64,000 nucleotides of DNA from Biomaibacter acetigenes (lineage in GTDB: Bacteria; Bacillota; Thermosediminibacteria; Thermosediminibacterales; Tepidanaerobacteraceae): positions 1,922,001-1,986,000 of the forward strand of contig NZ_CP033169.1 in assembly GCF_003691585.1 (NCBI RefSeq), written 5' to 3'. The notes under the pieces are model-generated. The model was not told the origin of the DNA. It did no database searches and saw only the letters and a program-made list of their open reading frames with translations. Each line of letters opens with the position of its first letter. Position 1 is the stretch's first letter. Made by a program: the position numbers and the translations under genes. Positions 1 to 64,000 of the stretch are shown here, piece after piece.

Positions 1-227
1 TCCACTTCCTCGATAGTCATCCATCCTTTTTCTTTTCCAGCCAGCTCTCCCCGGGCAAGCTGTGACATCAGCTTCAGTGAAGCTTTTAATTTTTCATATT
101 CTTTAATATCGACAATGGCATATTTCCCTCTGCCATTTTTGGTTAAAAACACTGGCTCGCCTATGGCAATATCACGCAGGACTTCATTGTAATTCCTTAA
201 ATCGGAGATGGGTTTGATATTTGGCAT
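1..227 (-). CDS. Phd/YefM-family antitoxin, truncated by window edge
   Basis: The 75 or so visible residues start MPNIKPISDLRNYNEVL and continue with GEPVFLTKNGRGKYAIVDIKEYE. That is the usual N-terminal half of Phd/YefM antitoxins, which bind the operator DNA of their own toxin-antitoxin operon and neutralise a RelE, Doc or PIN-type toxin. The ATG at 227 is preceded by AAAGGAG at good spacing. The C-terminus (toxin-binding part) and any toxin gene lie beyond the left edge, so the partner is unknown. The family assignment rests on motif resemblance. A solitary antitoxin is also possible. Confidence 0.8.
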   Translation of the reverse strand, partial: MPNIKPISDLRNYNEVLRDIAIGEPVFLTKNGRGKYAIVDIKEYEKLKASLKLMSQLARGELAGKEKGWMTIEEV

Positions 228-360
228 AGATAACAGCTCCTTTCCTTGCTGTTATTATTATATCCTTATTATTCGTAAAATTCAACAGCAATTTTAAAAT
301 TAATGCAATCCTTTTCGATGGCTTCCTGAATTTGCTGTTCTAAGCCCGGATAGCCGGTGT

Positions 361-545
361 CTACTCAATGGGATGCACTGTTTTGACTAACCCATATTCA
401 ATTGCATCATTTAAACCAAAATCGCTGACAATCCAGCCAAAAAGCGCCTCTTCCTAGGCTTTTTTCCCAGAGGGTGCAAAAGGTGCTGCTGAAAAGTCAA
501 AACAGTACTGAATTTCCTTGTCCTGTGTATACGGTCCAGTCCGCC
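361..545 (-). pseudogene. Relic of a DEAD/DEAH (type III Res-like) helicase
   Basis: One minus-strand frame reads QDKEIQYCFDFSAAPFAPSG, then KKA, an in-frame TAG (454-456), then EEALFGWIVSDFGLNDAIEY, GLVKT and a stop at 361. The SAxPFAPSG and GWIVSDFGL-DAIE-GLVKT blocks match, from memory, a conserved stretch after the motor motifs of Res-type DEAD/DEAH helicases of restriction systems. Only about 60 codons of a roughly 900-codon gene remain, with no start, so it cannot be functional. The following 80 bases (279-360) still read as a protein-like string ending EFYE, which may be another piece of the same lost locus. Confidence 0.65.
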
Positions 546-668
546 TATCCGAACCGTTGCTTTAGCCTCCTGATCTTTAAACTCCCTTTTCACTTTCAGC
601 TCGGGATTACAACGCCATGCACGGTCGTGGGCTTTTTACTTTTTTTATGTATATTGATAACTTTAAAA

Positions 669-697
669 TTGATAATCCAAATAATTTCTGATATAAT
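669..697 (+). promoter_or_regulatory. Predicted sigma-A promoter of nifU-like gene
   Basis: TTGATA (669-674) and TATAAT (692-697) are separated by 17 bases and lie 40 bases before the start codon of the NifU-domain gene. The match is strong, but it is a prediction only. Confidence 0.6.
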
Positions 698-736
698 GGG
701 AATGATTTAAATAGATACTGAAGGGAGTTGTGTCCT

Positions 737-961
737 TTGAAGGAAAAAGTAAAGGAAGTCCTGGATAAAATCCGCCCATCTCTGCAGGCCGACGGCGGTG
801 ATGTTGAACTGGTGGATGTGGATGAATCTACCGGCATAGTAAAGGTAAAACTCACAGGTTCTTGCTTCGGATGCCCCTTTGCCACCATGACCCTGAAAAA
901 CGGCATCGAGGAAACGTTAAAAGAGCAGGTCCCCGGAGTAAAAGAGGTCCAGCAGGTTTAA
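737..961 (+). CDS. NifU C-terminal-domain iron-sulfur scaffold protein
   Basis: The protein of about 74 residues is a single NifU-like C-terminal domain. It has [11 protein letters not shown] near the N-terminus and the cluster-binding CFGCP motif (CxxC) near residue 46. Such proteins hold or carry a labile Fe-S cluster for delivery to apo-proteins. Both candidate starts are TTG: 728 lies directly on the Shine-Dalgarno AAGGGAG (721-727), while 737 has a 9-base spacer and gives [14 protein letters not shown], so 737 is chosen. It is a single-gene unit with its own promoter, convergent with the cobalamin operon. Family assignment is secure; the client proteins are unknown. Confidence 0.88.
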
Positions 962-970
962 CCATTTTTA

Positions 971-997
971 AAAGCAGCTAACTGCTGCTTTTTATTT
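971..997. terminator. Intrinsic terminator between nifU-like gene and cobC
   Basis: AAAGCAG and CTGCTTT flank a short loop and are followed by a T-rich tract on the plus strand. It sits between convergent genes and can also serve the minus-strand cobalamin operon. Confidence 0.7.
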
Positions 998-1009
998 TTC
1001 TACATATTT

Positions 1010-1636
1010 TTATACATATAGATGAAATGTATCATTCACGGTCACTATATATGCATCGCTTTGGGCCAGGTCTTTTTGTCCATCATATTCTACCACCGTC
1101 AAAGAAGCATTGCTGATTTTAAACTTCCAGAATAGGTCATAATGCAGGTTCAATATGATTGAAAGCAGCGCTCTGATAGGCCCTGCATGGGTTACAATCA
1201 ATATACTTTCCCCGGGATGACTATTGGCGGCGGTTTTTAAAAACTTCGACACCCTGTCACAAAGCTCCGATAAGGTTTCCCCGCCTTCCGGACGCTCATT
1301 ATACGGGTCCTGCCTCCACCTTTCCATCTCTCCGGGCCATTTTTGAGTTATTTCATCAAAAGTACAGCCTTCCCATATACCGAAGCTCAATTCCCTCATT
1401 TCCCTGGCGGGAAAAACCTTTAGTCCATGCGGCGCTGCAATAATTCCGGCCGTTTCCATGGCCCTTTGCAAATCACTGGCATATATCGCATCGATTTTTT
1501 GCTCTTTCAGCCTTTCGGAAAGCCTTGCCGCTTGAAACCTTCCGGTATCGCTCAGGGGTATATCCGATTGGCCCTGATATTTATACTCTTTGTTCCAGAG
1601 GGTTTCTCCATGCCTTACCAGATAAAATCTTGACAA
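1010..1636 (-). CDS. cobC: Alpha-ribazole phosphatase (histidine phosphatase)
   Basis: This 208-residue histidine phosphatase has the catalytic RHG box near the start (YLVRHGETLWN) and the later THAGPIRALL motif carrying the second active-site histidine. CobC removes the 5'-phosphate from alpha-ribazole phosphate or adenosylcobalamin phosphate in the last part of nucleotide-loop assembly. The family alone would also allow phosphoglycerate mutase-like roles; the assignment comes from its place as the last gene of the cobalamin-riboswitch operon, 6 bases after cobS. The start is a TTG with AAAGGGTGA upstream. Confidence 0.85.
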   Translation of the reverse strand: MSRFYLVRHGETLWNKEYKYQGQSDIPLSDTGRFQAARLSERLKEQKIDAIYASDLQRAMETAGIIAAPHGLKVFPAREMRELSFGIWEGCTFDEITQKWPGEMERWRQDPYNERPEGGETLSELCDRVSKFLKTAANSHPGESILIVTHAGPIRALLSIILNLHYDLFWKFKISNASLTVVEYDGQKDLAQSDAYIVTVNDTFHLYV

Positions 1637-1642
1637 AAAAAA

Positions 1643-2380
1643 TCACCCTTTATTAGATAATATGACAAAGATTAAAAGTACAACTATTTCACAAAGCTCA
1701 TTTATTGCTCCGTATGTATCCCCTGTCAGGCCCCCTAATTGTCCTATAATATATTTTATTAAAACGAAACCTGCTACAATTACTATCAATGCTATGATAA
1801 ATCCCATTGCTTTTGCAACCAAAATTGCAATCCCGATGGCGATAACACTTGATGTAATAAAATACCATGGGTTTTTGTAAAGGCTGAATGCCCTGCCAAG
1901 CCCGCTTTCCCGGGCATAGGGGAATAAGATTATGGCATAAGTCATGACCCACCGGCTCAGGACGGGAGCAAGAATTAACGCCGGTATCAGATACTGCCGT
2001 GAAAGGGAACCTGTAAGAGAGATTTTAAACAATAACAGCAGGACAACCCCCATGGCGCCATAAGCCCCGATGCGGCTGTCTTTCATGACCGATAGCTTTT
2101 TCTCCCTACCGCCCCCGCAAAAAATCCCGTCCATTGTATCGGCAAATCCATCTATATGCATACCGCCGGTGATGCTCCCCCATGCGGTTGTAATAATGAC
2201 CGGCAAAACCTGCAAGGGTAGAACTTTTTCCCCCAATAAAAATGTAAAACTCAGGATGCCGCCTATCACGGCCCCCGCCAAAGGAAAGAAGGGGATCGAA
2301 GATGCGATTTTTCTATCATCAAGCATTATCTGAGGAAGGGGTATCCTGGTCAAAAATAAAAGGGCTACATAAAATCCCAT
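1643..2380 (-). CDS. cobS: Adenosylcobinamide-GDP ribazoletransferase
   Basis: CobS joins adenosylcobinamide-GDP to alpha-ribazole (or its phosphate) to form cobalamin, in the cytoplasmic membrane. The 245-residue protein is mostly hydrophobic. It shows the family blocks FLTRIPLP at the N-terminus, the acidic metal-binding segment GGMHIDGFADTMDG near residue 75, and DSRIGAYGAMG near residue 100. Length and motif order are normal. The ATG follows AAGGAGATAAAATGTT. It lies between cbiB and cobC in the riboswitch-controlled operon. Confidence 0.93.
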   Translation of the reverse strand: MGFYVALLFLTRIPLPQIMLDDRKIASSIPFFPLAGAVIGGILSFTFLLGEKVLPLQVLPVIITTAWGSITGGMHIDGFADTMDGIFCGGGREKKLSVMKDSRIGAYGAMGVVLLLLFKISLTGSLSRQYLIPALILAPVLSRWVMTYAIILFPYARESGLGRAFSLYKNPWYFITSSVIAIGIAILVAKAMGFIIALIVIVAGFVLIKYIIGQLGGLTGDTYGAINELCEIVVLLIFVILSNKG

Positions 2381-2522
2381 AACATTTTATCTCCTTAACG
2401 TTTTTTCCGAATAGACCTGTTCAAGCAAAACAGTTTACAAATATTATTATTGTTTTCTTTTGTATTGGTATTATAAATCCAGGGTTTTCAGTACAGTTAG
2501 TTGGACTTTTGATTATATTAAA

Positions 2523-3467
2523 TCAAAAGAATAATAGTAACAACTCTCCCAGCATTAAAGCAATAGCCGAAGATATTACGCTTAATACCACCACAGTCTT
2601 TATGTCTTCGGGAACTATTTCCCTCAATTTTTCGCCCAAATATGCCCTGATATGGGGCTCGCCGAAATAATAGTTTATGCCTCCAAGCCTAATGCCCATG
2701 ACTCCTGCCGTTATGGATTCGGGAATACCTCCGTTTGGGCTTTCATGTTTTCTGGAATCTTTCATGGCTGTCACAAATCCACGCCTTATATCAAGTCCCA
2801 TAACTGCAGCGGCCATTAACATAAAGACTCCACAAAGCCGCGCAGGTATATAGTTTAAAAAGTCGTCCATTTTTGCGGAAAACCAGCCAAAGTGAAGATA
2901 TCTTTCATTTTTATAACCTACCATGGAGTCAAGGGTGCTGGCGGCCTTAAAAGCCATAGCAAGAGGTGGCCCTCCGATAAAAGAATAAAACAAAGGGGAA
3001 ACGATGCCGTCGACGGTGTTTTCTGCCACGGTTTCCACAGTGGCCCGGCAAACCTCATCTTGCTGCAGTTCTCGGGTATCCCGCCCCACTATGCCGGAAA
3101 GGCGCACCCTTGCCTTTTCGATATTGCCGTTTTTTAACTCATAAAAAATGCCCATGGCTTCATCGGATAAGTTTCTGACCGCCAGGGTTGTGTATAACAG
3201 CCACACCGATACTACATGCCCCATCCAGATATTTATTCCATAGGCCAATTTTATCACAAAAAATGTTAAAAAATAAGATAAGCCGACGGTGATAAGCCAC
3301 AATACTATGCCACCGAACTTGAGGCTGGAAGAAGTTTGAAAAAACCTTCGAATAAAGCCTTCCAAAAATGAAATCAGTTTCCCCATAATCACTACGGGAT
3401 GGGTGGACCTCCGAGGATCTCCCAGAACCAGGTCCAGCAAAAAAGCTGCAAAGATAAGTTTATCCAT
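2523..3467 (-). CDS. cbiB: Adenosylcobinamide-phosphate synthase
   Basis: The 314-residue membrane protein begins LDLVLGDPRRSTHPVVIMG, the signature start of CbiB/CobD-type cobalamin synthases. It also has the family segments ETVAENTVDGIVSPLFY near residue 145 and ESPNGGIPES near 240. CbiB amidates adenosylcobyric acid with (R)-1-amino-2-propanol phosphate, the product of the neighbouring CobD. No cobyric acid biosynthesis genes are in the window, so its substrate would come from imported or separately made corrinoids. About 140 bases without a recognisable gene separate it from cobS. Confidence 0.93.
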   Translation of the reverse strand: MDKLIFAAFLLDLVLGDPRRSTHPVVIMGKLISFLEGFIRRFFQTSSSLKFGGIVLWLITVGLSYFLTFFVIKLAYGINIWMGHVVSVWLLYTTLAVRNLSDEAMGIFYELKNGNIEKARVRLSGIVGRDTRELQQDEVCRATVETVAENTVDGIVSPLFYSFIGGPPLAMAFKAASTLDSMVGYKNERYLHFGWFSAKMDDFLNYIPARLCGVFMLMAAAVMGLDIRRGFVTAMKDSRKHESPNGGIPESITAGVMGIRLGGINYYFGEPHIRAYLGEKLREIVPEDIKTVVVLSVISSAIALMLGELLLLFF

Positions 3468-3567
3468 GTTTTTTACTTTACCTTTCTATAGAAGTCTATA
3501 TAAAATTCCTAATTATAAACAGGAGTTGTCGTTCACTACTTATCATAGTTGCTGATTAGCTTTAAGT

Positions 3568-4659
3568 CTAAGATAAAATTGAAATGAGGGCATTTATAAG
3601 AATATCATTTTCCTCTCTCTTTCTGACCGCCACTCTGAAAAAATTGTCATCCAGAAAATCAAAATTGCCGCACCGTCTTATTAATATGCCATATTTTTTG
3701 AGTTTCTGAGCCAGGGCATCGGATGTTATTTCGCCTGTAATTCGGACAAAGACAAAATTCGCCTCGGGATGGAAGGGTGAAATTCCCCTGATGTCGTTTA
3801 ATGTACCCCAGAAATATTCCTTTTCCTGGGAAATAAATTTTTTGGTCAGCTCTATGTAATTCTTATCTTTTAAAACTTCACTGCCCACCAAACCCGCAAA
3901 AGTATTGATATTCCAGGGATCTTTCAACTCCGATATTTTTTGTATCAGTTCACTGTTGGAAGCGGCAAAACCTACTCTAAGACCCGGTAAGGCAAAAAAT
4001 TTGGTGAGAGATCTGAGAATAATCAAATTTTTATGTTTCTCGACCTCTTTTATCAAACTCTGACTATTTATTACAAAATCCATGAAAGCCTCGTCCAGCA
4101 GCAGAAAGGATCTTTTTTCTTTCACTAATTCCAGCATATTTATTATATCATTTTTAAGGATGAGCTTGCCCGTGGGATTGTTGGGATTGCATAAAACCAG
4201 CATTGAATTTTTATCCATGAGTTTTTCCGCTCTCTCAAAAAGCTCCATGTCCCACTCAAAATTGTTTTTCGTCATATCAATAAGCTCTGTTTTTATTCCC
4301 CTGGTCCTGCAGGAATGAGCATATTCCGAAAATGTGGGAGCGGGAATTATAACCTTTGAAGGCCTCAATGCTTCCATAATTATGTTTATAAGTTCCACTG
4401 AGCCGTTCCCGGGCAGCAGATTTTCCGGGTTTATGCCGTAATATTCCGCCGCGACTTTTTTGAGCTCCATCTGTTCAGTATCAGGATAATGGACTATATC
4501 ATTTATATGGTTTATTATTACTTGTCTTACAACATCGGGGAATCCCAATGGGTTGATGTTGGCAGAAAAGTCCAGAATTTTGTTATACGGCATATTAAGT
4601 TGTTTCGCGGCTTTATACACATTTCCTCCATGAAGCACCATGGTATCAGGTCCTCTCAT
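3568..4659 (-). CDS. cobD: L-threonine-O-3-phosphate decarboxylase (PLP)
   Basis: The 363-residue fold-type I PLP enzyme resembles histidinol-phosphate aminotransferase. DFSANINPLGFP near residue 30 is typical of CobD; CNPNNPTGK lies near residue 157 and the PLP lysine is in SLTKFFALPGLRVGF near 220. CobD decarboxylates threonine phosphate to aminopropanol phosphate, the linker used by CbiB. It sits between a PduX-like threonine kinase and cbiB, which settles the call against HisC. The start is either the ATG at 4659 or, 18 bases later, the ATG before VLHGG, which has AGAGGA upstream. Confidence 0.9.
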   Translation of the reverse strand: MRGPDTMVLHGGNVYKAAKQLNMPYNKILDFSANINPLGFPDVVRQVIINHINDIVHYPDTEQMELKKVAAEYYGINPENLLPGNGSVELINIIMEALRPSKVIIPAPTFSEYAHSCRTRGIKTELIDMTKNNFEWDMELFERAEKLMDKNSMLVLCNPNNPTGKLILKNDIINMLELVKEKRSFLLLDEAFMDFVINSQSLIKEVEKHKNLIILRSLTKFFALPGLRVGFAASNSELIQKISELKDPWNINTFAGLVGSEVLKDKNYIELTKKFISQEKEYFWGTLNDIRGISPFHPEANFVFVRITGEITSDALAQKLKKYGILIRRCGNFDFLDDNFFRVAVRKREENDILINALISILS

Positions 4660-4726
4660 ATTTCAAACCTTGGGTAGGCTTAAGTTGTCTATCTTTACTC
4701 TATTTTCAAGTTTATACCGATAGCAT

Positions 4727-5620
4727 CTAAATTTGCCTCGGACCGGTATTATCAATACTTACCTTGATGACTCTCAATTTTTTCCCATGCTTCTTCAAAA
4801 TTCCATCCAGCTCTGTCCATAAATCACCGTTTATGCAGCAATTCCTTTCAAAAAACATACTGATGGCAGAACCGCTGTGGGCAATATTTACTCCGATGGC
4901 ATTAAACTTAAGTGCAGCTTCGATGATATCAATTAAATGAGGCTTATAAAGTATCTCCTGGTGGGCAAGGGCACTTTTTATCATGGCCTCGCCCAGGAGT
5001 TTCATGTCGCCGTCTTTTACAGCGGTGCGAACTATTTCCAGAGCCTGTCTAACTAACGGTTCCTTTTTCAAATTTAATTCTTTTAAATCGAAGCGACTGT
5101 TAAATTCCCCGGTATCCACCGTTTCTCTGGTATCTATGATGTATACATCCATTTCCGGCAGGTCTCCCAGGCTTTCCCTCCAAATTCCCTTTATGTGGTC
5201 AAAAATCATCGCGCCTTTAAACATTATACCATCGCTGGGCTCTATGGAAAGGGCAATATCGGCAATGGAATCGGGGGAAATATCTTTTCCCAGAGCCGAT
5301 GCTGTAGCCATACATGCGGCGGTTATATCGGCGGTGCTGGATGAAAGGCCTATGCCCCGGGGAATCCGGGAATTTATAGTAATAATTGGTTTATATTCCA
5401 CTGCTCCGAAAAATTGAAGGGTTTTTTGCGCAGCAAGATATGATTTAAAACTATATTTATTTAAGTCGTCAAATAAACTTCTTATACGTTTCTCCGGAAT
5501 TAATTCTACGGTTATTTCGGTATATAATGAAACGGGACATGTCACCAAAAAGTCCCTTCCATCAATACTCCCCTGGACTATTTCTCCACAGCTGGCAGGG
5601 CAGCGGGCTTTCCCAATCAA
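4727..5620 (-). CDS. pduX: GHMP-family L-threonine kinase, PduX-like
   Basis: The 297-residue GHMP kinase starts ARCPASCGEIVQGSIDG, typical of PduX and related kinases, and has the ATP-binding loop PRGIGLSSSTADITAA near residue 85. PduX phosphorylates L-threonine to O-phosphothreonine, which CobD then decarboxylates to the cobalamin linker. The adjacent cobD supports this substrate; other GHMP kinases act on sugars or isoprenoids. The short gap to cobU (14 bases) places it inside the operon. The GHMP family is certain, the substrate comes from context. Confidence 0.83.
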   Translation of the reverse strand: MIGKARCPASCGEIVQGSIDGRDFLVTCPVSLYTEITVELIPEKRIRSLFDDLNKYSFKSYLAAQKTLQFFGAVEYKPIITINSRIPRGIGLSSSTADITAACMATASALGKDISPDSIADIALSIEPSDGIMFKGAMIFDHIKGIWRESLGDLPEMDVYIIDTRETVDTGEFNSRFDLKELNLKKEPLVRQALEIVRTAVKDGDMKLLGEAMIKSALAHQEILYKPHLIDIIEAALKFNAIGVNIAHSGSAISMFFERNCCINGDLWTELDGILKKHGKKLRVIKVSIDNTGPRQI

Positions 5621-5634
5621 ATGGATTCTCCCCT

Positions 5635-6192
5635 CTATTTTATCTTTAAAGGTATGCCCGAAACCATGAAATATACCTCATCGGCACTTGATGCCACCAC
5701 CTGGTTTACTTCTCCCAGCAAATCCCGGTAAAGCCTCCCCAGGGGGTATTCGGGCACAAGGCCCATGCCCACTTCATTGGACACAATTATTACATGGCGT
5801 TCCATCCTTCCGGCCTCAAATATCATTACGTTTATCTCATTCAGGAGGGCCTCCCTCAAATCTTCCCAGGTTTCGGGATTTTCAGCTTTTTCCAGCGGAA
5901 GCCAGTTGGAAACCAGAAGAGCCAGACAGTCGATGAGAACCACCCCATAATCTGTCAGCCGGCCGTCTCCGCTGATATTTTTTAAAGCTTTCGATACATA
6001 TTCAGGCTCCTCTACGGTCATCCATACGGCAGGCCTTCTCTGCCTGTGGAGGGCTATTCGATGAGCCATTTCTTCGTCCAGGGCCTGAGCGGTGGCTATG
6101 TATATTACTTTTTGGTTTGATTCTGCAGCCATTCTTTCTGCAAACCGGCTTTTGCCGCTGCGGGCACCGCCAGTGATAAATGTTATGCTCAT
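5635..6192 (-). CDS. cobU: Adenosylcobinamide kinase / phosphate guanylyltransferase
   Basis: CobU phosphorylates adenosylcobinamide and adds GMP to give adenosylcobinamide-GDP, the CobS substrate. The protein of about 185 residues begins ITFITGGARSGKSRFAE (P-loop GGARSGKS). It then shows HRQRRP with the guanylyl-accepting histidine region, the LIDCLALLVSNW strand and SNEVGMGLVP, all in family order. The ATG at 6192 has AAAGGTG six bases upstream; a GTG three codons earlier is an alternative. The ribosome site overlaps the stop of btuC, so the two are probably coupled. Confidence 0.93.
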   Translation of the reverse strand: MSITFITGGARSGKSRFAERMAAESNQKVIYIATAQALDEEMAHRIALHRQRRPAVWMTVEEPEYVSKALKNISGDGRLTDYGVVLIDCLALLVSNWLPLEKAENPETWEDLREALLNEINVMIFEAGRMERHVIIVSNEVGMGLVPEYPLGRLYRDLLGEVNQVVASSADEVYFMVSGIPLKIK

Positions 6193-6203
6193 GTTTTTCA
6201 CCT

Positions 6204-7262
6204 TTACATCCTGTAATCTTTATTTTTTTTCCTGAAGAGCAGGTATATAAAGAAGGGGCCTCCAAAAAGGGCAGTCAGGATGCCCACCGGAAGTTCGGTG
6301 GGACTTATGACCACCCTGGAAAAAGTATCAGCCAGCATGAGATAAAGGCCTCCCACCAGAGCCGAAAATGTAAACAGTCTCCTGTGGTCGGGTCCGATGA
6401 TGAGTCTTGTAATGTGCGGTATTATAAGCCCCACAAAGCCTATAATACCGCTGACCGCCACTGCGGAGGCTGTGAGAAGGCACGCTGCTGCAAGGCTTAC
6501 TTTCTTTGTGAGCTCTGTATCCACTCCCGTAAAAAAGGCCGTCTCCTCTCCCAATTGCAGTATATTTAAGGCCCTCAAATTCCAGAGGCCTATAAAATAT
6601 CCGATAGCCCCATAAGGTAAGTTAAGTATCACATCATTCCATCCCTGGGAAGAAAAACTTCCCAGAAGCCAGAAATATATCTGGTGTAGCTTCTGGTCAC
6701 TGAAATACATGAAAAAAGATACCAGGGCGGAAATAAAACTGCTCACAGCAATGCCTGCCAGCAGCAGTGTAAATGAATAGGTACGCCCTCCTATGCTGGC
6801 AATGCCGTAAACCACAATTATGGTGACGGAAGCTCCCAGAAAAGCAAAAAATGGTATTGAACCCATTCCCCATATTCTCAAGCCCGAAAAAATCATGATA
6901 GCCAGGGTAGCCCCCAGGGAAGCTCCAGCCGAAGCCCCTATGACATAGGGATCGGCCATGGGGTTTCTGAAAATGCCCTGGTATATTACACCTGCTGCGG
7001 AAAGTTCGGCTCCCACCAGAAATGAAAGTATAATTCTCGGAAGCCGGAGCTGCAGCACAATAGCCTCCTGGGCAGATGACCAGTCAGTGGAAATATTACT
7101 TCCCAGGACGGGAATCTTATGAAGGAGAATCTTCAAAATTTGAAAGGGGTTGATGCTCACCGCCCCAATCCCGAGCGCCAGAATACCTCCAAGGATAATC
7201 GCCGCGATGAGCACTGTATATTTCTGTATATATTGCATGTCCTTCGGGGACCTGTTGACCAT
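6204..7262 (-). CDS. btuC: FecCD/BtuC-type corrinoid ABC permease
   Basis: The 352-residue FecCD-family permease has about ten membrane segments and the conserved sequences LRLPRIILSFLVGAELSAAG and GIIGFVGLIIPHITRLIIG (cytoplasmic coupling region near the C-terminus). The family moves iron-siderophore or corrinoid substrates through the inner membrane. Its position between a BtuF-like binding lipoprotein and cobU, behind a cobalamin riboswitch, points to corrinoid uptake. An ATPase subunit (BtuD) is missing from the operon and from the window. The ATG follows GGAGGCAGCGCA. Confidence 0.88.
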   Translation of the reverse strand: MVNRSPKDMQYIQKYTVLIAAIILGGILALGIGAVSINPFQILKILLHKIPVLGSNISTDWSSAQEAIVLQLRLPRIILSFLVGAELSAAGVIYQGIFRNPMADPYVIGASAGASLGATLAIMIFSGLRIWGMGSIPFFAFLGASVTIIVVYGIASIGGRTYSFTLLLAGIAVSSFISALVSFFMYFSDQKLHQIYFWLLGSFSSQGWNDVILNLPYGAIGYFIGLWNLRALNILQLGEETAFFTGVDTELTKKVSLAAACLLTASAVAVSGIIGFVGLIIPHITRLIIGPDHRRLFTFSALVGGLYLMLADTFSRVVISPTELPVGILTALFGGPFFIYLLFRKKNKDYRM

Positions 7263-7279
7263 TGCGCTGCCTCCAACAT

Positions 7280-8266
7280 TTATTTGAACAATTCCGGATG
7301 GATTATCCTTGCAAACTGTTCAAGGCCATCTATAAGGCGCGGTGTCGCCCGCTGAACTATATTTTCATCCACGTAAAAAACTTTTTTATCCTTTATTGCT
7401 TTGATATTCTCCCATCCGGACCTTTTTAAAATATCCTCCGCCGTTTGTTTGCTGGTGCCGTGGTGCGAGAATATGATGATATCGGGGTCTTTGGATATAA
7501 TCATTTCCTGACTGTACTCCGGATAGGCTTTTTGCGCGTCACCGGCGATGTTTTGACCCCCAGCCTTTTCTATGATATCATTGACGAAGGTGCCGGGACC
7601 GGCAGTGGTAAAAGGCTCCGGCCAGACCTCGTAATAGACTTTTGGACGCTTATCCTGGGGTATTCCGGCAACTTTATTCTCAATGGCTTTAATTCTTTCT
7701 GTAAGTGTCTCCACTAATTTTTGTGATTCCGCTATTTTACCGGTGGCTTTTCCTATTATTTCAATGCTGTTTAGCATATCGGGGATATTCTTGGGGGCGA
7801 GAACTACTACGGGTATGTTCAATTTCTCCAGTTGTTCCACCGGTTTCTGGTGCATGTCGGTGGCCAGCACCAGGTCCGGTTTCAATGATATAATCTTCTC
7901 CATGTTCGGGTCAGCAAAGCCGCCGATTTTTCCCTTGCTTTTTGCTTCTTCGGGATAGTCGCAGTAATTGGTAACCCCAACCACTTTACCCCCTAATCCC
8001 AGGGAAAAAAGAATCTCTGTGTTACTGGGAGCCAGAGAAATAATCCTTTCTGGCTCTTTTTCCAGAGTTACTTCACGGTTCATCTGGTCTTTTATGGTTA
8101 AGGGGTATCCAGTACCTTTTTGCTGCCGGGTGTTGTCCTGTGGTGCAGCAGAATTCTCTTGAGGTTTGGTTTGATCATTCTTTGAAGCGCCGCATCCGGA
8201 AATAATGCCTATTACCATTAACAGTATCAATAATATTGATATACTCTTTAATATTTTTTTACTCAT
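7280..8266 (-). CDS. btuF: BtuF-like corrinoid-binding lipoprotein
   Basis: The 328-residue extracytoplasmic binding protein has a lipoprotein signal peptide with the lipobox IISGCG (lipidated Cys25) and a Pro/Gln-rich linker. The periplasmic-binding fold of the BtuF/FhuD class follows: ERIISLAPSNTEILFSLGLG near residue 75, then VVGVTNYCDYPEE and KPDLVLATDMH. It is the first gene after the cobalamin riboswitch and lies 17 bases before btuC. Iron-chelate binding is the family alternative; the riboswitch argues for corrinoids. Confidence 0.88.
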   Translation of the reverse strand: MSKKILKSISILLILLMVIGIISGCGASKNDQTKPQENSAAPQDNTRQQKGTGYPLTIKDQMNREVTLEKEPERIISLAPSNTEILFSLGLGGKVVGVTNYCDYPEEAKSKGKIGGFADPNMEKIISLKPDLVLATDMHQKPVEQLEKLNIPVVVLAPKNIPDMLNSIEIIGKATGKIAESQKLVETLTERIKAIENKVAGIPQDKRPKVYYEVWPEPFTTAGPGTFVNDIIEKAGGQNIAGDAQKAYPEYSQEMIISKDPDIIIFSHHGTSKQTAEDILKRSGWENIKAIKDKKVFYVDENIVQRATPRLIDGLEQFARIIHPELFK

Positions 8267-8370
8267 TTTTTACAGCAAGATCATCGACCCTGCCCTAACC
8301 TCCTTTTTTTACTTTTTTTATTTTTGGCGAGGCGCATCGTTTTTCCGGGGCGAATTTGCGCTGCGCCGAC

Positions 8371-8408
8371 AAAAATAACCCGGCCTTTCTCTGGAAAATC
8401 CGGGTTTT
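8371..8408 (-). terminator. Riboswitch-controlled terminator before btuF
   Basis: On the minus strand AACCCGG and CCGGGTT flank a roughly 20-base loop and are followed by ATTTTT. It lies between the cobalamin aptamer and btuF, where a ligand-dependent terminator is expected. Confidence 0.75.
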
Positions 8409-8449
8409 CTCCTTTGCAAATGTACTCCCCCTTTCTTCCGAAGGCTTGT

Positions 8450-8607
8450 ACTCCTATTCAACAGGCAGGTTTCCTGGCTGCCGGATCATCTTCTCTGCGC
8501 CTTCCCGGTTTCCCAGTGGCATAGCAGTTTATCCCCGGTTACAGTGGCGGGACCGCTCAGGACTTTCACCTGATTCCCTTTTGACCTTACGGCACCTGTT
8601 GCATATT
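8450..8607 (-). promoter_or_regulatory. Cobalamin (AdoCbl) riboswitch
   Basis: The minus strand carries the B12 box GCCAGGAAACCTGCC (about 8465-8479). Before it come the class-typical pieces TCAGGTGAAAGTCCTGAGCG and CGCCACTGTAACCGGG, in the right order. A terminator follows before btuF. High adenosylcobalamin should end transcription early and shut off the eight-gene corrinoid operon. The aptamer class is unmistakable from these blocks; the exact ends are approximate. Confidence 0.95.
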
Positions 8608-8617
8608 GTTTTTTTAT

Positions 8618-8646
8618 ATTATATCTCACATTTTCTTTTTCTACAA
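8618..8646 (-). promoter_or_regulatory. Promoter of cobalamin riboswitch operon
   Basis: On the minus strand TTGTAG (8641-8646) and a perfect TATAAT (8618-8623) are 17 bases apart. The predicted transcript start falls a few bases before the riboswitch aptamer. Confidence 0.7.
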
Positions 8647-8681
8647 GTTCATGAGGTCATGCTTAATTCAGTTCTAATGTC

Positions 8682-9700
8682 TTAACTTTCAAAATGTGCT
8701 TTAACTGCCCCTATAACACTATTTCCCTTTTCTATTACCCTTGCCCTCATACCGGCTAACAATCCTTTGTGAAACACCAACCTGTAATTGTACCTTTTTT
8801 CGCTGCAAAAATTATCCTTATATGATTCATTTCCCCTTAAAAATCAAAAATGTTATCTTTTCTTTCTATTGATGTTTTTATGGCTGCTGAAGTAAGAAGC
8901 ACCCCTATGCTCATATTTTTATAGGCATCGTCAAATCCGCCAATATAATAATAGGTACTCCTGTTTTTGTGGAAGCAGTATAATACCGCTGCTATCTCTT
9001 CATTTATTATTAAGCGGTGTAAATCCAGGTAGCCTTTTATAAATAAGTCTACAGCGGCATTTAGATGAAATTGGATTATCTTTTTACTATAAAAAGCTCC
9101 CGGCAACCTTTTGCTCCGCCATCTTTTTTGATGTAGTTCCACCATCCTGAGCAGGGTAGGTTTTACATCCTGCTCTTTGTTCACCACTTCATATTTTATA
9201 TTAAAATCCCTGTTTACCCTTCTCCAGTAATATTCTATATTTTTTCTGAACCGCTTGTTTAAACCCGCTTTATATGCATCCCAGCTGTCGGGTAAGGTAA
9301 TGTACGGACATACATCCTGCATGAAGCAAGACTTTTCATACCTATTTATTTTGATATCTCTAAACTTTTCAGGCATATGTTCAAGGTCCAGCAAAGTAAT
9401 GTTTTTTCCGGCAAGTTCATCGGCCAGGCCTTCTAAAAAATCCTGTTCATGTCCCGGTCTAAATAAGAAACCCAGATAATCGCTGTTGTTATATCCTATA
9501 AACCTCAATTTCCCCATGGTATCTATAAACGGCGCAAGACCTGCTATTGTCCCGGATACTTTTACGCTCAGAATATAAGCTGTTTTTCTCCAGATTTTAA
9601 GCCAGTTATCGGCCCATGTATAGGTGGAAAAAGGTGTAATATCCTCAAATTTCTCCAGTTCTTCCCATATGTGTTTGATATCAGAAAAATGCTCCTTCAA
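8682..9700 (-). pseudogene. FemAB/GNAT-like (CelD-type) transferase, frameshifted
   Basis: The first 287 codons read as a FemAB/CelD-type acyltransferase, with FRKNIEYYWRRVNRDF in the middle and YYIGGFDDAYKNMSIGVLL near the end, stopping after NIFDF. One base further on, the next frame continues FLRGNESYKDNF and CSEKRYNYRLVFH to a stop at 8682, the expected family C-terminus. Adding one T to the T5 run (8839-8843 on this strand) restores a protein of about 339 residues. Such enzymes transfer acyl or aminoacyl groups, often to envelope polymers. Its 5' end overlaps the dedA stop by 4 bases. The break may be real or a sequencing error. Confidence 0.8.
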
Positions 9701-10311
9701 CTATTCCCGCCCCTTCTAAAATATCTAAAAAAAAGCTTCCAGGCCAGAACAATGAATGTTATAAACATCATTATAGCGCCGGCTTTATATTCCCACGGCA
9801 TATAAAGTAGCCTGTGTATCTCTGAATAGGTTTTAAAATACAGTATCATCCAAAATGTTGCCCAGAAGAAATCCCCGATCAGAGAGAATACAAGATAAGA
9901 TAAAAAATTTATTCTCAAAAGGCCGGCGGTCCAAATGGCGGGAGTCCTGGTTATCCCGATCCACCGGCTTATCATATTTGCCACTCCTCCGTATCTGTCA
10001 AACCATTCCCTTATCCTTTTAATATCCTCATCTTTCATGTGCAGGAATCTGTTTAACCGGTCTACCACCGGTGGGCCGCCGAAGTATCCTATGTAATAGG
10101 CGAGAATATTACCCGAAAGGTTTCCGATGGTAGCCACCGCTATAACGTATAACAATGACATTTGATTGATACTAATAAAATATACGGCAGCCATAAATAA
10201 AAGTTCTACAGGCAACGGCAACCCAGTACCTTCGGCCAAAAGGCCAAGATAAAGTCCCGCATATCCGTACTTAGTCAAAATATCATAAGAATTTTGCCAC
10301 AGGTTGGACAT
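9697..10311 (-). CDS. DedA-family membrane protein
   Basis: The 204-residue VTT/DedA-domain protein has four to five membrane segments and the family elements GTGLPLPVELLF near residue 28, GNILAYYIGYFGG near 87 and SRWIGITRTPAIWTAGLLRI near 135. DedA proteins are linked to lipid carrier or phospholipid flipping and membrane homeostasis. It is translationally coupled (ATGA overlap) to the downstream FemAB-like gene, which suggests a shared envelope role. The family is clear; the transported lipid is not known. Confidence 0.88.
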   Translation of the reverse strand: MSNLWQNSYDILTKYGYAGLYLGLLAEGTGLPLPVELLFMAAVYFISINQMSLLYVIAVATIGNLSGNILAYYIGYFGGPPVVDRLNRFLHMKDEDIKRIREWFDRYGGVANMISRWIGITRTPAIWTAGLLRINFLSYLVFSLIGDFFWATFWMILYFKTYSEIHRLLYMPWEYKAGAIMMFITFIVLAWKLFFRYFRRGGNS

Positions 10312-10377
10312 GTCCCATCACCCAATAAAATTATACACTCGATGTACGTTTGTTTAAATGTTTTTCTTACAAATATA

Positions 10378-10414
10378 GCCGATAATGTTTCCCATTGTTT
10401 GAAACATCATCGGC
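10378..10414. terminator. Long inverted repeat downstream of rubrerythrin
   Basis: GCCGATAATGTTTC (10378-10391) and GAAACATCATCGGC (10401-10414) pair with one mismatch around a 9-base loop. It lies just after the rubrerythrin stop on the minus strand. The T tract is poor, so termination or 3'-end protection are both possible. Confidence 0.5.
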
Positions 10415-10434
10415 CATAAATTCCACTACAAACC

Positions 10435-10863
10435 TTACAAACCGGCAAAAAGCTTGTCTTTAATTCCTTTAAGCGCCCTGGCATGGCGAGATTCGTCCTT
10501 GGCGGCTTCATCAAAAACATCATGGGCTTCGTCTATGTTGTTTTGTTTGGCTGCAACGGCTGCCTCCCTTTTCATGCGGTTTGAATTTTGCTCCCCATTT
10601 AAGGCTTTCTCCAGGTTTTCCCTGGTGGTGGAGATTTCTCCATTAAGTTCGGCAAACCTTGCTGCATGAGCGGCTTCTTCCCGGGCTATGGTCTTGAAAA
10701 CTTCGGCTACTTCTGCAAATCCTTCTCTTTGAGCCTGCCGGGCTGCAGCCAGGTACCATCCTACCTCCATGCATTCGCCCTGATAGTTCTGGGTAACAGC
10801 TGATTCCACGGCTGTGCCCCTGGTCACACCCAATTGATTTTCAGTAATTAAGCTTAACTCCAT
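10435..10863 (-). CDS. Rubrerythrin-like ferritin-fold diiron protein
   Basis: The 142-residue protein is a four-helix ferritin-like domain without the C-terminal rubredoxin domain of classical rubrerythrins. Iron-ligand motifs are visible as YQGECMEVGWYLAAARQA near residue 27, AREEAAHAARF near 63, and AAKDESRHARALKG near 120. Such proteins act as peroxide reductases or iron stores in anaerobes. It is a single gene with GAAGGAGGTC upstream of the ATG and a palindrome in its leader. Peroxidase activity is inferred from the family. Confidence 0.85.
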   Translation of the reverse strand: MELSLITENQLGVTRGTAVESAVTQNYQGECMEVGWYLAAARQAQREGFAEVAEVFKTIAREEAAHAARFAELNGEISTTRENLEKALNGEQNSNRMKREAAVAAKQNNIDEAHDVFDEAAKDESRHARALKGIKDKLFAGL

Positions 10864-10893
10864 TCATTGACCTCCTTCTCACAATGTCCTTAA

Positions 10894-10912
10894 ATAAATC
10901 TCATAGATTTAT
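10894..10912 (-). promoter_or_regulatory. Palindrome in rubrerythrin leader, possible operator
   Basis: ATAAATCT and AGATTTAT form an 8-base perfect inverted repeat with a 3-base centre, 31 bases before the rubrerythrin ATG. It does not fit the PerR box I know. A repressor site is an inference. Confidence 0.35.
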
Positions 10913-10994
10913 CACAATTTCTTTGAAGCATGAGTTTGTTTAAAAAGTTTATAATGAGCGGATTTTCCGGCTTTGACCGGATGTTTATATAAAT

Positions 10995-11022
10995 TTGAAA
11001 AGGCTTTAATCTATGGTATAAT
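10995..11022 (+). promoter_or_regulatory. Candidate promoter of the Gld-type ABC operon
   Basis: TTGAAA (10995-11000) and TATAAT (11017-11022) are 16 bases apart. A transcript from here would run through the spore-protein gene in antisense before reaching the ABC ATPase at 11310. Confidence 0.45.
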
Positions 11023-11035
11023 TTTAATTGTGTTT

Positions 11036-11233
11036 TTATGAATTTATTTTACAGTTTCTTAATTTCTTTTTTACTACGGCTCCGATTTTCCCGGTTTCCT
11101 GGGCTGTGAGCATGTCCCAGCCAATGCGCTTTACTTTGTCGAAAAGCCCCAATTCTTTGGCGGCCTCTACTTTCAATTTTTCGTTGGGGTTCGGAGCCTT
11201 TACAATAGTTTTCTTATCGATATTTTTCCCCAT
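11036..11233 (-). CDS. Small acid-soluble spore protein, alpha/beta-like
   Basis: The 65-residue basic protein contains LKVEAAKELGLFDKVKRIGW and LTAQETGKIG. These match the helix and the (G)-x-(L/M)-T-x-(R/E)-E-(S/T)-G-x-I-G block of alpha/beta SASPs, which coat spore DNA and protect it from UV and heat. The ATG follows GAGGTGAGCTT, with a sigma-G-like promoter upstream. The N-terminus lacks the usual AxxAL start and is lysine-rich, closer to the SspF/H-like clostridial variants. It shows that the organism carries spore-core genes. Confidence 0.85.
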   Translation of the reverse strand: MGKNIDKKTIVKAPNPNEKLKVEAAKELGLFDKVKRIGWDMLTAQETGKIGAVVKKKLRNCKINS

Positions 11234-11251
11234 AAGCTCACCTCATAAAAT

Positions 11252-11281
11252 TATAATGTCCGCAAAAAAACAAATTTATTC
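11252..11281 (-). promoter_or_regulatory. Sigma-G-like forespore promoter
   Basis: On the minus strand GAATA (-35, 11277-11281) and CATTATA (-10, 11252-11258) are 18 bases apart. They fit the forespore consensus GHATR and CATnHTA and lie just before the spore-protein gene. Confidence 0.6.
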
Positions 11282-11309
11282 CAATATGTCCGGTAAAGGA
11301 GGAATCTAT

Positions 11310-12281
11310 TTGATAGAACTCTCCAATGTCACGAAAAACTATGGAAACAAGACCGCACTGAAAGGTATATCATTGTTTGTAAAAAAGGGGGAAATTCTCG
11401 GTCTTCTGGGCCCCAACGGCGCCGGAAAATCCACCACCATGAGAATAATTACGGGATACATGCCCCCCACATCAGGAAAAGTTCGGGTAGCAGGGTATGA
11501 TATTGTAAAACAGGCTGTTGCTGCAAAAAGATTCATTGGTTACTTGCCTGAAAATCCTCCGCTGTATAACGACATGACCGTAAAGGATTTCGTGACTTTC
11601 TCCGCAGAACTAAAGGGCTTTAAAGGCAAGGAAAAATATTCCCGGGTTGAAAAGGTCATGGAAGAAGTGGGTGTCAGCCATGTGAAAAACCGCCTTATTT
11701 CCCATATTTCCCGAGGATACCGCCAGCGGGTAGGCCTCGCCCAGGCGCTGGTGGGAGAACCGGAAGTTTTGATTCTGGATGAGCCCACTGTAGGTCTTGA
11801 CCCCCAGCAAATCATTGAAATACGTCAGCTTATTAAAAATCTTGCCGGCAAGAGGACCGTTATATTGAGTTCTCATATACTTCCCGAAGTAAGCAGTCTG
11901 TGCCATCGGGTGGCCATCATAAACAAGGGCAGACTCATAGCCGAGGATACCCCGGAAAACCTCAGCAACGCACTGATGGGCCATCAGGAGATAAGCATGC
12001 AGGTAAAAGGCCCCGAGGAAGACGTGCTTCTTTCTCTTCAAAACACCCCCGGTGTCGAATCAGTATCTATTAATTCTTCCGGTAAGGATATATCAGATTT
12101 TAGAGTTACTGCGGAAAAAGACAGAGATATCCGGGAAGAGCTGTTTTTCGCCATGGCAGCAAAAGGATTTGCCATACTGGAGATGAAATCCTCAAAGATG
12201 TCTTTAGAAGAAATATTCCTGGAACTGGTTACTGAAGAAGATGCCGTTTTCGCATCTCCAAAGGAGGATGACAAATCATGA
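11310..12281 (+). CDS. ABC transporter ATPase, GldA/CcmA type
   Basis: The 323-residue ATPase has Walker A GPNGAGKST near residue 38, the signature region SRGYRQRVGLAQAL near 130, Walker B VLILDEPTVGLDP near 152, and the H-loop ILSSHILPE. The open frame extends far upstream, but the TTG at 11310 has AAAGGAGG seven bases ahead and matches the family N-terminus IELSNVTKNYG. The roughly 100-residue C-terminal extension is usual in the GldA group. It overlaps the permease by ATGA. The three-gene set resembles gliding-motility Gld exporters, which in non-gliding bacteria have unknown cargo. Confidence 0.9.
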   Translation: MIELSNVTKNYGNKTALKGISLFVKKGEILGLLGPNGAGKSTTMRIITGYMPPTSGKVRVAGYDIVKQAVAAKRFIGYLPENPPLYNDMTVKDFVTFSAELKGFKGKEKYSRVEKVMEEVGVSHVKNRLISHISRGYRQRVGLAQALVGEPEVLILDEPTVGLDPQQIIEIRQLIKNLAGKRTVILSSHILPEVSSLCHRVAIINKGRLIAEDTPENLSNALMGHQEISMQVKGPEEDVLLSLQNTPGVESVSINSSGKDISDFRVTAEKDRDIREELFFAMAAKGFAILEMKSSKMSLEEIFLELVTEEDAVFASPKEDDKS

Positions 12282-12988
12282 CAGCCGTATACAGCGTATT
12301 TAAAAAAGAACTGAAGGGGTATATCCAGTCTCCGCTAGCCTATGCGGTCATTGCCGTCATAATGGCACTGGCCGGATATTTCTTTTCAGTCGCCCTTTTT
12401 ACTTCCAGAATTGCAGAAATGACAAGCCTGTTTATGAACCTCGCGGTAATTCTTATCTTTGCGGCCCCGGTTTTAACCATGAGACTGGTAGCCGGAGAAG
12501 AACAGGATGGCACCATGGAATTCTTGCTCACATATCCCGTGACCATTCCCCAGGTGGTGCTGGGAAAATACCTGGCATCCCTGGCATTGTTTCTAGCCAT
12601 CATCATTTTAACTCTCATTTTTCCAGGCATACTGCTTTTCATATCGTCGCCTGACATAGGGGTAATTCTAACGTCATACCTGGGATTTTTGCTGCTGGCT
12701 GCCACGTACCTTGCCATCGGAATAATGTGTTCCTCATTTACCAGCAGTCAGATCATTGCCAGCGTGTCGGGTTTCGGAATACTGCTGCTGCTATGGATAG
12801 TTGGCTGGCTGTCCGGCAATATATCGGGACCTTTGGGCCAGTTTACAAAGGCTCTGTCCATATCCGAGCATTACGGAGATTTCCTCCGGGGTGTTATTGA
12901 TACAACCCATATAGTATATTTTCTCAGCATCATTATTGTTTCTCTATTGATTTCCATGCTGGGCGTGGCTAAAAGGGCCTGGTCTTAG
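12278..12988 (+). CDS. ABC-2 permease, GldF-like
   Basis: The 236-residue ABC-2 type permease has six predicted membrane segments and begins VFKKELKGYIQSPLAYAVIA, typical of GldF-like proteins. The loop RLVAGEEQDGTMEFLLTYPV is the conserved cytoplasmic element that contacts the ATPase. It overlaps the ATPase gene by 4 bases and precedes the GldG-like gene by 15, so the three products probably assemble as one complex in the cytoplasmic membrane. The substrate cannot be read from sequence. Confidence 0.87.
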   Translation: MTAVYSVFKKELKGYIQSPLAYAVIAVIMALAGYFFSVALFTSRIAEMTSLFMNLAVILIFAAPVLTMRLVAGEEQDGTMEFLLTYPVTIPQVVLGKYLASLALFLAIIILTLIFPGILLFISSPDIGVILTSYLGFLLLAATYLAIGIMCSSFTSSQIIASVSGFGILLLLWIVGWLSGNISGPLGQFTKALSISEHYGDFLRGVIDTTHIVYFLSIIIVSLLISMLGVAKRAWS

Positions 12989-13003
12989 GGAGGAGGCATA
13001 AAA

Positions 13004-14431
13004 TTGAAATACGCGAGATTATCCAGCGCACTGATAGTTGTCATATTGCTGGCAACCCTTGTGGGTGTAAATTTCACAGCAGCTAAATATCATCATAGAT
13101 GGGATCTGACAAAATCTAAAAGGTTCACTTTATCTCAAAAAACCAGGGAAATCCTGGCCAATTTAAAAGAACCCGTCAAGATAACGGCTTTTATTGCGGA
13201 GGGCAGCAGCACCGGCAGCGACATTAAAAATCTCCTGAAGGAATATGGATTTGCTTCTTCAAAGATTAATGTCAATTTTTACGACCCCGAAAAGGATCCA
13301 TCCATTGCAAAAAAATACAACATCCAGGAATATAATACTATAGTAGTCGAGGATTCAAAACACCAGCGCACCATAAGCCAGTATAACCTGTATTCGCCGG
13401 GAAAAAATCCCTATTCCATGGATTTCAACGGGGAGCAGGCGGTGACCCGGGCCATCCTGGATTTAAACCGGCAAAACAAGGCTAATATTTATTTTCTCAA
13501 GGGTCACGGCGAAGCCAGCCTTATATCTGATCTTGACAGTTTCAACTCCTATCTGAAGGGAGAAGGATATATTACTCATCAGCTCGAACTTTCCCTGGAA
13601 GGTAAAATTCCGGATGATGCCAGCCTGGTGGTGGCGGCAGGCCCCCAAAGGGACCTTGTTTCCAAAGAGCGGGAAATGCTTGAAAGCTATGTTAGTAAGG
13701 GCGGCAAACTTTTGATATTCCTGGGTCCTGCTGACCCCAGTGTGCCCTTGATCGAATGGAAAAATCTACTTTCTTTCCTGGGACTTGAGGCTCATGATGA
13801 CATTGTCACAGACCCGCAGCGGTCTTTTTACTCGGACCCGCTCACACCGGTACCGATGGTGGAAAATCACGAAGTCACCCAGAGCCTGCTAAATAAAAAG
13901 CTTACTGTTATTTTCCCTTACAGTAGAAGTCTGGAACCCCTGAAAAAATTGCCCGATGCTCTTCAGGTAAGATCTCTTTTAATAACCAGCAATGATGCCT
14001 TTGGGGAGACAGACCTGTCTAAAAACAAGGTAATGAAAGACAACAATGACATTCAGGGACCGCTTCACCTGGCCTATGCCATTTCAAGGCCGGCGGAAAC
14101 CAAAAAGCAGGAAACCCCTCTTGATCCGAATACCATAACGGCTCCTGACATGGAAATTGGAGACCCCATAGCCGTGGTGGCAGGCAACATCGCTTTTTTA
14201 GGCCCGCAAACGCTGGGCCTCGCAGGCAATCTGGATTTTGCCGCAGGATCAGTAACATGGCTGCTGCAGAGCACCAATCTGCTGAGCATACCGGCAAAAT
14301 CTGAAGAACCACCTTTTGTAAATCTGACAGGCAGCATGGTACAGGCTATCTTTTATTCCACAGTAGTGGGTCTGCCTTTAATTATAATAATCGCCGGTTT
14401 CGTAGTATGGCTGCGCAGGAGGAATTTATAA
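13004..14431 (+). CDS. GldG-like ABC-associated extracytoplasmic protein
   Basis: The 475-residue protein has an N-terminal membrane segment, a large external part and a C-terminal membrane segment followed by WLRRRNL. The start of the external domain (WDLTKSKRFTLSQKT) and the stretch IYFLKGHGEASL near residue 160 are typical of the GldG family, which has a sugar-binding or ThuA-like domain. The TTG start at 13004 has GGGAGGAGG seven bases before it. It completes the GldA/F/G-type exporter operon. The role in non-gliding Firmicutes is not established. Confidence 0.85.
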   Translation: MKYARLSSALIVVILLATLVGVNFTAAKYHHRWDLTKSKRFTLSQKTREILANLKEPVKITAFIAEGSSTGSDIKNLLKEYGFASSKINVNFYDPEKDPSIAKKYNIQEYNTIVVEDSKHQRTISQYNLYSPGKNPYSMDFNGEQAVTRAILDLNRQNKANIYFLKGHGEASLISDLDSFNSYLKGEGYITHQLELSLEGKIPDDASLVVAAGPQRDLVSKEREMLESYVSKGGKLLIFLGPADPSVPLIEWKNLLSFLGLEAHDDIVTDPQRSFYSDPLTPVPMVENHEVTQSLLNKKLTVIFPYSRSLEPLKKLPDALQVRSLLITSNDAFGETDLSKNKVMKDNNDIQGPLHLAYAISRPAETKKQETPLDPNTITAPDMEIGDPIAVVAGNIAFLGPQTLGLAGNLDFAAGSVTWLLQSTNLLSIPAKSEEPPFVNLTGSMVQAIFYSTVVGLPLIIIIAGFVVWLRRRNL

Positions 14432-14451
14432 AGTAGATTTCATAGATGCGT

Positions 14452-14480
14452 AAAGACAGGGCTGTCATGACCCTGTCTTT
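14452..14480 (+). terminator. Terminator of the Gld-type ABC operon
   Basis: AAAGACAGGG and CCCTGTCTTT pair perfectly around a 9-base loop, 20 bases after the stop codon. The sequence just after contains TCTTTCTATGTTAA twice in tandem. Confidence 0.85.
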
Positions 14481-14535
14481 CTATGTTAAGTCTTTCTATG
14501 TTAAAATTGTATTTATAAAATGAAGGGGTTTGCAA

Positions 14536-15480
14536 ATGGCTATATTACAATCTGCTCAAAGTATATTTAGCATAATGCTCATGATTTTCCTGGGGTATGT
14601 ACTTACATCCTGGAAATGGTTTGACGAAAATTCTTCGAAACTTCTCGTAAACCTTGTTGTTAAAATATCACTACCGTTGCTCATGATACATGACCTCATG
14701 AACAACTTTGACAGGGAAAAGCTCCTGACCAGTGCCGGTGGCCTGGTGGTCCCATTTACATCCATTGCTTTGTGCTATCTGCTAAGTTTTGTTGTTTCAG
14801 AGATGGCAAAGATACAAACTGGAAGACAGGGCGTTTTCAGGTCAATGTTCTTCAATTCCAACACCATTTTTATGGGACTTCCCATAAACCTTGCCCTCTT
14901 TGGTGAAAAAAGTATTCCTTATGTGCTGTTATACTATATTGCAAATACTGTTTATTTCTGGACTCTCGGAGTATATGAGATAAACAGGGATGGTAATGAC
15001 CGTCCTCAAAAATTATTTTGTCTGGAAACAGTAAAACAAATTTTATCTCCGCCGCTTGTGAGTTTTCTTCTGGCGGTTGTCATGATCATGCTGGGCATAA
15101 GATTGCCCTCTTTTATCATGGATACTTTTAGGTATCTTGGGAATCTAACCACTCCCATTTCCATGCTGTTTATAGGTATAACAATTCATTCCATTGACCT
15201 TAAAACTATAAGAATCACCAAAGATATGCTGGTGTTGTTTGCCGGGCGGTTTGTTATTTCCCCGCTTTCCATCCTCCTACTGACAATGGTCTTCCCTTTA
15301 CCACCGTTGATGAGAAATGTGTTCGTGATCCAGGCAGCCATGCCGGTCATGACAAATACGGCCATAGTTTCAAAAGCCTACGGCGCCGACAGTGAATACG
15401 TGGCGGTAATGATAACCGCCACCACCATCGCTACTATTTTTGTGGTGCCGATATATATGGCGATATTAAAATTAGTATAA
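14536..15480 (+). CDS. AEC-family (auxin efflux carrier) transporter
   Basis: The 314-residue membrane protein has about ten segments in the inverted-repeat arrangement of the AEC family. The first helix pair ends LLVNLVVKISLPLLMIHDLM, and NSNTIFMGLPINLALFGE lies in the middle. Bacterial members export or exchange organic anions such as malate and malonate; the substrate here is unknown. The ATG at 14536 is chosen over the TTG at 14530 because AAGGGG lies 8 bases before the ATG. It is a single gene, ending directly in a strong terminator. Confidence 0.87.
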   Translation: MAILQSAQSIFSIMLMIFLGYVLTSWKWFDENSSKLLVNLVVKISLPLLMIHDLMNNFDREKLLTSAGGLVVPFTSIALCYLLSFVVSEMAKIQTGRQGVFRSMFFNSNTIFMGLPINLALFGEKSIPYVLLYYIANTVYFWTLGVYEINRDGNDRPQKLFCLETVKQILSPPLVSFLLAVVMIMLGIRLPSFIMDTFRYLGNLTTPISMLFIGITIHSIDLKTIRITKDMLVLFAGRFVISPLSILLLTMVFPLPPLMRNVFVIQAAMPVMTNTAIVSKAYGADSEYVAVMITATTIATIFVVPIYMAILKLV

Positions 15481-15514
15481 AAAAGAGGCACTGCTTTTAC
15501 GAAGTGCCTCTTTT
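15481..15514. terminator. Bidirectional terminator between AEC gene and ptsI
   Basis: AAAAGAGGCACT and AGTGCCTCTTTT form a 12-base perfect stem with a 10-base loop. A and T tracts on both sides make it usable by both convergent genes. Confidence 0.93.
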
Positions 15515-15536
15515 AGATGAACTATTTTTAAATTCC

Positions 15537-17261
15537 TTATTTTAATTTTTGAATTACCCCTTCCACCATCTCCCTTATCTCTTCCGGCCTTTCCAGGCTT
15601 AATGCCTTTTCTGCTATCTGTTTTGCTTCATCATAGGAGAGAGCGCGGATAATCTTTTTCACCTGCGGGATGGAGGATGCGCTCATGGAAAACTCGTCCA
15701 GGCCCATGCCCAGCAATATGGGTGCTGCGGTCACATCTCCCGCCATCTCGCCGCACATACCTGTCCATTTACCTGCTTTATGAGAAGCGTCGATTACATT
15801 TTTTATAAGTCTCAGCACCGCTGGGTGTAGGGGTTCGTACAAAATCGAAATATGCTCGTTCATCCTGTCGACGGCCAGGGTATATTGGATGAGGTCATTG
15901 GTGCCTATGCTGAAGAAATCCACTTCTTTTGCCAGTATATCGGCTATGACCGCAGCCGAAGGTATCTCCACCATGATGCCTACTTCCAGGTTTTCATCAA
16001 AAGGTATGCCCTCCGCTCGGAGCTCTTGCCTGGCTTCTTCAAGGATGGCATTGGCCTTTCGTATCTCTTCGGCCCGGGAAACCATGGGATACATGATTTT
16101 CAGATTGCCGTAGTGGCTGGCCCGGAGTATCGCCCTGAGCTGGGTCTTTAAGATATGGGGCCTGTCCAGGCACATGCGGATAGCCCTCCAGCCCAGGAAG
16201 GGATTTAGCTCATCGGGCATTTCGAGATACGGTAGCTTCTTGTCACCGCCGATGTCCAGGGTCCTTATGATGATAGGCCTTGGAGCCATAGATTCGGCCA
16301 CTTCTTTATATGCTTTAAACTGCTCCTCTTCCGAGGGAAGGTTTTCCCGGTCCATGTACAAAAATTCGGTGCGGTAGAGTCCCACGCCTTCGGCTCCGTT
16401 TTCCAGGGCTCCTTTTACGTCTTTGGGAGTGCCAATATTTGCAGAAAGCTCCACTCTCCGGGCTCTGTCCCGGGTTTCTCCGGGAAGGTCTTTCAATTGC
16501 TTCAGTTCCTGGCGGTATTTTATATAATCCTGTTTGAGCTTTTCATATTCTTTCAATGTCTTTTCATCGGGATTGATATATACAACTCCTTTGTTGCCAT
16601 CGACTATGATAACATCTCCGGCTGCGGCCTGACCGGAAATATCCACAAGCCCCACCACCGCCGGAATCTCCAGAGACCTGGCCATGATGGCGGTGTGGGA
16701 TGTGCGCCCTCCCATGTCGGTGGCAAAAGCTAATACCTTCTGTTTATTCATCTGGGCTGTATCCGAGGGAGTCAGGTCTTTTGCAATCACAATAACCTTC
16801 TCGGAGATATCCGCCAGGGTTTCGATAGGAACTCCCAGGATATTTTTTATAATCCTGTCGCTTACATCCTTTACGTCCGCCGCCCGTTCTTTCAGGTACT
16901 CATCCTCCATGTTATTAAACATCTCGATGTAATTCTGCGAAACAATAGAAACGGCATTTTCCGCAGTGATTCTTGTCTCTCTTATCTTCGCTTTTATCTC
17001 ATCAAGAAATACCGGATCTTCCAGCACCATTAGGTGGGCCCCGAAGATTTCGGCCTTATCCTGGCCCAGCTCTCTTTCGGCTTTTTCCTTGATTTTCTCT
17101 AACTGATCTTTAGATTTTACTATGGCTTCTTCAAGGCGCTTTATCTCTTTTTCCACCATATTATCCGCAATATTTTCTCTATTGATGGTTACCTTCTGCT
17201 CTTTGAGCACATAAGCTTTTCCGATTTCGATACCCGGTGATGCCGCAATCCCTTTTAACAT
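15537..17261 (-). CDS. ptsI: PTS enzyme I, PEP-protein phosphotransferase
   Basis: Enzyme I takes phosphate from PEP and passes it to HPr, feeding all sugar PTS permeases. The 574-residue protein has the phospho-histidine loop GGRTSHTAIMARSLEIPA near residue 190 and the PEP-binding barrel motifs GAEGVGLYRTEFLYM near 290 and DFFSIGTNDLIQYTLAVDR near 455. The active-site cysteine is in KWTGMCGEMAGD near 502. Length and order are standard. No HPr gene is adjacent. The glucitol-type PTS 8 kb away would depend on it. Confidence 0.97.
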   Translation of the reverse strand: MLKGIAASPGIEIGKAYVLKEQKVTINRENIADNMVEKEIKRLEEAIVKSKDQLEKIKEKAERELGQDKAEIFGAHLMVLEDPVFLDEIKAKIRETRITAENAVSIVSQNYIEMFNNMEDEYLKERAADVKDVSDRIIKNILGVPIETLADISEKVIVIAKDLTPSDTAQMNKQKVLAFATDMGGRTSHTAIMARSLEIPAVVGLVDISGQAAAGDVIIVDGNKGVVYINPDEKTLKEYEKLKQDYIKYRQELKQLKDLPGETRDRARRVELSANIGTPKDVKGALENGAEGVGLYRTEFLYMDRENLPSEEEQFKAYKEVAESMAPRPIIIRTLDIGGDKKLPYLEMPDELNPFLGWRAIRMCLDRPHILKTQLRAILRASHYGNLKIMYPMVSRAEEIRKANAILEEARQELRAEGIPFDENLEVGIMVEIPSAAVIADILAKEVDFFSIGTNDLIQYTLAVDRMNEHISILYEPLHPAVLRLIKNVIDASHKAGKWTGMCGEMAGDVTAAPILLGMGLDEFSMSASSIPQVKKIIRALSYDEAKQIAEKALSLERPEEIREMVEGVIQKLK

Positions 17262-17278
17262 GTTAACCCCCTCTTAAT

Positions 17279-17593
17279 CTAATCTTTTTTTATGATATCT
17301 TCCACTTCTTTTGCAATACGGTATGGTTTGGTAATTATCCTGATGGGCAAGGAAAGAATAAACTTTTTAATATCCTCTTCCAGTTCTTTTGTCATCCTGT
17401 AAGGTTTTGTGAGGATTCTCTCGATGAAGTCTACCGCATAGTTCCCCAGAAGTTTTTCTCTTTTTATTTCAATTTCGTTACCGCACTGGGTGCATTTAAT
17501 GCTTTTCAATGTGTTTCCGACATAGGTTGCCGTATGGGGCGTATCCTTATTGCAGTGAAGACAAAAAAGTTCTGCTTCCATTCTGGAGGCCAT
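17279..17593 (-). CDS. Zinc-ribbon protein of unknown function
   Basis: The 104-residue protein starts with two Cys pairs, LFCLHCNKDTPHTATY and IKCTQCGNEI, which should bind one zinc ion. A lysine-rich helical tail repeats the string TKPYR twice (ILTKPYRMTKE and IITKPYRIAKE), suggesting an internal duplication. It resembles the short "bh protein" type of Firmicutes, for which no function is known to me. It lies 18 bases upstream of ptsI on the same strand, so it is probably co-transcribed. Confidence 0.7.
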   Translation of the reverse strand: MASRMEAELFCLHCNKDTPHTATYVGNTLKSIKCTQCGNEIEIKREKLLGNYAVDFIERILTKPYRMTKELEEDIKKFILSLPIRIITKPYRIAKEVEDIIKKD

Positions 17594-17737
17594 TTTAACT
17601 CCCCCCTCTCCAGATGTTAAATGCCTCTTCCAATTTTGGTTTAATTCTTAAAACTTTAAGCGGTTTTAGAGTTAACTTCTCTATATAATAATAACGTTAA
17701 ATTTTAAAAGTATCAACCTTGAAATGTAAAAAATATA

Positions 17738-17761
17738 AAAAAGGGGATTCCCCCTTTTTTT
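17738..17761 (-). terminator. Terminator of the dehydrogenase-complex operon
   Basis: AAAAAAGGGG and CCCCTTTTTTT pair around a very short centre, directly after the lpdA stop on the minus strand. It is a short A/T-flanked hairpin. Confidence 0.75.
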
Positions 17762-17765
17762 GTAT

Positions 17766-19151
17766 CTACATCTTGTGAATAGGCTCTCCCAGAAGGTCAA
17801 AGGAAGCTTCCATAACCGCTTCCGACAGCGTGGGATGGGCATGGATAGTATCCGCCAGTTCTTCGGCAGTGCACTCCAGCTTTATGGCAAGAGCAGCTTC
17901 GGCGGCAAGTTCGGTGGCATTGGGGCCAAGAATATGGACACCGAGGATTTCGTTGTACTTTGAGTCGGAAATTATTTTTACAAAACCCTGCCTTTCTCCC
18001 AGGGTGAGGGCTTTGCCGCTGGCTATGAAGGGGAATCTGCCTATCTTGATGTTGTCTTTGTATTTTTGTCTTGCCTCTTCTTCGGTAAGGCCCACCGAGG
18101 CTACTTCAGGGCTTGTATATATACATCCCGGGATTACTTTGTAGTCCATTTTTTTGTTCTGCCCCAGGGCGTTTTTGGCTGCGGTTATACCCTGGTGTGA
18201 AGCCACATGGGCCAGCATGGATTTTCCTGTGACATCTCCTATGGCGTAAATGTTTTGTATGTTTGTTCTTAGGTATTCATCTACTGTTATGCCAGTTTTT
18301 TGTATATCCAGGTTCAGGTCTTTTACGGCTTCCGTGTTGGGTTTTCTTCCCGCTGCCATGAGGACTCTGTCTGTTGTGATTTGTTTTACTCCTTCCTGGG
18401 TTTCAAAGGTTGTTATGAGTTTATCTTCTGTTTTTTCTATGGCCTTTACTTTTGAGCTGGTATATATTTTTATGCCCTGTCTTTCAAGAATTTTTCTCAG
18501 TTCTTTTTGTATTTCTTCATCCTGTCTCGGGAGTATCTGGGGCAGCATTTCCACTATGGTTATGTCCACTCCCATCGTGTTATATATATACCCCAGTTCT
18601 ATGCCTATTACTCCTCCTCCTATTATGAGCATGGACTCTGGAAGCTCTTCCAAAGATAGTGCTTCATCGCTGGTGATGACTCCCGGCAGGTCATATCCGG
18701 GTATAGGTATTATTACAGTAGATGAGCCCGTGGCAAGGATTATTTTTTGCGCTGTGATGGTTTCTTTTTGTCCCGTCTGGTAGGTTATTTCTATGGTGTT
18801 TTTGTCTAAAAGTTTTGCTGTTCCTTTATATGTTTTTACTCCGTTGGCTTTTAGAAGGTTTTCCACTCCTTTGGTGAGAGTTTTCACTATGGTTTCCTTG
18901 TTTTTCTGGATAGTGTTCCAGTCTATTTGTACATCCCGGGTGATTATGCCGAATCTTTTTGCTTGTTTTATCTCGGAGACTATATTTGCACTGTGGATGA
19001 GGGCTTTGGTGGGGATGCAGCCGCGGTTTAAGCATGTGCCTCCAAGCTCATCTCTTTCAATGAGGCAAACTTTTGCTTTTTTCTTTCCGGCGTATATGGC
19101 GGCCACGTAGCCCCCGGGCCCGCCGCCGATTATCGCAATGTCGTAGGGCAT
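17766..19151 (-). CDS. lpdA: Dihydrolipoyl dehydrogenase (E3)
   Basis: E3 reoxidises the dihydrolipoyl arm of E2 with NAD. The 461-residue flavoprotein has the FAD fold AIIGGGPGGYVAA at the start, the redox disulfide GGTCLNRGCIPTKA near residue 40, an NAD-binding fold MLIIGGGVIGIELG near 170, and the dimer-interface catalytic IHAHPTLSEA near 445. No lipoyl domain is attached at the N-terminus. It is the last gene of the E1alpha-E1beta-E2-E3 operon. Confidence 0.96.
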   Translation of the reverse strand: MPYDIAIIGGGPGGYVAAIYAGKKKAKVCLIERDELGGTCLNRGCIPTKALIHSANIVSEIKQAKRFGIITRDVQIDWNTIQKNKETIVKTLTKGVENLLKANGVKTYKGTAKLLDKNTIEITYQTGQKETITAQKIILATGSSTVIIPIPGYDLPGVITSDEALSLEELPESMLIIGGGVIGIELGYIYNTMGVDITIVEMLPQILPRQDEEIQKELRKILERQGIKIYTSSKVKAIEKTEDKLITTFETQEGVKQITTDRVLMAAGRKPNTEAVKDLNLDIQKTGITVDEYLRTNIQNIYAIGDVTGKSMLAHVASHQGITAAKNALGQNKKMDYKVIPGCIYTSPEVASVGLTEEEARQKYKDNIKIGRFPFIASGKALTLGERQGFVKIISDSKYNEILGVHILGPNATELAAEAALAIKLECTAEELADTIHAHPTLSEAVMEASFDLLGEPIHKM

Positions 19152-19165
19152 GAAAAACAGCTCCT

Positions 19166-20487
19166 TTACATTAGCATCTCTAAAGGTTCCTCCAGGATCT
19201 GTTTTATCCTCTGGAGGAATCTGGCTCCCTGAGCGCCGTCGATTACACGGTGGTCGCAGGAAAGGGTGAGGTTCATCATGGGTCTTATGACTATTTGGTC
19301 GTCTATCACCACAGGCTTCTTCATTATTTTTCCCACTGCCAGGATGGCACTTTCGGGCTGATTTATGATGGCCTTGAAGTTTTCTATATCATACATACCA
19401 AGGTTTGTAATGGTGAAAGTCCCTCCCTGGTAGTCATCGGGCAGAAGTTTGCCGGACCTGGCTTTTTCTATGAGTTGTGTTGTATCTCTCGATATTTCCC
19501 CGAGGCCTTTTTATCGGCGCATCTCACTACAGGTACGATGAGGCCGTTTTCCAGGGCCACGGCAAGGCCGATGTTTATGTCTTCTTTTATTATTATTTCA
19601 TCATCGTTAAAGGTTGAATTTATTATGGGATTTTGCTTTATTGCCACAGCCGAAGCTTTTATGAGGATGTCGTTGTAGGATAGTTTGCTGCCATACTGGT
19701 TTTGTATGGCGGGAATGAGTTTTTCCCGAAGTTCCATGGCTTTTGTCATGTCGACTTCTAAGGTGAGGTATATATGTGGAGCCGTGGCCTTGCTTTTTGC
19801 CATCCTCTCGGCTATTATTTTCCTCATGCCGGCCACCGGAATAACTTTCAGTGTGTTCGGGGCGGGGGATTCTTTTTTGTCCTCTTGTGGCATGAGGTCC
19901 TGTTTTGTTATTCTTTCTCCAGGAGCTTTCTGGATTTTAGCAAGGTCAATACCCTGTTCTTCGGCAATCTTTCTGGCCAGGGGAGTGGCTTTTATCCTCT
20001 GGCTTTCAATAAAATCCAGCACGTCTTTTTCTATTATACGGCCGTCGGGACCGGTGGGGGTGACTTTTAAAAGATCTACATCATTTTCCCGGGCTACTCT
20101 CTTTGCCGCCGGAGAGGCTTTTACTTTGCCCTCAACAGCTTCCGTTTCTTTCGGCTGCTCCTTCATTTCTTCACCAGTCTTTAAGTTCTGGGAAGCCGGA
20201 TTTTCAGTTTCTTTCGCCTTTTCCTCACCTATCTCGGGCAGGGGCTCGTCGACGCCTGCAATAATGGCGATTTCCTTTCCCACGGATACAACGGCACCTT
20301 CGGGCACCAGGATTTTTCTCAATATACCGGACTCCGGAGCTTCATCTTCCAGATTTACCTTGTCGGTCTGGATCTCTACATAGGCTTCACCTTTTTCTAC
20401 AGGCTCTCCTTCTTTTTTGAGCCATTTTATTATGGTCCCTTCTTCCATGGTGGTGCCCAGTTTTGGCATTTTCACTACGGTGGCCAT
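19166..20487 (-). pseudogene. Dihydrolipoamide acyltransferase (E2), frameshifted
   Basis: Read through, this is a full E2 of about 440 residues. It has a lipoyl domain (residues 1-75, lipoyl lysine in EIQTDKVNLE), two consecutive E3/E1-binding domains (about 124-161, ASPAAKRVAREN, and 165-200, ATPLARKIAEEQ), and a catalytic domain ending with the DHRVIDG active-site motif. The frame breaks after CADKK near 19504-19507, where one extra G gives KGLGEISRDTTQLIEKA and joins the second frame. Without that repair the catalytic motif is lost. The neighbours are intact, which suggests a sequence error or a recent mutation. Confidence 0.88.
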
Positions 20488-20501
20488 TTTTTGTTCCTCC
20501 T

Positions 20502-21479
20502 TTACCCTAGTGTCTCTTTAATTCCCTTTATTATGTCTTCCACCTGCGGAACGGCGTGTTTTTCCAGGTTGGGGTTGTAGGGGATGGGGATGTCCAAACC
20601 CGCCAGGCGCTTTATGGGGGCATCCAGGTAGTCAAAGGCGGAACTTGAGGCAATCCCGGCGGCTACTTCCGCCCCCCACCCGAAGCTTATGGGGTCGTCT
20701 TCTACTATGACTACCCGGCCGGTTTTCTTAACGGAATTCACGATGGTGTCCATATCCAGGGGCTTTAATGTCCTGGGGTCTACCACTTCCACATCTATGC
20801 CTTCCTTTTCAAGCTGTTTTGCGGCTTCCAGGGCTCTTATGACCATGATGGAGCCGGCCACCACGGTGATGTCTTTACCTTTTCTTTTTACATCGGCCTT
20901 ACCCAGGGGTACTATATAGTCTTCCTCGGGGACTTCACCCTTTACTTTGTACAGCAGCTTGTGCTCTGCAAATACCACAGGGTTGTCGTCTCTTATGGAA
21001 GCCTTTATTAATCCTTTTACATCATATGGCGTTGAGGGCATGACGACTTTGAGACCGGGGAAGTGGGCAAATACCGCCGGGAAGCTCTGGGAGTGCTGGG
21101 CCGCAGCTCCAGTGCCGCATCCCATGGGTCCTCTGATGACCATGGGCACTTTTGCCTTTCCTCCGAACATGTAGCGGTTTTTTGCCCCCTGGTTTACAAG
21201 CTGGTCCATGGCTATGGTGAAAAAGTCAAAGAACATTATCTCGGCCACGGGCCTCATGCCGCACAGGGCAGCTCCTACTGCGGCTCCCGCTATGGCGGCT
21301 TCGGATATGGGGGTGTCTTTTACGCGGTCTTCGCCAAATTCCTGAAAAAGTCCTTTTGTGACTCCAAAAGCACCGCCGTACAGGCCCACATCTTCACCGA
21401 TTATGAATACATTTTCGTCGCGCAGCATTTCTTCCCGCAGGCCTTCTCTCAATGCTTCTATATACAGTTTTTCTGGCAT
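20502..21479 (-). CDS. acoB: 2-oxoacid/acetoin dehydrogenase E1 beta subunit
   Basis: The 325-residue TPP-dependent E1 beta subunit has the motifs [16 protein letters not shown] near residue 28, [17 protein letters not shown] near 56 and [17 protein letters not shown] near 115, where the catalytic-site histidine region lies. With E1 alpha it decarboxylates pyruvate or cleaves acetoin and transfers the acyl group to E2 lipoate. Sequence alone does not separate pyruvate from acetoin use. It lies 15 bases from both neighbours. Confidence 0.9.
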
Positions 21480-21493
21480 TTTCTTTTCCTCCC

Positions 21494-22453
21494 TTATGCA
21501 TATACTCCATCCATGATGTCTTCTACTCTTGGCTCGGGGCTGTTTTTGGCGTATTCTATGGCATCCTTTATGGCTGTTTCCACTTCTTTTTCTATTCGGT
21601 CCAGTTCCTCCGCCGATGCAACGCCGTCATTTATGAGTTTTTGCCTGTAGCGCTTTATGGGGCATTTTTGTTTCCATTCTTCTATTTCTTCTCTGGTCCT
21701 GTATACGTTGGCGTCGCTCTTGGAGTGGCCCAGCCAGCGGTAGGTTTTGTTTTCTATCAGGCTGGGGCCTTCTCCTCTCCTTGCCCTGTCCACGGCTTCT
21801 TTTACTGCTTCGTATACTGCTTCCACATCGTTTCCGTCTACTACTTTGCCAGGTATGCCGTATGCTGCTGCTCTGTCGGCGATATTTTGTACTGAGCTTG
21901 CCTTGCTGAATGGTACTGACATGCCGTACAGGTTGTTTTCACAGATATATACTATGGGGAGTTTGTTTACGGCGGCAAGGTTTACCGCCTCATGGAAACA
22001 GCCCTGGTTTGCCGCTCCGTCTCCGAAAAAGCACAGGGTTACTTTGCCGTCTTTTTTCATTTTGGATGCCAGTGCCGCGCCTGTAGCAATGGGTATGCCT
22101 CCTCCCACTATGCCGTTGGCGCCCAGGTTTCCCTTTTCCAGGTCCGCGATGTGCATGGAACCTCCTCTGCCCCGGCAGTAGCCGGTTTCTTTGCCCAGAA
22201 GTTCCGCAAACATCTTTGGAAGTTCTCCACCCTTGGCAAGACAGTGTCCATGGCCCCGGTGAGTGCTTGTTATCATGTCACTTTCTTCCAGGGCCGCGAT
22301 GGAGCCAACTGCTGAGGCCTCTTCTCCTACGGACAGGTGGCAGGTACCCCATATCATGTTGGCTTTAAAAAGCCTGTCTACCTCCAGTTCAAATTGCCTT
22401 ATTTCCAGCATTTTGCGGTACATCCACAGTTTCTTTTCTTTTGAAAGAGCCAT
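21494..22453 (-). CDS. acoA: 2-oxoacid/acetoin dehydrogenase E1 alpha subunit
   Basis: This E1 alpha subunit of about 319 residues has [13 protein letters not shown] near residue 37, [10 protein letters not shown], and the TPP motif [17 protein letters not shown] near residue 160. The string [16 protein letters not shown] near 250 is closer to acetoin dehydrogenase AcoA than to PDH E1 alpha. The open frame extends further upstream, but the ATG at 22453 has GGGAG about eight bases before it and begins [10 protein letters not shown]. It is the first gene of the operon, with a consensus promoter about 130 bases upstream. A pyruvate dehydrogenase role remains possible. Confidence 0.88.
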
Positions 22454-22580
22454 ATGATCAACTCCCATTTTTAATATTTCCAACATCGTGGTAATATCCC
22501 CTTATGGCTTTTAGAAATTCTTCTTTCCGTTTTGCTTTTTGTACCAACATCCGGGAAACCTATTAAAGAACATATGATAA

Positions 22581-22609
22581 ATTATATTTCATTTGTTAAC
22601 TCTATGCAA
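22581..22609 (-). promoter_or_regulatory. Promoter of the dehydrogenase-complex operon
   Basis: TTGCAT (22604-22609) and TATAAT (22581-22586) on the minus strand are 17 bases apart, upstream of the E1 alpha gene. Confidence 0.65.
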
Positions 22610-22639
22610 TTATTATGCCATTAAATCGAGTTGAAAGAG

Positions 22640-22658
22640 AAAGGGCTCATCGCCCTTT
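22640..22658 (-). terminator. Terminator of the glucitol-type PTS operon
   Basis: AAAGGGC and GCCCTTT pair around a 5-base loop and are followed on the minus strand by CTCTTTC. It lies about 30 bases after the dehydrogenase stop codon. Confidence 0.65.
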
Positions 22659-22685
22659 ATACTTTGTATGCCACATAATATGCCA

Positions 22686-23978
22686 TTATCTTATCAGTCT
22701 ATCCTGCATCCTTCTTAACTGGAGAATGAGGGAACTTTCATCCAACTCCACCGCATCGTAAGTTATGGTTTCGCCTTTTTTGATATCCTTCTTCAAAACC
22801 ACATTTTTGTTCACAAGGCCTATGGGAAGTGCATTTTGTTTTTTGGCATTATTAAAGGTGTCTATTACGCCATACACCGTGTATCCTCCTATGCTGTCTA
22901 AGTGTTCTCCTGCCTTTAAATCCTTCTTAGCCACGGTCACCGTCTCTGAAACAGGAGCTCCCTTCGGTGCTATGGTGGGCTCATGGTATATATATGCCCT
23001 TGCTGCCGAAAGCGGTGTTTCGATACTGGTTAAATGATAAGGCCTGTATAGCACATAATTGGGCCCTTCACCCATGGAGAGATACGCCATTTCCTCCCTA
23101 ATGGCTGGAAGATTTGTTCTAACTATTACGAAGACCCCAGGGGCTATACCGTTAATGTATTCCACCACCTGGTAGCGGTCCAGGATTCCCCCTTCTTCTT
23201 TCAAACTCAGAAGCTTCGGTAGTTCCTTGACAGTGGCTTTAAGGCCTATTAAACCCCTTTGAGTGGGTAAAAATCCTATGGCGTTGGAAACAGCGGTCAT
23301 CTCCACCATAGTTTTGGTACCGTCTACGAAGGATGCCAGCATCTTGGGATTCATTTTCTGGGCTTCGGCCTTTTCCCTCACCGTATCGGGATTTGCATCA
23401 AGGTTTAACGGGTTGTTCTTGCCCTTTCCGACCACCACTACTTCAAACCCCATGCCATCCGCAAAGTCATACAGTTCTTTGATGGCACCGGGTTCGTCAC
23501 CAGCAGACACAGTATATACCACCCCGGCGCTGTCGGCCATTTTCTTCAGTATGGGCCCTACTGTCACATCAGTTTCTACATTTAACATTACGATGTGTTT
23601 GCCATTGTAGATGGATTCCAGGGCAAGCTGCGCCCCCACTTCTGGTACTCCGGTGGCATCTATTACCACATCTACCGGAAGAGCTTTAGTAACCACTTCA
23701 AGGTCATCGGTGACCACATATTTGCCTCGGCTTATGGCTTCCTCCGCTTCAGAAGGCGTTTTCGCTACCGCAATGTCATCGGGATTTATACCTGCCAGCG
23801 TGTAAGCCTTTTTTGCGTTATCTACATTTATATCCGAAATTACAGCGGGTCTAATGCCCTTCATGCAGAACATCTGGCTGGTCATGCCGCGCCCCATCTG
23901 GCCGGCTCCCACAAGACCTATATTTATTTTCTTTCCGCTTTCCTCCAGCTGTTTTAATCTGGTATTCAGATTTAACAT
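22686..23978 (-). CDS. NAD(P)-dependent dehydrogenase with SAF domain
   Basis: The 430-residue protein has an N-terminal Rossmann fold (NIGLVGAGQMGRGMTSQMF near residue 20) and a homoserine-dehydrogenase-like middle region (VSAGDEPGAIKELYDFADGM near 160). A C-terminal SAF/NeuB-type domain contains VAKKDLKAGEHLDSIGGYTV. Proteins of this build accompany sugar-alcohol PTS operons, but the reaction is not known to me. Here it is the last gene of the PTS operon, the place where sorbitol-6-phosphate dehydrogenase (an SDR enzyme) usually sits. It may oxidise or rearrange the imported phosphorylated polyol; this is inference from context. Confidence 0.75.
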   Translation of the reverse strand: MLNLNTRLKQLEESGKKINIGLVGAGQMGRGMTSQMFCMKGIRPAVISDINVDNAKKAYTLAGINPDDIAVAKTPSEAEEAISRGKYVVTDDLEVVTKALPVDVVIDATGVPEVGAQLALESIYNGKHIVMLNVETDVTVGPILKKMADSAGVVYTVSAGDEPGAIKELYDFADGMGFEVVVVGKGKNNPLNLDANPDTVREKAEAQKMNPKMLASFVDGTKTMVEMTAVSNAIGFLPTQRGLIGLKATVKELPKLLSLKEEGGILDRYQVVEYINGIAPGVFVIVRTNLPAIREEMAYLSMGEGPNYVLYRPYHLTSIETPLSAARAYIYHEPTIAPKGAPVSETVTVAKKDLKAGEHLDSIGGYTVYGVIDTFNNAKKQNALPIGLVNKNVVLKKDIKKGETITYDAVELDESSLILQLRRMQDRLIR

Positions 23979-24008
23979 GTTAGCATCTCCTCTTTTTTTT
24001 TATGAATT

Positions 24009-24368
24009 TTAACCTTCTATGACAATCTTTTCTCCCAGATTTACGAAAGGTGCATCTCCGCCTTTTAAATGTATATCGCCCGGCAGTTCGGGAGAAGTTT
24101 TGCCATCGAACTTAAGACATGTATGACCCATGCGCCTTACATTTTTATTAACCACTTCGCCGACGGCAGTAATAGTATATACTCTGTTTCCTATTCTGAG
24201 CACATCTCCTGCCTTAATGTCATCCAAAAGTTCTCCCTCGGTGTGCAATACGGAAATATCCTGCAGTTCCAAAGGCGCGTTTTCATTGAAAAGCACGATA
24301 ATATTCTGTCCAAGAAATTCCTTTACAAGCTCGCCAATTCTTGTCACGGTAACTTCATATTTTTTCAT
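24009..24368 (-). CDS. srlB: PTS glucitol/sorbitol-type IIA component
   Basis: The 119-residue protein matches the small IIA(Gut) family. It has VLFNENAPLELQDISVLHTE, with the histidine near residue 42 as the likely phosphorylation site, and the C-terminal MGHTCLKFDG region. IIA carries phosphate from HPr to the cysteine of the IIB part encoded just upstream. It lies between srlE and the SAF-domain dehydrogenase. A strong hairpin occupies the gap to srlE. The exact polyol is unproven. Confidence 0.9.
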   Translation of the reverse strand: MKKYEVTVTRIGELVKEFLGQNIIVLFNENAPLELQDISVLHTEGELLDDIKAGDVLRIGNRVYTITAVGEVVNKNVRRMGHTCLKFDGKTSPELPGDIHLKGGDAPFVNLGEKIVIEG

Positions 24369-24390
24369 CTTATGCCTCCTTCAAGGGCTA

Positions 24391-24408
24391 TGGCGCCTCT
24401 CGGCGCCA
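24391..24408. repeat. GC-rich hairpin between srlE and srlB
   Basis: TGGCGCC and GGCGCCA pair perfectly around TCTC. Read on the plus strand it is followed by CAG and seven T, like a terminator against transcription from the opposite strand. On the operon strand it lacks a T tract and may mark an mRNA processing or stability point. Confidence 0.7.
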
Positions 24409-24443
24409 CAGTTTTTTTAAAATTATTATTTTCATTTTATCTT

Positions 24444-25439
24444 TTATTTTGCATATAGCCCAAAACTGAACAAGTATGCAATCAATACTGCTAAGGGACC
24501 GGTTATCAATCTCGAAATCAGTATGGCACCCACACCGACCTCTACCGTTTCAGGTTCTGCTTCACCCAGGCTTAAACCTACGGGTATAAAGTCGCATCCA
24601 ACTTGAGGATTAATGGCAAAGAGGGCTGGTAATGCAAATTGCGGAGGTACATTACCCTTACCTATCTCAACGCCCACCAGCACACCCACTACCTGAGCAA
24701 TTACGGCACCTGGACCCAGCAGCGGAGAAAGGACCGGTAGAGCACAGATAATAGAAATTATTAACAGCCCCGGCAATGTTCCTGCCATAGGAGATATGAC
24801 ATGGGCTATCCAGTCTCCTATGCCTGACTTCAAAATGATGCCTATGAGCGTGGCTACAAAGGCCATGAAGGGCAGAATGTTTTTTATAATCTGGTCTATG
24901 GTTTCTCTGCCTGACTGATAGAGTACGCCTACAACTCCACCCATGCCGCGGCCTATCTTCTCTATGAATCCCATCTTTCGGCCATTTCCATTACTACTTT
25001 TTTTAGATTCCCGGGTAATGGCATCTCCCAGAGACATGCCGGTGGAAACAGCCTTCCCTGCTTCCTCGCCCGAAGCGAGGGTTATATTTTCCGGTTTTAC
25101 TCCCGACACATAAATATCTTCTTTTATATACTGAGCCAGGGGGCCTACCTGGCCTACAGGAGTGAGGTTTATGGTGGGAATGCGTTTTTTTGGGTAAACC
25201 CCGCACCGGGCCGTACCGCCGCAGTCAATAATTACACAGCAAATCTGATCTTCCGGCACAGAAGACTTAAAACCGTCAAAGGCTGTGCCGCCGGTAAGCT
25301 CGGCTATTCTTTGCGCAACAGGGTCAATGCCCCCTCCAGTCACCGATACTATTTTATCTTTGCCTTCTGATGGTTTTATTATCAAAGGCCCTCCCCAACC
25401 ACTGGGACCCTTTTCTATTTTTACCGCTTTATATTCCAT
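24444..25439 (-). CDS. srlE: PTS glucitol/sorbitol-type IIB(C) component
   Basis: The 331-residue IIB/IIC-type protein has an N-terminal IIB domain starting [15 protein letters not shown], typical of SrlE, with cysteines around [17 protein letters not shown] near residue 75. Membrane segments follow after about residue 160 ([20 protein letters not shown]). The protein receives phosphate from IIA and, with SrlA, imports and phosphorylates a hexitol. It is 12 bases downstream of srlA. Confidence 0.92.
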
Positions 25440-25451
25440 TTTCCTTCCCTC

Positions 25452-25976
25452 CTAAACTAGATCTCTCTGTCTCATCATCCTGAGAGTAAGCCTCTCGGTA
25501 ACAATGCCGCGGATGAAAATTACAATAACGCCTACTATAAAGTATCTGATAGCCAGTTGCCCTAAGGGCAGCCCCAATTGCTGTATCCCCTGGGCAATAC
25601 CCATGTAAACAAAAAGTTCCGCAGGATTTGCATGGGGAAACAATCCTAAAATCGGGTGAACAAAAGAAACAGCTGCATCATAAAAGGCAGGTTTATATTT
25701 TTCGGGCAGGAATCTTCCAAAAGTATACGCCATGGGGTTGGTAAGGAAAAACACGGCCAGCACAGGCATGACGGTGTATCGAAGCAGAGTATATTTGCCC
25801 GCATTTTGAGCAATGCCATCTATCCTGTCCTGCCCTATAAATTTGATCAGAGCATTTATAGCGGTCATAAGGGTGATCAGTGTAGGCAAAATTCCGCCGG
25901 CAAGTCCCAGAAATGTCTTGCCGCCTTCCTGGAATAGACCTATAAATGATTGGGCTAAATTTGCTAAAACATCCAT
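25452..25976 (-). CDS. srlA: PTS glucitol/sorbitol-type IIC component
   Basis: The 174-residue membrane protein forms the substrate channel of the glucitol-type PTS. Typical blocks are FIGLFQEGGKTFLGLAGGIL near the N-terminus, FFLTNPMAYTFGRFLPEKYK in the middle, and HPILGLFPHANPAELFVYMG. The ATG at 25976 is preceded by GGAGGTG at six bases, so a longer reading beginning nine codons earlier is rejected. The leader also holds a second strong ribosome site 70 bases upstream. Confidence 0.92.
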   Translation of the reverse strand: MDVLANLAQSFIGLFQEGGKTFLGLAGGILPTLITLMTAINALIKFIGQDRIDGIAQNAGKYTLLRYTVMPVLAVFFLTNPMAYTFGRFLPEKYKPAFYDAAVSFVHPILGLFPHANPAELFVYMGIAQGIQQLGLPLGQLAIRYFIVGVIVIFIRGIVTERLTLRMMRQRDLV

Positions 25977-26154
25977 CTTTTCCACCTCCATAAAATTTAA
26001 CAAATCCGATTAGACATATAAACTTTAAGATAACAGCGCCTTCCAACCATCACCTCCTTATGTTGTGTCAGGTAATTCCCCATATTTGGTTTATTTTGAT
26101 TTATTTTAAATTATTTCGAATATGCCGTCTATTGTGATACTTTGGTAGAGGACT

Positions 26155-26526
26155 TTAATCTACCTTTGTTTTTTCAGATAAAGATTCCACAGCCCGGGTT
26201 ACAGCTTTTAATAAAGATTTATTAGAACTGTCTACCCCTTTTGTGGCCTCCCAGTAATACAGATCTTTTAGCTCTGGAAAGGGCTTGAATCTGGCAAAAA
26301 CCGATATTCCGGTCATTTTCCGGGCTTCAACAATCCTGCCTGTTTCATCAACCGAAAGAATCACAATGGCACCGGCTCCGAGTCTACCTTTAGCCGTTCC
26401 AAGGCCTACTCTTCCCTTCTCTTTCATGTCTTTCAATTTAATTTGAAAATTTTTTATCTGAAAATATGTGAGTACCCCCTGTAGAATCCACATCAAGCCG
26501 ATTATCCATAACAGCTTAATCCACAT
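26155..26526 (-). CDS. srlM: GutM/SrlM-type glucitol operon activator
   Basis: The 123-residue protein has one N-terminal membrane segment (LLWIIGLMWILQGVLTYF), then QIKNFQIKLKDMKEKGRVG and LGAGAIVILSVDETGRIVEA. This is the pattern of GutM proteins, named as activators of glucitol operons in enteric bacteria. The anchor suggests that it works at the membrane rather than as a DNA binder. The ATG follows GGGAGG; the upstream TTG is part of that ribosome site. It overlaps nothing but sits 11 bases after sorC. Confidence 0.85.
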   Translation of the reverse strand: MWIKLLWIIGLMWILQGVLTYFQIKNFQIKLKDMKEKGRVGLGTAKGRLGAGAIVILSVDETGRIVEARKMTGISVFARFKPFPELKDLYYWEATKGVDSSNKSLLKAVTRAVESLSEKTKVD

Positions 26527-26537
26527 TTTTGCCTCCC

Positions 26538-27482
26538 TCAATTCTTACCAAGGAGAAAATGGCCGGTATGCTCATCGGTGATAAGAACATCCAGGTGCCC
26601 ACCTTTTAGTGCTGCAAGGATGGCCTCGTGTTTATCGGGACCTCCGGCTACACCGATAACTAGAGGAATCTTAGTGAGTTTTTCCAGGGATATACCTATT
26701 ACCCTCTGATTAATCTCAGCTGGGCACAATCTTCCCTCTTTATCTAAAAAGATTGAACATAAGTCGCAGACCGCTCCGGTATTTTTAAGTTGTTCAAGTT
26801 CCTTTTCGGAGAAATATCCGGTTTCAAGCATGGTGGAATGAGGTGTCAACGGTGCCCCAACACCTATCAATGCAACGCAGGATTTTTCGGCAAGTTCCAG
26901 TACCTGCCTGGTGTTTTTATCAGACAAAATGGTGTTTTTCACATTGAGGCTGTCGACGATGGCAGGTGCATGAAGCAACTGCCAGTCACCGCCAAAAGCT
27001 CTGGCAAGGTTTATTACTATCTGATTTGAATGGACATCGAGTTTCGTCTGACCAACGCCTCCCACCAGGGGCACAAAAGTTACGTTTAGTTTGGGAGCGT
27101 TTTTTAAGTATTCGTGAACATATGCAAGGGTGGTCCCCCAGGAAACTCCTATGATATCCCTGTCTTTCAGAGCCCTCATAAGGAAACCTGCTGCCGCTTC
27201 GGCCAGCAATCTCTTGAGCCCTTCTCCTTCTTCATCAAAGGGAGTAATAATAACTTCCTTAATTCCAAATGCTTTTTCCAGTGTGTCCTCCAGACGTGCG
27301 AAACTTCCTTCGTAATTTATCTTTATTTCCACAATGCCCTCTTCCCTGGCCTTTTGTAAGAGTCTGGAAATAGAAGGTCTCGACACGCCGAGTTTGTTGG
27401 CAATTTCCTGCTGGGTCTTGTTTTCATCATAATACATATGGGCAATTCTAATTAAGAGTCTGGTTTCTTTGTAGTTCACCAT
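26538..27482 (-). CDS. SorC-family sugar-phosphate-responsive regulator
   Basis: The 314-residue regulator has an N-terminal helix-turn-helix (DENKTQQEIANKLGVSRPSI near residue 20) and a SorC-type sugar-phosphate-binding domain with VSWGTTLAYVHEYL near 130 and the C-terminal GVAGGPDKHEAILAALKGG. Such proteins repress or activate sugar operons in response to a phosphorylated sugar. The ATG at 27482 has AAAGGGTG upstream. A perfect palindrome and a consensus promoter lie just ahead, so it very likely controls its own operon: sorC, srlM, srlA, srlE, srlB and the dehydrogenase. Confidence 0.9.
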   Translation of the reverse strand: MVNYKETRLLIRIAHMYYDENKTQQEIANKLGVSRPSISRLLQKAREEGIVEIKINYEGSFARLEDTLEKAFGIKEVIITPFDEEGEGLKRLLAEAAAGFLMRALKDRDIIGVSWGTTLAYVHEYLKNAPKLNVTFVPLVGGVGQTKLDVHSNQIVINLARAFGGDWQLLHAPAIVDSLNVKNTILSDKNTRQVLELAEKSCVALIGVGAPLTPHSTMLETGYFSEKELEQLKNTGAVCDLCSIFLDKEGRLCPAEINQRVIGISLEKLTKIPLVIGVAGGPDKHEAILAALKGGHLDVLITDEHTGHFLLGKN

Positions 27483-27489
27483 ATCACCC

Positions 27490-27507
27490 TTTGAACATTT
27501 GTTCAAA
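27490..27507 (-). promoter_or_regulatory. Likely operator of the SorC-type regulator
   Basis: TTTGAACA, two bases, then TGTTCAAA is a perfect 8-base palindrome. It lies between the predicted transcript start and the sorC start codon, where a bound repressor would block transcription. A degraded copy (TGAACC) follows 10 bases upstream. Confidence 0.7.
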
Positions 27508-27529
27508 TAATAATCATTGGTTCATTTTC

Positions 27530-27559
27530 ATTATAACTCTGTAATTTTTATTTTGTCAA
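27530..27559 (-). promoter_or_regulatory. Promoter of sorC-srl operon
   Basis: TTGACA (27554-27559) and TATAAT (27530-27535) on the minus strand are both perfect and 18 bases apart. Confidence 0.8.
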
Positions 27560-27650
27560 GAATAGTGACAAACTTCACATACCGTTTTTATCTGTAAAGA
27601 AGAGCACTATCATGTAAAACGGCAGCCATCTCTAATTATTTTAAAACAAT

Positions 27651-27677
27651 CAGGGAATAGATTATGTCTATTCCCTG
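27651..27677 (-). terminator. Terminator of the GerMN lipoprotein gene
   Basis: CAGGGAATAGA and TCTATTCCCTG form an 11-base perfect stem with a 5-base loop, just after the stop codon on the minus strand. Confidence 0.85.
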
Positions 27678-27697
27678 AAAAAATTCACCGGATGATG

Positions 27698-28816
27698 TTA
27701 CCTGCCGGATATTATGATGGCCCTGGCCTTTTTGTCTTTTGTTATGATGATCCCCAGTTCGTCGCCGGGTTTTATATGTTTAAACTCAACATCATATTCA
27801 TTATACTCATAGCCTGAAGTGGAAACTCCGACCTTCTCCTGATAATGGATGACGGCCTCCGGCAGCACATATATATCCGGCCCGGCTTCCACTCTGGTGT
27901 CGGGTGAATCCATATATTCCCGTTCAATTACTATCAACCTTTTATCCGCATCGACTCTCTTGACCCTGCCGTAAATGAATGCTTCCCCGGCTTTGGGGTT
28001 TGCCTCCGGTATGGGCGTCACCTTTTTTGATACGCTGTTTAAGACCCAGATACTTTTTTCTCCGGGACCGAAGGGTTGAATGAGTTGAATGGTATATTCT
28101 TCGCCACCATGTCTTACACTCACATAAGCCTCACCAGTACCGGAACCCTCCCCGCTGTCCTTTTTTGATGCCAAAGAATACTCATCATCGGGCAAAAATC
28201 CGAAAGCTCCGGCTTCCTTCCTGGAAACCTCCACAGGGTCATACAGCCAGTCTGCTTTACCGCTTTCCGCCAGATTTTTTAAATACTCTTGCCTGCTCTT
28301 GCTGACATATACCGGGCCGAACTTTATCTTTCTCACATATATGCCATTGTTTTCATCATCATAGGGTTTATCATTTACTTCAACGGCCACTTTGTCTACA
28401 TCTTTGATTTGAGTCAATGAAAGGACCATGGCTTGTATAAAGGCCGGAGACCTGTCCAAATATTGTTTTGCACTTTCTTTAAATTTAACCATTATTCCAC
28501 CGGTATCATACCAATCGGCCGATTCCAATATATCCCCTGCGTCTTGTGGTATTACCGGCAATATTCCCGGTTCCTTCGGTCCCGCCATGATCTCTTTGAT
28601 TATAGATTCATAGAGGTTTCCGTCCGCTGGGACCTGCCTTTCTTCGGGCACCAATTGTTTGCTGTTGTTGTCGAGAAAATATAATGTTACGGTTTTAGTT
28701 TTTGGAGTAACCGGTTCTGTTTTTTTTTTGTCATTATTCTGTAGCCTTGCGGTACATCCTGCCGTCAAAATCAGTATTATGGAAATTATTATCAACGGTC
28801 TTGCTAATCTAATCAT
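27698..28816 (-). CDS. GerMN-domain lipoprotein
   Basis: The 372-residue lipoprotein has the lipobox LTAGCT (Cys near residue 21). A GerMN-like domain spans about residues 40-160, with VTLYFLDNNSKQLVPEERQV and IIKEIMAGPKEPGILPVIP. GerMN domains occur in spore germination protein GerM and in other envelope lipoproteins. The later part carries a second region (EEYTIQLIQPFGPGEKSIWV) and a C-terminal PGDELGIIITKDKKARAIII segment that I do not recognise. It is a single gene with its own terminator. A spore or envelope role is inferred. Confidence 0.82.
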   Translation of the reverse strand: MIRLARPLIIISIILILTAGCTARLQNNDKKKTEPVTPKTKTVTLYFLDNNSKQLVPEERQVPADGNLYESIIKEIMAGPKEPGILPVIPQDAGDILESADWYDTGGIMVKFKESAKQYLDRSPAFIQAMVLSLTQIKDVDKVAVEVNDKPYDDENNGIYVRKIKFGPVYVSKSRQEYLKNLAESGKADWLYDPVEVSRKEAGAFGFLPDDEYSLASKKDSGEGSGTGEAYVSVRHGGEEYTIQLIQPFGPGEKSIWVLNSVSKKVTPIPEANPKAGEAFIYGRVKRVDADKRLIVIEREYMDSPDTRVEAGPDIYVLPEAVIHYQEKVGVSTSGYEYNEYDVEFKHIKPGDELGIIITKDKKARAIIISGR

Positions 28817-29032
28817 GATAGAACCTCCCTGTATAATCTTTTATTTTCTTGGTATTTCTCACTTGTTCTTAGAATTTCACCAAATTATAAACAATAACTC
28901 TTGGTGCATTCCCTATAGCTTATTTTATTATAACAAATTCCGGAGGTTTTTGCACTTCAAAAAGCCGTTTTGCCACATAAGTTTCCCGGTTAAAACCAAT
29001 AATATAACCAGCATACTTATAGGAGGTCTATC

Positions 29033-29185
29033 ATGGAGAAACAACAAAAAATTAAAGTAATAGATAGATCCGAAAGAAAAGAGGAAATAGATCTCAAGAT
29101 GGCAGAAAGAAAAGAGGATCTAGATAGGATAAGGGGAATGAGAAAGGTCATAGATCCTGAGCGGAGACCAGAAAACAAGCGGTGA
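29033..29185 (+). CDS. Charged 50-residue protein, unknown
   Basis: A 50-codon frame starts at an ATG with the strong ribosome site AGGAGGTCTATC. The product is about half Lys, Arg, Glu and Asp (for example RSERKEEIDLKMAERKEDLD) and should form one amphipathic helix. It contains no Cys or membrane segment. The good start signal and coherent composition argue that it is translated. No function can be given. It is followed at once by one of the dispersed palindromic repeats. Confidence 0.6.
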   Translation: MEKQQKIKVIDRSERKEEIDLKMAERKEDLDRIRGMRKVIDPERRPENKR

Positions 29186-29210
29186 TATATCGGATACCGG
29201 AGGTAAGAGG

Positions 29211-29268
29211 CCGGAAGTCGGAGTAGAAGTGAATCCTACCTGATTAATCTCTGATCTCCGACTTTCGG
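29211..29268. repeat. Dispersed palindromic repeat, copy 1
   Basis: CCGGAAGTCGGAG (29211-29223) and CTCCGACTTTCGG (29256-29268) are inverted with 12 of 13 bases matching. Between them is AATCCTACCTGATTAATC, which resembles the centre of the copy near 45.4 kb. Confidence 0.65.
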
Positions 29269-29380
29269 AAAAAAATCAGTTCCTTCGATACCCACCCTTT
29301 ATCTCAGACTTCCCGTTATTATATGGATTACTGTAAGATATAGGCATTAAGAGAAATATTGAAATGGGAAATATATGCAA

Positions 29381-30031
29381 TCAGGCTCTTTTCGGCACTT
29401 TCTTCCAGTCTTCCAGGAATTTTTCCACACCTATATCGGTGAGGGGGTGTTTTATCATCTGCTGGAGGACTTTGTAAGGCACTGTGGCTATATCTGCTCC
29501 GGCCTTGGCTGCATTTATGACATCCATAGGAGTCCTGATGCTGGCCGCAATAATCTGGGTATGTATATCATGTATACTGAAAATCTCAGCTATGTCTGAG
29601 ATAAGGGCTATACCATCCTGGCTGATATCGGTGAACCTACCCACAAAGGGACTCACATAGGTTGCTCCTGCCCTAGCTGCCAAGAGAGCCTGGTTGGGGT
29701 TGAACACCAGTGTGACATTGGTTTTTATACCCTTTTTGCTGAGTTGACTTACTGCCTTGAGACCTTCCCATATTATCGGAATTTTTATCACGATATTTGG
29801 GTGCCATGCGGCGATTTCCAACGCTTCCTTCACCATGCCTTCGGCTTCAAGGCTTACCACTTCGGCACTAATGGGCCCGTCCACTATGGATGTAATCTCC
29901 ATGATGGTCTCCTTGAAATCCCTACCTTCTTTTGACACCAGAGTGGGATTGGTGGTGACACCATAAATCACGCCAAGGGATGCTGCTTCGCGGATCTCAT
30001 TTACATTAGCGGTATCGAGAAAAAACCTCAT
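29381..30031 (-). CDS. fsa: Transaldolase / fructose-6-phosphate aldolase-like
   Basis: The 216-residue TIM-barrel protein belongs to the short transaldolase (MipB/TalC/FSA) group. It begins [16 protein letters not shown] and has [16 protein letters not shown] near residue 25, the Schiff-base lysine in [14 protein letters not shown] near 83, and FVGRFTDIS near 130. It either transfers dihydroxyacetone units in the pentose phosphate pathway or cleaves fructose 6-phosphate; sequence does not decide. It stands alone, with no sugar genes directly beside it. Confidence 0.9.
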
Positions 30032-30148
30032 AGTAAAGCACCTCCGAATTATTACTTTTTTTATTATTTTATCTTATCTCTCGAAATTTTTCTAGAGGAT
30101 TTTGGTATTTTTTTTAAATATTTTCAATGGTGAAATTAATTTCAGTTG

Positions 30149-30826
30149 TTATTTTTTCTTCCATAACGCGCAGATGAATCCGCCACGCTCGGTTTTTGCC
30201 AGGCGTTTTTCCTCTTCCTGGCTTATTTTATCCTCCGGTGCATCAGGTGGAATAAAGAGACATTCGCCGCTTTTCATCAGGTGTTTTTTATCCAGGTTTT
30301 CCAGTTCTATAAGAGTTTTAAAATCCGCAAAGCGGAATATGGAGTCGGGGTCTTTTTGAGCCTGTTCCATATAAAGTCTTCCCCAGGATGAATCTTTATT
30401 TATGGTACCTATAAGAAGCTGCCCTCCGGTTTTTAAAACCCGGTACATCTCATCAAAGGCTTTTTTCGGCTCTTTGATGAATTCAAAGGCCGCCATAGAA
30501 AAAACCGCATCAAAACTTTCGTCGAGAAAATCAAGATCATACACATCCACTTTTTTGAATTCAATATTTAAGCCCGCCATTTTTGCTTTTTTCCTGGCGA
30601 TATGAAGCATCTTTTCCGATATGTCGATGCCTGTCACCTTGCACCCTTTTTGAGCAAGTTTTATGCTGAAATTCCCTGTACCGCAACCTACATCCAGAAC
30701 TCTCATCCCCTGGACGGGAACAAATAAATCAAAAGCGAGCCTGGTCTCTACCTTATCCGCAAAGCTACCTATTTTAGTCTTATACCAGTTGTCGTAATCC
30801 CCGGCTATTTCATTGAAAAAAGACAT
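30149..30826 (-). CDS. Class I SAM-dependent methyltransferase
   Basis: The 225-residue protein has the SAM-binding motif I VLDVGCGTGNFSIKLAQKG near residue 43, acidic motif II region VTGIDISEKML, and the post-motif FDAVFSMAAFEFI near 108. It is of the UbiE/COQ5-like type that methylates small molecules. The N-terminus FFNEIAGDYDNWY is typical. No neighbour indicates the substrate. The ATG has AAGGAGGC upstream. Confidence 0.88.
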   Translation of the reverse strand: MSFFNEIAGDYDNWYKTKIGSFADKVETRLAFDLFVPVQGMRVLDVGCGTGNFSIKLAQKGCKVTGIDISEKMLHIARKKAKMAGLNIEFKKVDVYDLDFLDESFDAVFSMAAFEFIKEPKKAFDEMYRVLKTGGQLLIGTINKDSSWGRLYMEQAQKDPDSIFRFADFKTLIELENLDKKHLMKSGECLFIPPDAPEDKISQEEEKRLAKTERGGFICALWKKK

Positions 30827-30964
30827 AACGTTTGCCTCCTTGCAAATTTCTTTTTTTATTTAAGCCACTTAACACCCTATAAGGTCCATTACATATTATC
30901 TTTCCTGTTAATTACAAAGAAACGCTGGAATTTTTCCAAATTTATAGAATAGAATAATTTATAG

Positions 30965-31376
30965 ATAATAACCGGCCCACTGTCGGACAGATCAGGCAGA
31001 AGGTTATTTATGATAATCGGATTAATTACTGCAGCGGTTGGAATGGCTGGATCTCTGGCACTGGGTCAACCCTGGATCAGTGTGATTCTAACGGTTGCAA
31101 GCCTCGGGCTTGGAGTTTTTTTATTTGTCTTTGATGGCCTTCCTCAATGAAACGGTATCGGATTCTTTAAAAGGCACCATATCAGGCGCTTATTACTTAT
31201 TCTGGGGAATCGGGTTCTTTTTCGGACCGGTTATTGTTGGAAAACTGGGAGAAGTTTCTCATAACAACATTGGATTTTATGTTTTTGCTCTGGCCTTGCT
31301 GATAGAAGCTGTGGTAATGATGATATTTTCCAAGCAGTCTTTTCGAAAAGAGGCCATCGGCAATATATCAAAGTAA
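30965..31376 (+). pseudogene. C-terminal relic of an MFS transporter
   Basis: The first readable block is GPLSDRSGRRLFMIIGLITA, containing the MFS loop motif G-x-LSDR-x-GRR. It is followed by two membrane segments, then a frameshift in a T7 run (near 31117-31123), then AFLNETVSDSLKGTISGAYY and FWGIGFFFGPVIVGKLGE to a normal end. It corresponds to about the last third (helices 9-12) of a 12-helix MFS protein. There is no start and an in-frame stop lies at the beginning, so the rest of the gene has been lost. It is a decayed gene, not a product. Confidence 0.8.
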
Positions 31377-31475
31377 AATCTAAAGATTATCGTAACGATT
31401 TAGCATTTACATTAGTTGGTTCAGTAGTTTTTCTTTTGCGCTAGCAAAAGGTGCTGAATAATCATAGATTATACT

Positions 31476-32237
31476 TTATCCAAGAGTTTCAAGTATTTTC
31501 TCTTTCAATCTCGCATATTCGGGGACTAGCATGGTTTTTTCCGTCCTTTTGTCCGGAAGTTCTACTTTAAGCTCGGCTTTGACAAACGAAGGCCTCTCAG
31601 AAAGTACATAAATTCTGTCGGAAAGAAACAGGGCTTCGTCGATGTCATGGGTTATAAAGAGCACCGAAGGCCTGTAAGTTTTAACTATATCCATGAGCCA
31701 AAGGTGCATTTTTCTCCTGGTAATTGCATCAAGACCACCGAAGGGCTCATCCAGAAGCATTATGTCATTGGAGAAAAGATAGGTGCGCAGAAGGGCGGCC
31801 CTCTGCCTCATACCACCGGATAGCTGCCTGGGGTAATGTCTTTCAAATCCCTTAAGGCCGAAGGTTTCAAAATAGCCTTCGGCCTTTTTTCTTGCTTCCT
31901 GCCAGGATGAACCTTTCAACACCAGAGGTAAACTCACATTATCCAGGATGTTTTTCCAGGGCAAGAGCAGATCCTTTTGATGCATGTAGCTTACAAGACC
32001 CGTTTTGCCGACGGCATCTTTGCCGTTAACAAGCACCTCTCCGGCATCGGGTCCGGTAAGGCCTGCTATGATGTTGAAGAGGGTACTCTTGCCGCAGCCG
32101 CTGGGACCCAGTATAGCCACGAATTCCCCTTCGTTCAACGTAAGAGAAATATCCTTTATGGTTTTCAGAGATCCAAAGTCCTTGTGGACATTCCTTACTT
32201 CAACTTTATACAAATTCACCCACATCCTGCTAAACAT
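31476..32237 (-). CDS. thiZ: Thiamin-precursor ABC transporter ATPase
   Basis: The 253-residue ATPase of the nitrate/taurine/thiamin-precursor class has Walker A GPSGCGKSTLFN near residue 46, signature LSGGMRQRAALLRTYLF near 142 and Walker B MLLDEPFGGLDAITR near 165. It is the last gene of the TPP-riboswitch operon and powers uptake with the permease and binding protein. The first ATG touches the upstream stop; a GTG seven codons later, after AGGATG, is an alternative start. Confidence 0.87.
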   Translation of the reverse strand: MFSRMWVNLYKVEVRNVHKDFGSLKTIKDISLTLNEGEFVAILGPSGCGKSTLFNIIAGLTGPDAGEVLVNGKDAVGKTGLVSYMHQKDLLLPWKNILDNVSLPLVLKGSSWQEARKKAEGYFETFGLKGFERHYPRQLSGGMRQRAALLRTYLFSNDIMLLDEPFGGLDAITRRKMHLWLMDIVKTYRPSVLFITHDIDEALFLSDRIYVLSERPSFVKAELKVELPDKRTEKTMLVPEYARLKEKILETLG

Positions 32238-33263
32238 CTATGGTAAAAATTCATTGGTGAAAGCTTCCGATGCATTTATGTTCTTTGGTATCAGTTTCCT
32301 CTCATACATCCAGTTGGCGTAATTTTCCCACACGCTTTGCTTCATCTCGCCCCATCTTGGAGCATCTGACTGATACTCTTTTGCAAGATATTGCTGGCTT
32401 TTTATAACCAGGTCTTTGTTCAATTCGGGAGCACTTTTCAGTAAGATATTTCCCGCTTCTTCAGGATTCTTGATGGCATACTCATACCCTTTGGAAGTGG
32501 CCGCCAGGAACTTTTTTATGGTATCCCCGTGATTTTCGGCATAATCATCATTTACTATAATCACCGGGGTGTAAAAATCAAGATTTGGATCTTCCTTGCG
32601 AATATCTATATAGTTTAGCCTGACTCCGCGTAGTTCCGCTTCAATACCGGTCCATCCGTAGTAGATCCATGCAAAGTCTATATCTTTTTTGACGCTGGTG
32701 AAAAAGTCGGCGGAACCTATGTTTACTATCTTGACTTTATTAAAATCTGCTCCGTATTTGTCCATAAGGGCTTTTATCATAGCGGCTTCCGTGGGAGAAC
32801 CCCATCCGCCGTATATCTTGCCTTCAAAATCCTTTGGAGTTTTTATGTTCTTTTCCACCGGCGAAGCAAATCCTGATGTGTTGTGCTGTATGATAGCCGC
32901 TACCGCTTTTACCGGCACATTGGTAGCCCGGGCATTGGTCACCTCTTCCTGATAGCTTATGCCGAACTGCCCCTTGCCTGCAGCTATGAGCTGTGCGGTA
33001 CCACCTTCGGAAGGTTGTATGATGTCCACATCAAGTCCTTGTTCCTTATAGTATCCCTTGTCTTTTGCCACATAAAGCCCCGTATGGTTTGTATTTGGCA
33101 CCCAATCAAGCACCACCGTAACTTTTTCCGGCTTTAGGTTTTCAGCATCTGTGTTTTCGCTTGCGGTCTGTTTTTCACCATTGGAAGCGGTCTTTCCTGA
33201 ACAGCCTGCTAAAAGTACGATAGCTAATGCTAGACATAACAATATGGTTATTATCTTTTTCAT
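32238..33263 (-). CDS. thiY: THI5/NMT1-like pyrimidine-precursor-binding lipoprotein
   Basis: The 341-residue binding protein has a lipoprotein signal (lipobox LLAGCSG) and the THI5/NMT1 fold: [20 protein letters not shown] near residue 52 and [20 protein letters not shown] near 90. Members bind hydroxymethylpyrimidine or its formylamino precursor for thiamin synthesis. The TPP riboswitch upstream supports this. The ATG at 33263 has GGAGGGG upstream, which excludes the longer reading. Between this gene and the permease lies a short piece of the dispersed repeat. Confidence 0.9.
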
Positions 33264-33350
33264 AAAACTTACCCCTCCTAAATTCGTTTTTAAATATGAT
33301 TCCACTATAGAAACATTTCGGTGTCAATGACAGCCTCGGCACCTGAACCC

Positions 33351-33380
33351 TTTCAGAGGTCGGAAACCGGCATCTGATCA
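33351..33380. repeat. Dispersed repeat fragment, copy 2
   Basis: The string CAGAGGTCGGAAACCGGCAT shares the AGGTCGG and CCGGCATCTGA pieces with the larger copy near 45.3-45.4 kb. It lies inside the thiamin-precursor operon, between permease and binding-protein genes. Confidence 0.5.
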
Positions 33381-34154
33381 GTCCCACTCATCTCCTTTGA
33401 TGTAGTTCCAGGGGATGAGCAGTCTTTCGGATACATTTATAGCACCGAATACTCCCAGGCTTAACAAGGAAATTACCGCAATTATGGCAAAGACCCTGTC
33501 AACATAAAAGGAATGCTGGGACAGCAGCATGAATACTCCCAGACCCTCTCGAGCCCCCAGCCATTCGCCGATAACCGCTCCCAGGATGCTGTAAGATGCC
33601 GCTATCTTCAGCCCTGAAAAAAAGGCCGGCATGGCCGCGGGAAGTTTTACCATCTCAAAAATCCTCCACCGGTCGGCCCCCATGGATCTTAATAGGTCCA
33701 GAAGTTCCGGGTCCACCGATGAAAGTCCCTCCAGAAGGCTTACCAGTACAGGGAAAAAGCATACCAGCTGCACCACTATTATCTTGGGCAATAAACCATA
33801 CCCAAACCAGATAATGAAAAGGGGAGCCACCGAAATTGTGGGTATGGTCTGGGAGACCACCACCAGAGGATATAGGGCTTTTTTCACCAGCGGTAAGCTG
33901 TCCATTACAAAAGCCATGACAAAGGCTATTGCGATGGAACTGGTAAATCCTATAAAAGACTCATATACCGTGACTTTGGTATGCTTTAACATAATGGGCA
34001 GAATTTTAAAGAAAGCTTTTGCGATGGCAGAGGGAGCCGGCAATATAAAGGGTTCAATATGGCTTAGCCTCACGGCTAGTTCCCATGCTACCACAATAAA
34101 TATGAAAAACATAACCGGTATTATTTTATCAACGGTATTTATATATCTTTTCAT
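33378..34154 (-). CDS. thiX: Thiamin-precursor ABC permease
   Basis: The 258-residue inner-membrane permease has about six membrane segments and the ABC coupling loop near residue 160 (DLLRSMGADRWRIFEMVKLP, matching EAA-x3-G). The family serves nitrate, taurine or pyrimidine precursors. Substrate comes from the THI5-like binding protein and TPP riboswitch in the same operon. Its start overlaps the end of the upstream thiamin-binding-protein gene by 26 bases, so the two are translationally coupled. Confidence 0.9.
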   Translation of the reverse strand: MKRYINTVDKIIPVMFFIFIVVAWELAVRLSHIEPFILPAPSAIAKAFFKILPIMLKHTKVTVYESFIGFTSSIAIAFVMAFVMDSLPLVKKALYPLVVVSQTIPTISVAPLFIIWFGYGLLPKIIVVQLVCFFPVLVSLLEGLSSVDPELLDLLRSMGADRWRIFEMVKLPAAMPAFFSGLKIAASYSILGAVIGEWLGAREGLGVFMLLSQHSFYVDRVFAIIAVISLLSLGVFGAINVSERLLIPWNYIKGDEWD

Positions 34155-34416
34155 CCATTGTCACACCGCCAGGCTTATAATCTATCATCACTATGGATAC
34201 AACTCTGCTGGCTCCTTCTTTTATGCAAACATCCTGAGCCTTCTTCACGATTTCCAGGAGCTCGTCAAGTTCACCTTCCATGGTGGTCTCCGAGGGACCA
34301 ACTATGTACTTCACCCCTGATTCCTTTATAAGTTCAATAACCTTATCCACGACCGGGTAAATCCTCTCTTCTTCCACTACCGGGAGCACCTTTAAACTTA
34401 CGTTTACTGTAGACAT
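34129..34416 (-). CDS. MTH1187/YkoF-type thiamin-binding protein
   Basis: The 95-residue protein has the ferredoxin-like fold of the MTH1187 (DUF77) family, with VKYIVGPSETTMEGELDELL in the middle and GASRVVSIVMIDYKPGG near the end. Members bind thiamin or its pyrimidine half and occur next to thiamin-precursor transporters. It is the first gene after the TPP riboswitch. Whether it buffers the ligand or regulates the transporter is not known. Confidence 0.83.
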   Translation of the reverse strand: MSTVNVSLKVLPVVEEERIYPVVDKVIELIKESGVKYIVGPSETTMEGELDELLEIVKKAQDVCIKEGASRVVSIVMIDYKPGGVTMDEKIYKYR

Positions 34417-34436
34417 TTTTTCACCTCCCTCAAATT

Positions 34437-34470
34437 TAAAAGCCCGTCACCTTTTCAGGGTAACGGGCAT
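34437..34470 (-). terminator. TPP-riboswitch-controlled terminator
   Basis: GCCCGT and ACGGGC pair with an inner GGTAAC/GGTGAC region on the minus strand, followed by TTTTAAATTT. It lies between the aptamer and the first gene, as expected for termination at high TPP. Confidence 0.8.
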
Positions 34471-34500
34471 CGGAAATCTTTATTAAATAAATATTTTGCT

Positions 34501-34583
34501 TCTCCCTCCGCTGGCATTACCCAGATCAGGTGTAAGGGTCGGAACCACAAGTTCCCTCTCAGCCGGTCAATCCAGCTCCCCTG
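34501..34583 (-). promoter_or_regulatory. TPP (thi-box) riboswitch
   Basis: The minus strand carries GGCTGAGAGGGA, then GACCCTTACACCTGATCTGG, then GTAATGCCAGCGGAGGGA, the conserved TPP aptamer blocks in order. A terminator follows before the gene. It should switch off the four-gene uptake operon when TPP is plentiful. Confidence 0.96.
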
Positions 34584-34598
34584 TTTTTGTTTTACTTA

Positions 34599-34627
34599 AT
34601 TATATTCCCGGAATTTAGTTTAGTCAA
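34599..34627 (-). promoter_or_regulatory. Promoter of the thiamin-precursor operon
   Basis: TTGACT (34622-34627) and TATAAT (34599-34604) on the minus strand are 17 bases apart, about 20 bases before the TPP aptamer. Confidence 0.75.
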
Positions 34628-34693
34628 GAAAAAATCGTGTTTAAAAAACAGCCGGGAGATTTTCCCCCTGACTTAAATGCCGGAAGTTGGATT

Positions 34694-35920
34694 TCAATCT
34701 ATCAGCCTTTTTTCTCCCTCCAGAGCTTTTATCCCGCCTATATCCTGGGTGACTTCCAGGGTGCCAATATATTCATCCTTCTCATCCCTCACCGCAAAAT
34801 AACGGATATATATCATCTTTCCCTGAAGGTTTAACCAGAACTCCTCAAAATCTTTCTTACCTTCTTTAAAATCCTGTAAAAGTTTTTCCACGATATGGAC
34901 GCTGACCGGTGGATGGCAGTTTTGCACGGTTCTACCGATGACGGTGGTGGTGCGGATAAAGATCCTTTCTTTTCCGGCGGAAAAATACTTCACGGTATCG
35001 CTTTTATCCACAAATGTTATATCCACAGGCAGAGTGTTGAAAATCAATTCTATTTCTCCGGGGGTGAGCATGCCTGTCTTAAATCTTATGACCCCAGAAG
35101 TCCTGTCATCGGCGATGACTTCCTGCTTTTCCTCCAAGGAAACCCTCCGGGGCTTCCACTCGGCGGCGGGTTTTGTGAGGCAAAAACCTATTTCGGGACT
35201 TTGCTTGTATATTTCATACCATTCATCTTCGGTTAGAGTCTCCAGAGCCATAGGGAAGAGTATCTTCTCTTCTTTAAATATCATTTCCATGACCCGGTTT
35301 ACGGCAGACCTTACCTTCTCAACTATAACAGTTTTATTTTCCGGGTCATAATCCTTTAAGAGATTCCCTGCTTCTTTTACGGCGGCCCGGATCTCGTCAT
35401 CTACACCCCACATGACCTTGGGGGGTGCGGTTATTCCACTTTTTTCAAGATACGGGAAGAGGAGTTCTTCCTTTTTTTTGTAGTGTTTTTCTATATCCTT
35501 TAGCATGTCCATCTTCTCTTTAAGTTCCTGAGCCGCTTTAAATTCTCCGTCCCCTTCTGCGGTCTTCAAAGCCTCCAGTCGGGGATTGATCTCCTTTGAA
35601 ATCAGCTCCTGCAGTGCCTGGTTTTCCAGCTTCAGGGTATGTATCGGATGGCCCGGAATGGTTTCGGGTTCCGGTTCCTTTTCAAGGGCATCCTTGAAAA
35701 CCGATGCATGGACATCACACAGGCGCTGGGTCTCCTCCACGGGCAGGCCTTCCTGAATCAGAGCCTGCTCCATGGCGGCCACCTCATCATGGGAAACATC
35801 CTTTACTATCTCCCGAAAACGCTCTTTTACTTCATCCACGCTTTTGCCCTTGTGCAGGTCCAGAATAACTTCTCTAAGAAGGTTTATGCGGTATTCCCGG
35901 TTTTTTATGAGTTCCGACAT
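34694..35920 (-). CDS. DUF438 / hemerythrin-like / PAS sensor protein
   Basis: The 408-residue protein has an N-terminal DUF438 region (residues 1-80), then a helical hemerythrin-like domain with KLENQALQELISKEI, EKHYKKKEELLFPYLEKSGI and FKEEKILFPMALETL, and finally a PAS-like domain from about residue 285 (FNTLPVDITFVDKSD). The His/Glu pattern suggests a bound diiron site that senses oxygen or redox state; the output is unclear because no kinase or cyclase follows. The ATG at 35920 has AAAGGTGA upstream. A longer reading frame into the tandem repeat upstream is rejected. Confidence 0.85.
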   Translation of the reverse strand: MSELIKNREYRINLLREVILDLHKGKSVDEVKERFREIVKDVSHDEVAAMEQALIQEGLPVEETQRLCDVHASVFKDALEKEPEPETIPGHPIHTLKLENQALQELISKEINPRLEALKTAEGDGEFKAAQELKEKMDMLKDIEKHYKKKEELLFPYLEKSGITAPPKVMWGVDDEIRAAVKEAGNLLKDYDPENKTVIVEKVRSAVNRVMEMIFKEEKILFPMALETLTEDEWYEIYKQSPEIGFCLTKPAAEWKPRRVSLEEKQEVIADDRTSGVIRFKTGMLTPGEIELIFNTLPVDITFVDKSDTVKYFSAGKERIFIRTTTVIGRTVQNCHPPVSVHIVEKLLQDFKEGKKDFEEFWLNLQGKMIYIRYFAVRDEKDEYIGTLEVTQDIGGIKALEGEKRLID

Positions 35921-35943
35921 CGTTTTTTTCACCTTTCTATCTA

Positions 35944-35982
35944 AAATATTCCATAATATTCCATAATATTCCATAATATTCC
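35944..35982. repeat. 10-bp tandem repeat (ATATTCCATA unit)
   Basis: The unit CCATAATATT occurs three times in a row with partial units at both sides, 24 bases before the start of the DUF438 gene. The period is near one helical turn, so it could be a stacked binding site or a length-variable tract. Confidence 0.85.
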
Positions 35983-36048
35983 TTGTTCTACAGCTGCTCT
36001 AACTACTTCCAGTAGTTAATATTCCCTACGATAATTTATTCAATTACT

Positions 36049-36306
36049 TTGTCCGGCAAAATCAATATTAACATATTTCAGACTTCTTTTAATGTCAGTG
36101 ACAAAAAAGGCTATTTCGAACAAAAAGGTGGGGGCGGCCTTTTCGGAAAGCTCCTGGACACCGCCGTGGATGTGGGCAAGAGGAAACTGGCCGGGGAGTC
36201 AGCGGCCTTTCAGGTATTCAATGTAACTTCCGGCAAAGACAGGTCCCACGGCAAAGTGCTGGGAGGCCCCGGAAGCTTGCTGGATGGCTTCGGCAACAGG
36301 GATTAA
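36049..36306 (+). CDS. Hypothetical protein, doubtful
   Basis: An 85-codon frame starts at TTG with no ribosome site. The second half is clearly more GC-rich than its surroundings and reads GGGGLFGKLLDTAVDVGKRK and FQVFNVTSGKDRSHGKVLGG, ending in tandem stops. Composition and a Gly-rich string look protein-like, but I recognise no family. It may be the tail of a broken gene. It overlaps the end of the convergent DUF1848 gene by four bases. Confidence 0.3.
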   Translation: MSGKININIFQTSFNVSDKKGYFEQKGGGGLFGKLLDTAVDVGKRKLAGESAAFQVFNVTSGKDRSHGKVLGGPGSLLDGFGNRD

Positions 36307-37136
36307 TAATTTGCATAGCAATAGCTGCATAAAAAAGGGCAGGTATTGTACATGCCTATATCTACAGATTCGGCACACAGACATTCCTTCCTCTGGTTTT
36401 TATCTTTTTTTGCTTGAATAGAAAGGTTAAATACCCTGTTTATCAAATTGGCATCTATGCAGCTACCGTGGTTTACTCCAAGATGGGATAGATCCACTTT
36501 CTCCGCGCACGAAAAAATTTCTAAGCCGGCATCATCGGCTATTTTTTTAAGTTTCGATACAAAAAAATCCATATCGCTTCTTAACTTCGCTTCCGTGATG
36601 TCTGTAACTTTTAATGTGCCGGAGTCTATTAGCTTTTTCCACCTGCGGCTCACCTTGCCGTAGAAATCCACGAAACTGATGACCACCCTTTCGGTAGAGC
36701 CTGAAAGCATTCCTGCGATTTTTCCAAACCTTTCAACGTGATAATCTACAGGTGTAAAGTTGCTTATGATAATGGGGTCATATCTCCAGATCACCCTGGA
36801 CTTACCTATCTTTTGGCTCAAATGAATAAAAGTGTCAAATCTTTCTTCTGCCGGCTTCATGTGCGGCTCAAAAATCCTGGGATAATCGTTTAGGGTATAC
36901 TGGAAGTAATACCTGTATCCCCTATCATCAAGTTCCTTTAAGTATTTCATCATGGGTTCGGGATTTTTGGTCCAGAAAACAACCGCCTCCACGTCTTCTG
37001 GAAGCAGGCTGATGCGTTTTACCTGTTTGGGGTTAAAGGGATTTACCCTGTAGAAAAAGCCTTCCCTTATTCTCTCCATAAACCATTGAGCATAAAAGGC
37101 GGGAATATCGGTCCTCCGGCTGGCACTAATAATCAA
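36303..37136 (-). CDS. DUF1848 family protein
   Basis: The 277-residue protein begins MIISASRRTDIPAFYAQWF and continues VVFWTKNPEPM and SRVIWRYDPIIISNFTPVDY, the standard DUF1848 sequence. A cysteine cluster at the C-terminus (ECLCAESVDIGMYNTCPFLC and SYCYANY) is like the metal-binding part of radical-SAM-related proteins. The function is not established. It is a single gene. Length is at the lower end for the family. Confidence 0.88.
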   Translation of the reverse strand: MIISASRRTDIPAFYAQWFMERIREGFFYRVNPFNPKQVKRISLLPEDVEAVVFWTKNPEPMMKYLKELDDRGYRYYFQYTLNDYPRIFEPHMKPAEERFDTFIHLSQKIGKSRVIWRYDPIIISNFTPVDYHVERFGKIAGMLSGSTERVVISFVDFYGKVSRRWKKLIDSGTLKVTDITEAKLRSDMDFFVSKLKKIADDAGLEIFSCAEKVDLSHLGVNHGSCIDANLINRVFNLSIQAKKDKNQRKECLCAESVDIGMYNTCPFLCSYCYANY

Positions 37137-37392
37137 GTTAGAACTTCCTTCCTTAAAAAATTCTTATTTATTATATGTTAAATCATTTTTTCCTTTTCGT
37201 AAACCAATCCTGGCGTACCGGCACTTTAATCCATCGTCTGAGTAATATAATATTGATTCTGTTAAAAGATGGGGGGATAATTTATATGGAAAAAAGAACG
37301 GATATGGTGACATAGCGATACCGGAGGATGTGGCCCTCGGTTTTATGATACCATAAACAGTGGTATGAAAGAGGAATGCCTGAAATGGTGCT

Positions 37393-37677
37393 GTGAGGGG
37401 GAAAATCTCCAAACCCTTTGACAGGTATCCTTCTCTATTACTGAAGCTTACCGCCCCATGCAAAGTGGATCTATACAGCGATAAATTTTATGCCGGCTGT
37501 AAAGCAGATATCATAAATATAGAGGATAACTCTCTCTTTGCCATATTTTACTTAGAAAATTCGGAAAGTAAAGAACAGGTGAATATTAATTTTCCCTATG
37601 TCAGCAAAATCATAGTATACGGCGATGGTTTAAACAGCCTGGAATTTTCACTGTATACTGCTAAAAATGTAGAATGA
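37393..37677 (+). CDS. Hypothetical protein of 94 residues
   Basis: The frame starts at a GTG without a clear ribosome site. It reads LLKLTAPCKVDLYSDKFYAG and VNINFPYVSKIIVYGDGLNS, a beta-rich pattern with normal codon use for the region. I recognise no domain. The true start may be further downstream or upstream through a frame change: the 130 bases before it hold a protein-like string (GYGDIAIPEDVALGFMIP) in another frame. Treat it as a possible gene only. Confidence 0.4.
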   Translation: MRGKISKPFDRYPSLLLKLTAPCKVDLYSDKFYAGCKADIINIEDNSLFAIFYLENSESKEQVNINFPYVSKIIVYGDGLNSLEFSLYTAKNVE

Positions 37678-37858
37678 TTCAGGTTAATATAATTTTCGGT
37701 ATAAACTCAAATTAATTTTTTTAAACCGCAAATTTTCGGGAACAAATTTTAAAAAAAGACGTCTAAACATATAGAAAGGAACTTCACTAAACGGTGCTTT
37801 TGGCCATCTTCCGGCAGGACTTAGATTTTACTCTAAAACCAATAATAGAGGCATTCAT

Positions 37859-40030
37859 ATGAAGTGGAAAAAAAGCGGATTGCTCATCCTGTTGGTCTTT
37901 TTCATGGTTCTTATAACAATTGAGTTTACCGGCTCAAACGGTAGCCTGGCCCTCCCCGGCAGTAATGCAGGTACAAATGTCAAAGCCGATTCTTCTAAAG
38001 ACAGCACTGTTTTCCCTACCACCGCAAATCTTGAGGAAAACCTGCCGGTCCTGGGCTCCTATGAAAAACTAAAAGAGCTTTTAGAAAAAATAAACATGCA
38101 AAACATACGGCACGGTGGTCCCATAAGGTACATGAAAAAAGGCCTGGCTTTGGAAAAAAGCACTGTACAAGCTCCTATGGGGATGGCTGATCAAAAATCC
38201 GAAGCGACCACAAACGGTTCATCACCGGATTTTTCCACCACCAATGTGCAGGTGCAGGAAGTGGATGAGGCAGACATAATAAAGACCGACGGGAAATACA
38301 TTTACCAGGTCAATAACCGCCGGGTAGTCGTCATCGAAGCTTATCCGGCATATAAGATGTCTATAGCGGGAACTATCGATTTTCAAGATGAAAACTTTAA
38401 CCCCATGGAACTATACCTGGATGAGAAAAATCTTGTGGTGATAGGATCTTCCGTTAAAAATATCCCGCTTGTGGAACCGAAAAAGGCACCCACGAGCGGT
38501 GAGAGCAACACCCAGGGCAATGTAACCGGAACCGTTCAGAAGAGCTTCGCTCCGGAAATATATCCTCCCCGTTACTCTTATGGTACCGTAAAGGCTCTGA
38601 TTTACGACATCCGGGATAAGAAAAACATCCAAAAAATACGGGAACTGGAACTGGAAGGCTTTTATGTATCTTCCCGAAAGATTGGGGCATCTCTTTATAT
38701 TGTAGCTAACAGAAATGTAGATTATTACATTCTCAAAAACCCCCGGGAGGGTCAGGACCTCACCCCCTCCTACCGGGACACGGTATCAGGCGATGAATTC
38801 ATAAACATCGGCTACGACAGGATCCGCTATTTCCCGGAGTGCCCGGAACCCAATTACCTCATCATTACAGGCTTGAACCTCGATAAGCCCGGGGAGAAGG
38901 CCAATATCTCCACATATCTGGGAGCAGGGGAAAATATTTATGCATCCACCGAAAATCTTTACGTGGCACTGACGGGATATGAAGAAACCTTCGATGCAAA
39001 GCATGATGTAAATTATAAAGACGGAGCCGTTTCCAACGAAAAATTCTCCATAATACCCCCCACTTATGATACCAATACCCTCATATACAAGTTCGGCTTG
39101 AATGCGGGTAAGATAACTTTCAAGGCCAAAGGCAAAGTGCCAGGAACTATACTTAATCAGTTTTCAATGGATGAACATAAAGACAATTTCAGGATCGCCA
39201 CTACTTCGGGAGATATGTGGCGCACCGATGAACATACCTCTAAAAACAACTTGTACATCCTGGACAGTACGCTCAAACTTACCGGCCGCCTGGAAGGCAT
39301 TGCCCCCGGTGAAAAGATATATTCGGTGAGGTTCATGGGAGATCGGGCGTATATGGTGACGTTCAAAAAAGTAGATCCTCTCTTCGTCATTGACTTGAAA
39401 GACTCATCCAAACCTTACATCCTGGGGGCCCTGAAGATCCCCGGATACAGTGACTACATCCATCCCTATGATGAAAACCACATCATAGGCTTTGGAAAGG
39501 ATACCATTGAAGTGGAGCAAAAAGACGCCCAGAGCAATCCTGTAGGGATCATGGCCTTTTACCAGCGCATGAAAATCGCCCTCTTTGATGTGACCGATGT
39601 AAATCACCCGAAGGAAAAATTCAAGGAAATCATCGGCGACAGGGGCACCGACTCGGAACTTCTGCGAAACCACAGGGCTCTGCTCTTTTCTAAAGAAAGA
39701 AATATAATGGCTTTCCCCATCACCGTCATGGAGATAAAAAATAAGGGAGGAACCATAAAAGGTAACTTCCCCCAGTACGGCGAGTTTTCCTTTCAGGGAG
39801 CATATGTATACAGCATAAACCTTCAAATGGGCTTCAAACTTAAGGGAAGGATCACTCATCTTTCATCCGAAGATTACCTCAAATCCGGTGGATCCTGGTA
39901 TCAAAGCGAAAAAAACATTGAGCGCATCATATATATCGGCGACAACCTCTACACCCTATCTAAAGGCATGATCAAAGCCAATAGGATGAGCGATTTAAAG
40001 GAAATAAAGGCAGTGGAAATTCCACAATAA
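37859..40030 (+). CDS. Secreted C-terminal beta-propeller protein
   Basis: The 723-residue exported protein has a signal peptide (LLILLVFFMVLITIEF) and a polar linker. From about residue 125, VQVQEVDEADIIKTDGKYIY begins the beta-propeller domain family distantly related to WD40. Repeated blades follow, for example LFVIDLKDSSKPYILGALKI and GYSDYIHPYDENHIIGFGKD near residue 535. It should sit outside the membrane, perhaps loosely anchored. Its binding partner is unknown. It is a single gene on the plus strand amid minus-strand genes. The family assignment is firm. Confidence 0.88.
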   Translation: MKWKKSGLLILLVFFMVLITIEFTGSNGSLALPGSNAGTNVKADSSKDSTVFPTTANLEENLPVLGSYEKLKELLEKINMQNIRHGGPIRYMKKGLALEKSTVQAPMGMADQKSEATTNGSSPDFSTTNVQVQEVDEADIIKTDGKYIYQVNNRRVVVIEAYPAYKMSIAGTIDFQDENFNPMELYLDEKNLVVIGSSVKNIPLVEPKKAPTSGESNTQGNVTGTVQKSFAPEIYPPRYSYGTVKALIYDIRDKKNIQKIRELELEGFYVSSRKIGASLYIVANRNVDYYILKNPREGQDLTPSYRDTVSGDEFINIGYDRIRYFPECPEPNYLIITGLNLDKPGEKANISTYLGAGENIYASTENLYVALTGYEETFDAKHDVNYKDGAVSNEKFSIIPPTYDTNTLIYKFGLNAGKITFKAKGKVPGTILNQFSMDEHKDNFRIATTSGDMWRTDEHTSKNNLYILDSTLKLTGRLEGIAPGEKIYSVRFMGDRAYMVTFKKVDPLFVIDLKDSSKPYILGALKIPGYSDYIHPYDENHIIGFGKDTIEVEQKDAQSNPVGIMAFYQRMKIALFDVTDVNHPKEKFKEIIGDRGTDSELLRNHRALLFSKERNIMAFPITVMEIKNKGGTIKGNFPQYGEFSFQGAYVYSINLQMGFKLKGRITHLSSEDYLKSGGSWYQSEKNIERIIYIGDNLYTLSKGMIKANRMSDLKEIKAVEIPQ

Positions 40031-40099
40031 AGGCACCCTGCGGAGATCCGGATCTGAAACTATATCCGCGCCAATGGGGAAGACGTTCAAAGTTTGTAA

Positions 40100-40501
40100 T
40101 CAATCGGCCCTTACCACTTTGCGCCAGTCCAGGTCTCCCCTCATCAAGCCCTTTATCATAACTTCGGCGGTGGCAAGGTTTGTGGCCAGGGGAACATTAT
40201 GTACATCACATACCCTGAGGAGGGCATTGATGTCCGGCTCGTGGGGCTGGGCCGTAAGCGGGTCCCTCAAAAATATCACCAGGTCGATACCCTCCCCCGC
40301 CACCATGCCGCCTATCTGCTGATCCCCTCCCAGGGGCCCCGATTGGCATCTTATGACATCGAGGCCGGTGGCTTCCATTATCAATCTACCGGTAGTGCCA
40401 GTGGCAAAAAGCTTGTGTTCTTTGAGGATGTCCTTGTAGGCTATGGTAAAATCTATCATCTTCTCTTTTTTGGCATCATGGGCGATAAGGGCGATATTCA
40501 T
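40100..40501 (-). CDS. mgsA: Methylglyoxal synthase
   Basis: The enzyme converts dihydroxyacetone phosphate to methylglyoxal and phosphate, a bypass of lower glycolysis when phosphate is short. The 133-residue protein has [13 protein letters not shown] at the start, the phosphate-binding ATGTTGRLI near residue 34, [13 protein letters not shown] near 58, the catalytic aspartate in [14 protein letters not shown] near 78, and the histidine in [11 protein letters not shown] near 100. It follows lipB, lipA and an alcohol-dehydrogenase fragment on the same strand. Confidence 0.96.
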
Positions 40502-40524
40502 AGCAAGCCTCCTTTAATTATACT

Positions 40525-40647
40525 CTACTCATTTACCATAACCGCTTTAACTACACCACTTCTATCTCTTGCTATCATGTTCATCATCTGGGGAAGTTCA
40601 TCTATCTTAAAGGTATGGCTTACCATAGATTTAACATTTTTATACAT
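40525..40647 (-). pseudogene. C-terminal fragment of a zinc alcohol dehydrogenase
   Basis: A 40-codon frame overlapping the lipA stop reads [18 protein letters not shown], then PQMMNMIARDRSGVVKAVMV and stops. The pattern (I/V)-S-H-x-F-x-I-D-E-L-P followed by a GVVKAVM end is that of the last 40 residues of medium-chain zinc dehydrogenases of the threonine/sorbitol type. The other 300 residues are absent. Either a deletion joined the end of such a gene to lipA, or it survives as a short coupled reading frame. Confidence 0.6.
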
Positions 40648-41482
40648 GCCCCATAGCTTCCCCCGCATGGTAGGAACTTCTCACCAGCGGGCCCGAGGCG
40701 ATATACTTAAAGCCCAGGTCATAACCTATTTTTTTATACCTTTCAAATCTCTCAGGGGTAATATATTCCACTACATCGATATGCTTTTTGGAAGGTTGCA
40801 AATACTGTCCTATGGTCATCATATCACAGTTTATTTCCAAAAGGTCTTTCATTACGCTAATGACTTCTTCTTCGGTTTCTCCCAGGCCTACCATGATACC
40901 TGATTTAGTGTAGATACTGTCATCGAGCTCTTTTACCCTTTTTAATAGGTCAAGAGAGCGCTGATAGTTGGCCTGGGGCCGGACCCTGGAGTAAAGTCTG
41001 GGGACTGTCTCCACATTGTGGTTTATGACATCGGGATGAGCCTTCACCACCGTCTTTATAGAATCGTCATTTCCCTTGAAATCCGACACCAGCACTTCTA
41101 TGGAAAGATTCGGGATCTTTTTTAGCTCTTCCACGGTTTTTGCAAAATGTAAAGCTCCACCGTCGGAGATGTCATCCCGGGTGACACAGGTAATCACCAC
41201 GTGTTTTAATCCAAGTTTCCTTGCGGCTTCCGCAACTCTTCTGGGTTCATCTTCATCCAGGGGCTCCGGGCAGCCCTTATCCACCGCACAGAACCGGCAC
41301 CCCCTGGTACAGATACTGCCCATTATCATAAAAGTAGCCGTCTTTCTGGCAAAGCACTCGCCTATATTAGGGCAGTCGGCGCTCTGACATACGGTATTTA
41401 GCGACATGTCCTTTAAAAAATGCTGCATCATTTTCAGTTCTTCCTGCGATACCTTTACCTTCAGCCATTCAGGCCTTTGCAT
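40640..41482 (-). CDS. lipA: Lipoyl synthase
   Basis: LipA inserts two sulfur atoms into protein-bound octanoyl groups, making lipoyl cofactor for E2. The 280-residue radical SAM enzyme shows the auxiliary cluster motif [12 protein letters not shown] near residue 33, the SAM cluster [10 protein letters not shown] near 58 and the C-terminal [13 protein letters not shown] with the conserved RSSYxA serine. It is 9 bases downstream of lipB. Together they can lipoylate the E2 encoded at 19-20 kb. Confidence 0.96.
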
Positions 41483-41491
41483 CCTGATCCC

Positions 41492-42154
41492 TCATTTCAA
41501 ATCCTGTAATGTCATTTCTTCAATATCCATGTCAAATACCTCTCTAAATTTTTCAACCATTTTATCTGTAACACTCTGTATATTTTCCACTATACCCAGC
41601 TTTTCCAGGGATGTCACCCCAAATTCCGTTATACCGCAGGGGTTTATGAGATGAAAGAAGTTTAAGTCGGTATTTACATTAAAAGCTATGCCGTGCCATG
41701 TTATCCAGTGCCTGATGGCAACCCCCAAGGCACATATCTTCTCATCCCCTACCCAAACCCCGGTATATTTTTGCTTTCTCCCGGCCGCTATGCCATAATC
41801 TGAAAGAAGCTTTATTACCACTTCTTCCAGCATATTCACATAAAGATGTACATCCTTTTGCCATTTTTCCAGGTTAAATACAGGGTATGCCACTATCTGG
41901 CCGGGACCGTGGAAGGTGATGTTGCCTCCCCTTTCCACTTCGTAGATTTCCGCTTTTTTCTTAAGTTGGTCCATGGGTATCAATATATTGTCAAATCCCC
42001 CGGAACTTCCGACAGTAAATACCGGCGGATGCTGCAACGTTATCAATATGCCGTCGGCAAATCCCTGTTTTACTTTTTCCCGAGCCTTTAGCTGAATATC
42101 TTTAGCCTCCAGGTAAGGAGTAACACCCAGCTTGATCCACTTTACTTCCCGCAC
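41492..42154 (-). CDS. lipB: Octanoyltransferase
   Basis: LipB moves octanoyl from acyl carrier protein to lipoyl domains. The 220-residue protein has GGNITFHGPGQIVAYPVFNL near residue 73, GRKQKYTGVWVGDEKICALG near 125, and the catalytic cysteine in INPCGITEFGVTSL near 170. The start is a GTG with GGGAGATG upstream. It is the first gene of lipB-lipA, followed by a dehydrogenase fragment and mgsA. Confidence 0.94.
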   Translation of the reverse strand: MREVKWIKLGVTPYLEAKDIQLKAREKVKQGFADGILITLQHPPVFTVGSSGGFDNILIPMDQLKKKAEIYEVERGGNITFHGPGQIVAYPVFNLEKWQKDVHLYVNMLEEVVIKLLSDYGIAAGRKQKYTGVWVGDEKICALGVAIRHWITWHGIAFNVNTDLNFFHLINPCGITEFGVTSLEKLGIVENIQSVTDKMVEKFREVFDMDIEEMTLQDLK

Positions 42155-42244
42155 TTTTTCATCTCCCGTTTAATCCGATAATACTATTTTATATGATTAT
42201 ATTTTAACACTAATGTCTTTATAGGAAAAGTATATATTTGAGGT

Positions 42245-42270
42245 ATAACTATTCACTATTGTATAGTTAT
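42245..42270. repeat. Inverted repeat upstream of lipB
   Basis: ATAACTAT and ATAGTTAT are perfect inverted arms 10 bases apart in the AT-rich gap (42155-42503) between lipB and the xylose-type permease. It could be an operator for lipB. Apart from this and the terminator, I see nothing else in that gap. Confidence 0.4.
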
Positions 42271-42401
42271 TTTATAAATTATACCAAACAGGTTTGACAT
42301 ACAGCCCATGATGTTGTATTAGTATCGATACTTTATCACTTTATCTATGTGGGTTTTTAAATGTAGTTTTATACAATTTCAGTCTACGCCTGGAAAAATA
42401 A

Positions 42402-42431
42402 AAGCCCGTTGTTTTAAATAAAACGGACTCA
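42402..42431 (-). terminator. Terminator of the xylose-type ABC operon
   Basis: GCCCGTT and AACGGAC arms with an inner GTTTT/AAAAC pair are followed on the minus strand by CTTTTATTTTT, about 70 bases after the permease stop. Confidence 0.7.
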
Positions 42432-42503
42432 AGAATCTAATTTAACTTTTTTCATCTTTAGGATGTTTCTTCATGTGAATTTTATAATTTATAACATAAG
42501 TTT

Positions 42504-43689
42504 TTACAGCGCTCTCTTTTTAGTGGCGATATCCACCCATACAGCCAGTACCAGCACCAGGCCTTTTACTATGGTGAGGATGGAGTAGTCAATATTCAGA
42601 AGGCTCATGCCGTTATCTATACTGGCCATAACCAGAGCACCTATGATGGCTCCTGGAATGGTACCTTCACCCCCCAGGGTGCTGGTGCCGCCGATGATGG
42701 CCGAGGCAATGGCATCCAGCTCAAAGAGATTGCCTGCACTGGTAGTAGCCGCATCCAACCGCGAAGTCAGCACGATGCCCGCCAGAGCGGACAGTAAACC
42801 CATTATAAGATATATGGTCATGTTGGTCCTTTTAATATTTATTCCTGATAGGGCGGCGGCTTCTTTGTTTCCGCCTATAGCATATACATATCTCCCAAAG
42901 GTGGTGTTTTGGGCTATAAAGGTAAACAGGACCACCAGTAAAATCACCACTATAACGGGGATGGGGATTCCCTCGTACATGATCATTATAACCGTGAAAA
43001 TGGCCATCAAGCCTACAATCCCTAAAATCTTCAGGATTTCAAGACTCCAGGGCGTCACCGCCAGCCCGTACTTTACGCGTGAATTTCTACCTTTGATTTC
43101 TGAATATAAAAATACAATAACTGCCGCTATTCCTATTACCACACTCCACAAAGGAGGTATATATCCCTGGCCTATGATTTTAAATCCGGCTTTGAGAGGT
43201 GAGATGGTTATGCCCTTCGTAATGAGCAAAATGCCTCCTCGGAATACCAACATAGAGCTCAAAGTCACGATAAAGGCAGGCACACCTCTATAGGCGATCC
43301 AGAACCCCCTGCCACGCGCCTATCATTAAGCCCACCAGGATGGTCACCAGTATGGCAGGAATGGGATTCCAGTGCCACCATACCTGGGCTATGGCTGCCA
43401 CCGCCCCGGTAAAACCGGCCAGAGAACCTACCGAAAGGTCTATGTGGCCTGCTACGATGACCAGCACCATACCTACAGCTAGAATGGATGTTATGGAAAC
43501 CTGCCGTGTGAGCATGGAAAGATTTCTAGGGGTTAAAAATCTCCCTTTTGTCAATATTGTAAAAATAACCCATATGGCAAGCAGGGCAATTATCATGGTG
43601 TATGCTTTTATATCAATATTAATGCTTTTCTTTACGATGGGTTCTCTCTGGCTTTTTACCATACCTAAATCTTTTTCTTTAATAACCAT
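42504..43689 (-). pseudogene. xylH: Xylose-type ABC permease, frameshifted
   Basis: Joined, the two frames give a permease of about 395 residues of the XylH/RbsC family. SILAVGMVLVIVAGHIDLSV (substrate-channel motif) lies in the first part, and AIASAIIGGTSTLGGEGTIP near the C-terminus. The frame breaks after GAWQG at a G5 run (43305-43309); with four G it continues FWIAYRGVPAFIVTLSSM. The ATG at 43689 has GGAGGTGG upstream and overlaps the end of the ATPase gene. A length near 395 fits the xylose rather than the ribose group. Confidence 0.82.
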
Positions 43690-45210
43690 GATGTCCACCT
43701 CCGGTAGCAAGAAGCATTATTTTCTCTTGGTCGGCATCTTTATATAAAAATTCCCCGCTTATACTTCCCTCATGAATTACTAGTATCCTGTCACTCATGC
43801 CAAGTATTTCAGGCAATTCAGAGGAAATCATTATGATACATACTCCCCTGTCTATCAGTTCATTCATTATGTTATAGATCTCATATTTAGCCCCTACATC
43901 TATCCCCCGGGTGGGTTCGTCCAGTATCAATACCTTTGGAGTGGACATCAGCCATTTGGCCAGTACCACCTTTTGCTGGTTTCCACCGCTGAGATTCATG
44001 ACCCTTTGCCGAAAAGACGGGGTCTTTATCCCCAGTTCCTTTACAAACCGTTCTGCAGTCCTTATTTTTTCATTATTGTTTATGACACTCAATGTGGAGA
44101 TTTTTTGCAGATTCGGAAGGGCTATGTTTTCTGCCACATCCATGAGTGGAACCAGGCCATATCTTTTCCTGTCTTCAGAAAGATACGCAATGCCGTGTTT
44201 TATGGCGTCATGGGGATTTCTAATAGTAATCTTTTTATTATCGACAAATATTTCTCCGGTAACTTTGCCCGGGTATGCCCCGAATATAGCCAGGGCCATC
44301 TCTGTTCTACCGGCCCCCATCAGGCCAGCAAGACCCAGAATTTCTCCCTTTTTAAGGCTGAAACTCACATTATCCACGACTTTTTTATCGGGAATTTCAC
44401 TATCATAGACAGTCAGATTTTTTACTTCTAAAAACCGTATCGGCAGGGTTATGTTTTACCCGGGGAAATCTCTGGTAAGCTCCCTGCCTACCATAAGGGA
44501 AATGACTTTATCTTCGGTTAAATTTTTGACGCTGTCGGTAGTAATGGTCCTGCCATCCCTTAATACCGTGATAGAATCGGCTATCTTGAAAACCTCGCCA
44601 AGTTTGTGTGATATATATATGCATGTAACGCCCTTTTGCTTTAATTTCCTGAGGATGTTCAGTAGATGTTCCACTTCGCTTTCCGTCAGGGCTGAGGTAG
44701 GCTCGTCGAGCACCAGAATCTTGGCATTTTTGGATATAGCCTTGGCTATTTCCACCATCTGCTGATGGCCAATACCCAGGTTCATCACTTTTACATAAGG
44801 GTTTATTTCTATATTTAGCTGCTTCAGAATTTCCTTGGTATCGGCGTAGACCTTTATCCAGTCAATTACCCCGTTTTTTTTAGGCTCTTCTCCGAGAAAA
44901 ATGTTTTCCCCCGCGGTCATATATTTCACCAGAGCCAACTCCTGATAGATAATGGATACTCCGGCTCGCTCGCTGTCCTTAATGTTCTTGAATTGTTTCA
45001 ACTGTCCGTCTATTATTATTTCACCCTCATAGGTCCCCTGGGGATATACGCCACTCAATATTTTCATCAGCGTGGATTTGCCGGCGCCGTTTTCTCCGCA
45101 AAGGGCATGGATTTCGCCTTTTTTTTACCCGGAAGTTCACATTATCTAGAGCCTTAACCCCGGGAAATTGCTTGGTAATATTCTTCATTTCAAGTATAAA
45201 TTCACCCCAC
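43679..45210 (-). pseudogene. xylG: Xylose-type ABC ATPase, frameshifted and with a stop
   Basis: This is a double-ATPase sugar importer subunit of about 510 residues. The first cassette shows [16 protein letters not shown] and ILVLDEPTSALTESE; the second GLAGLMGAGRTEM, LSGGNQQKVVLAKWL and VLILDEPTRGIDVG. It has three defects: an extra G in the G4 run at the GTG start (45205-45208), an extra A in an A8 run (45119-45126), and an in-frame TAA (44456-44458) between the cassettes after RDFPG. The TAA is a base substitution, unlike the other breaks. The protein would power the XylF/XylH uptake system. Confidence 0.82.
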
Positions 45211-45301
45211 TATATCACCGCCTGAAATCAATCTGCCTTACGTACAACAAGTTTATTACGCCAAGCGAAGCAAGAGCTGCATACATATTTGGAAGCCGTA
45301 T

Positions 45302-45447
45302 GTCGGAGGTCTGATTAGATAAGATCTGCTGAAAAGACAAATCCTTCAATTCCAACTTCTGGCCTCCGACTTCCGGCATCTGAATAATATAGGGGATTTG
45401 CCTTCTCGGCAAATCCTACTTAATCCGACTTCCGGTCTCCGACCTCT
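45302..45447. repeat. Dispersed palindromic repeat, copy 3 (largest)
   Basis: It starts TGTCGGAGGTCTGATTAG and ends CCGGTCTCCGACCTC. Inside are GGCCTCCGACTTCCGGCATC and a perfect hairpin GGATTTGCC-TTCTC-GGCAAATCC (45394-45416). It appears to be two nested or adjacent units of the family. It lies between the xylF and xylG genes. Confidence 0.7.
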
Positions 45448-45449
45448 AT

Positions 45450-46542
45450 CTATTTAGAATATACATCCTCTTTCTTGAACCAGCCGCTGTCTATGAGTTC
45501 CTTGTCAAGATTATCTTTGGTTATGACCACGGGTTCCAGCAGTATTGAAGGAACAGCTATCTTGCCGTTCTCAAACTGTCTGATTAGCTTCAGGCAGGTC
45601 TTTTACTTCTTTGCCCTTAGCCAGTTCCACTGCCACTTCTGCTGCCTTGACTGCCAGTTTGCGGACATCCTTGAATATGGTCATGGACTGGGTGCCTTCC
45701 AGTATCCTCTTTGCCGCTGCAAGTTCTGCATCCTGGCCTGTGATGGGCACCTTGCCCGCCAATTTCTGGGCTGCCAGAGCCTGGATTATACCTCCGGCAG
45801 TGCCGTCGTTGGGTGCCAGTATCCCTGTACATTGTTCTTGTTAGCCGTAAGGGCGTTTTCCGCAAGTTTCAACGCTTCTTCGGGCTGCCAGTCTTTTATA
45901 GCCTGGTCAAATAATATTTTTACATCGCCCTTATCTACAAGGGGCTGTATATACTTCATGGCGCCCTGTTTGAACAGCTTGGCATTGTTGTCTGTGGGAG
46001 CACCGGCAAACACGAAGTAATTGCCCTTTGGAACCTTTTCTGTCAGATACTTGCCCTGCAGTTCTCCCACTTTTACATTATCGAAGGATAGATAAACATC
46101 CACGTCACAGTTCTTAATCAATCTGTCATAGGATATGACCTTTATGTTAGCCTTGTGGGCCGCTTCTACCAGGGCAGCTGCAGATTCGGCGTTCTGCGGG
46201 TCTAACACCAGCACATCGATGCCCTGGGTTATGAGGTTTTCCACCTGGCTGTTTTGAAGGTTCTCATCATTGTTGGCGGCCTGAACCAAAACTTCCGCTC
46301 CAAGCTCCTCAGCCCTTTTTACAAAGAAATCCCTATCTTTTGTATACCTTTCTTCTCGAAGAGTTGGCAGAGAAAAACCTATTCTTATTTTTTTGCCCTG
46401 CTCCTGGGATTGCCCGGAAGACTGAGCCTGACCGCTGTTTTGGGATTGGCCGGCGGGTTTTTTGGCCGCATCCTGCCACAACAGAGACCATTAAAACCAC
46501 CACCAGAAGCAATACAGTCAATTTTTCCAACCGTTTAAACAC
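45450..46542 (-). pseudogene. xylF: D-xylose-binding lipoprotein XylF, frameshifted
   Basis: Read through, this is a lipoprotein (lipobox VVAGCG) of about 360 residues with the XylF sequence pattern: [52 protein letters not shown] and [20 protein letters not shown]. These match E. coli XylF closely. Three single-base changes break it: an extra C after the lipobox (46464-46465), a missing G (45823-45825) and an extra T near the end (45573-45575). After repair the end reads NGKIAVPSILLEPVVITKDN. Dispersed repeats flank it on both sides. It would bind D-xylose for the XylGH importer. Confidence 0.85.
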
Positions 46543-46742
46543 TATTAACTACCTCCCTGTTTTTTAAATTTGGTTTTAATATAAAATTCAACAAAAACCG
46601 TAATTTGCCTCTGGAAGGTTTTTTGATTGCTCTTGTTTATTTAGCCATTTTTCAAAAAATCTACATCTGTGTAGTAAATTTTTGGTACAAAAAAATACAG
46701 GGCAAAACCTGTTTTAAGCACTCTTTGAAAGTCCATGGGAGA

Positions 46743-46778
46743 TCGGGGACCCACCGAAGGTCGGGGACCCACCGGAGG
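46743..46778. repeat. Two 18-bp direct repeats inside repeat copy 4
   Basis: TCGGGGACCCACCGAAGG is followed directly by TCGGGGACCCACCGGAGG, with only one difference. A sequence like the dispersed family (CCGATGTCTGACCTCCAACA) follows at about 46820-46840. It lies between the two XylF-like genes. Confidence 0.75.
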
Positions 46779-46815
46779 TGGGTATTGAAGGCCGGCGACA
46801 CCGTAAAATAATGTT

Positions 46816-47919
46816 TTAATCCGATGTCTGACCTCCAACATCTTTATTTGATATATTCCTATATACATCCCTCGCTGAATGAAAACCATCTTTTATGACC
46901 GTTTCATCAATATTTGACTTATTTACTGCCACCGGTTCCAGCACATAGTAAGGTACATAGAATTTTCCATCATATATGGTTTGCTTTACATCGGGCTTTT
47001 CATCCCTGGCCAGTTTAATTGCCATCTGAGCCGTTTTTTCCGCCAGTTTATCCAGGGGTTTATACACCGTCATGAGTTGGGTGCCTTCCATGATCCTCTG
47101 GCATCCTGCGATGTCTGCATCCTGCCCCACCACAGGTATTTTGCCCGCCATCCTGTGCTCTGAAAGGGCTTCGATAACTCCTCCCGCCAGGCTATCGTTT
47201 CCGGCCAGCACCGCATCAATTCTTTTCCCGCTCTGTAAGATCTCATCGGTAACCTTGAAAGCATATTCCGCCATCCAGTTTGAAGCCCATTCCTCGGCAA
47301 TAATTTTGATCCTGCCATCTTTAACCCTATCGCCCAACACGTTTTCGTAGCCCTGCTTTATCATGCTGGTATTGTTGTCTGTTTTTGCTCCGTTTACAAT
47401 CAGGTAATTGCCCTCGGGGACTTTTTCCATCAGAGAACGGGCCATCAATTTCCCTACTTCAACGTTGTCAAAGGAAATATAAAGGTCTACGTTGGACCTG
47501 GTGACAAGCCTGTCATAGGAAATGACCCTGACGCCGTTCTTCTGGGCCATCTGCACGGCCGTGGCGGCCTTTTCCATGTCGTTGGGCACCAGTATGAGCA
47601 CATCAATTCTCCTATCCAGCAGATATTTTACCTGTTTCAATTGATCCTCATCATCGTTGTTGGCGTTTTGAACAAAGACATCGGCGCCCAGTTCCTTCAG
47701 CTTTGCCATCAAAATGTCTCGGTCCTTGAGCCACCTTTCTTCCTTGAGGGTTCCCAGTGAAATCCCTATCCGTATTTTACTCTTCTCTTCTTCATTTTTT
47801 AAGTTTTTAGCAGTTACTTTAGAACTGGAATTGTATATTAAAAATCCGGTCAATAGAATTAAGGCAATCAATATGAGCAGTAAAACTACAATTACCGTTT
47901 TTTTCAAGCCCTCGCTCAT
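46816..47919 (-). CDS. Membrane-anchored XylF-like sugar-binding protein
   Basis: The intact protein of about 367 residues has an N-terminal membrane segment (TVIVVLLLILIALILLTGFL) without a lipobox. A XylF-type domain follows: IRIGISLGTLKEERWLKDRD, ISYDRLVTRSNVDLYISFDN, VVGQDADIAGCQRIMEGTQL and the C-terminal DETVIKDGFHSARDVYRN, close to the end of E. coli XylF. It is encoded just after the AraC-type response regulator. An uncleaved anchor is what is described for XylFII, the clostridial xylose sensor that binds LytS. A sensor rather than an uptake role is inferred. The ATG at 47919 is preceded by GGGGAGG at longer spacing. Confidence 0.82.
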   Translation of the reverse strand: MSEGLKKTVIVVLLLILIALILLTGFLIYNSSSKVTAKNLKNEEEKSKIRIGISLGTLKEERWLKDRDILMAKLKELGADVFVQNANNDDEDQLKQVKYLLDRRIDVLILVPNDMEKAATAVQMAQKNGVRVISYDRLVTRSNVDLYISFDNVEVGKLMARSLMEKVPEGNYLIVNGAKTDNNTSMIKQGYENVLGDRVKDGRIKIIAEEWASNWMAEYAFKVTDEILQSGKRIDAVLAGNDSLAGGVIEALSEHRMAGKIPVVGQDADIAGCQRIMEGTQLMTVYKPLDKLAEKTAQMAIKLARDEKPDVKQTIYDGKFYVPYYVLEPVAVNKSNIDETVIKDGFHSARDVYRNISNKDVGGQTSD

Positions 47920-47978
47920 GAAGATATTCACCTCCCCTGTTTTATTGGGTAAGCGCAGGAAGGAACAAGTTGCGCCCT

Positions 47979-49561
47979 TTAAATGTACTTTTCTCTATAA
48001 GCCGTGGGGGTAATGCCGGTGACCTTTTTAAATATCTTGCTGAAATAATTGGGGTCCTGGTATCCCACCCTGCCGGAAATGTCCTTTATGCTCAAATCCG
48101 CCCTCATTAAAAGCTCTTTAGCCCGGCTGACCCTCACATTGGTGAGATAATCACAAAAATTCAAATGGGTCTCTTCTTTGAACAGTTTGCTGAAATAGTG
48201 ATAGCTCATGTTGACCTCCCTCGCCACATCATCGAGCGTTATGTCCTTAGAATAGTTCTCATTTATATATATTTCCGCTCTTTTAACAAGTTCTTTTACT
48301 TCGGAGGTCTTCACGGCCCTCATGTCTTTCATTATTTCCCGAACGTTGGCAATGAATCCGGATTTTAGCCCGCTTATATCCATGCAATTTATCAAATTAG
48401 CTATATGTTTTTGCTCAAGTTTTAGACCATCCTTACGATAATAGGATACTGACCTCATCAAGACAATGGAAAGCTCTACTATTCTGGCCTTTATTTTTTC
48501 CAGATCATTGGTATAGTTTAGGATTAACCATTGAAATATCTCCTCAAATATTTCTAATACCTTTTGCTCCTCTCCCAACAAGGCTTTGTCTATCAGCATT
48601 TTTTCCTTGTTTAGAGGGTAAAAATCCACCGGTCCGTCGGGCATGACAAGGTCCTGGAAATGGGATATGGTTTCACCGTCGGATAATTTGACAGCCCAAT
48701 AGGCCTCTTCGTAGGACTTTAAAAAATTGTCAATACCATAAGGGCTTCCTATTCCAATGGAATAAGATAATGATATGCTCTTTTCCAATAGGTTTTGTAT
48801 TGTTTTTGCTATTTCGATGGAATGGTTTCTTACCGTGTATTCGTCAAAACTTCTATCTACCGGCACAAAAATTACTACTCTATTCAACATGAATGGCCCG
48901 GCAAGGCATCTCACCGACTCCCGGGCGGCATCCCTTATGGCCATGCCTACCTCGAACCTGTCAAGGCTTGATCGGAAATCCTCTCTGTTAGATTCATTCC
49001 CGCCTATGGAGAACAACATCACATAGCCGAAATTCAATGGCATTTCAAAGATATTTTCGTAAAAGGATATATCTTTTATGGAAGCGCTATCAAAAATAAT
49101 GTGTAAATAAACTCTGTTTCTATGTGAGGCATGATTTTCAGGAGTTTTTCTTTTAACTCTACTTCATTTAGCATGGCCTGGCGATTTTGAGCAAGGATGG
49201 CCTCAGCCTTTTTTATTACCTCAATTACCCTGTCTTTATTTATGGGTTTTAAAAGATATTCCATAACTCCAAGGTTAACAGCTTCCCTGGCATAGTTAAA
49301 ATTCTCATAGGCGGTAATGATTACAAATACCATATCGGTATGACGTTTTTTTAACTGTCTGATGGCTTCCAGGCCGTCTATGCCCGGCATCCGGATATCC
49401 ATCAACACTACATCGGGTTTTAACTCCTCGACCTTTTCTATGGCCTCCCTCCCGGACTTTGCCCATCCTGCCACAGAAACATGCTGTATGTATTTTTCCA
49501 CTATAAACCTCAATGAATCTATAACTATCTGCTCATCATCGGCCACGAAGACCTTAAGCAC
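47979..49561 (-). pseudogene. YesN/AraC-type response regulator, frameshifted
   Basis: The product has about 527 residues. A receiver domain begins LKVFVADDEQIVIDSLRFIV, has the phosphoacceptor aspartate in DVVLMDIRMPGIDG near residue 54, and ITAYENFNYAREAV. A long linker follows, then an AraC DNA-binding domain (SKDITLDDVAREVNMSYHYF and KDISGRVGYQDPNYFSKIFK). The frame breaks in a T5 run (49092-49096); one more T gives FFDSASIKDISFYENIFEMP. The GTG at 49561 has GGGGAGGGG upstream. It would answer to the LytS-like kinase and regulate the xylose-type operon. Confidence 0.82.
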
Positions 49562-49563
49562 CA

Positions 49564-51063
49564 CTAACCCCTCCCCTGCCAGCGGCATCTTCAGGATAAC
49601 CTGCGTGCCCTCGCCTTTCCTGCTGAAAATCTCTATAACATCGGAGACCTTATCCGCATTGTAAAACAGCATAAGCCGGTGAATCACATTGTGCATGCCG
49701 ATGCCGCTCAGGTGGGCATCGGTTATGTTGTCTGGAGTTTCCACGGCCAAAATTGAGTGTATGGTAGTCTCGTCCATGCCAAGGCCGTCATCGGACACTT
49801 CTACGGCCACATAGTTATCTGTTTTCCGTACCGAAATCATTATTTTACCGGGCCTTTCCAACCCCTCTATACCATGGATAAAGGCATTTTCTACCACCGG
49901 CTGGATCACCGTACACGGCACTTCAATATCAAGAAGCTCTTCCTTACATCTACGGAAAATTCCACTTTGTCTCCAAACCGGGTCTTCAATATATACATGT
50001 AGGTTCTTACATTATCTATCTCATCTCTGAGAGTAACGGGTTTGTCAAGCCTCCTGAGGTTATACCTGAAAAGATTTGCTACATTTTCAATAAATACAGA
50101 GGACTGCTCGGCCCCCTCCATCAGGGCAAGTTGAGAAGCGGCATTCAAGGTGTTGAATAAAAAATGAGGGTTTATCTGGGACTGGAGGGCCTTGAGCTCC
50201 GCATCCTTTAAAATGCCCTTCATGCGGAGGTTCTGCACCTCCTGTTCCTGAAGCTTCTTCTCCACCTCCGCCTGCTGTTTGATTTTATCTATATAGTTTT
50301 TTATGCTGACGGCCATCCTATTAAAGGCATCGGCCAGCACGTTTACCTCATCATTTGTTTGAATTTTCAAGGGTTCCATGTCAAAATCACCCCCGGATAT
50401 GCGCTCCGCCGAACGGGAGAGCTCAATGATGGGCCGGGTGATTTTATACGTGAAATACATGGCAAGAAAGACATTCAATATCAGTGCGCCCAGTATTAAA
50501 AAAACATTTAAGAAGCTTACAATAGCCATGTTGCCTTTAATGGCATAATATTTCTGGGAACCTTCCTGCAGCTTGTTGTATAAAAGGTCATTGATGTAGA
50601 GTTTTATAAAACCCGCAATCTTGTTGGATTCGGTGAAATGGGCCAGGTATTCGCTGCTAATACGGCCCCTCTTGGCATTCACCGCCGCATCGGTTTCGGA
50701 AAGAAGGCTCTTCATCATATTTCCTATGTCCTTCAGCATTAAACCATTTTTGTCATAACTTATACTCCTGGAAAGCTCTACGGCCTGGTTTGGAGCTTGT
50801 TGCTCAGGGTATAGTAATCCAGCAGCGCTTCGGAGGACTTGGTAGAAAGGTATTTTTCCACACTGGTCTCCAGGGAACTCAAGTCGGAATAAAGGTTATT
50901 TAGATACACATAGTCTATAAATATACTGTTCAGCCTGGAAATGACCAGCCTTGCACTGTAGTACGAGTAAAAGCTGGTGGTGCCCATTAAAATGGTTATT
51001 ATTAGATAATAGACAATGAGTTTTTTTCCTGATTCCCGACAGCTTCCAGAAATTTTTCCCCAT
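49564..51063 (-). pseudogene. LytS/YesM-type sensor histidine kinase, frameshifted
   Basis: Reconstructed, this is a kinase of about 500 residues. A first membrane helix follows MGKNFWKLSGIRKK; an external part and second helix (NVFLILGALILNVFLAMYF) come next, then HAMP (ITRPIIELSRSAERISGGDF) and the His-kinase motif QSQINPHFLFNTLNAAS with the phospho-histidine. The ATPase has VIQPVVENAFIHG and DDGLGMDE. Four indels break it: an extra A (51021-51027), a missing G (50784-50785), a missing A (49940-49941) and an extra G near the stop (49568-49571), which removes the stop and fuses it to the regulator. Confidence 0.82.
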
Positions 51064-51072
51064 GTGATTCAC

Positions 51073-52089
51073 CTATTGCTGCAGTTTTTCCATGCTTTTC
51101 CGGTAAGTATCAAGATTTTCTTTGGTTATTATCTTGACCCCGGTATCGATAAAGGTAGATGTGGTGTCCTTTTCCATAATCTCTATCAATGCCTTTATGC
51201 TTTCGTACCCCATTTTATATGGGTCACTCATAACCGTGCCGTAAATAATGCCTTTGTCGATATATCTCAAGATATCCGGCGTATCCCCATACCCCACGAT
51301 TTTTACGTCTCCCACCCTGTTTAAATCCACCACCACCTGGGAGGTACCTATGGTATCCACCGAATCCATGCAATAAATGGCATCTATTTTTTTACCGCTG
51401 TTCAGGATGGACTGGGTTATCTCTTCAGCGCTCAATATGCCGAATTTGGAATTATATATGTCTGTTACCTGCATGTCGGGATAAGCCTTTATGGCATTCA
51501 AAAAGCCGTTTAATTTCAGATTCTGGTTGGCGGCATCTTTTTGCAGTTCATGGCCATGATCACCGCTATGCCGGCTTTGCCTCCGGTGGCTTTTAACCAT
51601 AATCTTACCGGCTTCTTCCCCCAGCATAAAGCTGTTGGAACCAACAAAAGCCTTGCGCCGGCTCTTTGGGGCATCATTTTCTATGGTGACGACCGGTATC
51701 CCGCCGTTATCGGCCCTGTCTATGAGAGCGGCAAAGTCCCTGTCATAGGATACATGGGTCACTATTCCATCCACCCTTGAGGTAACGGCAATCTCCAGAT
51801 ATTTCATTTCCTCCTGGCTGTCGTTAAACCGGGGGCATTAAATTCCAGCGCTACATTATAATTTTTTGCGGCATCCATAGCGCCCTTGTATAACCTCTTT
51901 CCAGAAAGGATCTACGGAATTGGGCGCCAACCATGTAAAAATGGTATTTCGGAACCGGAGCAAAAACCGATTCACTGGATTTGTATACCTTAAGGCCAGG
52001 CTTCCGAAAAGAGCGATGAGAACCAGCAAAATTATGATTATTATGTTTCTATTGGAAAAATTTATATTATTTATGTTTAACCGTTTCAA
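51073..52089 (-). pseudogene. Membrane-anchored periplasmic sugar-binding protein, heavily frameshifted
   Basis: Repaired, this is a binding protein of about 335 residues with an N-terminal anchor (NIIIIILLVLIALFGSLAL) and a ribose-binding-type fold: ANSVDPFWKEVIQG, SRVDGIVTHVSYDRDFAALI, GIPVVTIENDAPKS and a late KMGYESIKALIEIMEKDTTS. Six single-base indels lie in 460 bases, at 51994, 51922, 51883, 51831, 51591 and 51538. The last two compensate each other and scramble only about 20 residues. The gene stands directly before the kinase and overlaps nothing. Such anchored binding proteins deliver the sugar signal to YesM/LytS kinases. The start is TTG. Confidence 0.75.
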
Positions 52090-52185
52090 GAGCCACCGCC
52101 CCTGCTGAAAAAATATTCTGTTTAAGGAAATAACATCCCATATAAATAATTCTCTTAAAAATAACAAAGTCCTTTTTTTATTAAT

Positions 52186-52224
52186 AAAAAGCCCCCCTGC
52201 TTTTCCCATAGGAGCCTTTTTTTT
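52186..52224 (-). terminator. Terminator after the DUF2148 gene
   Basis: GGCTCC and GGGGGGC arms with flanking A and T runs form an imperfect hairpin ending in CTTTTTATT on the minus strand, between the DUF2148 gene and the sugar-sensing locus. Confidence 0.6.
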
Positions 52225-52232
52225 AAATTATG

Positions 52233-52256
52233 AAAGCAGCGGTAAACCGCTGCTTT
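52233..52256. terminator. Perfect hairpin after the DUF2148 gene
   Basis: AAAGCAGCGG and CCGCTGCTTT pair perfectly around TAAA, 9 bases after the stop codon. It acts with the next hairpin as a double terminator. Confidence 0.75.
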
Positions 52257-52264
52257 ACGTTAAG

Positions 52265-52787
52265 TTATTTCCTATCAAAATATATATTCTTTCCGGTGGC
52301 TGAAAGGGGAATGCCCACTACTATCTCGCCCTGTATGAGACCCAGTTTGCGGGCCGTTACTCCAATGCGGTACATTATGCGGTTATCCACATTTAAGATG
52401 CTGGCGGTTTTCACTGCAGAGCCCACGGCAATGCCCATATCAATAAGCCTCCAGGCGCACATGGGACCTGCAAACTCGGGACCTTCGCTAAAATCCGGAA
52501 GTTTCGCGCACTCGGGATACCCGCAGGCGCCGCAATTGAGTCCTGCCTTTTTTGCACCCTTGAGGGCTACGAGCAGGACCGCCTCGGAGTTTTCTACATT
52601 CTTACCATCCCGGTCATAGTTTTTCTTGCCGGTTTTTTTCACCGTATGCGGCCATTTCTTTACCCAGCTTTGCCAGGTCATCGCCTTCAACTATTTTTAT
52701 TTCTATAAAGTCCTGGCCTGCGGCTTTAGGGGCGGTTCTGGCAGAAAGCGCCATGAGTTCCGCCACCATTTTTATTGCATCTTTCAT
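52265..52787 (-). pseudogene. DUF2148 ferredoxin-like protein, frameshifted
   Basis: With one A removed from an A7 run (52633-52639), a protein of about 173 residues appears. It starts MKDAIKMVAELMALSARTAP and joins at EKTGKKNYDRDGKNVE to the second frame, which has the cluster motif NCGACGYPEC, and later CAWRLIDMGIAVGSAVKTAS. The family is called ferredoxin domain-containing or DUF2148 and should carry a 4Fe-4S cluster. Its biological role is unknown. The ATG at 52787 follows GGAGGATTTTACC. Confidence 0.83.
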
Positions 52788-52833
52788 GGTAAAATCCTCC
52801 TTTATTTTTTTATATAAAAATATGTTTTCCCTG

Positions 52834-54131
52834 TCAAACCTTATTAAAAAAATTTAACTGACTTGGGGCTTTACCCTGTTTTGAAAGTATCCTTTCCAGA
52901 CGTTTTTTGAGCTCCCGTATTTCCTGTTCCGGAGTAAACCCCAGAAGCCCTTTCTTTTTATAAGCCAGTTCCAGAGCCCTGCGGGTGGCCTGTTCGGCTT
53001 TTGTATAGTCTTTGGTTCTATGCTCGTAAACTTTTGCCAGTTCCACCAGGGCAAAGGCGGTATGTATGTTGTCTTCAGCCATTTTTAGCCACAGCTCTTG
53101 AGCTTCATCCCACCGCCCCAGGCGCTTATAGAGCAGGGAGAGGCGTAGATAAGCCTTTTCGCTGACTCCGGGTATCTCAAGGGCTTTTAAATAGCATTTT
53201 ATGCTTTCCTCGAATATCTCCATATCTTCAAAAATTCTTCCAAGACAGAAAAGTCCTGATCTGAGCAGCCGTCAGAACACAGGGGGTCTTTCAGAGCCCC
53301 GGCCATTTTTATGACCAGAGTAACCAGGGATAAAATATCCATCCGGTTGTGATAAAAAATGGGCTTCAGGGGATAGGGATTTTTATCTCTTAAGAACCTG
53401 AAATATATCGAGGGTATCTCAAAGCTGGGTATATCCCCTTCCCTCTCCAGCGAAAAGAGATTCGCCTCCAGCGATGATAGGCTAACGCTGACCAGGCGCT
53501 CTTTATACAGCCTCCGGGCCGATGAAAGAAGATCCAGGTGAAAAGGCTTTTCCATCGGGTTTTCCATGCGGTTGATTAAGAATCTGGTGGAAAGAAGGGG
53601 GATATCATAAGCTTTGCCGTTAAAGCTCACAACAGACTCAAATTCTTTTAAAAGGTCCTTCAGGCTGTGTAAAACCGCAGGTTCCTCGTTGTAGTCCCTC
53701 ATGAAATACTGAAGGAGTTTGAATTTTTGCTCCTCGAAATATCCTGCACCTATAAGAAAGGCATAGGTGCCCGAACCTCCCGCAAGGCCGGTAGTTTCGG
53801 TATCAATAAATACAGCTTTTGTGAAATTGAAGTTATTGTAGTCGCTATCTTTTGCAATAAGCCCGACAATTTCCGGCGGTATTTCAAAAATATTGGAAAG
53901 CCTCATACCGGCATGACAGAATGTATCTTCATAGGAGTTTACGGCCATCAGATGTTCTCCCAACGGGGTTTTAACGGGGGCTGTATTTAAAATCCTGCAA
54001 ATAAGCTCATTTTTTTGAGCTTGTGAAAAATCCCCGGACTTAAAATTTGCTTTTTCCTTATCGTAAGAATTTACGCCATCCCGGTTTTCATTCTTGCCCA
54101 TGTAGGCTTTTAATTTTTCAGAGAGGTTCAC
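52834..54131 (-). pseudogene. mrfB: MrfB/YprB-like DEDD exonuclease with TPR tail, frameshifted
   Basis: Repaired, the protein of about 432 residues has a ribonuclease-H-like exonuclease domain with FIDTETTGLAGGSGTYAFLI near residue 108, VVSFNGKAYDIPLL near 167 and HNRMDILSLVTLV near 264. These are the DEDD motifs. A tetratricopeptide tail follows (CYLKALEIPGVSEKAYLRLS). The frame breaks near 53240, where one extra G would give VLGRIFEDMEIFEESI. The partner mrfA is immediately upstream. In Bacillus subtilis the MrfA-MrfB pair (formerly YprA-YprB) acts in mitomycin C lesion repair. The start is GTG at 54131. Confidence 0.82.
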
Positions 54132-54150
54132 CGGAAAGCACCCCTTTAAA

Positions 54151-56406
54151 TCAGGTAAGACATTGATTTATTATCTTCAGGGCGAAGTTCTTACTGCCGG
54201 GCCCCACTTCCTCATAGGGGCCCACACAGGAAGGGCACCCGTTCTCGCAGCTGCATTCCATTATTACCTGGCGGGCGGCCCTTAGAAGCATTTCATCCAT
54301 ATCATACAGTTTTTCAGAAAAACCAACCCCGCCGGGATAGTTATCATATATATAGATGGTAGGCTTCATCGTAAAAGGAGACCTTATCTGGACCACGCCG
54401 CGGATGTCCCTGGGGTCGCACATGAGATAAAGAGGAGCCAGATTTGCCATCACATTGCATAAACCCAGCAATCCGGATTCCAGTTCTTCCTTTGACAATC
54501 CGGTGATATCTTCCGGAATGGAAATCCAGAAGGCCGTGGTATGCATTTCCTCCGGCGGAAGGTGTATGGGACCGGAACCCACATTCTCATGTGTAAAGAA
54601 TTTTATTTTTTTGAACATGGTGGCAAGGCTTGTAACCATAACCTCACCCATGTGTTTTTGAAAATTGCCTCCGGATTCCTGTTTAAATTCCTCCAGAACC
54701 TTTATCTCTACCGCCAGATTAGCGTCGGTGTAATAGTCCACATCTACCTTTCTCACATAGGCTTTCTTTTCCTCGTAATCCAGCTTTTCCACCTGATACT
54801 GCTGGCCACCGTGAATGTATATTGCTTCTTCGTGAATCATCATGGGGGCGCTGGCCCGGTCCACTTCCCCTATGACCGTGGCACCCTCGGTGATGTCCAC
54901 CACCACGAAGTTTTCCGGCGATGCGCTGCGCAGGCTTATCTCATCCGCTGGAAAGGATTCGGCCATCCAGTGCCACCGACCTCCCACGTGCCTCAGAATT
55001 CTTTCGCCCTCCAGGAAAGCCAGGATTTCATCGATCCTCTGGTTCCCAAAGGTTTCCCCGTCTTCAAAAGGCAGTTCGAAGGCGGCGCATTTAATGTGGC
55101 TGACAAGTATGTACAGGTTGTCGGGGTTTATGAGCCCGTTCTCCGGCGATGATTCGAAAAAGTAATCGGGGTGGTTTATTATAAACTGGTCCAGGGGGCT
55201 GCTGGAGGCAACCAAAATTGAGGCGGAAGACGCCGCCCTTCTGCCGGCCCTGCCTACCTGCTGCCAGGTGCTGGAAATGCTTCCGGGGTAGCCGGTGATG
55301 ATGCTTACATCAAGATTACCTATATCTATTCCCAGCTCCAGGGCGTTGGTGCTGACAACTCCCAGGATATTACCATCCCTCAAGCCTTTTTCTATTTCCC
55401 TTCGCTCTTTAGGCAAGTAACCGCCCCGGTAACCTCTGACGGTTTTGGCTCCTCCAGGAATCTTTTTCATTTCCTCCTTTAAATACGTAAGAAGCACTTC
55501 CACCGCCAGACGGCTCCGGGCAAAGGTTATGGTCTGAATGCGGTTTTTTAAAAATATGAGAGCCAAAGTTTTGGACTCCAGAATGCTGCTCCTCCTTATC
55601 CCTAGCTGACGATTCACCACCGGGGGATTGTAAAAAATGAGGTTTTTTCTGCCCGAAGGAGCTCCATTTTTATTGATAAGGACCATGCTTTTCCCCGTTA
55701 ATTTTTCCGCCAATTCCCTGGGGTTGGCTATGGTGGCCGATGAACATATGAAAATGGGATCCGAACCGTAAAACCTGCATATACGCTCAAGACGCCGCAG
55801 CACATTGGCGGTGTGGCTGCCGAATACCCCACGGTATGTGTGGACTTCGTCGATAACTACAAACTTCAAGTTGGAAAAAAGTTTCATCCACTTGGTGTGA
55901 TGTGGCAATATTCCCGTATGGAGCATATCGGGATTCGTGACCACTATATGGCCGTCTTTTCTAATAGCCACTCGGGCGCTGGTGGGAGTGTCCCCATCAT
56001 AGGTGAAGGTTTTTATGTCCTCTCCCATGGCATCCACCATGCCCATAAGTTCCGATACCTGGTCCTGGGAAAGGGCTTTGGTGGGAAAAAGGTATATGGC
56101 CCGGGCATTTTTGTCTCTCAAAAGTTCATTCAGCACCGGAAGGTTATAGCACAGGGTTTTACCCGACGCGGTGGGAGTGACCACCACCACATTGTGCCCT
56201 GCCGCAACCTCGTCCAGGGCCTGTCTTTGATGGGAATAAAGCCTGTAAATGCCCTTTTTATTTAGAACCGATACCAGCTTTTTATCTAGATAAGCCGGGA
56301 AATCTTCATATTCCCCGGGTTTTGGGGGTATTATCTCCCATCGGGTGACATTTTGCATAATGCGCTCCGAAGTTTTTATATAATCTAAAACCTGCTCCAG
56401 ATTCAT
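54151..56406 (-). CDS. mrfA: MrfA/YprA-like DEAD-family helicase with DUF1998
   Basis: The 751-residue helicase has motif I TPTASGKTLCYNLP near residue 88, motif II DEVH (VVIDEVHTYRGVFGSH) near 190, SSATI, the late motifs STNALELGIDIG and QQVGRAGRRA near 390, and a C-terminal DUF1998 domain with the zinc cysteines CSCENGCPSCVGP. It is intact. Together with the exonuclease 20 bases downstream it matches the mitomycin repair factors of Bacillus subtilis. The ATG at 56406 has GGGAGGAT upstream; the longer reading is not needed. Confidence 0.93.
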   Translation of the reverse strand: MNLEQVLDYIKTSERIMQNVTRWEIIPPKPGEYEDFPAYLDKKLVSVLNKKGIYRLYSHQRQALDEVAAGHNVVVVTPTASGKTLCYNLPVLNELLRDKNARAIYLFPTKALSQDQVSELMGMVDAMGEDIKTFTYDGDTPTSARVAIRKDGHIVVTNPDMLHTGILPHHTKWMKLFSNLKFVVIDEVHTYRGVFGSHTANVLRRLERICRFYGSDPIFICSSATIANPRELAEKLTGKSMVLINKNGAPSGRKNLIFYNPPVVNRQLGIRRSSILESKTLALIFLKNRIQTITFARSRLAVEVLLTYLKEEMKKIPGGAKTVRGYRGGYLPKERREIEKGLRDGNILGVVSTNALELGIDIGNLDVSIITGYPGSISSTWQQVGRAGRRAASSASILVASSSPLDQFIINHPDYFFESSPENGLINPDNLYILVSHIKCAAFELPFEDGETFGNQRIDEILAFLEGERILRHVGGRWHWMAESFPADEISLRSASPENFVVVDITEGATVIGEVDRASAPMMIHEEAIYIHGGQQYQVEKLDYEEKKAYVRKVDVDYYTDANLAVEIKVLEEFKQESGGNFQKHMGEVMVTSLATMFKKIKFFTHENVGSGPIHLPPEEMHTTAFWISIPEDITGLSKEELESGLLGLCNVMANLAPLYLMCDPRDIRGVVQIRSPFTMKPTIYIYDNYPGGVGFSEKLYDMDEMLLRAARQVIMECSCENGCPSCVGPYEEVGPGSKNFALKIINQCLT

Positions 56407-56444
56407 ATTCGACCCCCATCCTCCCGATTTCATACACAGCTTTA

Positions 56445-57806
56445 CTATATTTTCAATATCCCTATGGCATTTAAGAAGACTAAAGCAATGAGTACAGGCG
56501 ATACAAACCTTGTTATTATTAAAAAGACATTTAAAAATACCCCATTTTTCAAGCGGCCTCTATTGGAAAGTTCCATTTGAAGATTCCTTTTCCCAAAAAA
56601 CCAGCCTACAAAAATCACTATGAAGATGCCGCCCAGGGGCATCAATATATTAGAAGAAATGTAGTCATATAAATCAAAGAAGGTTTTCCCAAATATCTTT
56701 GTAGCGCCAAGCACCCCAGCCGGGTCTGCCGAAAGTGAAGCCGTAGAACCTATGAGGGCAATGATTCCTGTCGAAAGAACAGTTGCTTTCCATCGAGGCC
56801 ACCCTTTTTCATCTACCAGATATGCCACCGGTACTTCCAAGAGCGATATCATTGCCGTGGTGGCTGCGATGGCAGTCAGCAGGAAAAATACGGCTAAAAG
56901 TACATTGCCCATAGGCATTTTACTGAAGACCATGGGAATAGTAATAAACAAAAGACCTGGCCCAGCATCGGGCTTGAAGCCGAAAGCAAACACTGCCGGA
57001 AATATGGCAAGGCCCGCCATCATAGAGACAACTATATCCGATAAAGCCACTTTGACCGCCGTTGCCGGTATATTCTCTTGTTTTCCAAAATAGCTGCCGT
57101 AGGTGATCATGGTGCCCATGCCCACCGACAGTTTAAAAAACGCAAGGCCCAGGGCTATGAGTAACACATCCCCTTTTATCACTGTAAAATCAGGATTGAA
57201 AAGAAACTTAACTCCCATTGAAGCACCTGGGAGGGTAAGGGCCCGAATATCGCACAATATCAAAAGTATAAATAACAGCGGCATTAAAGCTTTGGTTATG
57301 CGCTCAATACCTTTTTCCACACCCGCTATAATGATAACACTTACTACTAAAAGAACTACAACCTGCCATATAATGGGACTTAAACTATCCGTTATGAGAC
57401 CTTTAAAAATGGTCCCGGTTACATCCGACGTAGCATTTACAAAAGTGCCACCTAATGCGCGAAAAATATAGGAATAAACCCATCCCGCCACACCGGTATA
57501 AAAAAACATAATTAAAAACGATGAGGCTATGCCTGCATAACCTATAAGGGGCCATGCACTGTAGGGTTTTAATTTTTTGAAAGCCCCTACCGCATTGGAA
57601 TTAGTCCTTCTGCCTACGACAATTTCCGATATCATCACAGGTAGGCTGGCAAGTGCCACGCAAATAAGATAAACAATTATGAAAGCAGCTCCTCCGAATT
57701 TTCCTGTTATATAAGGGAACTTCCATATATTTCCCAATCCTACCGCTGAACCCAATGTTGCTGTTAGCACTCCAAAACTTGTAGCGAATTTACCTCTTGT
57801 CTGCAT
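56445..57806 (-). CDS. Sodium-dependent transporter, NSS/SNF family
   Basis: The 453-residue protein has about eleven to twelve membrane segments. It opens with the sodium- and substrate-site sequence LGSAVGLGNIWKFPYITGKF, and continues with FKLSVGMGTMITYGSYFGKQ near residue 225 and FFLLTAIAATTAMISLLEVP near 310. Bacterial NSS proteins import amino acids such as leucine, tryptophan or tyrosine with sodium. The substrate cannot be assigned. It is a single gene, on the same strand as mrfAB, 38 bases before mrfA. Confidence 0.94.
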   Translation of the reverse strand: MQTRGKFATSFGVLTATLGSAVGLGNIWKFPYITGKFGGAAFIIVYLICVALASLPVMISEIVVGRRTNSNAVGAFKKLKPYSAWPLIGYAGIASSFLIMFFYTGVAGWVYSYIFRALGGTFVNATSDVTGTIFKGLITDSLSPIIWQVVVLLVVSVIIIAGVEKGIERITKALMPLLFILLILCDIRALTLPGASMGVKFLFNPDFTVIKGDVLLIALGLAFFKLSVGMGTMITYGSYFGKQENIPATAVKVALSDIVVSMMAGLAIFPAVFAFGFKPDAGPGLLFITIPMVFSKMPMGNVLLAVFFLLTAIAATTAMISLLEVPVAYLVDEKGWPRWKATVLSTGIIALIGSTASLSADPAGVLGATKIFGKTFFDLYDYISSNILMPLGGIFIVIFVGWFFGKRNLQMELSNRGRLKNGVFLNVFLIITRFVSPVLIALVFLNAIGILKI

Positions 57807-57880
57807 GTGTTCTCCCCTCTACCAAACTTTAAAACAAGCGTCGGTTAGATTTTATCACAATGACATCATATAGACAATAT

Positions 57881-57907
57881 AAAAATCCGGCGTTTTTTCG
57901 CCGGAGT
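57881..57907 (-). terminator. Terminator of the fmdB-like gene
   Basis: TCCGGCG and CGCCGGA around a six-base loop, with ATTTTTA following on the minus strand. Confidence 0.85.
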
Positions 57908-57938
57908 CTTTACCCTCACCGAGGGTTTATCCTATCCC

Positions 57939-58136
57939 TCACCCAAACTTGCATCCGCTCTGGGATGTAGAACCGGAAGAACTTGAACCACCGCTTGTGC
58001 CAAAAATGGAAACTGCCCTTTTCGTGTTTTTACTTTTACACCTGGGGCATTGGACTTCATCGTCCTTTTGAGAAAATCTCCTCAACTCCTCAAAATGATT
58101 TCCGCAATCCTTACAAAAATATTCATATATGGGCAA
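57939..58136 (-). CDS. FmdB-family zinc-ribbon regulatory protein
   Basis: The 65-residue protein starts MPIYEYFCKDCGNHFEELRR and has a second Cys pair in QCPRCKSKNTKRAVS, together one zinc ribbon. A Ser/Gly-rich tail follows and ends near a further cysteine. FmdB-like proteins are named after a putative regulator of formamidase, but the function in Firmicutes is not settled. It is a single gene with its own terminator. Confidence 0.9.
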   Translation of the reverse strand: MPIYEYFCKDCGNHFEELRRFSQKDDEVQCPRCKSKNTKRAVSIFGTSGGSSSSGSTSQSGCKFG

Positions 58137-58164
58137 CCTGGACGACCTCCTTAAAAGAGTTCTG

Positions 58165-58200
58165 TTATTAGCATATATTATATAATATTTTCGCTAATAA
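58165..58200. repeat. Inverted repeat upstream of fmdB-like gene
   Basis: TTATTAGC (58165-58172) and GCTAATAA (58193-58200) are perfect arms enclosing an AT-only stretch with TATAAT-like hexamers. It could be an operator over the divergent promoters of fmdB and the small plus-strand gene. Confidence 0.4.
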
Positions 58201-58298
58201 TAAAATAGTTATTTTAGTTTAACCTTGTAATATTTTAGTGTTTTAATCAAAAAATAATAGTAATAATGACATAAACAAATAACCGGGAGGTAAGCGAT

Positions 58299-58494
58299 AT
58301 GGTCAGCAAAATGCAGCTTCATGCGGTGGGGGAAATGTGCCCTGGGTATGTATACAACGAAGGAACTTTTGGGGTAAGCTCCATGGAAACAGGAGAAAAA
58401 AATAGCCAGCTGTGAAACATGCATTCATTGGGAAAAAGGAAAATGCAATATTGATCTGTTCGATAAGGTTCTCACAGACCTGGACCAGACATAA
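58299..58494 (+). pseudogene. Small cysteine-containing protein, frameshifted
   Basis: A strong ribosome site (GGGAGG) precedes the ATG. The first frame gives VSKMQLHAVGEMCPGYVYNE, then GTFGVSSMETGE. One base removed from the A7 run (58396-58402) lets the frame continue KIASCETCIHWEKGKCNIDL to a stop at 58494, giving about 64 residues. The cysteines C-x2-C-x7-C plus one upstream could bind a metal or cluster. No family is recognised. The coherent downstream frame indicates a real gene. Confidence 0.6.
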
Positions 58495-58594
58495 ACAAGA
58501 CAAGCTAATGTCTTTGAGCCGGAGGACTGACAGAGTTACATTGAATGAATCAACAGAACCGTGACCTGACTTAAAATGAAGAGGAGGATGCTAT

Positions 58595-58783
58595 ATGGCC
58601 CTTAAGAAAAAACTTTTTGCCCAAAAGAGGACTTTTGCTCGAGAGGAAATAGGTTCAAACATTTTCAAGCCTGCCGGCAGACCTCATCCTCGGGAAGTGA
58701 GATCGCAGATTGCGCAGCTGGAAAGCAACCAGCCAGGCACCCGAAAAGATGTAAAGATTAAGATGGAGAAAAAAATGAATTAA
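58595..58783 (+). CDS. Small basic protein, unknown
   Basis: The 62-residue, strongly basic protein begins MALKKKLFAQKRTFAREEIG and includes KPAGRPHPREVRSQIAQLES. The ATG follows GAGGAGGATGCTAT, a very good ribosome site. No cysteine or membrane segment is seen. Charge suggests RNA or ribosome contact, but this is only an inference. It may be in an operon with the small cysteine-containing protein upstream. Its last bases overlap the end of the convergent phosphatase gene. Confidence 0.6.
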   Translation: MALKKKLFAQKRTFAREEIGSNIFKPAGRPHPREVRSQIAQLESNQPGTRKDVKIKMEKKMN

Positions 58784-59942
58784 AAATATTTGACAGTTAC
58801 ATTTTTACCCATTTTTTCAAGTATAGTTATTATATCCCTTACTATATTTAATTTTATAGAAAGGTCCTTCGGAAAATCCGGATTCTGGTGGGCAGGGTTT
58901 ACTGCTTTTCCCAGCAGAAAGGTCAAATCGGTGGCGTCCACAAAGATTTTCGCCAGTCTTGAGGCGCCATCCTTTTTATTTAACTGTCGCAAATCGGAGA
59001 ACCTGGCCCGGGGTAAAGCATACTCCTGCAGGATTTGTCTTGTGCGAGCCAGAGTAAGTACCCCTTCGGTTACGAGGTCTATGCCTTTTATACTGCCGAC
59101 GGGCGGAATATCAGGGTCTACAAATTCGGCAGAGGTAACAAGCTCCTTCCGCAGGATTTAGATACTATCCTGGCGGCAGTCCCTCCGCATACCACTTTTA
59201 CTCCGGGTTCACCCATGAGCAATTCCACCACTCTGCCGTCATCGGCGGGATTCTGGGGTGGTCCGGTAAATACGGTCACCCGGCGGGGCCTTATGACCTT
59301 TAATGCGGCAACGGTGGCATCATCTCCCGCTCTATCCAGATAAAAATTGGAAGTAACGGTAGTAATAAGCCTCACGAGACTCTTGGGAGTGGTTTCGGTC
59401 TGCGACACTTTCTCTATATATCCGGCTATATTTTCCCACTGCCATCCCAGGTTCAAAAGCCCTCCCACGCCGGCATGCACAACTCCGTCGCTCACCGCTA
59501 TCAACATGTCATTTTCTTCCACTTTTATGCGGGTTTCGGTCAGCTTTTTACCAGCAATCTCGCGTTTTACTCCATTTATTTTTTCTATCTGGCCATTTCT
59601 CAAAAGGAAAACCGGGGGATTATCATATTCCACTATATGACAGTTACATTTATCATCCACCGTTATTATAGTGAAAGTGGAATAGGCTATCTTCCGGATT
59701 CTGCAAACCGGCAAGGTGGATACTATGGTCTTCACAGTCTCCTCGATAGTAGCGCCATCTTTTAGCATGGTGGCGGCTATTTTTGTGGTAAGAGTTGAAA
59801 GTATATTGGCCTTGACACCGCTTCCGAGGCCGTCGGCCAGCACTAAAATAGTCTTTTCCGGACTACGGACTATCTCGACGCTGTCACCGCAGAGTTCCTC
59901 ACCGAATTTATTTATGCTTTCCCAGTAAATATCAGTCCTCAT
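58780..59942 (-). pseudogene. SpoIIE-type PP2C phosphatase, frameshifted
   Basis: The product has about 387 residues after repair. The phosphatase domain spans about residues 1-230, with LVLADGLGSGVKANILSTLT near 34, NDMLIAVSDGVVHAGVGG near 150 and DRAGDDATVAALKVI near 210, the metal-binding aspartates of PP2C/SpoIIE enzymes. A second domain follows (VTVFTGPPQNPADDGRVVEL, VKVVCGGTAARIVSK). One A missing at 59157-59159 breaks the frame; repair gives ILRKELVTSAEFVDPDIPPV. It is coupled to the hydrogenase-like sensor gene by overlap and probably dephosphorylates a Ser/Thr-phosphorylated regulator. Confidence 0.83.
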
Positions 59943-61674
59943 GTTCATCTCTTTCACCCGGCATCTCATCGATTAAAAGCTGCTTTACCTTGTTTAACAT
60001 AACTTTTGTTTCCGCGGTGGTTTCGCCGAGTAAGCTGGCGATCTCCTGAGCTACTCTCATCTGGTTTTCTATGACCTGCTGAGTGGTTTCGAGAGTCTTT
60101 TGCCTCACTTCCATATTTTTCTGCCGTGCTTTTTCCCGGGCTGTTATGTCAGATATTATTCCGATTATGAGATTGTGGCCTTTGAGATAATATATATTCT
60201 GTAATGTAATCAGGCCATAGTTTTTTATAACTACCTTTTTATTGATTATATTTTTTCGGGTTTGCCCGACCAGTCTAAAATCATCATCATTGAACAAACA
60301 GTTCAGAGGCTTGTGGTTAAAACTGCCTTTTGGTATTTGAAACATGTATTCGGCAGCAGGGTTCATCTCCTGGATTTTCATGTCTTCGTCCACAGCTATG
60401 ATGGCGTTGGGCGTGGATTCAATTATGAGGTTTGAAAGGGATTCTGCCCTGCTTCTCATATATGGCATGCACATATGGATTTCGGCCATGCCGTTGTATA
60501 CCGCTATGGCCTTTTCCCTGCAGGAATTATACCCGCAGGCGCCGCAGTTCAGTTCATGTTCGGGAGCATATTTTCCTATCTTTGCCAGTATGTCTTTTAT
60601 TTCATCCTCGGACGGATATTTTATTTCTACTTTCATAGCCGAAAAATGCCTGGAAAAATCAAGATCATGATATCCTTCCGGGAGCAAGCCGGAATCATCC
60701 ATAGATTCAGAACCCATACTCAGCGCAAAATCCTTTATGCATTCCAGCCGCTCAAATACTCCGCGTCCGGTACTTCCTACGGCAGGCCCATTACTGCAGC
60801 TTCCGTGACAGGCATTCATCTCTATCCAGGTATTTTTCAGCCTGCCTTTTTTTAATTCTTCAAGAAACTCCATACAGCTTTCCAGCCCATCAACGCTTAT
60901 ATAACGTCGCCATTGTTCTTTTAAGAGGGGTTTTATGGTCTTAAAGGTGCCACCAGGAACCGGATAAAAATTTGCATCATCGGAAAAACCGCTTTCCTCA
61001 ACACAATCCTCCAGTGCGGGATTTATGCCCTGTTCCGAACACCATGCCTTTACCTCTTCGAAAGTCAGCACGGCATCCACATCATGTCTGTTGTCATCAT
61101 GGATCTCTGACTTTTTGGCAAGACATGGACCGATAAAAACTACCTTCGAATGTCCTTTCATCTTTTTTAAATACCTTCCATGGGCTACCATGGGAGAAAC
61201 CACCGGAATCATGCAATTTATCAATTCGGGATAATATTTTTGAATAAGATAATTTATAGCAGGACAGGCGGTGGTGATGATATTGGATTTCCCTTTATCG
61301 TTATAATGGCCTGCATAATCCCGGGCTATGAGCCGGGCACCCATGGATGTCTGATAAACTGCGGCAAACCCCAGTTTTTTTAATGCACTGACCACCTGTC
61401 CGTAATGCTGAAAATAAAAAGCTCCCGCAAAGGAAGGAGCGATGCTTGCCGCCACATCTTTATTTTCTGAGAGAAGTTTTTTAACTTTCTCCACATCGCT
61501 TTTCACGGTCTTGGCATTCTGGGGACATACCGTGAGACATGTACCGCAGGTAATGCACCTTTGCTCGACTATCTCGGCCTGATTGTTTTTCATTCGTATG
61601 GCCTTAACGGGGCAGGTCCTGATACATTTATAACAATTTTTGCAGTTAGCTCTGGAAAAGTTTATAACTTCCAT
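59932..61674 (-). CDS. [FeFe]-hydrogenase-like PAS sensor protein
   Basis: The 580-residue protein combines two 4Fe-4S motifs (CKNCYKCIRTC at 11-21, CITCGTCLTVC at 40-50), a hydrogenase-like H-cluster domain, a CGACGYNSC cluster motif near 377-385, a PAS domain (about 412-515) and a coiled-coil tail. The four H-cluster cysteines are present: TTACP (137), IGPCLAKKSE (184), and C289 and C293 in MNACHGSCSNG. The cysteine before Cys137 that relays protons in catalytic enzymes is Ala136. This pattern is typical of sensory [FeFe] hydrogenases, which signal H2 or redox state. It is coupled to a SpoIIE phosphatase. Confidence 0.9.
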   Translation of the reverse strand: MEVINFSRANCKNCYKCIRTCPVKAIRMKNNQAEIVEQRCITCGTCLTVCPQNAKTVKSDVEKVKKLLSENKDVAASIAPSFAGAFYFQHYGQVVSALKKLGFAAVYQTSMGARLIARDYAGHYNDKGKSNIITTACPAINYLIQKYYPELINCMIPVVSPMVAHGRYLKKMKGHSKVVFIGPCLAKKSEIHDDNRHDVDAVLTFEEVKAWCSEQGINPALEDCVEESGFSDDANFYPVPGGTFKTIKPLLKEQWRRYISVDGLESCMEFLEELKKGRLKNTWIEMNACHGSCSNGPAVGSTGRGVFERLECIKDFALSMGSESMDDSGLLPEGYHDLDFSRHFSAMKVEIKYPSEDEIKDILAKIGKYAPEHELNCGACGYNSCREKAIAVYNGMAEIHMCMPYMRSRAESLSNLIIESTPNAIIAVDEDMKIQEMNPAAEYMFQIPKGSFNHKPLNCLFNDDDFRLVGQTRKNIINKKVVIKNYGLITLQNIYYLKGHNLIIGIISDITAREKARQKNMEVRQKTLETTQQVIENQMRVAQEIASLLGETTAETKVMLNKVKQLLIDEMPGERDEHED

Positions 61675-61920
61675 TTAATTGTCCCCCAGTATGTTTTGCC
61701 TGAAAAAATCTTCCACCCTGTCTTTATCCACCGAGTAGGGCCCCTTATCATCAATCTTTACCGAAACGGGTTTTGTGCAATTGCCAAAACAGAACTCCGC
61801 CTTGAGTTCGACCTCATTTTCCAGATGGTTTTGCTTTATGAGTTTCTCCAATGCCCTTATTATATCATAGGACCCCTTGAGATGGCAGGAACTGCCTACA
61901 CACACATATATTGTTTTCAT
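61675..61920 (-). CDS. Thioredoxin-like [2Fe-2S] ferredoxin
   Basis: The 81-residue protein has the thioredoxin-like 2Fe-2S fold of the NuoE/HydC class: IYVCVGSSCHLKG near residue 4 and the second cysteine pair in KAEFCFGNCTKPVSVKI near 49. It would pass electrons to or from the hydrogenase-like sensor whose ATG begins right after its TAA. The ATG at 61920 has AAGGGGATAGC upstream; an earlier in-frame start lacks a ribosome site. It is the first gene of the sensor operon. Confidence 0.87.
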   Translation of the reverse strand: MKTIYVCVGSSCHLKGSYDIIRALEKLIKQNHLENEVELKAEFCFGNCTKPVSVKIDDKGPYSVDKDRVEDFFRQNILGDN

Positions 61921-62109
61921 GCTATCCCCTTGCTTTAGGTCGGCTCCTTTATAAGCCATATTCTGCAAAAAATTGTCTTCCAATGGATATATACTCCGAT
62001 ACATTTTTCGATATATTTATTATAACTCATCTTAATATATATTGTCAATATTTAACAATCCAATTTAAAATTACCCTTTCAATCCCTTGAAGCGTTTATC
62101 CATCGAAAG

Positions 62110-62200
62110 CCGGATGTAGAGGTTAGATTAAATTGGATTTGCCGCACAATAGATGGTGGAAATCAGATGTCGGAGGTCAAATCACTCTGGCCTCCGACCT
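62110..62200. repeat. Dispersed palindromic repeat, copy 5
   Basis: GCCGGATGTAGAGGTTAGAT opens the copy; GGATTTGCC is shared with the copy near 45.4 kb. Its right end is a hairpin GTCGGAGG (62169-62176) / CCTCCGAC (62191-62198). It begins just after the stop of the 78-residue gene and may act as its terminator. Confidence 0.65.
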
Positions 62201-62203
62201 CTG

Positions 62204-62440
62204 TTATGTGGGCAGGTCCTTTTTATAAGTTAGCCCGATTTCGCTTCCCACATTTCCCAGCCTCTCTCTCACCTTTTTTACTTTTTCCAGGTCATACCCG
62301 ATAAGATCGGATATTTCTTCATCCTTTAGGCCCAGGGCAACGGCATCCAAAAACAGATACAGGTCCACACCGTACTCTTTTTTTATCTGGTCTTCGCTTA
62401 CCCCAAGTTTTCCGAAAAAACCATCCTTTGTGCCTTTCAT
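62204..62440 (-). CDS. Hypothetical protein of 78 residues
   Basis: The 78-residue protein is soluble and mainly helical, with KKEYGVDLYLFLDAVALGLK and EEISDLIGYDLEKVKKVRER. The second half looks like a helix-turn-helix (ISDLIGYDLEKVKKV), but without a defined family. It starts 12 bases after the DUF421 gene on the same strand and is probably co-transcribed with it. The function is unknown. Confidence 0.65.
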   Translation of the reverse strand: MKGTKDGFFGKLGVSEDQIKKEYGVDLYLFLDAVALGLKDEEISDLIGYDLEKVKKVRERLGNVGSEIGLTYKKDLPT

Positions 62441-62452
62441 GCTGTCACCCCA

Positions 62453-63166
62453 TCAATGCATTTTATTCCAATCGACATTAATATCTTCGTTTATCCTGTC
62501 GATGCTCATGTTGCCTTCTTCATCAATCCATGCAGATTTTATTTCCGTAAGGTCTTTTATTCCCTTCTTGTTTAATTCGGTTAAAACCTTGTCAATCCCT
62601 ACACCGATTTTATCGAGATTGCTCTGCACTACCTCTCCCCTATCTACCACCAGTGTGGGGAAAATGCCCTGGTTAGACCACATCCCCAGGTCCTTGGGCG
62701 TTACCGACTGCATTTCTTTTTTCTTTATTATGCTGAGCTTACCGTTGGGCTCAATGGTAGCCTCCTCTATTTCGTTGATGTTAGCGATATTTTTTTCCCT
62801 GAGAAGTATTAGCAAATCAGCCATGGTAATGCGCTCTTTTTTCATGTTCCGGATTATGACCTCTCCATCCCGCACCAGCACGGTAGATGTACCCTGTAAT
62901 AAGTTTTCTATCTTACGGTTTTTTGTGATTATCACCGAAAGCCCGTAATTGAGTATAGACATGACTACGACCGGAATGATACCATATGTCAGTTTTATTT
63001 TGTCATCTTCCAGAGGTATGGCAATGGCTGAACCCATGATGATTATTACAATAAGGTCAAAAGGCGAAAGCTGTGCAATGGTCCTTTTGCCCATAAAACG
63101 GACCAGCACTAGACTGACCGCAAAAAGTATAATAGACCTGTAAGTCAACATGAGGATTTCTCTCAT
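62453..63166 (-). CDS. DUF421/YetF-family membrane protein
   Basis: The 237-residue protein has three N-terminal membrane helices starting LTYRSIILFAVSLVLVRFMG, then KRTIAQLSPFDLIVIIIMGS, the family hallmark. Two soluble YetF-type subdomains follow (LLILLREKNIANINEIEEAT near residue 128 and LTEIKSAWIDEEGNMSID at the end). YetF proteins are tied to spore germination receptor function in some Bacilli, but their biochemical role is not known to me. It lies between the coiled-coil gene and the 78-residue gene. Confidence 0.9.
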   Translation of the reverse strand: MREILMLTYRSIILFAVSLVLVRFMGKRTIAQLSPFDLIVIIIMGSAIAIPLEDDKIKLTYGIIPVVVMSILNYGLSVIITKNRKIENLLQGTSTVLVRDGEVIIRNMKKERITMADLLILLREKNIANINEIEEATIEPNGKLSIIKKKEMQSVTPKDLGMWSNQGIFPTLVVDRGEVVQSNLDKIGVGIDKVLTELNKKGIKDLTEIKSAWIDEEGNMSIDRINEDINVDWNKMH

Positions 63167-63186
63167 AGTAAAACCCCTAATATTTT

Positions 63187-63624
63187 TTAATATGTAAAAA
63201 TGTTAATTGAACGTATTTTTTCTTCAAAAAAATTAAACTTATTTGCCATATCATCCAAACTATTTATCAGCATTATTCCATTTTCAGCCTCGGCCAGATC
63301 TTGAGTTGCTTTTAGCATGGATTTTTGTATGCCCTTTGCCAGCAGTATCTGGGTATCATATATTTTTCTGCGCAATTTTCTAAGTAATTTTTCTACTGCT
63401 TTCATATTATTATCCTTAATTGAAGTTAATATTAGCTGGCCCGCCAGTTGAATTTCCTCCATATTTTTATTTATTTCCACCAGACTCGAAGACTTCATCA
63501 GCGCCTGTTGAAGTTCATCATCCATTTCTTTTTTTATATTCTTAATGGAAGTTGTCATTCTATCAATTTCTTCTTTTAATCCAAGCATAACACCACCGGC
63601 TCTGGATATGCCTAAATTTTCCAT
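63187..63624 (-). CDS. Coiled-coil protein, unknown
   Basis: The 145-residue protein starts MENLGISRAGGVMLGLKEEI and is almost wholly alpha-helical with heptad-like leucine and isoleucine spacing, for example TTSIKNIKKEMDDELQQALM. No cysteines or membrane helices are seen. The ATG at 63624 follows GGGAGGCC. It is probably in one operon with the DUF421 gene 20 bases away. A structural or scaffold role is possible, but nothing in the sequence proves it. Confidence 0.65.
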   Translation of the reverse strand: MENLGISRAGGVMLGLKEEIDRMTTSIKNIKKEMDDELQQALMKSSSLVEINKNMEEIQLAGQLILTSIKDNNMKAVEKLLRKLRRKIYDTQILLAKGIQKSMLKATQDLAEAENGIMLINSLDDMANKFNFFEEKIRSINIFTY

Positions 63625-63709
63625 TATAGCGGCCTCCCTCATTTTTCTTTTATTTATTTTTAAGGATTAAAGTAATTTTTATTCACCGATTTTACATGCC
63701 CAATTCAAC

Positions 63710-63738
63710 TTGGCACAATGGGTAATTTTTGCTATACT
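63710..63738 (+). promoter_or_regulatory. Promoter of dacF-like gene
   Basis: TTGGCA (63710-63715) and TATACT (63733-63738) are 17 bases apart and 34 bases before the start codon. Confidence 0.6.
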
Positions 63739-63772
63739 AATAAATATAATACCGCTACATAGGAGATGACAA

Positions 63773-64000
63773 ATGAAAAGGATAGTATGTTTTTTCATTG
63801 TTTTATTTTTTGTATTGGGCCAATTAATGGCTGATGCAGCGGCAGACCCTGTCTCGCTGGCAACTCCTGGCTCTCCCCCATCCATAACGGGTGAAACCGG
63901 CGTCTTGATAGATGTAAAAACCGGAAAAGTCCTTTACGATAAAAATGCTCATGACCGCATGGAACCTGCCAGTACCACCAAAATCATGACCGCTATTCTG
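63773..64000 (+). CDS. dacF: D-alanyl-D-alanine carboxypeptidase, N-terminal part
   Basis: The visible 76 residues have a signal peptide (VCFFIVLFFVLGQLMADAAA), then ITGETGVLIDVKTGKVLYDK and the acyl-serine motif PASTTKIMTA (SxxK). This is the start of low-mass penicillin-binding proteins of the DacF/DacB class. They trim pentapeptides in the cell wall and, in sporulating cells, adjust cortex cross-linking. The ATG has AGGAGATGACAA upstream. The gene runs off the right edge. DacF is preferred over DacA because of the sequence around the SxxK; this is not certain. Confidence 0.88.
   Translation, partial: MKRIVCFFIVLFFVLGQLMADAAADPVSLATPGSPPSITGETGVLIDVKTGKVLYDKNAHDRMEPASTTKIMTAIL

Follow-up and report, generated by a model that had tools for sequence, protein, structure and literature searches.

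Among the [FeFe] hydrogenases classified in HydDB, those of group C are linked only to kinase, chemotaxis or phosphatase outputs, and group C3 is listed as 'phosphatase-linked (putative)', with H2 sensing as its putative role (PMC5037454). Fermenting bacteria from gut, rumen and digester habitats commonly carry sensors of group C3. In Thermoanaerobacterium, HfsB is an [FeFe] hydrogenase with a PAS domain and HfsC a serine phosphatase (PMC11837493), and strains deleted for hfsB shift toward ethanol, with a higher ethanol yield (PMC5707799; PMC11837493). For R. albus, a 111-fold change in co-culture, attributed to the H2 level, was reported for a cluster of eight genes that include a sensory hydrogenase, a phosphatase, AdhE and a ferredoxin hydrogenase (PMC6776011), and a kinase has been proposed as a partner in this HydS system (Zheng 2014, as cited in PMC5707799).

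The C-terminal cysteine motif Cx2Cx4Cx16C has been described for groups C and D, and reversible H2 turnover persists in the group D protein TamHydS despite its missing proton-transfer cysteine (PMC8163306). Hydrogenases are also known to be controlled by Rex (PMC6391272, PMC8457756), with TTGTTAANNNNTTAACAA as the clostridial operator consensus (PMC8457756). Here we analyze a HydS locus in a 64,000-nucleotide stretch of the Biomaibacter acetigenes genome (hereafter the window; NZ_CP033169.1, positions 1,922,001 to 1,986,000) together with its relatives, and document its gene order, domains, residues, association statistics and operator conservation.

Results

The original prediction of a 2Fe-2S protein, an H-cluster/PAS protein and a SpoIIE phosphatase is confirmed: three genes on the minus strand encode a thioredoxin-like [2Fe-2S] protein, a HydS-like protein and a SpoIIE/PP2C phosphatase, and all three open reading frames are supported by Pfam matches. 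The features of the locus, in the direction of transcription, are as follows:

62042-62058, minus strand: Rex operator-like site TTGTTAAATATTGACAA (17 bases; 18 in relatives)
62019-62048, minus strand: sigma-A type promoter, TTGACA-N18-TATAAT (12 of 12 consensus bases)
61675-61920, minus strand: thioredoxin-like [2Fe-2S] protein, 81 residues, ATG at 61920 (PF01257, E=4e-7)
59932-61674, minus strand: HydS-like sensory [FeFe] hydrogenase with PAS domain, 580 residues (Pfam, alignments, predicted model with pLDDT 85.6)
61495-61674, minus strand: two N-terminal 4Fe-4S motifs, C11/14/17/21 and C40/43/46/50 (56-homologue alignment)
60784-61461, minus strand: H-cluster domain, residues 72-297 (PF02906, E=4e-52)
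60469-60546, minus strand: C-terminal 4Fe-4S motif Cx2Cx4Cx16C, C377/C380/C385/C402 (PF04060)
60145-60453, minus strand: PAS domain, residues 408-510 (PF00989, E=5e-7)
60001-60075, minus strand: conserved C-terminal helix, residues 534-558 (VIENQMRVAQEIASLLGETTAETKV), proposed transmitter to the phosphatase (alignment, model, co-occurrence)
59118-59969, minus strand: SpoIIE-type PP2C phosphatase as read in the assembly, 283 residues, truncated (PF07228, E=4e-15)
58783-59157, minus strand: rest of the phosphatase C-terminal part, residues 272-396, out of frame (tblastn with the homologue from the sister genome G001)

The genes are indeed tightly coupled, the first two abutting and those of hydS and the phosphatase overlapping by 38 bases; the range 59932-61920 originally assigned to all three, on the other hand, spans the first two only, with the phosphatase at 59118-59969. 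For the thioredoxin-like protein the longest open reading frame starts at 62004, relatives are mostly 80-100 residues long, and the pattern C-x4-C...C-x3-C is found in 96 of 96 homologues. Nearly all order-level relatives, and most of 80 other loci from genome contigs, have the three genes in this sequence (thioredoxin-like protein, then HydS, then phosphatase); the arrangement is therefore, judged by gene order, more than chance.

Assigned by its features against the HydDB description, the set fits best as a phosphatase-linked sensory [FeFe] hydrogenase of group C3. It shares with that group the H-cluster domain with four ligand cysteines, an N-terminal ferredoxin domain (here two 4Fe-4S motifs), the C-terminal FeS motif Cx2Cx4Cx16C, a PAS domain and an adjacent serine/threonine phosphatase, and differs from it in being an orphan with a predicted Rex operator. 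The group D protein TamHydS (PMC8163306, PMC13104023) resembles the window HydS in its N-terminal clusters, its C-terminal Cx2Cx4Cx16C motif and its lack of the proton-relay cysteine, but lacks a PAS domain, and descriptions of it mention no such phosphatase; the 'no PAS' definition of group D does not apply to the window protein, in which the PF00989 match is present. The comparison with the hfs locus drawn in the original prediction is correct, since hfsABCD also has a PAS-bearing sensor (HfsB) followed by a serine phosphatase (HfsC; PMC11837493); there, however, the hfsD hydrogenase is adjacent, whereas none is adjacent here.

We found no catalytic hydrogenase near the window set, and no hfsD-type hydrogenase directly downstream at any of the eight family f1 loci flanked on each side by 4 kb or more. 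Within the order a hydrogenase neighbors the set at one (L046) of 13 loci with enough flank; outside the order it does so at most loci (38 of 58 overall). The genome itself contains other [FeFe] hydrogenases, with the best HydA2-like gene about 635 kb from the set, as well as HydF for H-cluster maturation. A 482-residue gene that follows the phosphatase in family f2 was considered as an hfsD hydrogenase and rejected, as it encodes a PAS/sigma-54 activator.

The R. albus cluster likewise combines sensor and phosphatase and has a proposed H2-sensing role; its kinase, AdhE and HydA2, by contrast, are not at the window locus. Many gut and rumen clostridia share a common layout of AdhE, kinase, one or two thioredoxin-like proteins, HydS, phosphatase and hydrogenase. 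The kinase of these clusters, about 249 residues long and with RIO/APH features, belongs to a family present in 31 of the checked loci and in 2 of 200 genomes of the phylum. The absence of a kinase from the window, already pointed out from the sequence, extends for this dedicated R. albus type to the entire order, as a profile search found the family in none of its 22 genomes; the same profile does match in G177 and G209.

Within HydS, the four H-cluster cysteines C137, C184, C289 and C293 are present as predicted, and each is invariant in 56 of 56 homologues, as are Gly182 and the C-terminal cysteines C377, C380, C385 and C402; the N-terminal 4Fe-4S cysteines are all invariant as well, except for C43 (53 of 56). 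The PAS region shows PAS-like secondary structure in the predicted model. With CpI equivalences assigned by motif, Gly182 occupies the Met353 place of the prototypical enzymes and Asn287 that of Met497, and the T. maritima HydS is reported with Gly at the Met353 position, too. HydS also carries Ala136 in place of the proton-relay cysteine, exactly as first noted, but the use of this residue as an argument for a sensor is weak. We rejected it as a sensor mark, given that the position is Ala in 32, Cys in 16 and Ser in 6 of the 56 aligned homologues and that TamHydS turns over H2 without the equivalent cysteine; because 16 of 56 relatives keep Cys, residue 136 by itself cannot, on this alignment, separate sensor from catalyst.

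Conservation within the sensor instead peaks near its C-terminus. Mean identity to the window protein across 56 homologues is 84% for residues 534-558, which fall within model helices 511-549 and 554-569, as compared with 66% for the FeS region, 45% for the H domain and 39% for the PAS domain. Among 200 genomes of the phylum, the phosphatase is encoded directly downstream of 67 of 67 HydS proteins that align through the C-terminal region vs. 0 of 49 that end before it, and HydS directly upstream of 67 of 68 phosphatases, where the 67 HydS genes are not independent by descent and the phosphatase-bearing genomes cover 45 genera. Of ten earlier-ending HydS proteins examined, most carry a fused sigma-54 activator domain or histidine kinase, and one shows no visible output domain. 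Because it is both the best-conserved part of the sensor and part of the C-terminal region whose presence tracks the phosphatase so closely, helix 534-558 is probably the signal-transfer element that switches the phosphatase, and this near-perfect link provides a small and specific element to mutate.

The same observations bear on the possibility that HydS is a slow catalytic hydrogenase, linked to ferredoxin or NADH via its 2Fe-2S partner, with a phosphatase that acts on the hydrogenase set or is merely co-transcribed. Intact H-cluster and electron-transfer cysteines, retention of the proton-relay cysteine in 16 of 56 relatives and reversible H2 turnover by TamHydS in the absence of the usual proton-transfer residues (PMC8163306) are all compatible with catalysis, and a 2026 paper considers that HfsABC might be a working hydrogenase without HfsD. 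Both the perfect coupling between C-terminal region and phosphatase (67/67 vs. 0/49) and the variable H domain next to a near-fixed helix (45% vs. 84%) point to signaling, however, and G182 and N287 take the place of the methionines usually found close to the diiron site, so that we regard a catalytic role as unlikely.

Upstream of the set, the promoter looks Rex-controlled as judged from its sequence. The -10 box TATAAT lies at 62019-62024 and the perfect -35 box TTGACA falls inside the Rex operator-like site, a layout that recurs with 12 of 12 promoter bases and a full 18-base operator in most family relatives, as in TTGTTAAAATATTGACAA of G001. The consensus site TTGTTAAN4TTAACAA is conserved at this promoter in the order, and the window copy has a spacer of 3 bases vs. 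4 in relatives, where the missing base may be another assembly indel. At 16 of 17 loci from the order, no Rex match elsewhere in the locus is better than the one 270-400 bp upstream of hydS; in the exception, L046, two Rex sites are found about 4.6 kb upstream, where a longer hydrogenase operon starts. Outside the order, Rex consensus sites upstream of the module are rare (2 within 1 kb, about 73 kb scanned), against a background there of 18 per 972 kb at two mismatches. Genome-wide, sites with at most one mismatch number 3-5, and those just upstream of rex itself in G000, G001, G010 and G019 serve as a positive control; all 22 genomes examined from the order contain a Rex-family gene. In the open-access literature we found no description of a stand-alone C3 set under Rex control. 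With a Rex operator at its -35 box, the unit would therefore be made at high NADH/NAD+, as when H2 accumulates, and the site thus yields a prediction of how the set is switched on.

The Rex operator and the redox partner protein together suggest redox integration and are consistent with a unit that senses general redox state, by way of ferredoxin or of oxygen damage to its clusters, and not H2, the H-cluster then being a probe of redox or cofactor status. Against this, the H-cluster ligands are strictly kept in all 56 homologues and the R. albus cluster follows the H2 level (PMC6776011), and we hold general redox sensing to be improbable, if anything slightly more so than catalysis.

As read in the assembly the phosphatase is cut short, full-length relatives having 390-396 residues. 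A tblastn search with the G001 protein places residues 1-271 in frame -3 and 272-395 in frame -2, with a one-base shift near 59150. The PP2C core is intact: D29, D46, D161, D216 and D217 are invariant in 66 homologues, and the predicted model matches the SpoIIE structure 5mqh (E=4.5e-16). While the PP2C fold and metal-site aspartates are shared with the SpoIIE/RsbU phosphatases, the window family differs by a further, conserved alpha/beta domain at the C-terminus, about 160 residues long (L034:7901-9091, residues about 235-396), which has no Pfam match and for which a PDB search by sequence and fold returned no specific match. A profile search of the loci examined identified 88 intact single-frame phosphatases beside HydS, a few genomes being counted twice.

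Relative to G001, frame changes affect 4 of 17 well-matched window genes, or about a fifth, vs. 0 of 28 when G007 proteins are placed on G001, and since the assembly is so rich in breaks the frameshift in the phosphatase is probably a sequence error. Decay of the module in this strain, with a real frameshift and a phosphatase either inactive or working without its C-terminal domain, is the most doubtful of the alternatives: the core itself is intact and breaks after it also occur in G014, G019 and G023, but the break points differ, two lying in C runs, full-length genes exist in G001 and other relatives, and frame changes abound in this assembly and not in G001. A programmed frameshift was also rejected, as break points vary between genomes, in-frame relatives exist and the assembly is indel-rich.

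Apart from the set, single-base frame changes interrupt two further genes of the window (52268-54131; 173 and 435 residues in the sister genome), several transporter and regulator open reading frames at about 42500-51800 look similarly fragmented, and another broken gene is found in flanking DNA (L052). Also in this genome, an H-cluster-like open reading frame of 344 residues (L009) contains an in-frame TAA and may represent an assembly error or a decayed gene.

Discussion

The window set is an ordinary, conserved member of a known sensory class, to which our analysis adds a candidate transmitter helix, an order-specific stand-alone form without an R. albus type kinase, and a conserved promoter with predicted Rex control. 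We consider it probable that the three genes constitute a sensor-effector unit of group C3, in which an H2 or redox signal would pass via HydS to the phosphatase and Rex would set expression. Counting against this reading are the broken phosphatase frame of the assembly, the window Rex site that is one base short and the lack of a catalytic hydrogenase nearby. The central proposal of the original prediction, a sensor acting through its phosphatase, is thus the part that fits best and matches HydDB C3, whereas the support once drawn from Ala136 is weak.

Phosphatases of the SpoIIE/RsbU family are known to be controlled by a preceding helix or by a partner. For the unit described here, we propose that the H-cluster of HydS serves either to bind H2 or to register how reduced the ferredoxin/H2 couple is, and that HydS is connected to cellular electron carriers by its N-terminal clusters and its thioredoxin-like [2Fe-2S] partner. 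The signal would then travel through the C-terminal FeS/PAS region to the conserved C-terminal helix, which may contact and switch the co-translated SpoIIE-type phosphatase, and the latter would in turn dephosphorylate a protein controlling fermentation or hydrogenase genes. Rex, putatively bound at the operator overlapping the -35 box, would set expression, its repression being lifted at high NADH/NAD+.

More tentatively, the stand-alone unit of the order may join two signals, with NADH/NAD+ determining its amount through Rex and the H-cluster governing the action of the phosphatase through the near-invariant 25-residue helix, on a target other than the R. albus type kinase partner. If true, this would constitute a separate H2-to-dephosphorylation pathway and not the kinase-phosphatase pair proposed before. 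The stand-alone three-gene form also offers a minimal system for testing H2-dependent dephosphorylation.

HydS-type domains are found with sigma-54 activators as well. A survey of sigma-54 regulons lists activators carrying such a domain (PMC6615313), and direct fusions of HydS to sigma-54 activators are common in the phylum (L143, L145, L147, L148). The B. acetigenes genome encodes one about 115 kb from the module (L051:8301-10928), a second HydS-like protein of about 887 residues fused to PAS, sigma-54 activator and HTH domains; it adjoins multi-subunit hydrogenase genes, and the gap before the next hydrogenase genes contains a -24/-12 site, TGGCATGAGGTTTGCA, conserved in G000, G001 and G007. 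Perfect -24/-12 sites also occur just after the sigma-54 activator gene at L045 (TGGCACATTATTTGCA, L045:13329) and L047 (TGGCACACTATTTGCA, L047:7566). Since they lie near the start of the next gene, a sodium symporter related to the one at 56445-57806 of the window, these two sites probably serve that transporter. Elsewhere on the minus strand of the window, a cobalamin riboswitch is found at 8447-8614 and a TPP riboswitch at 34486-34592.
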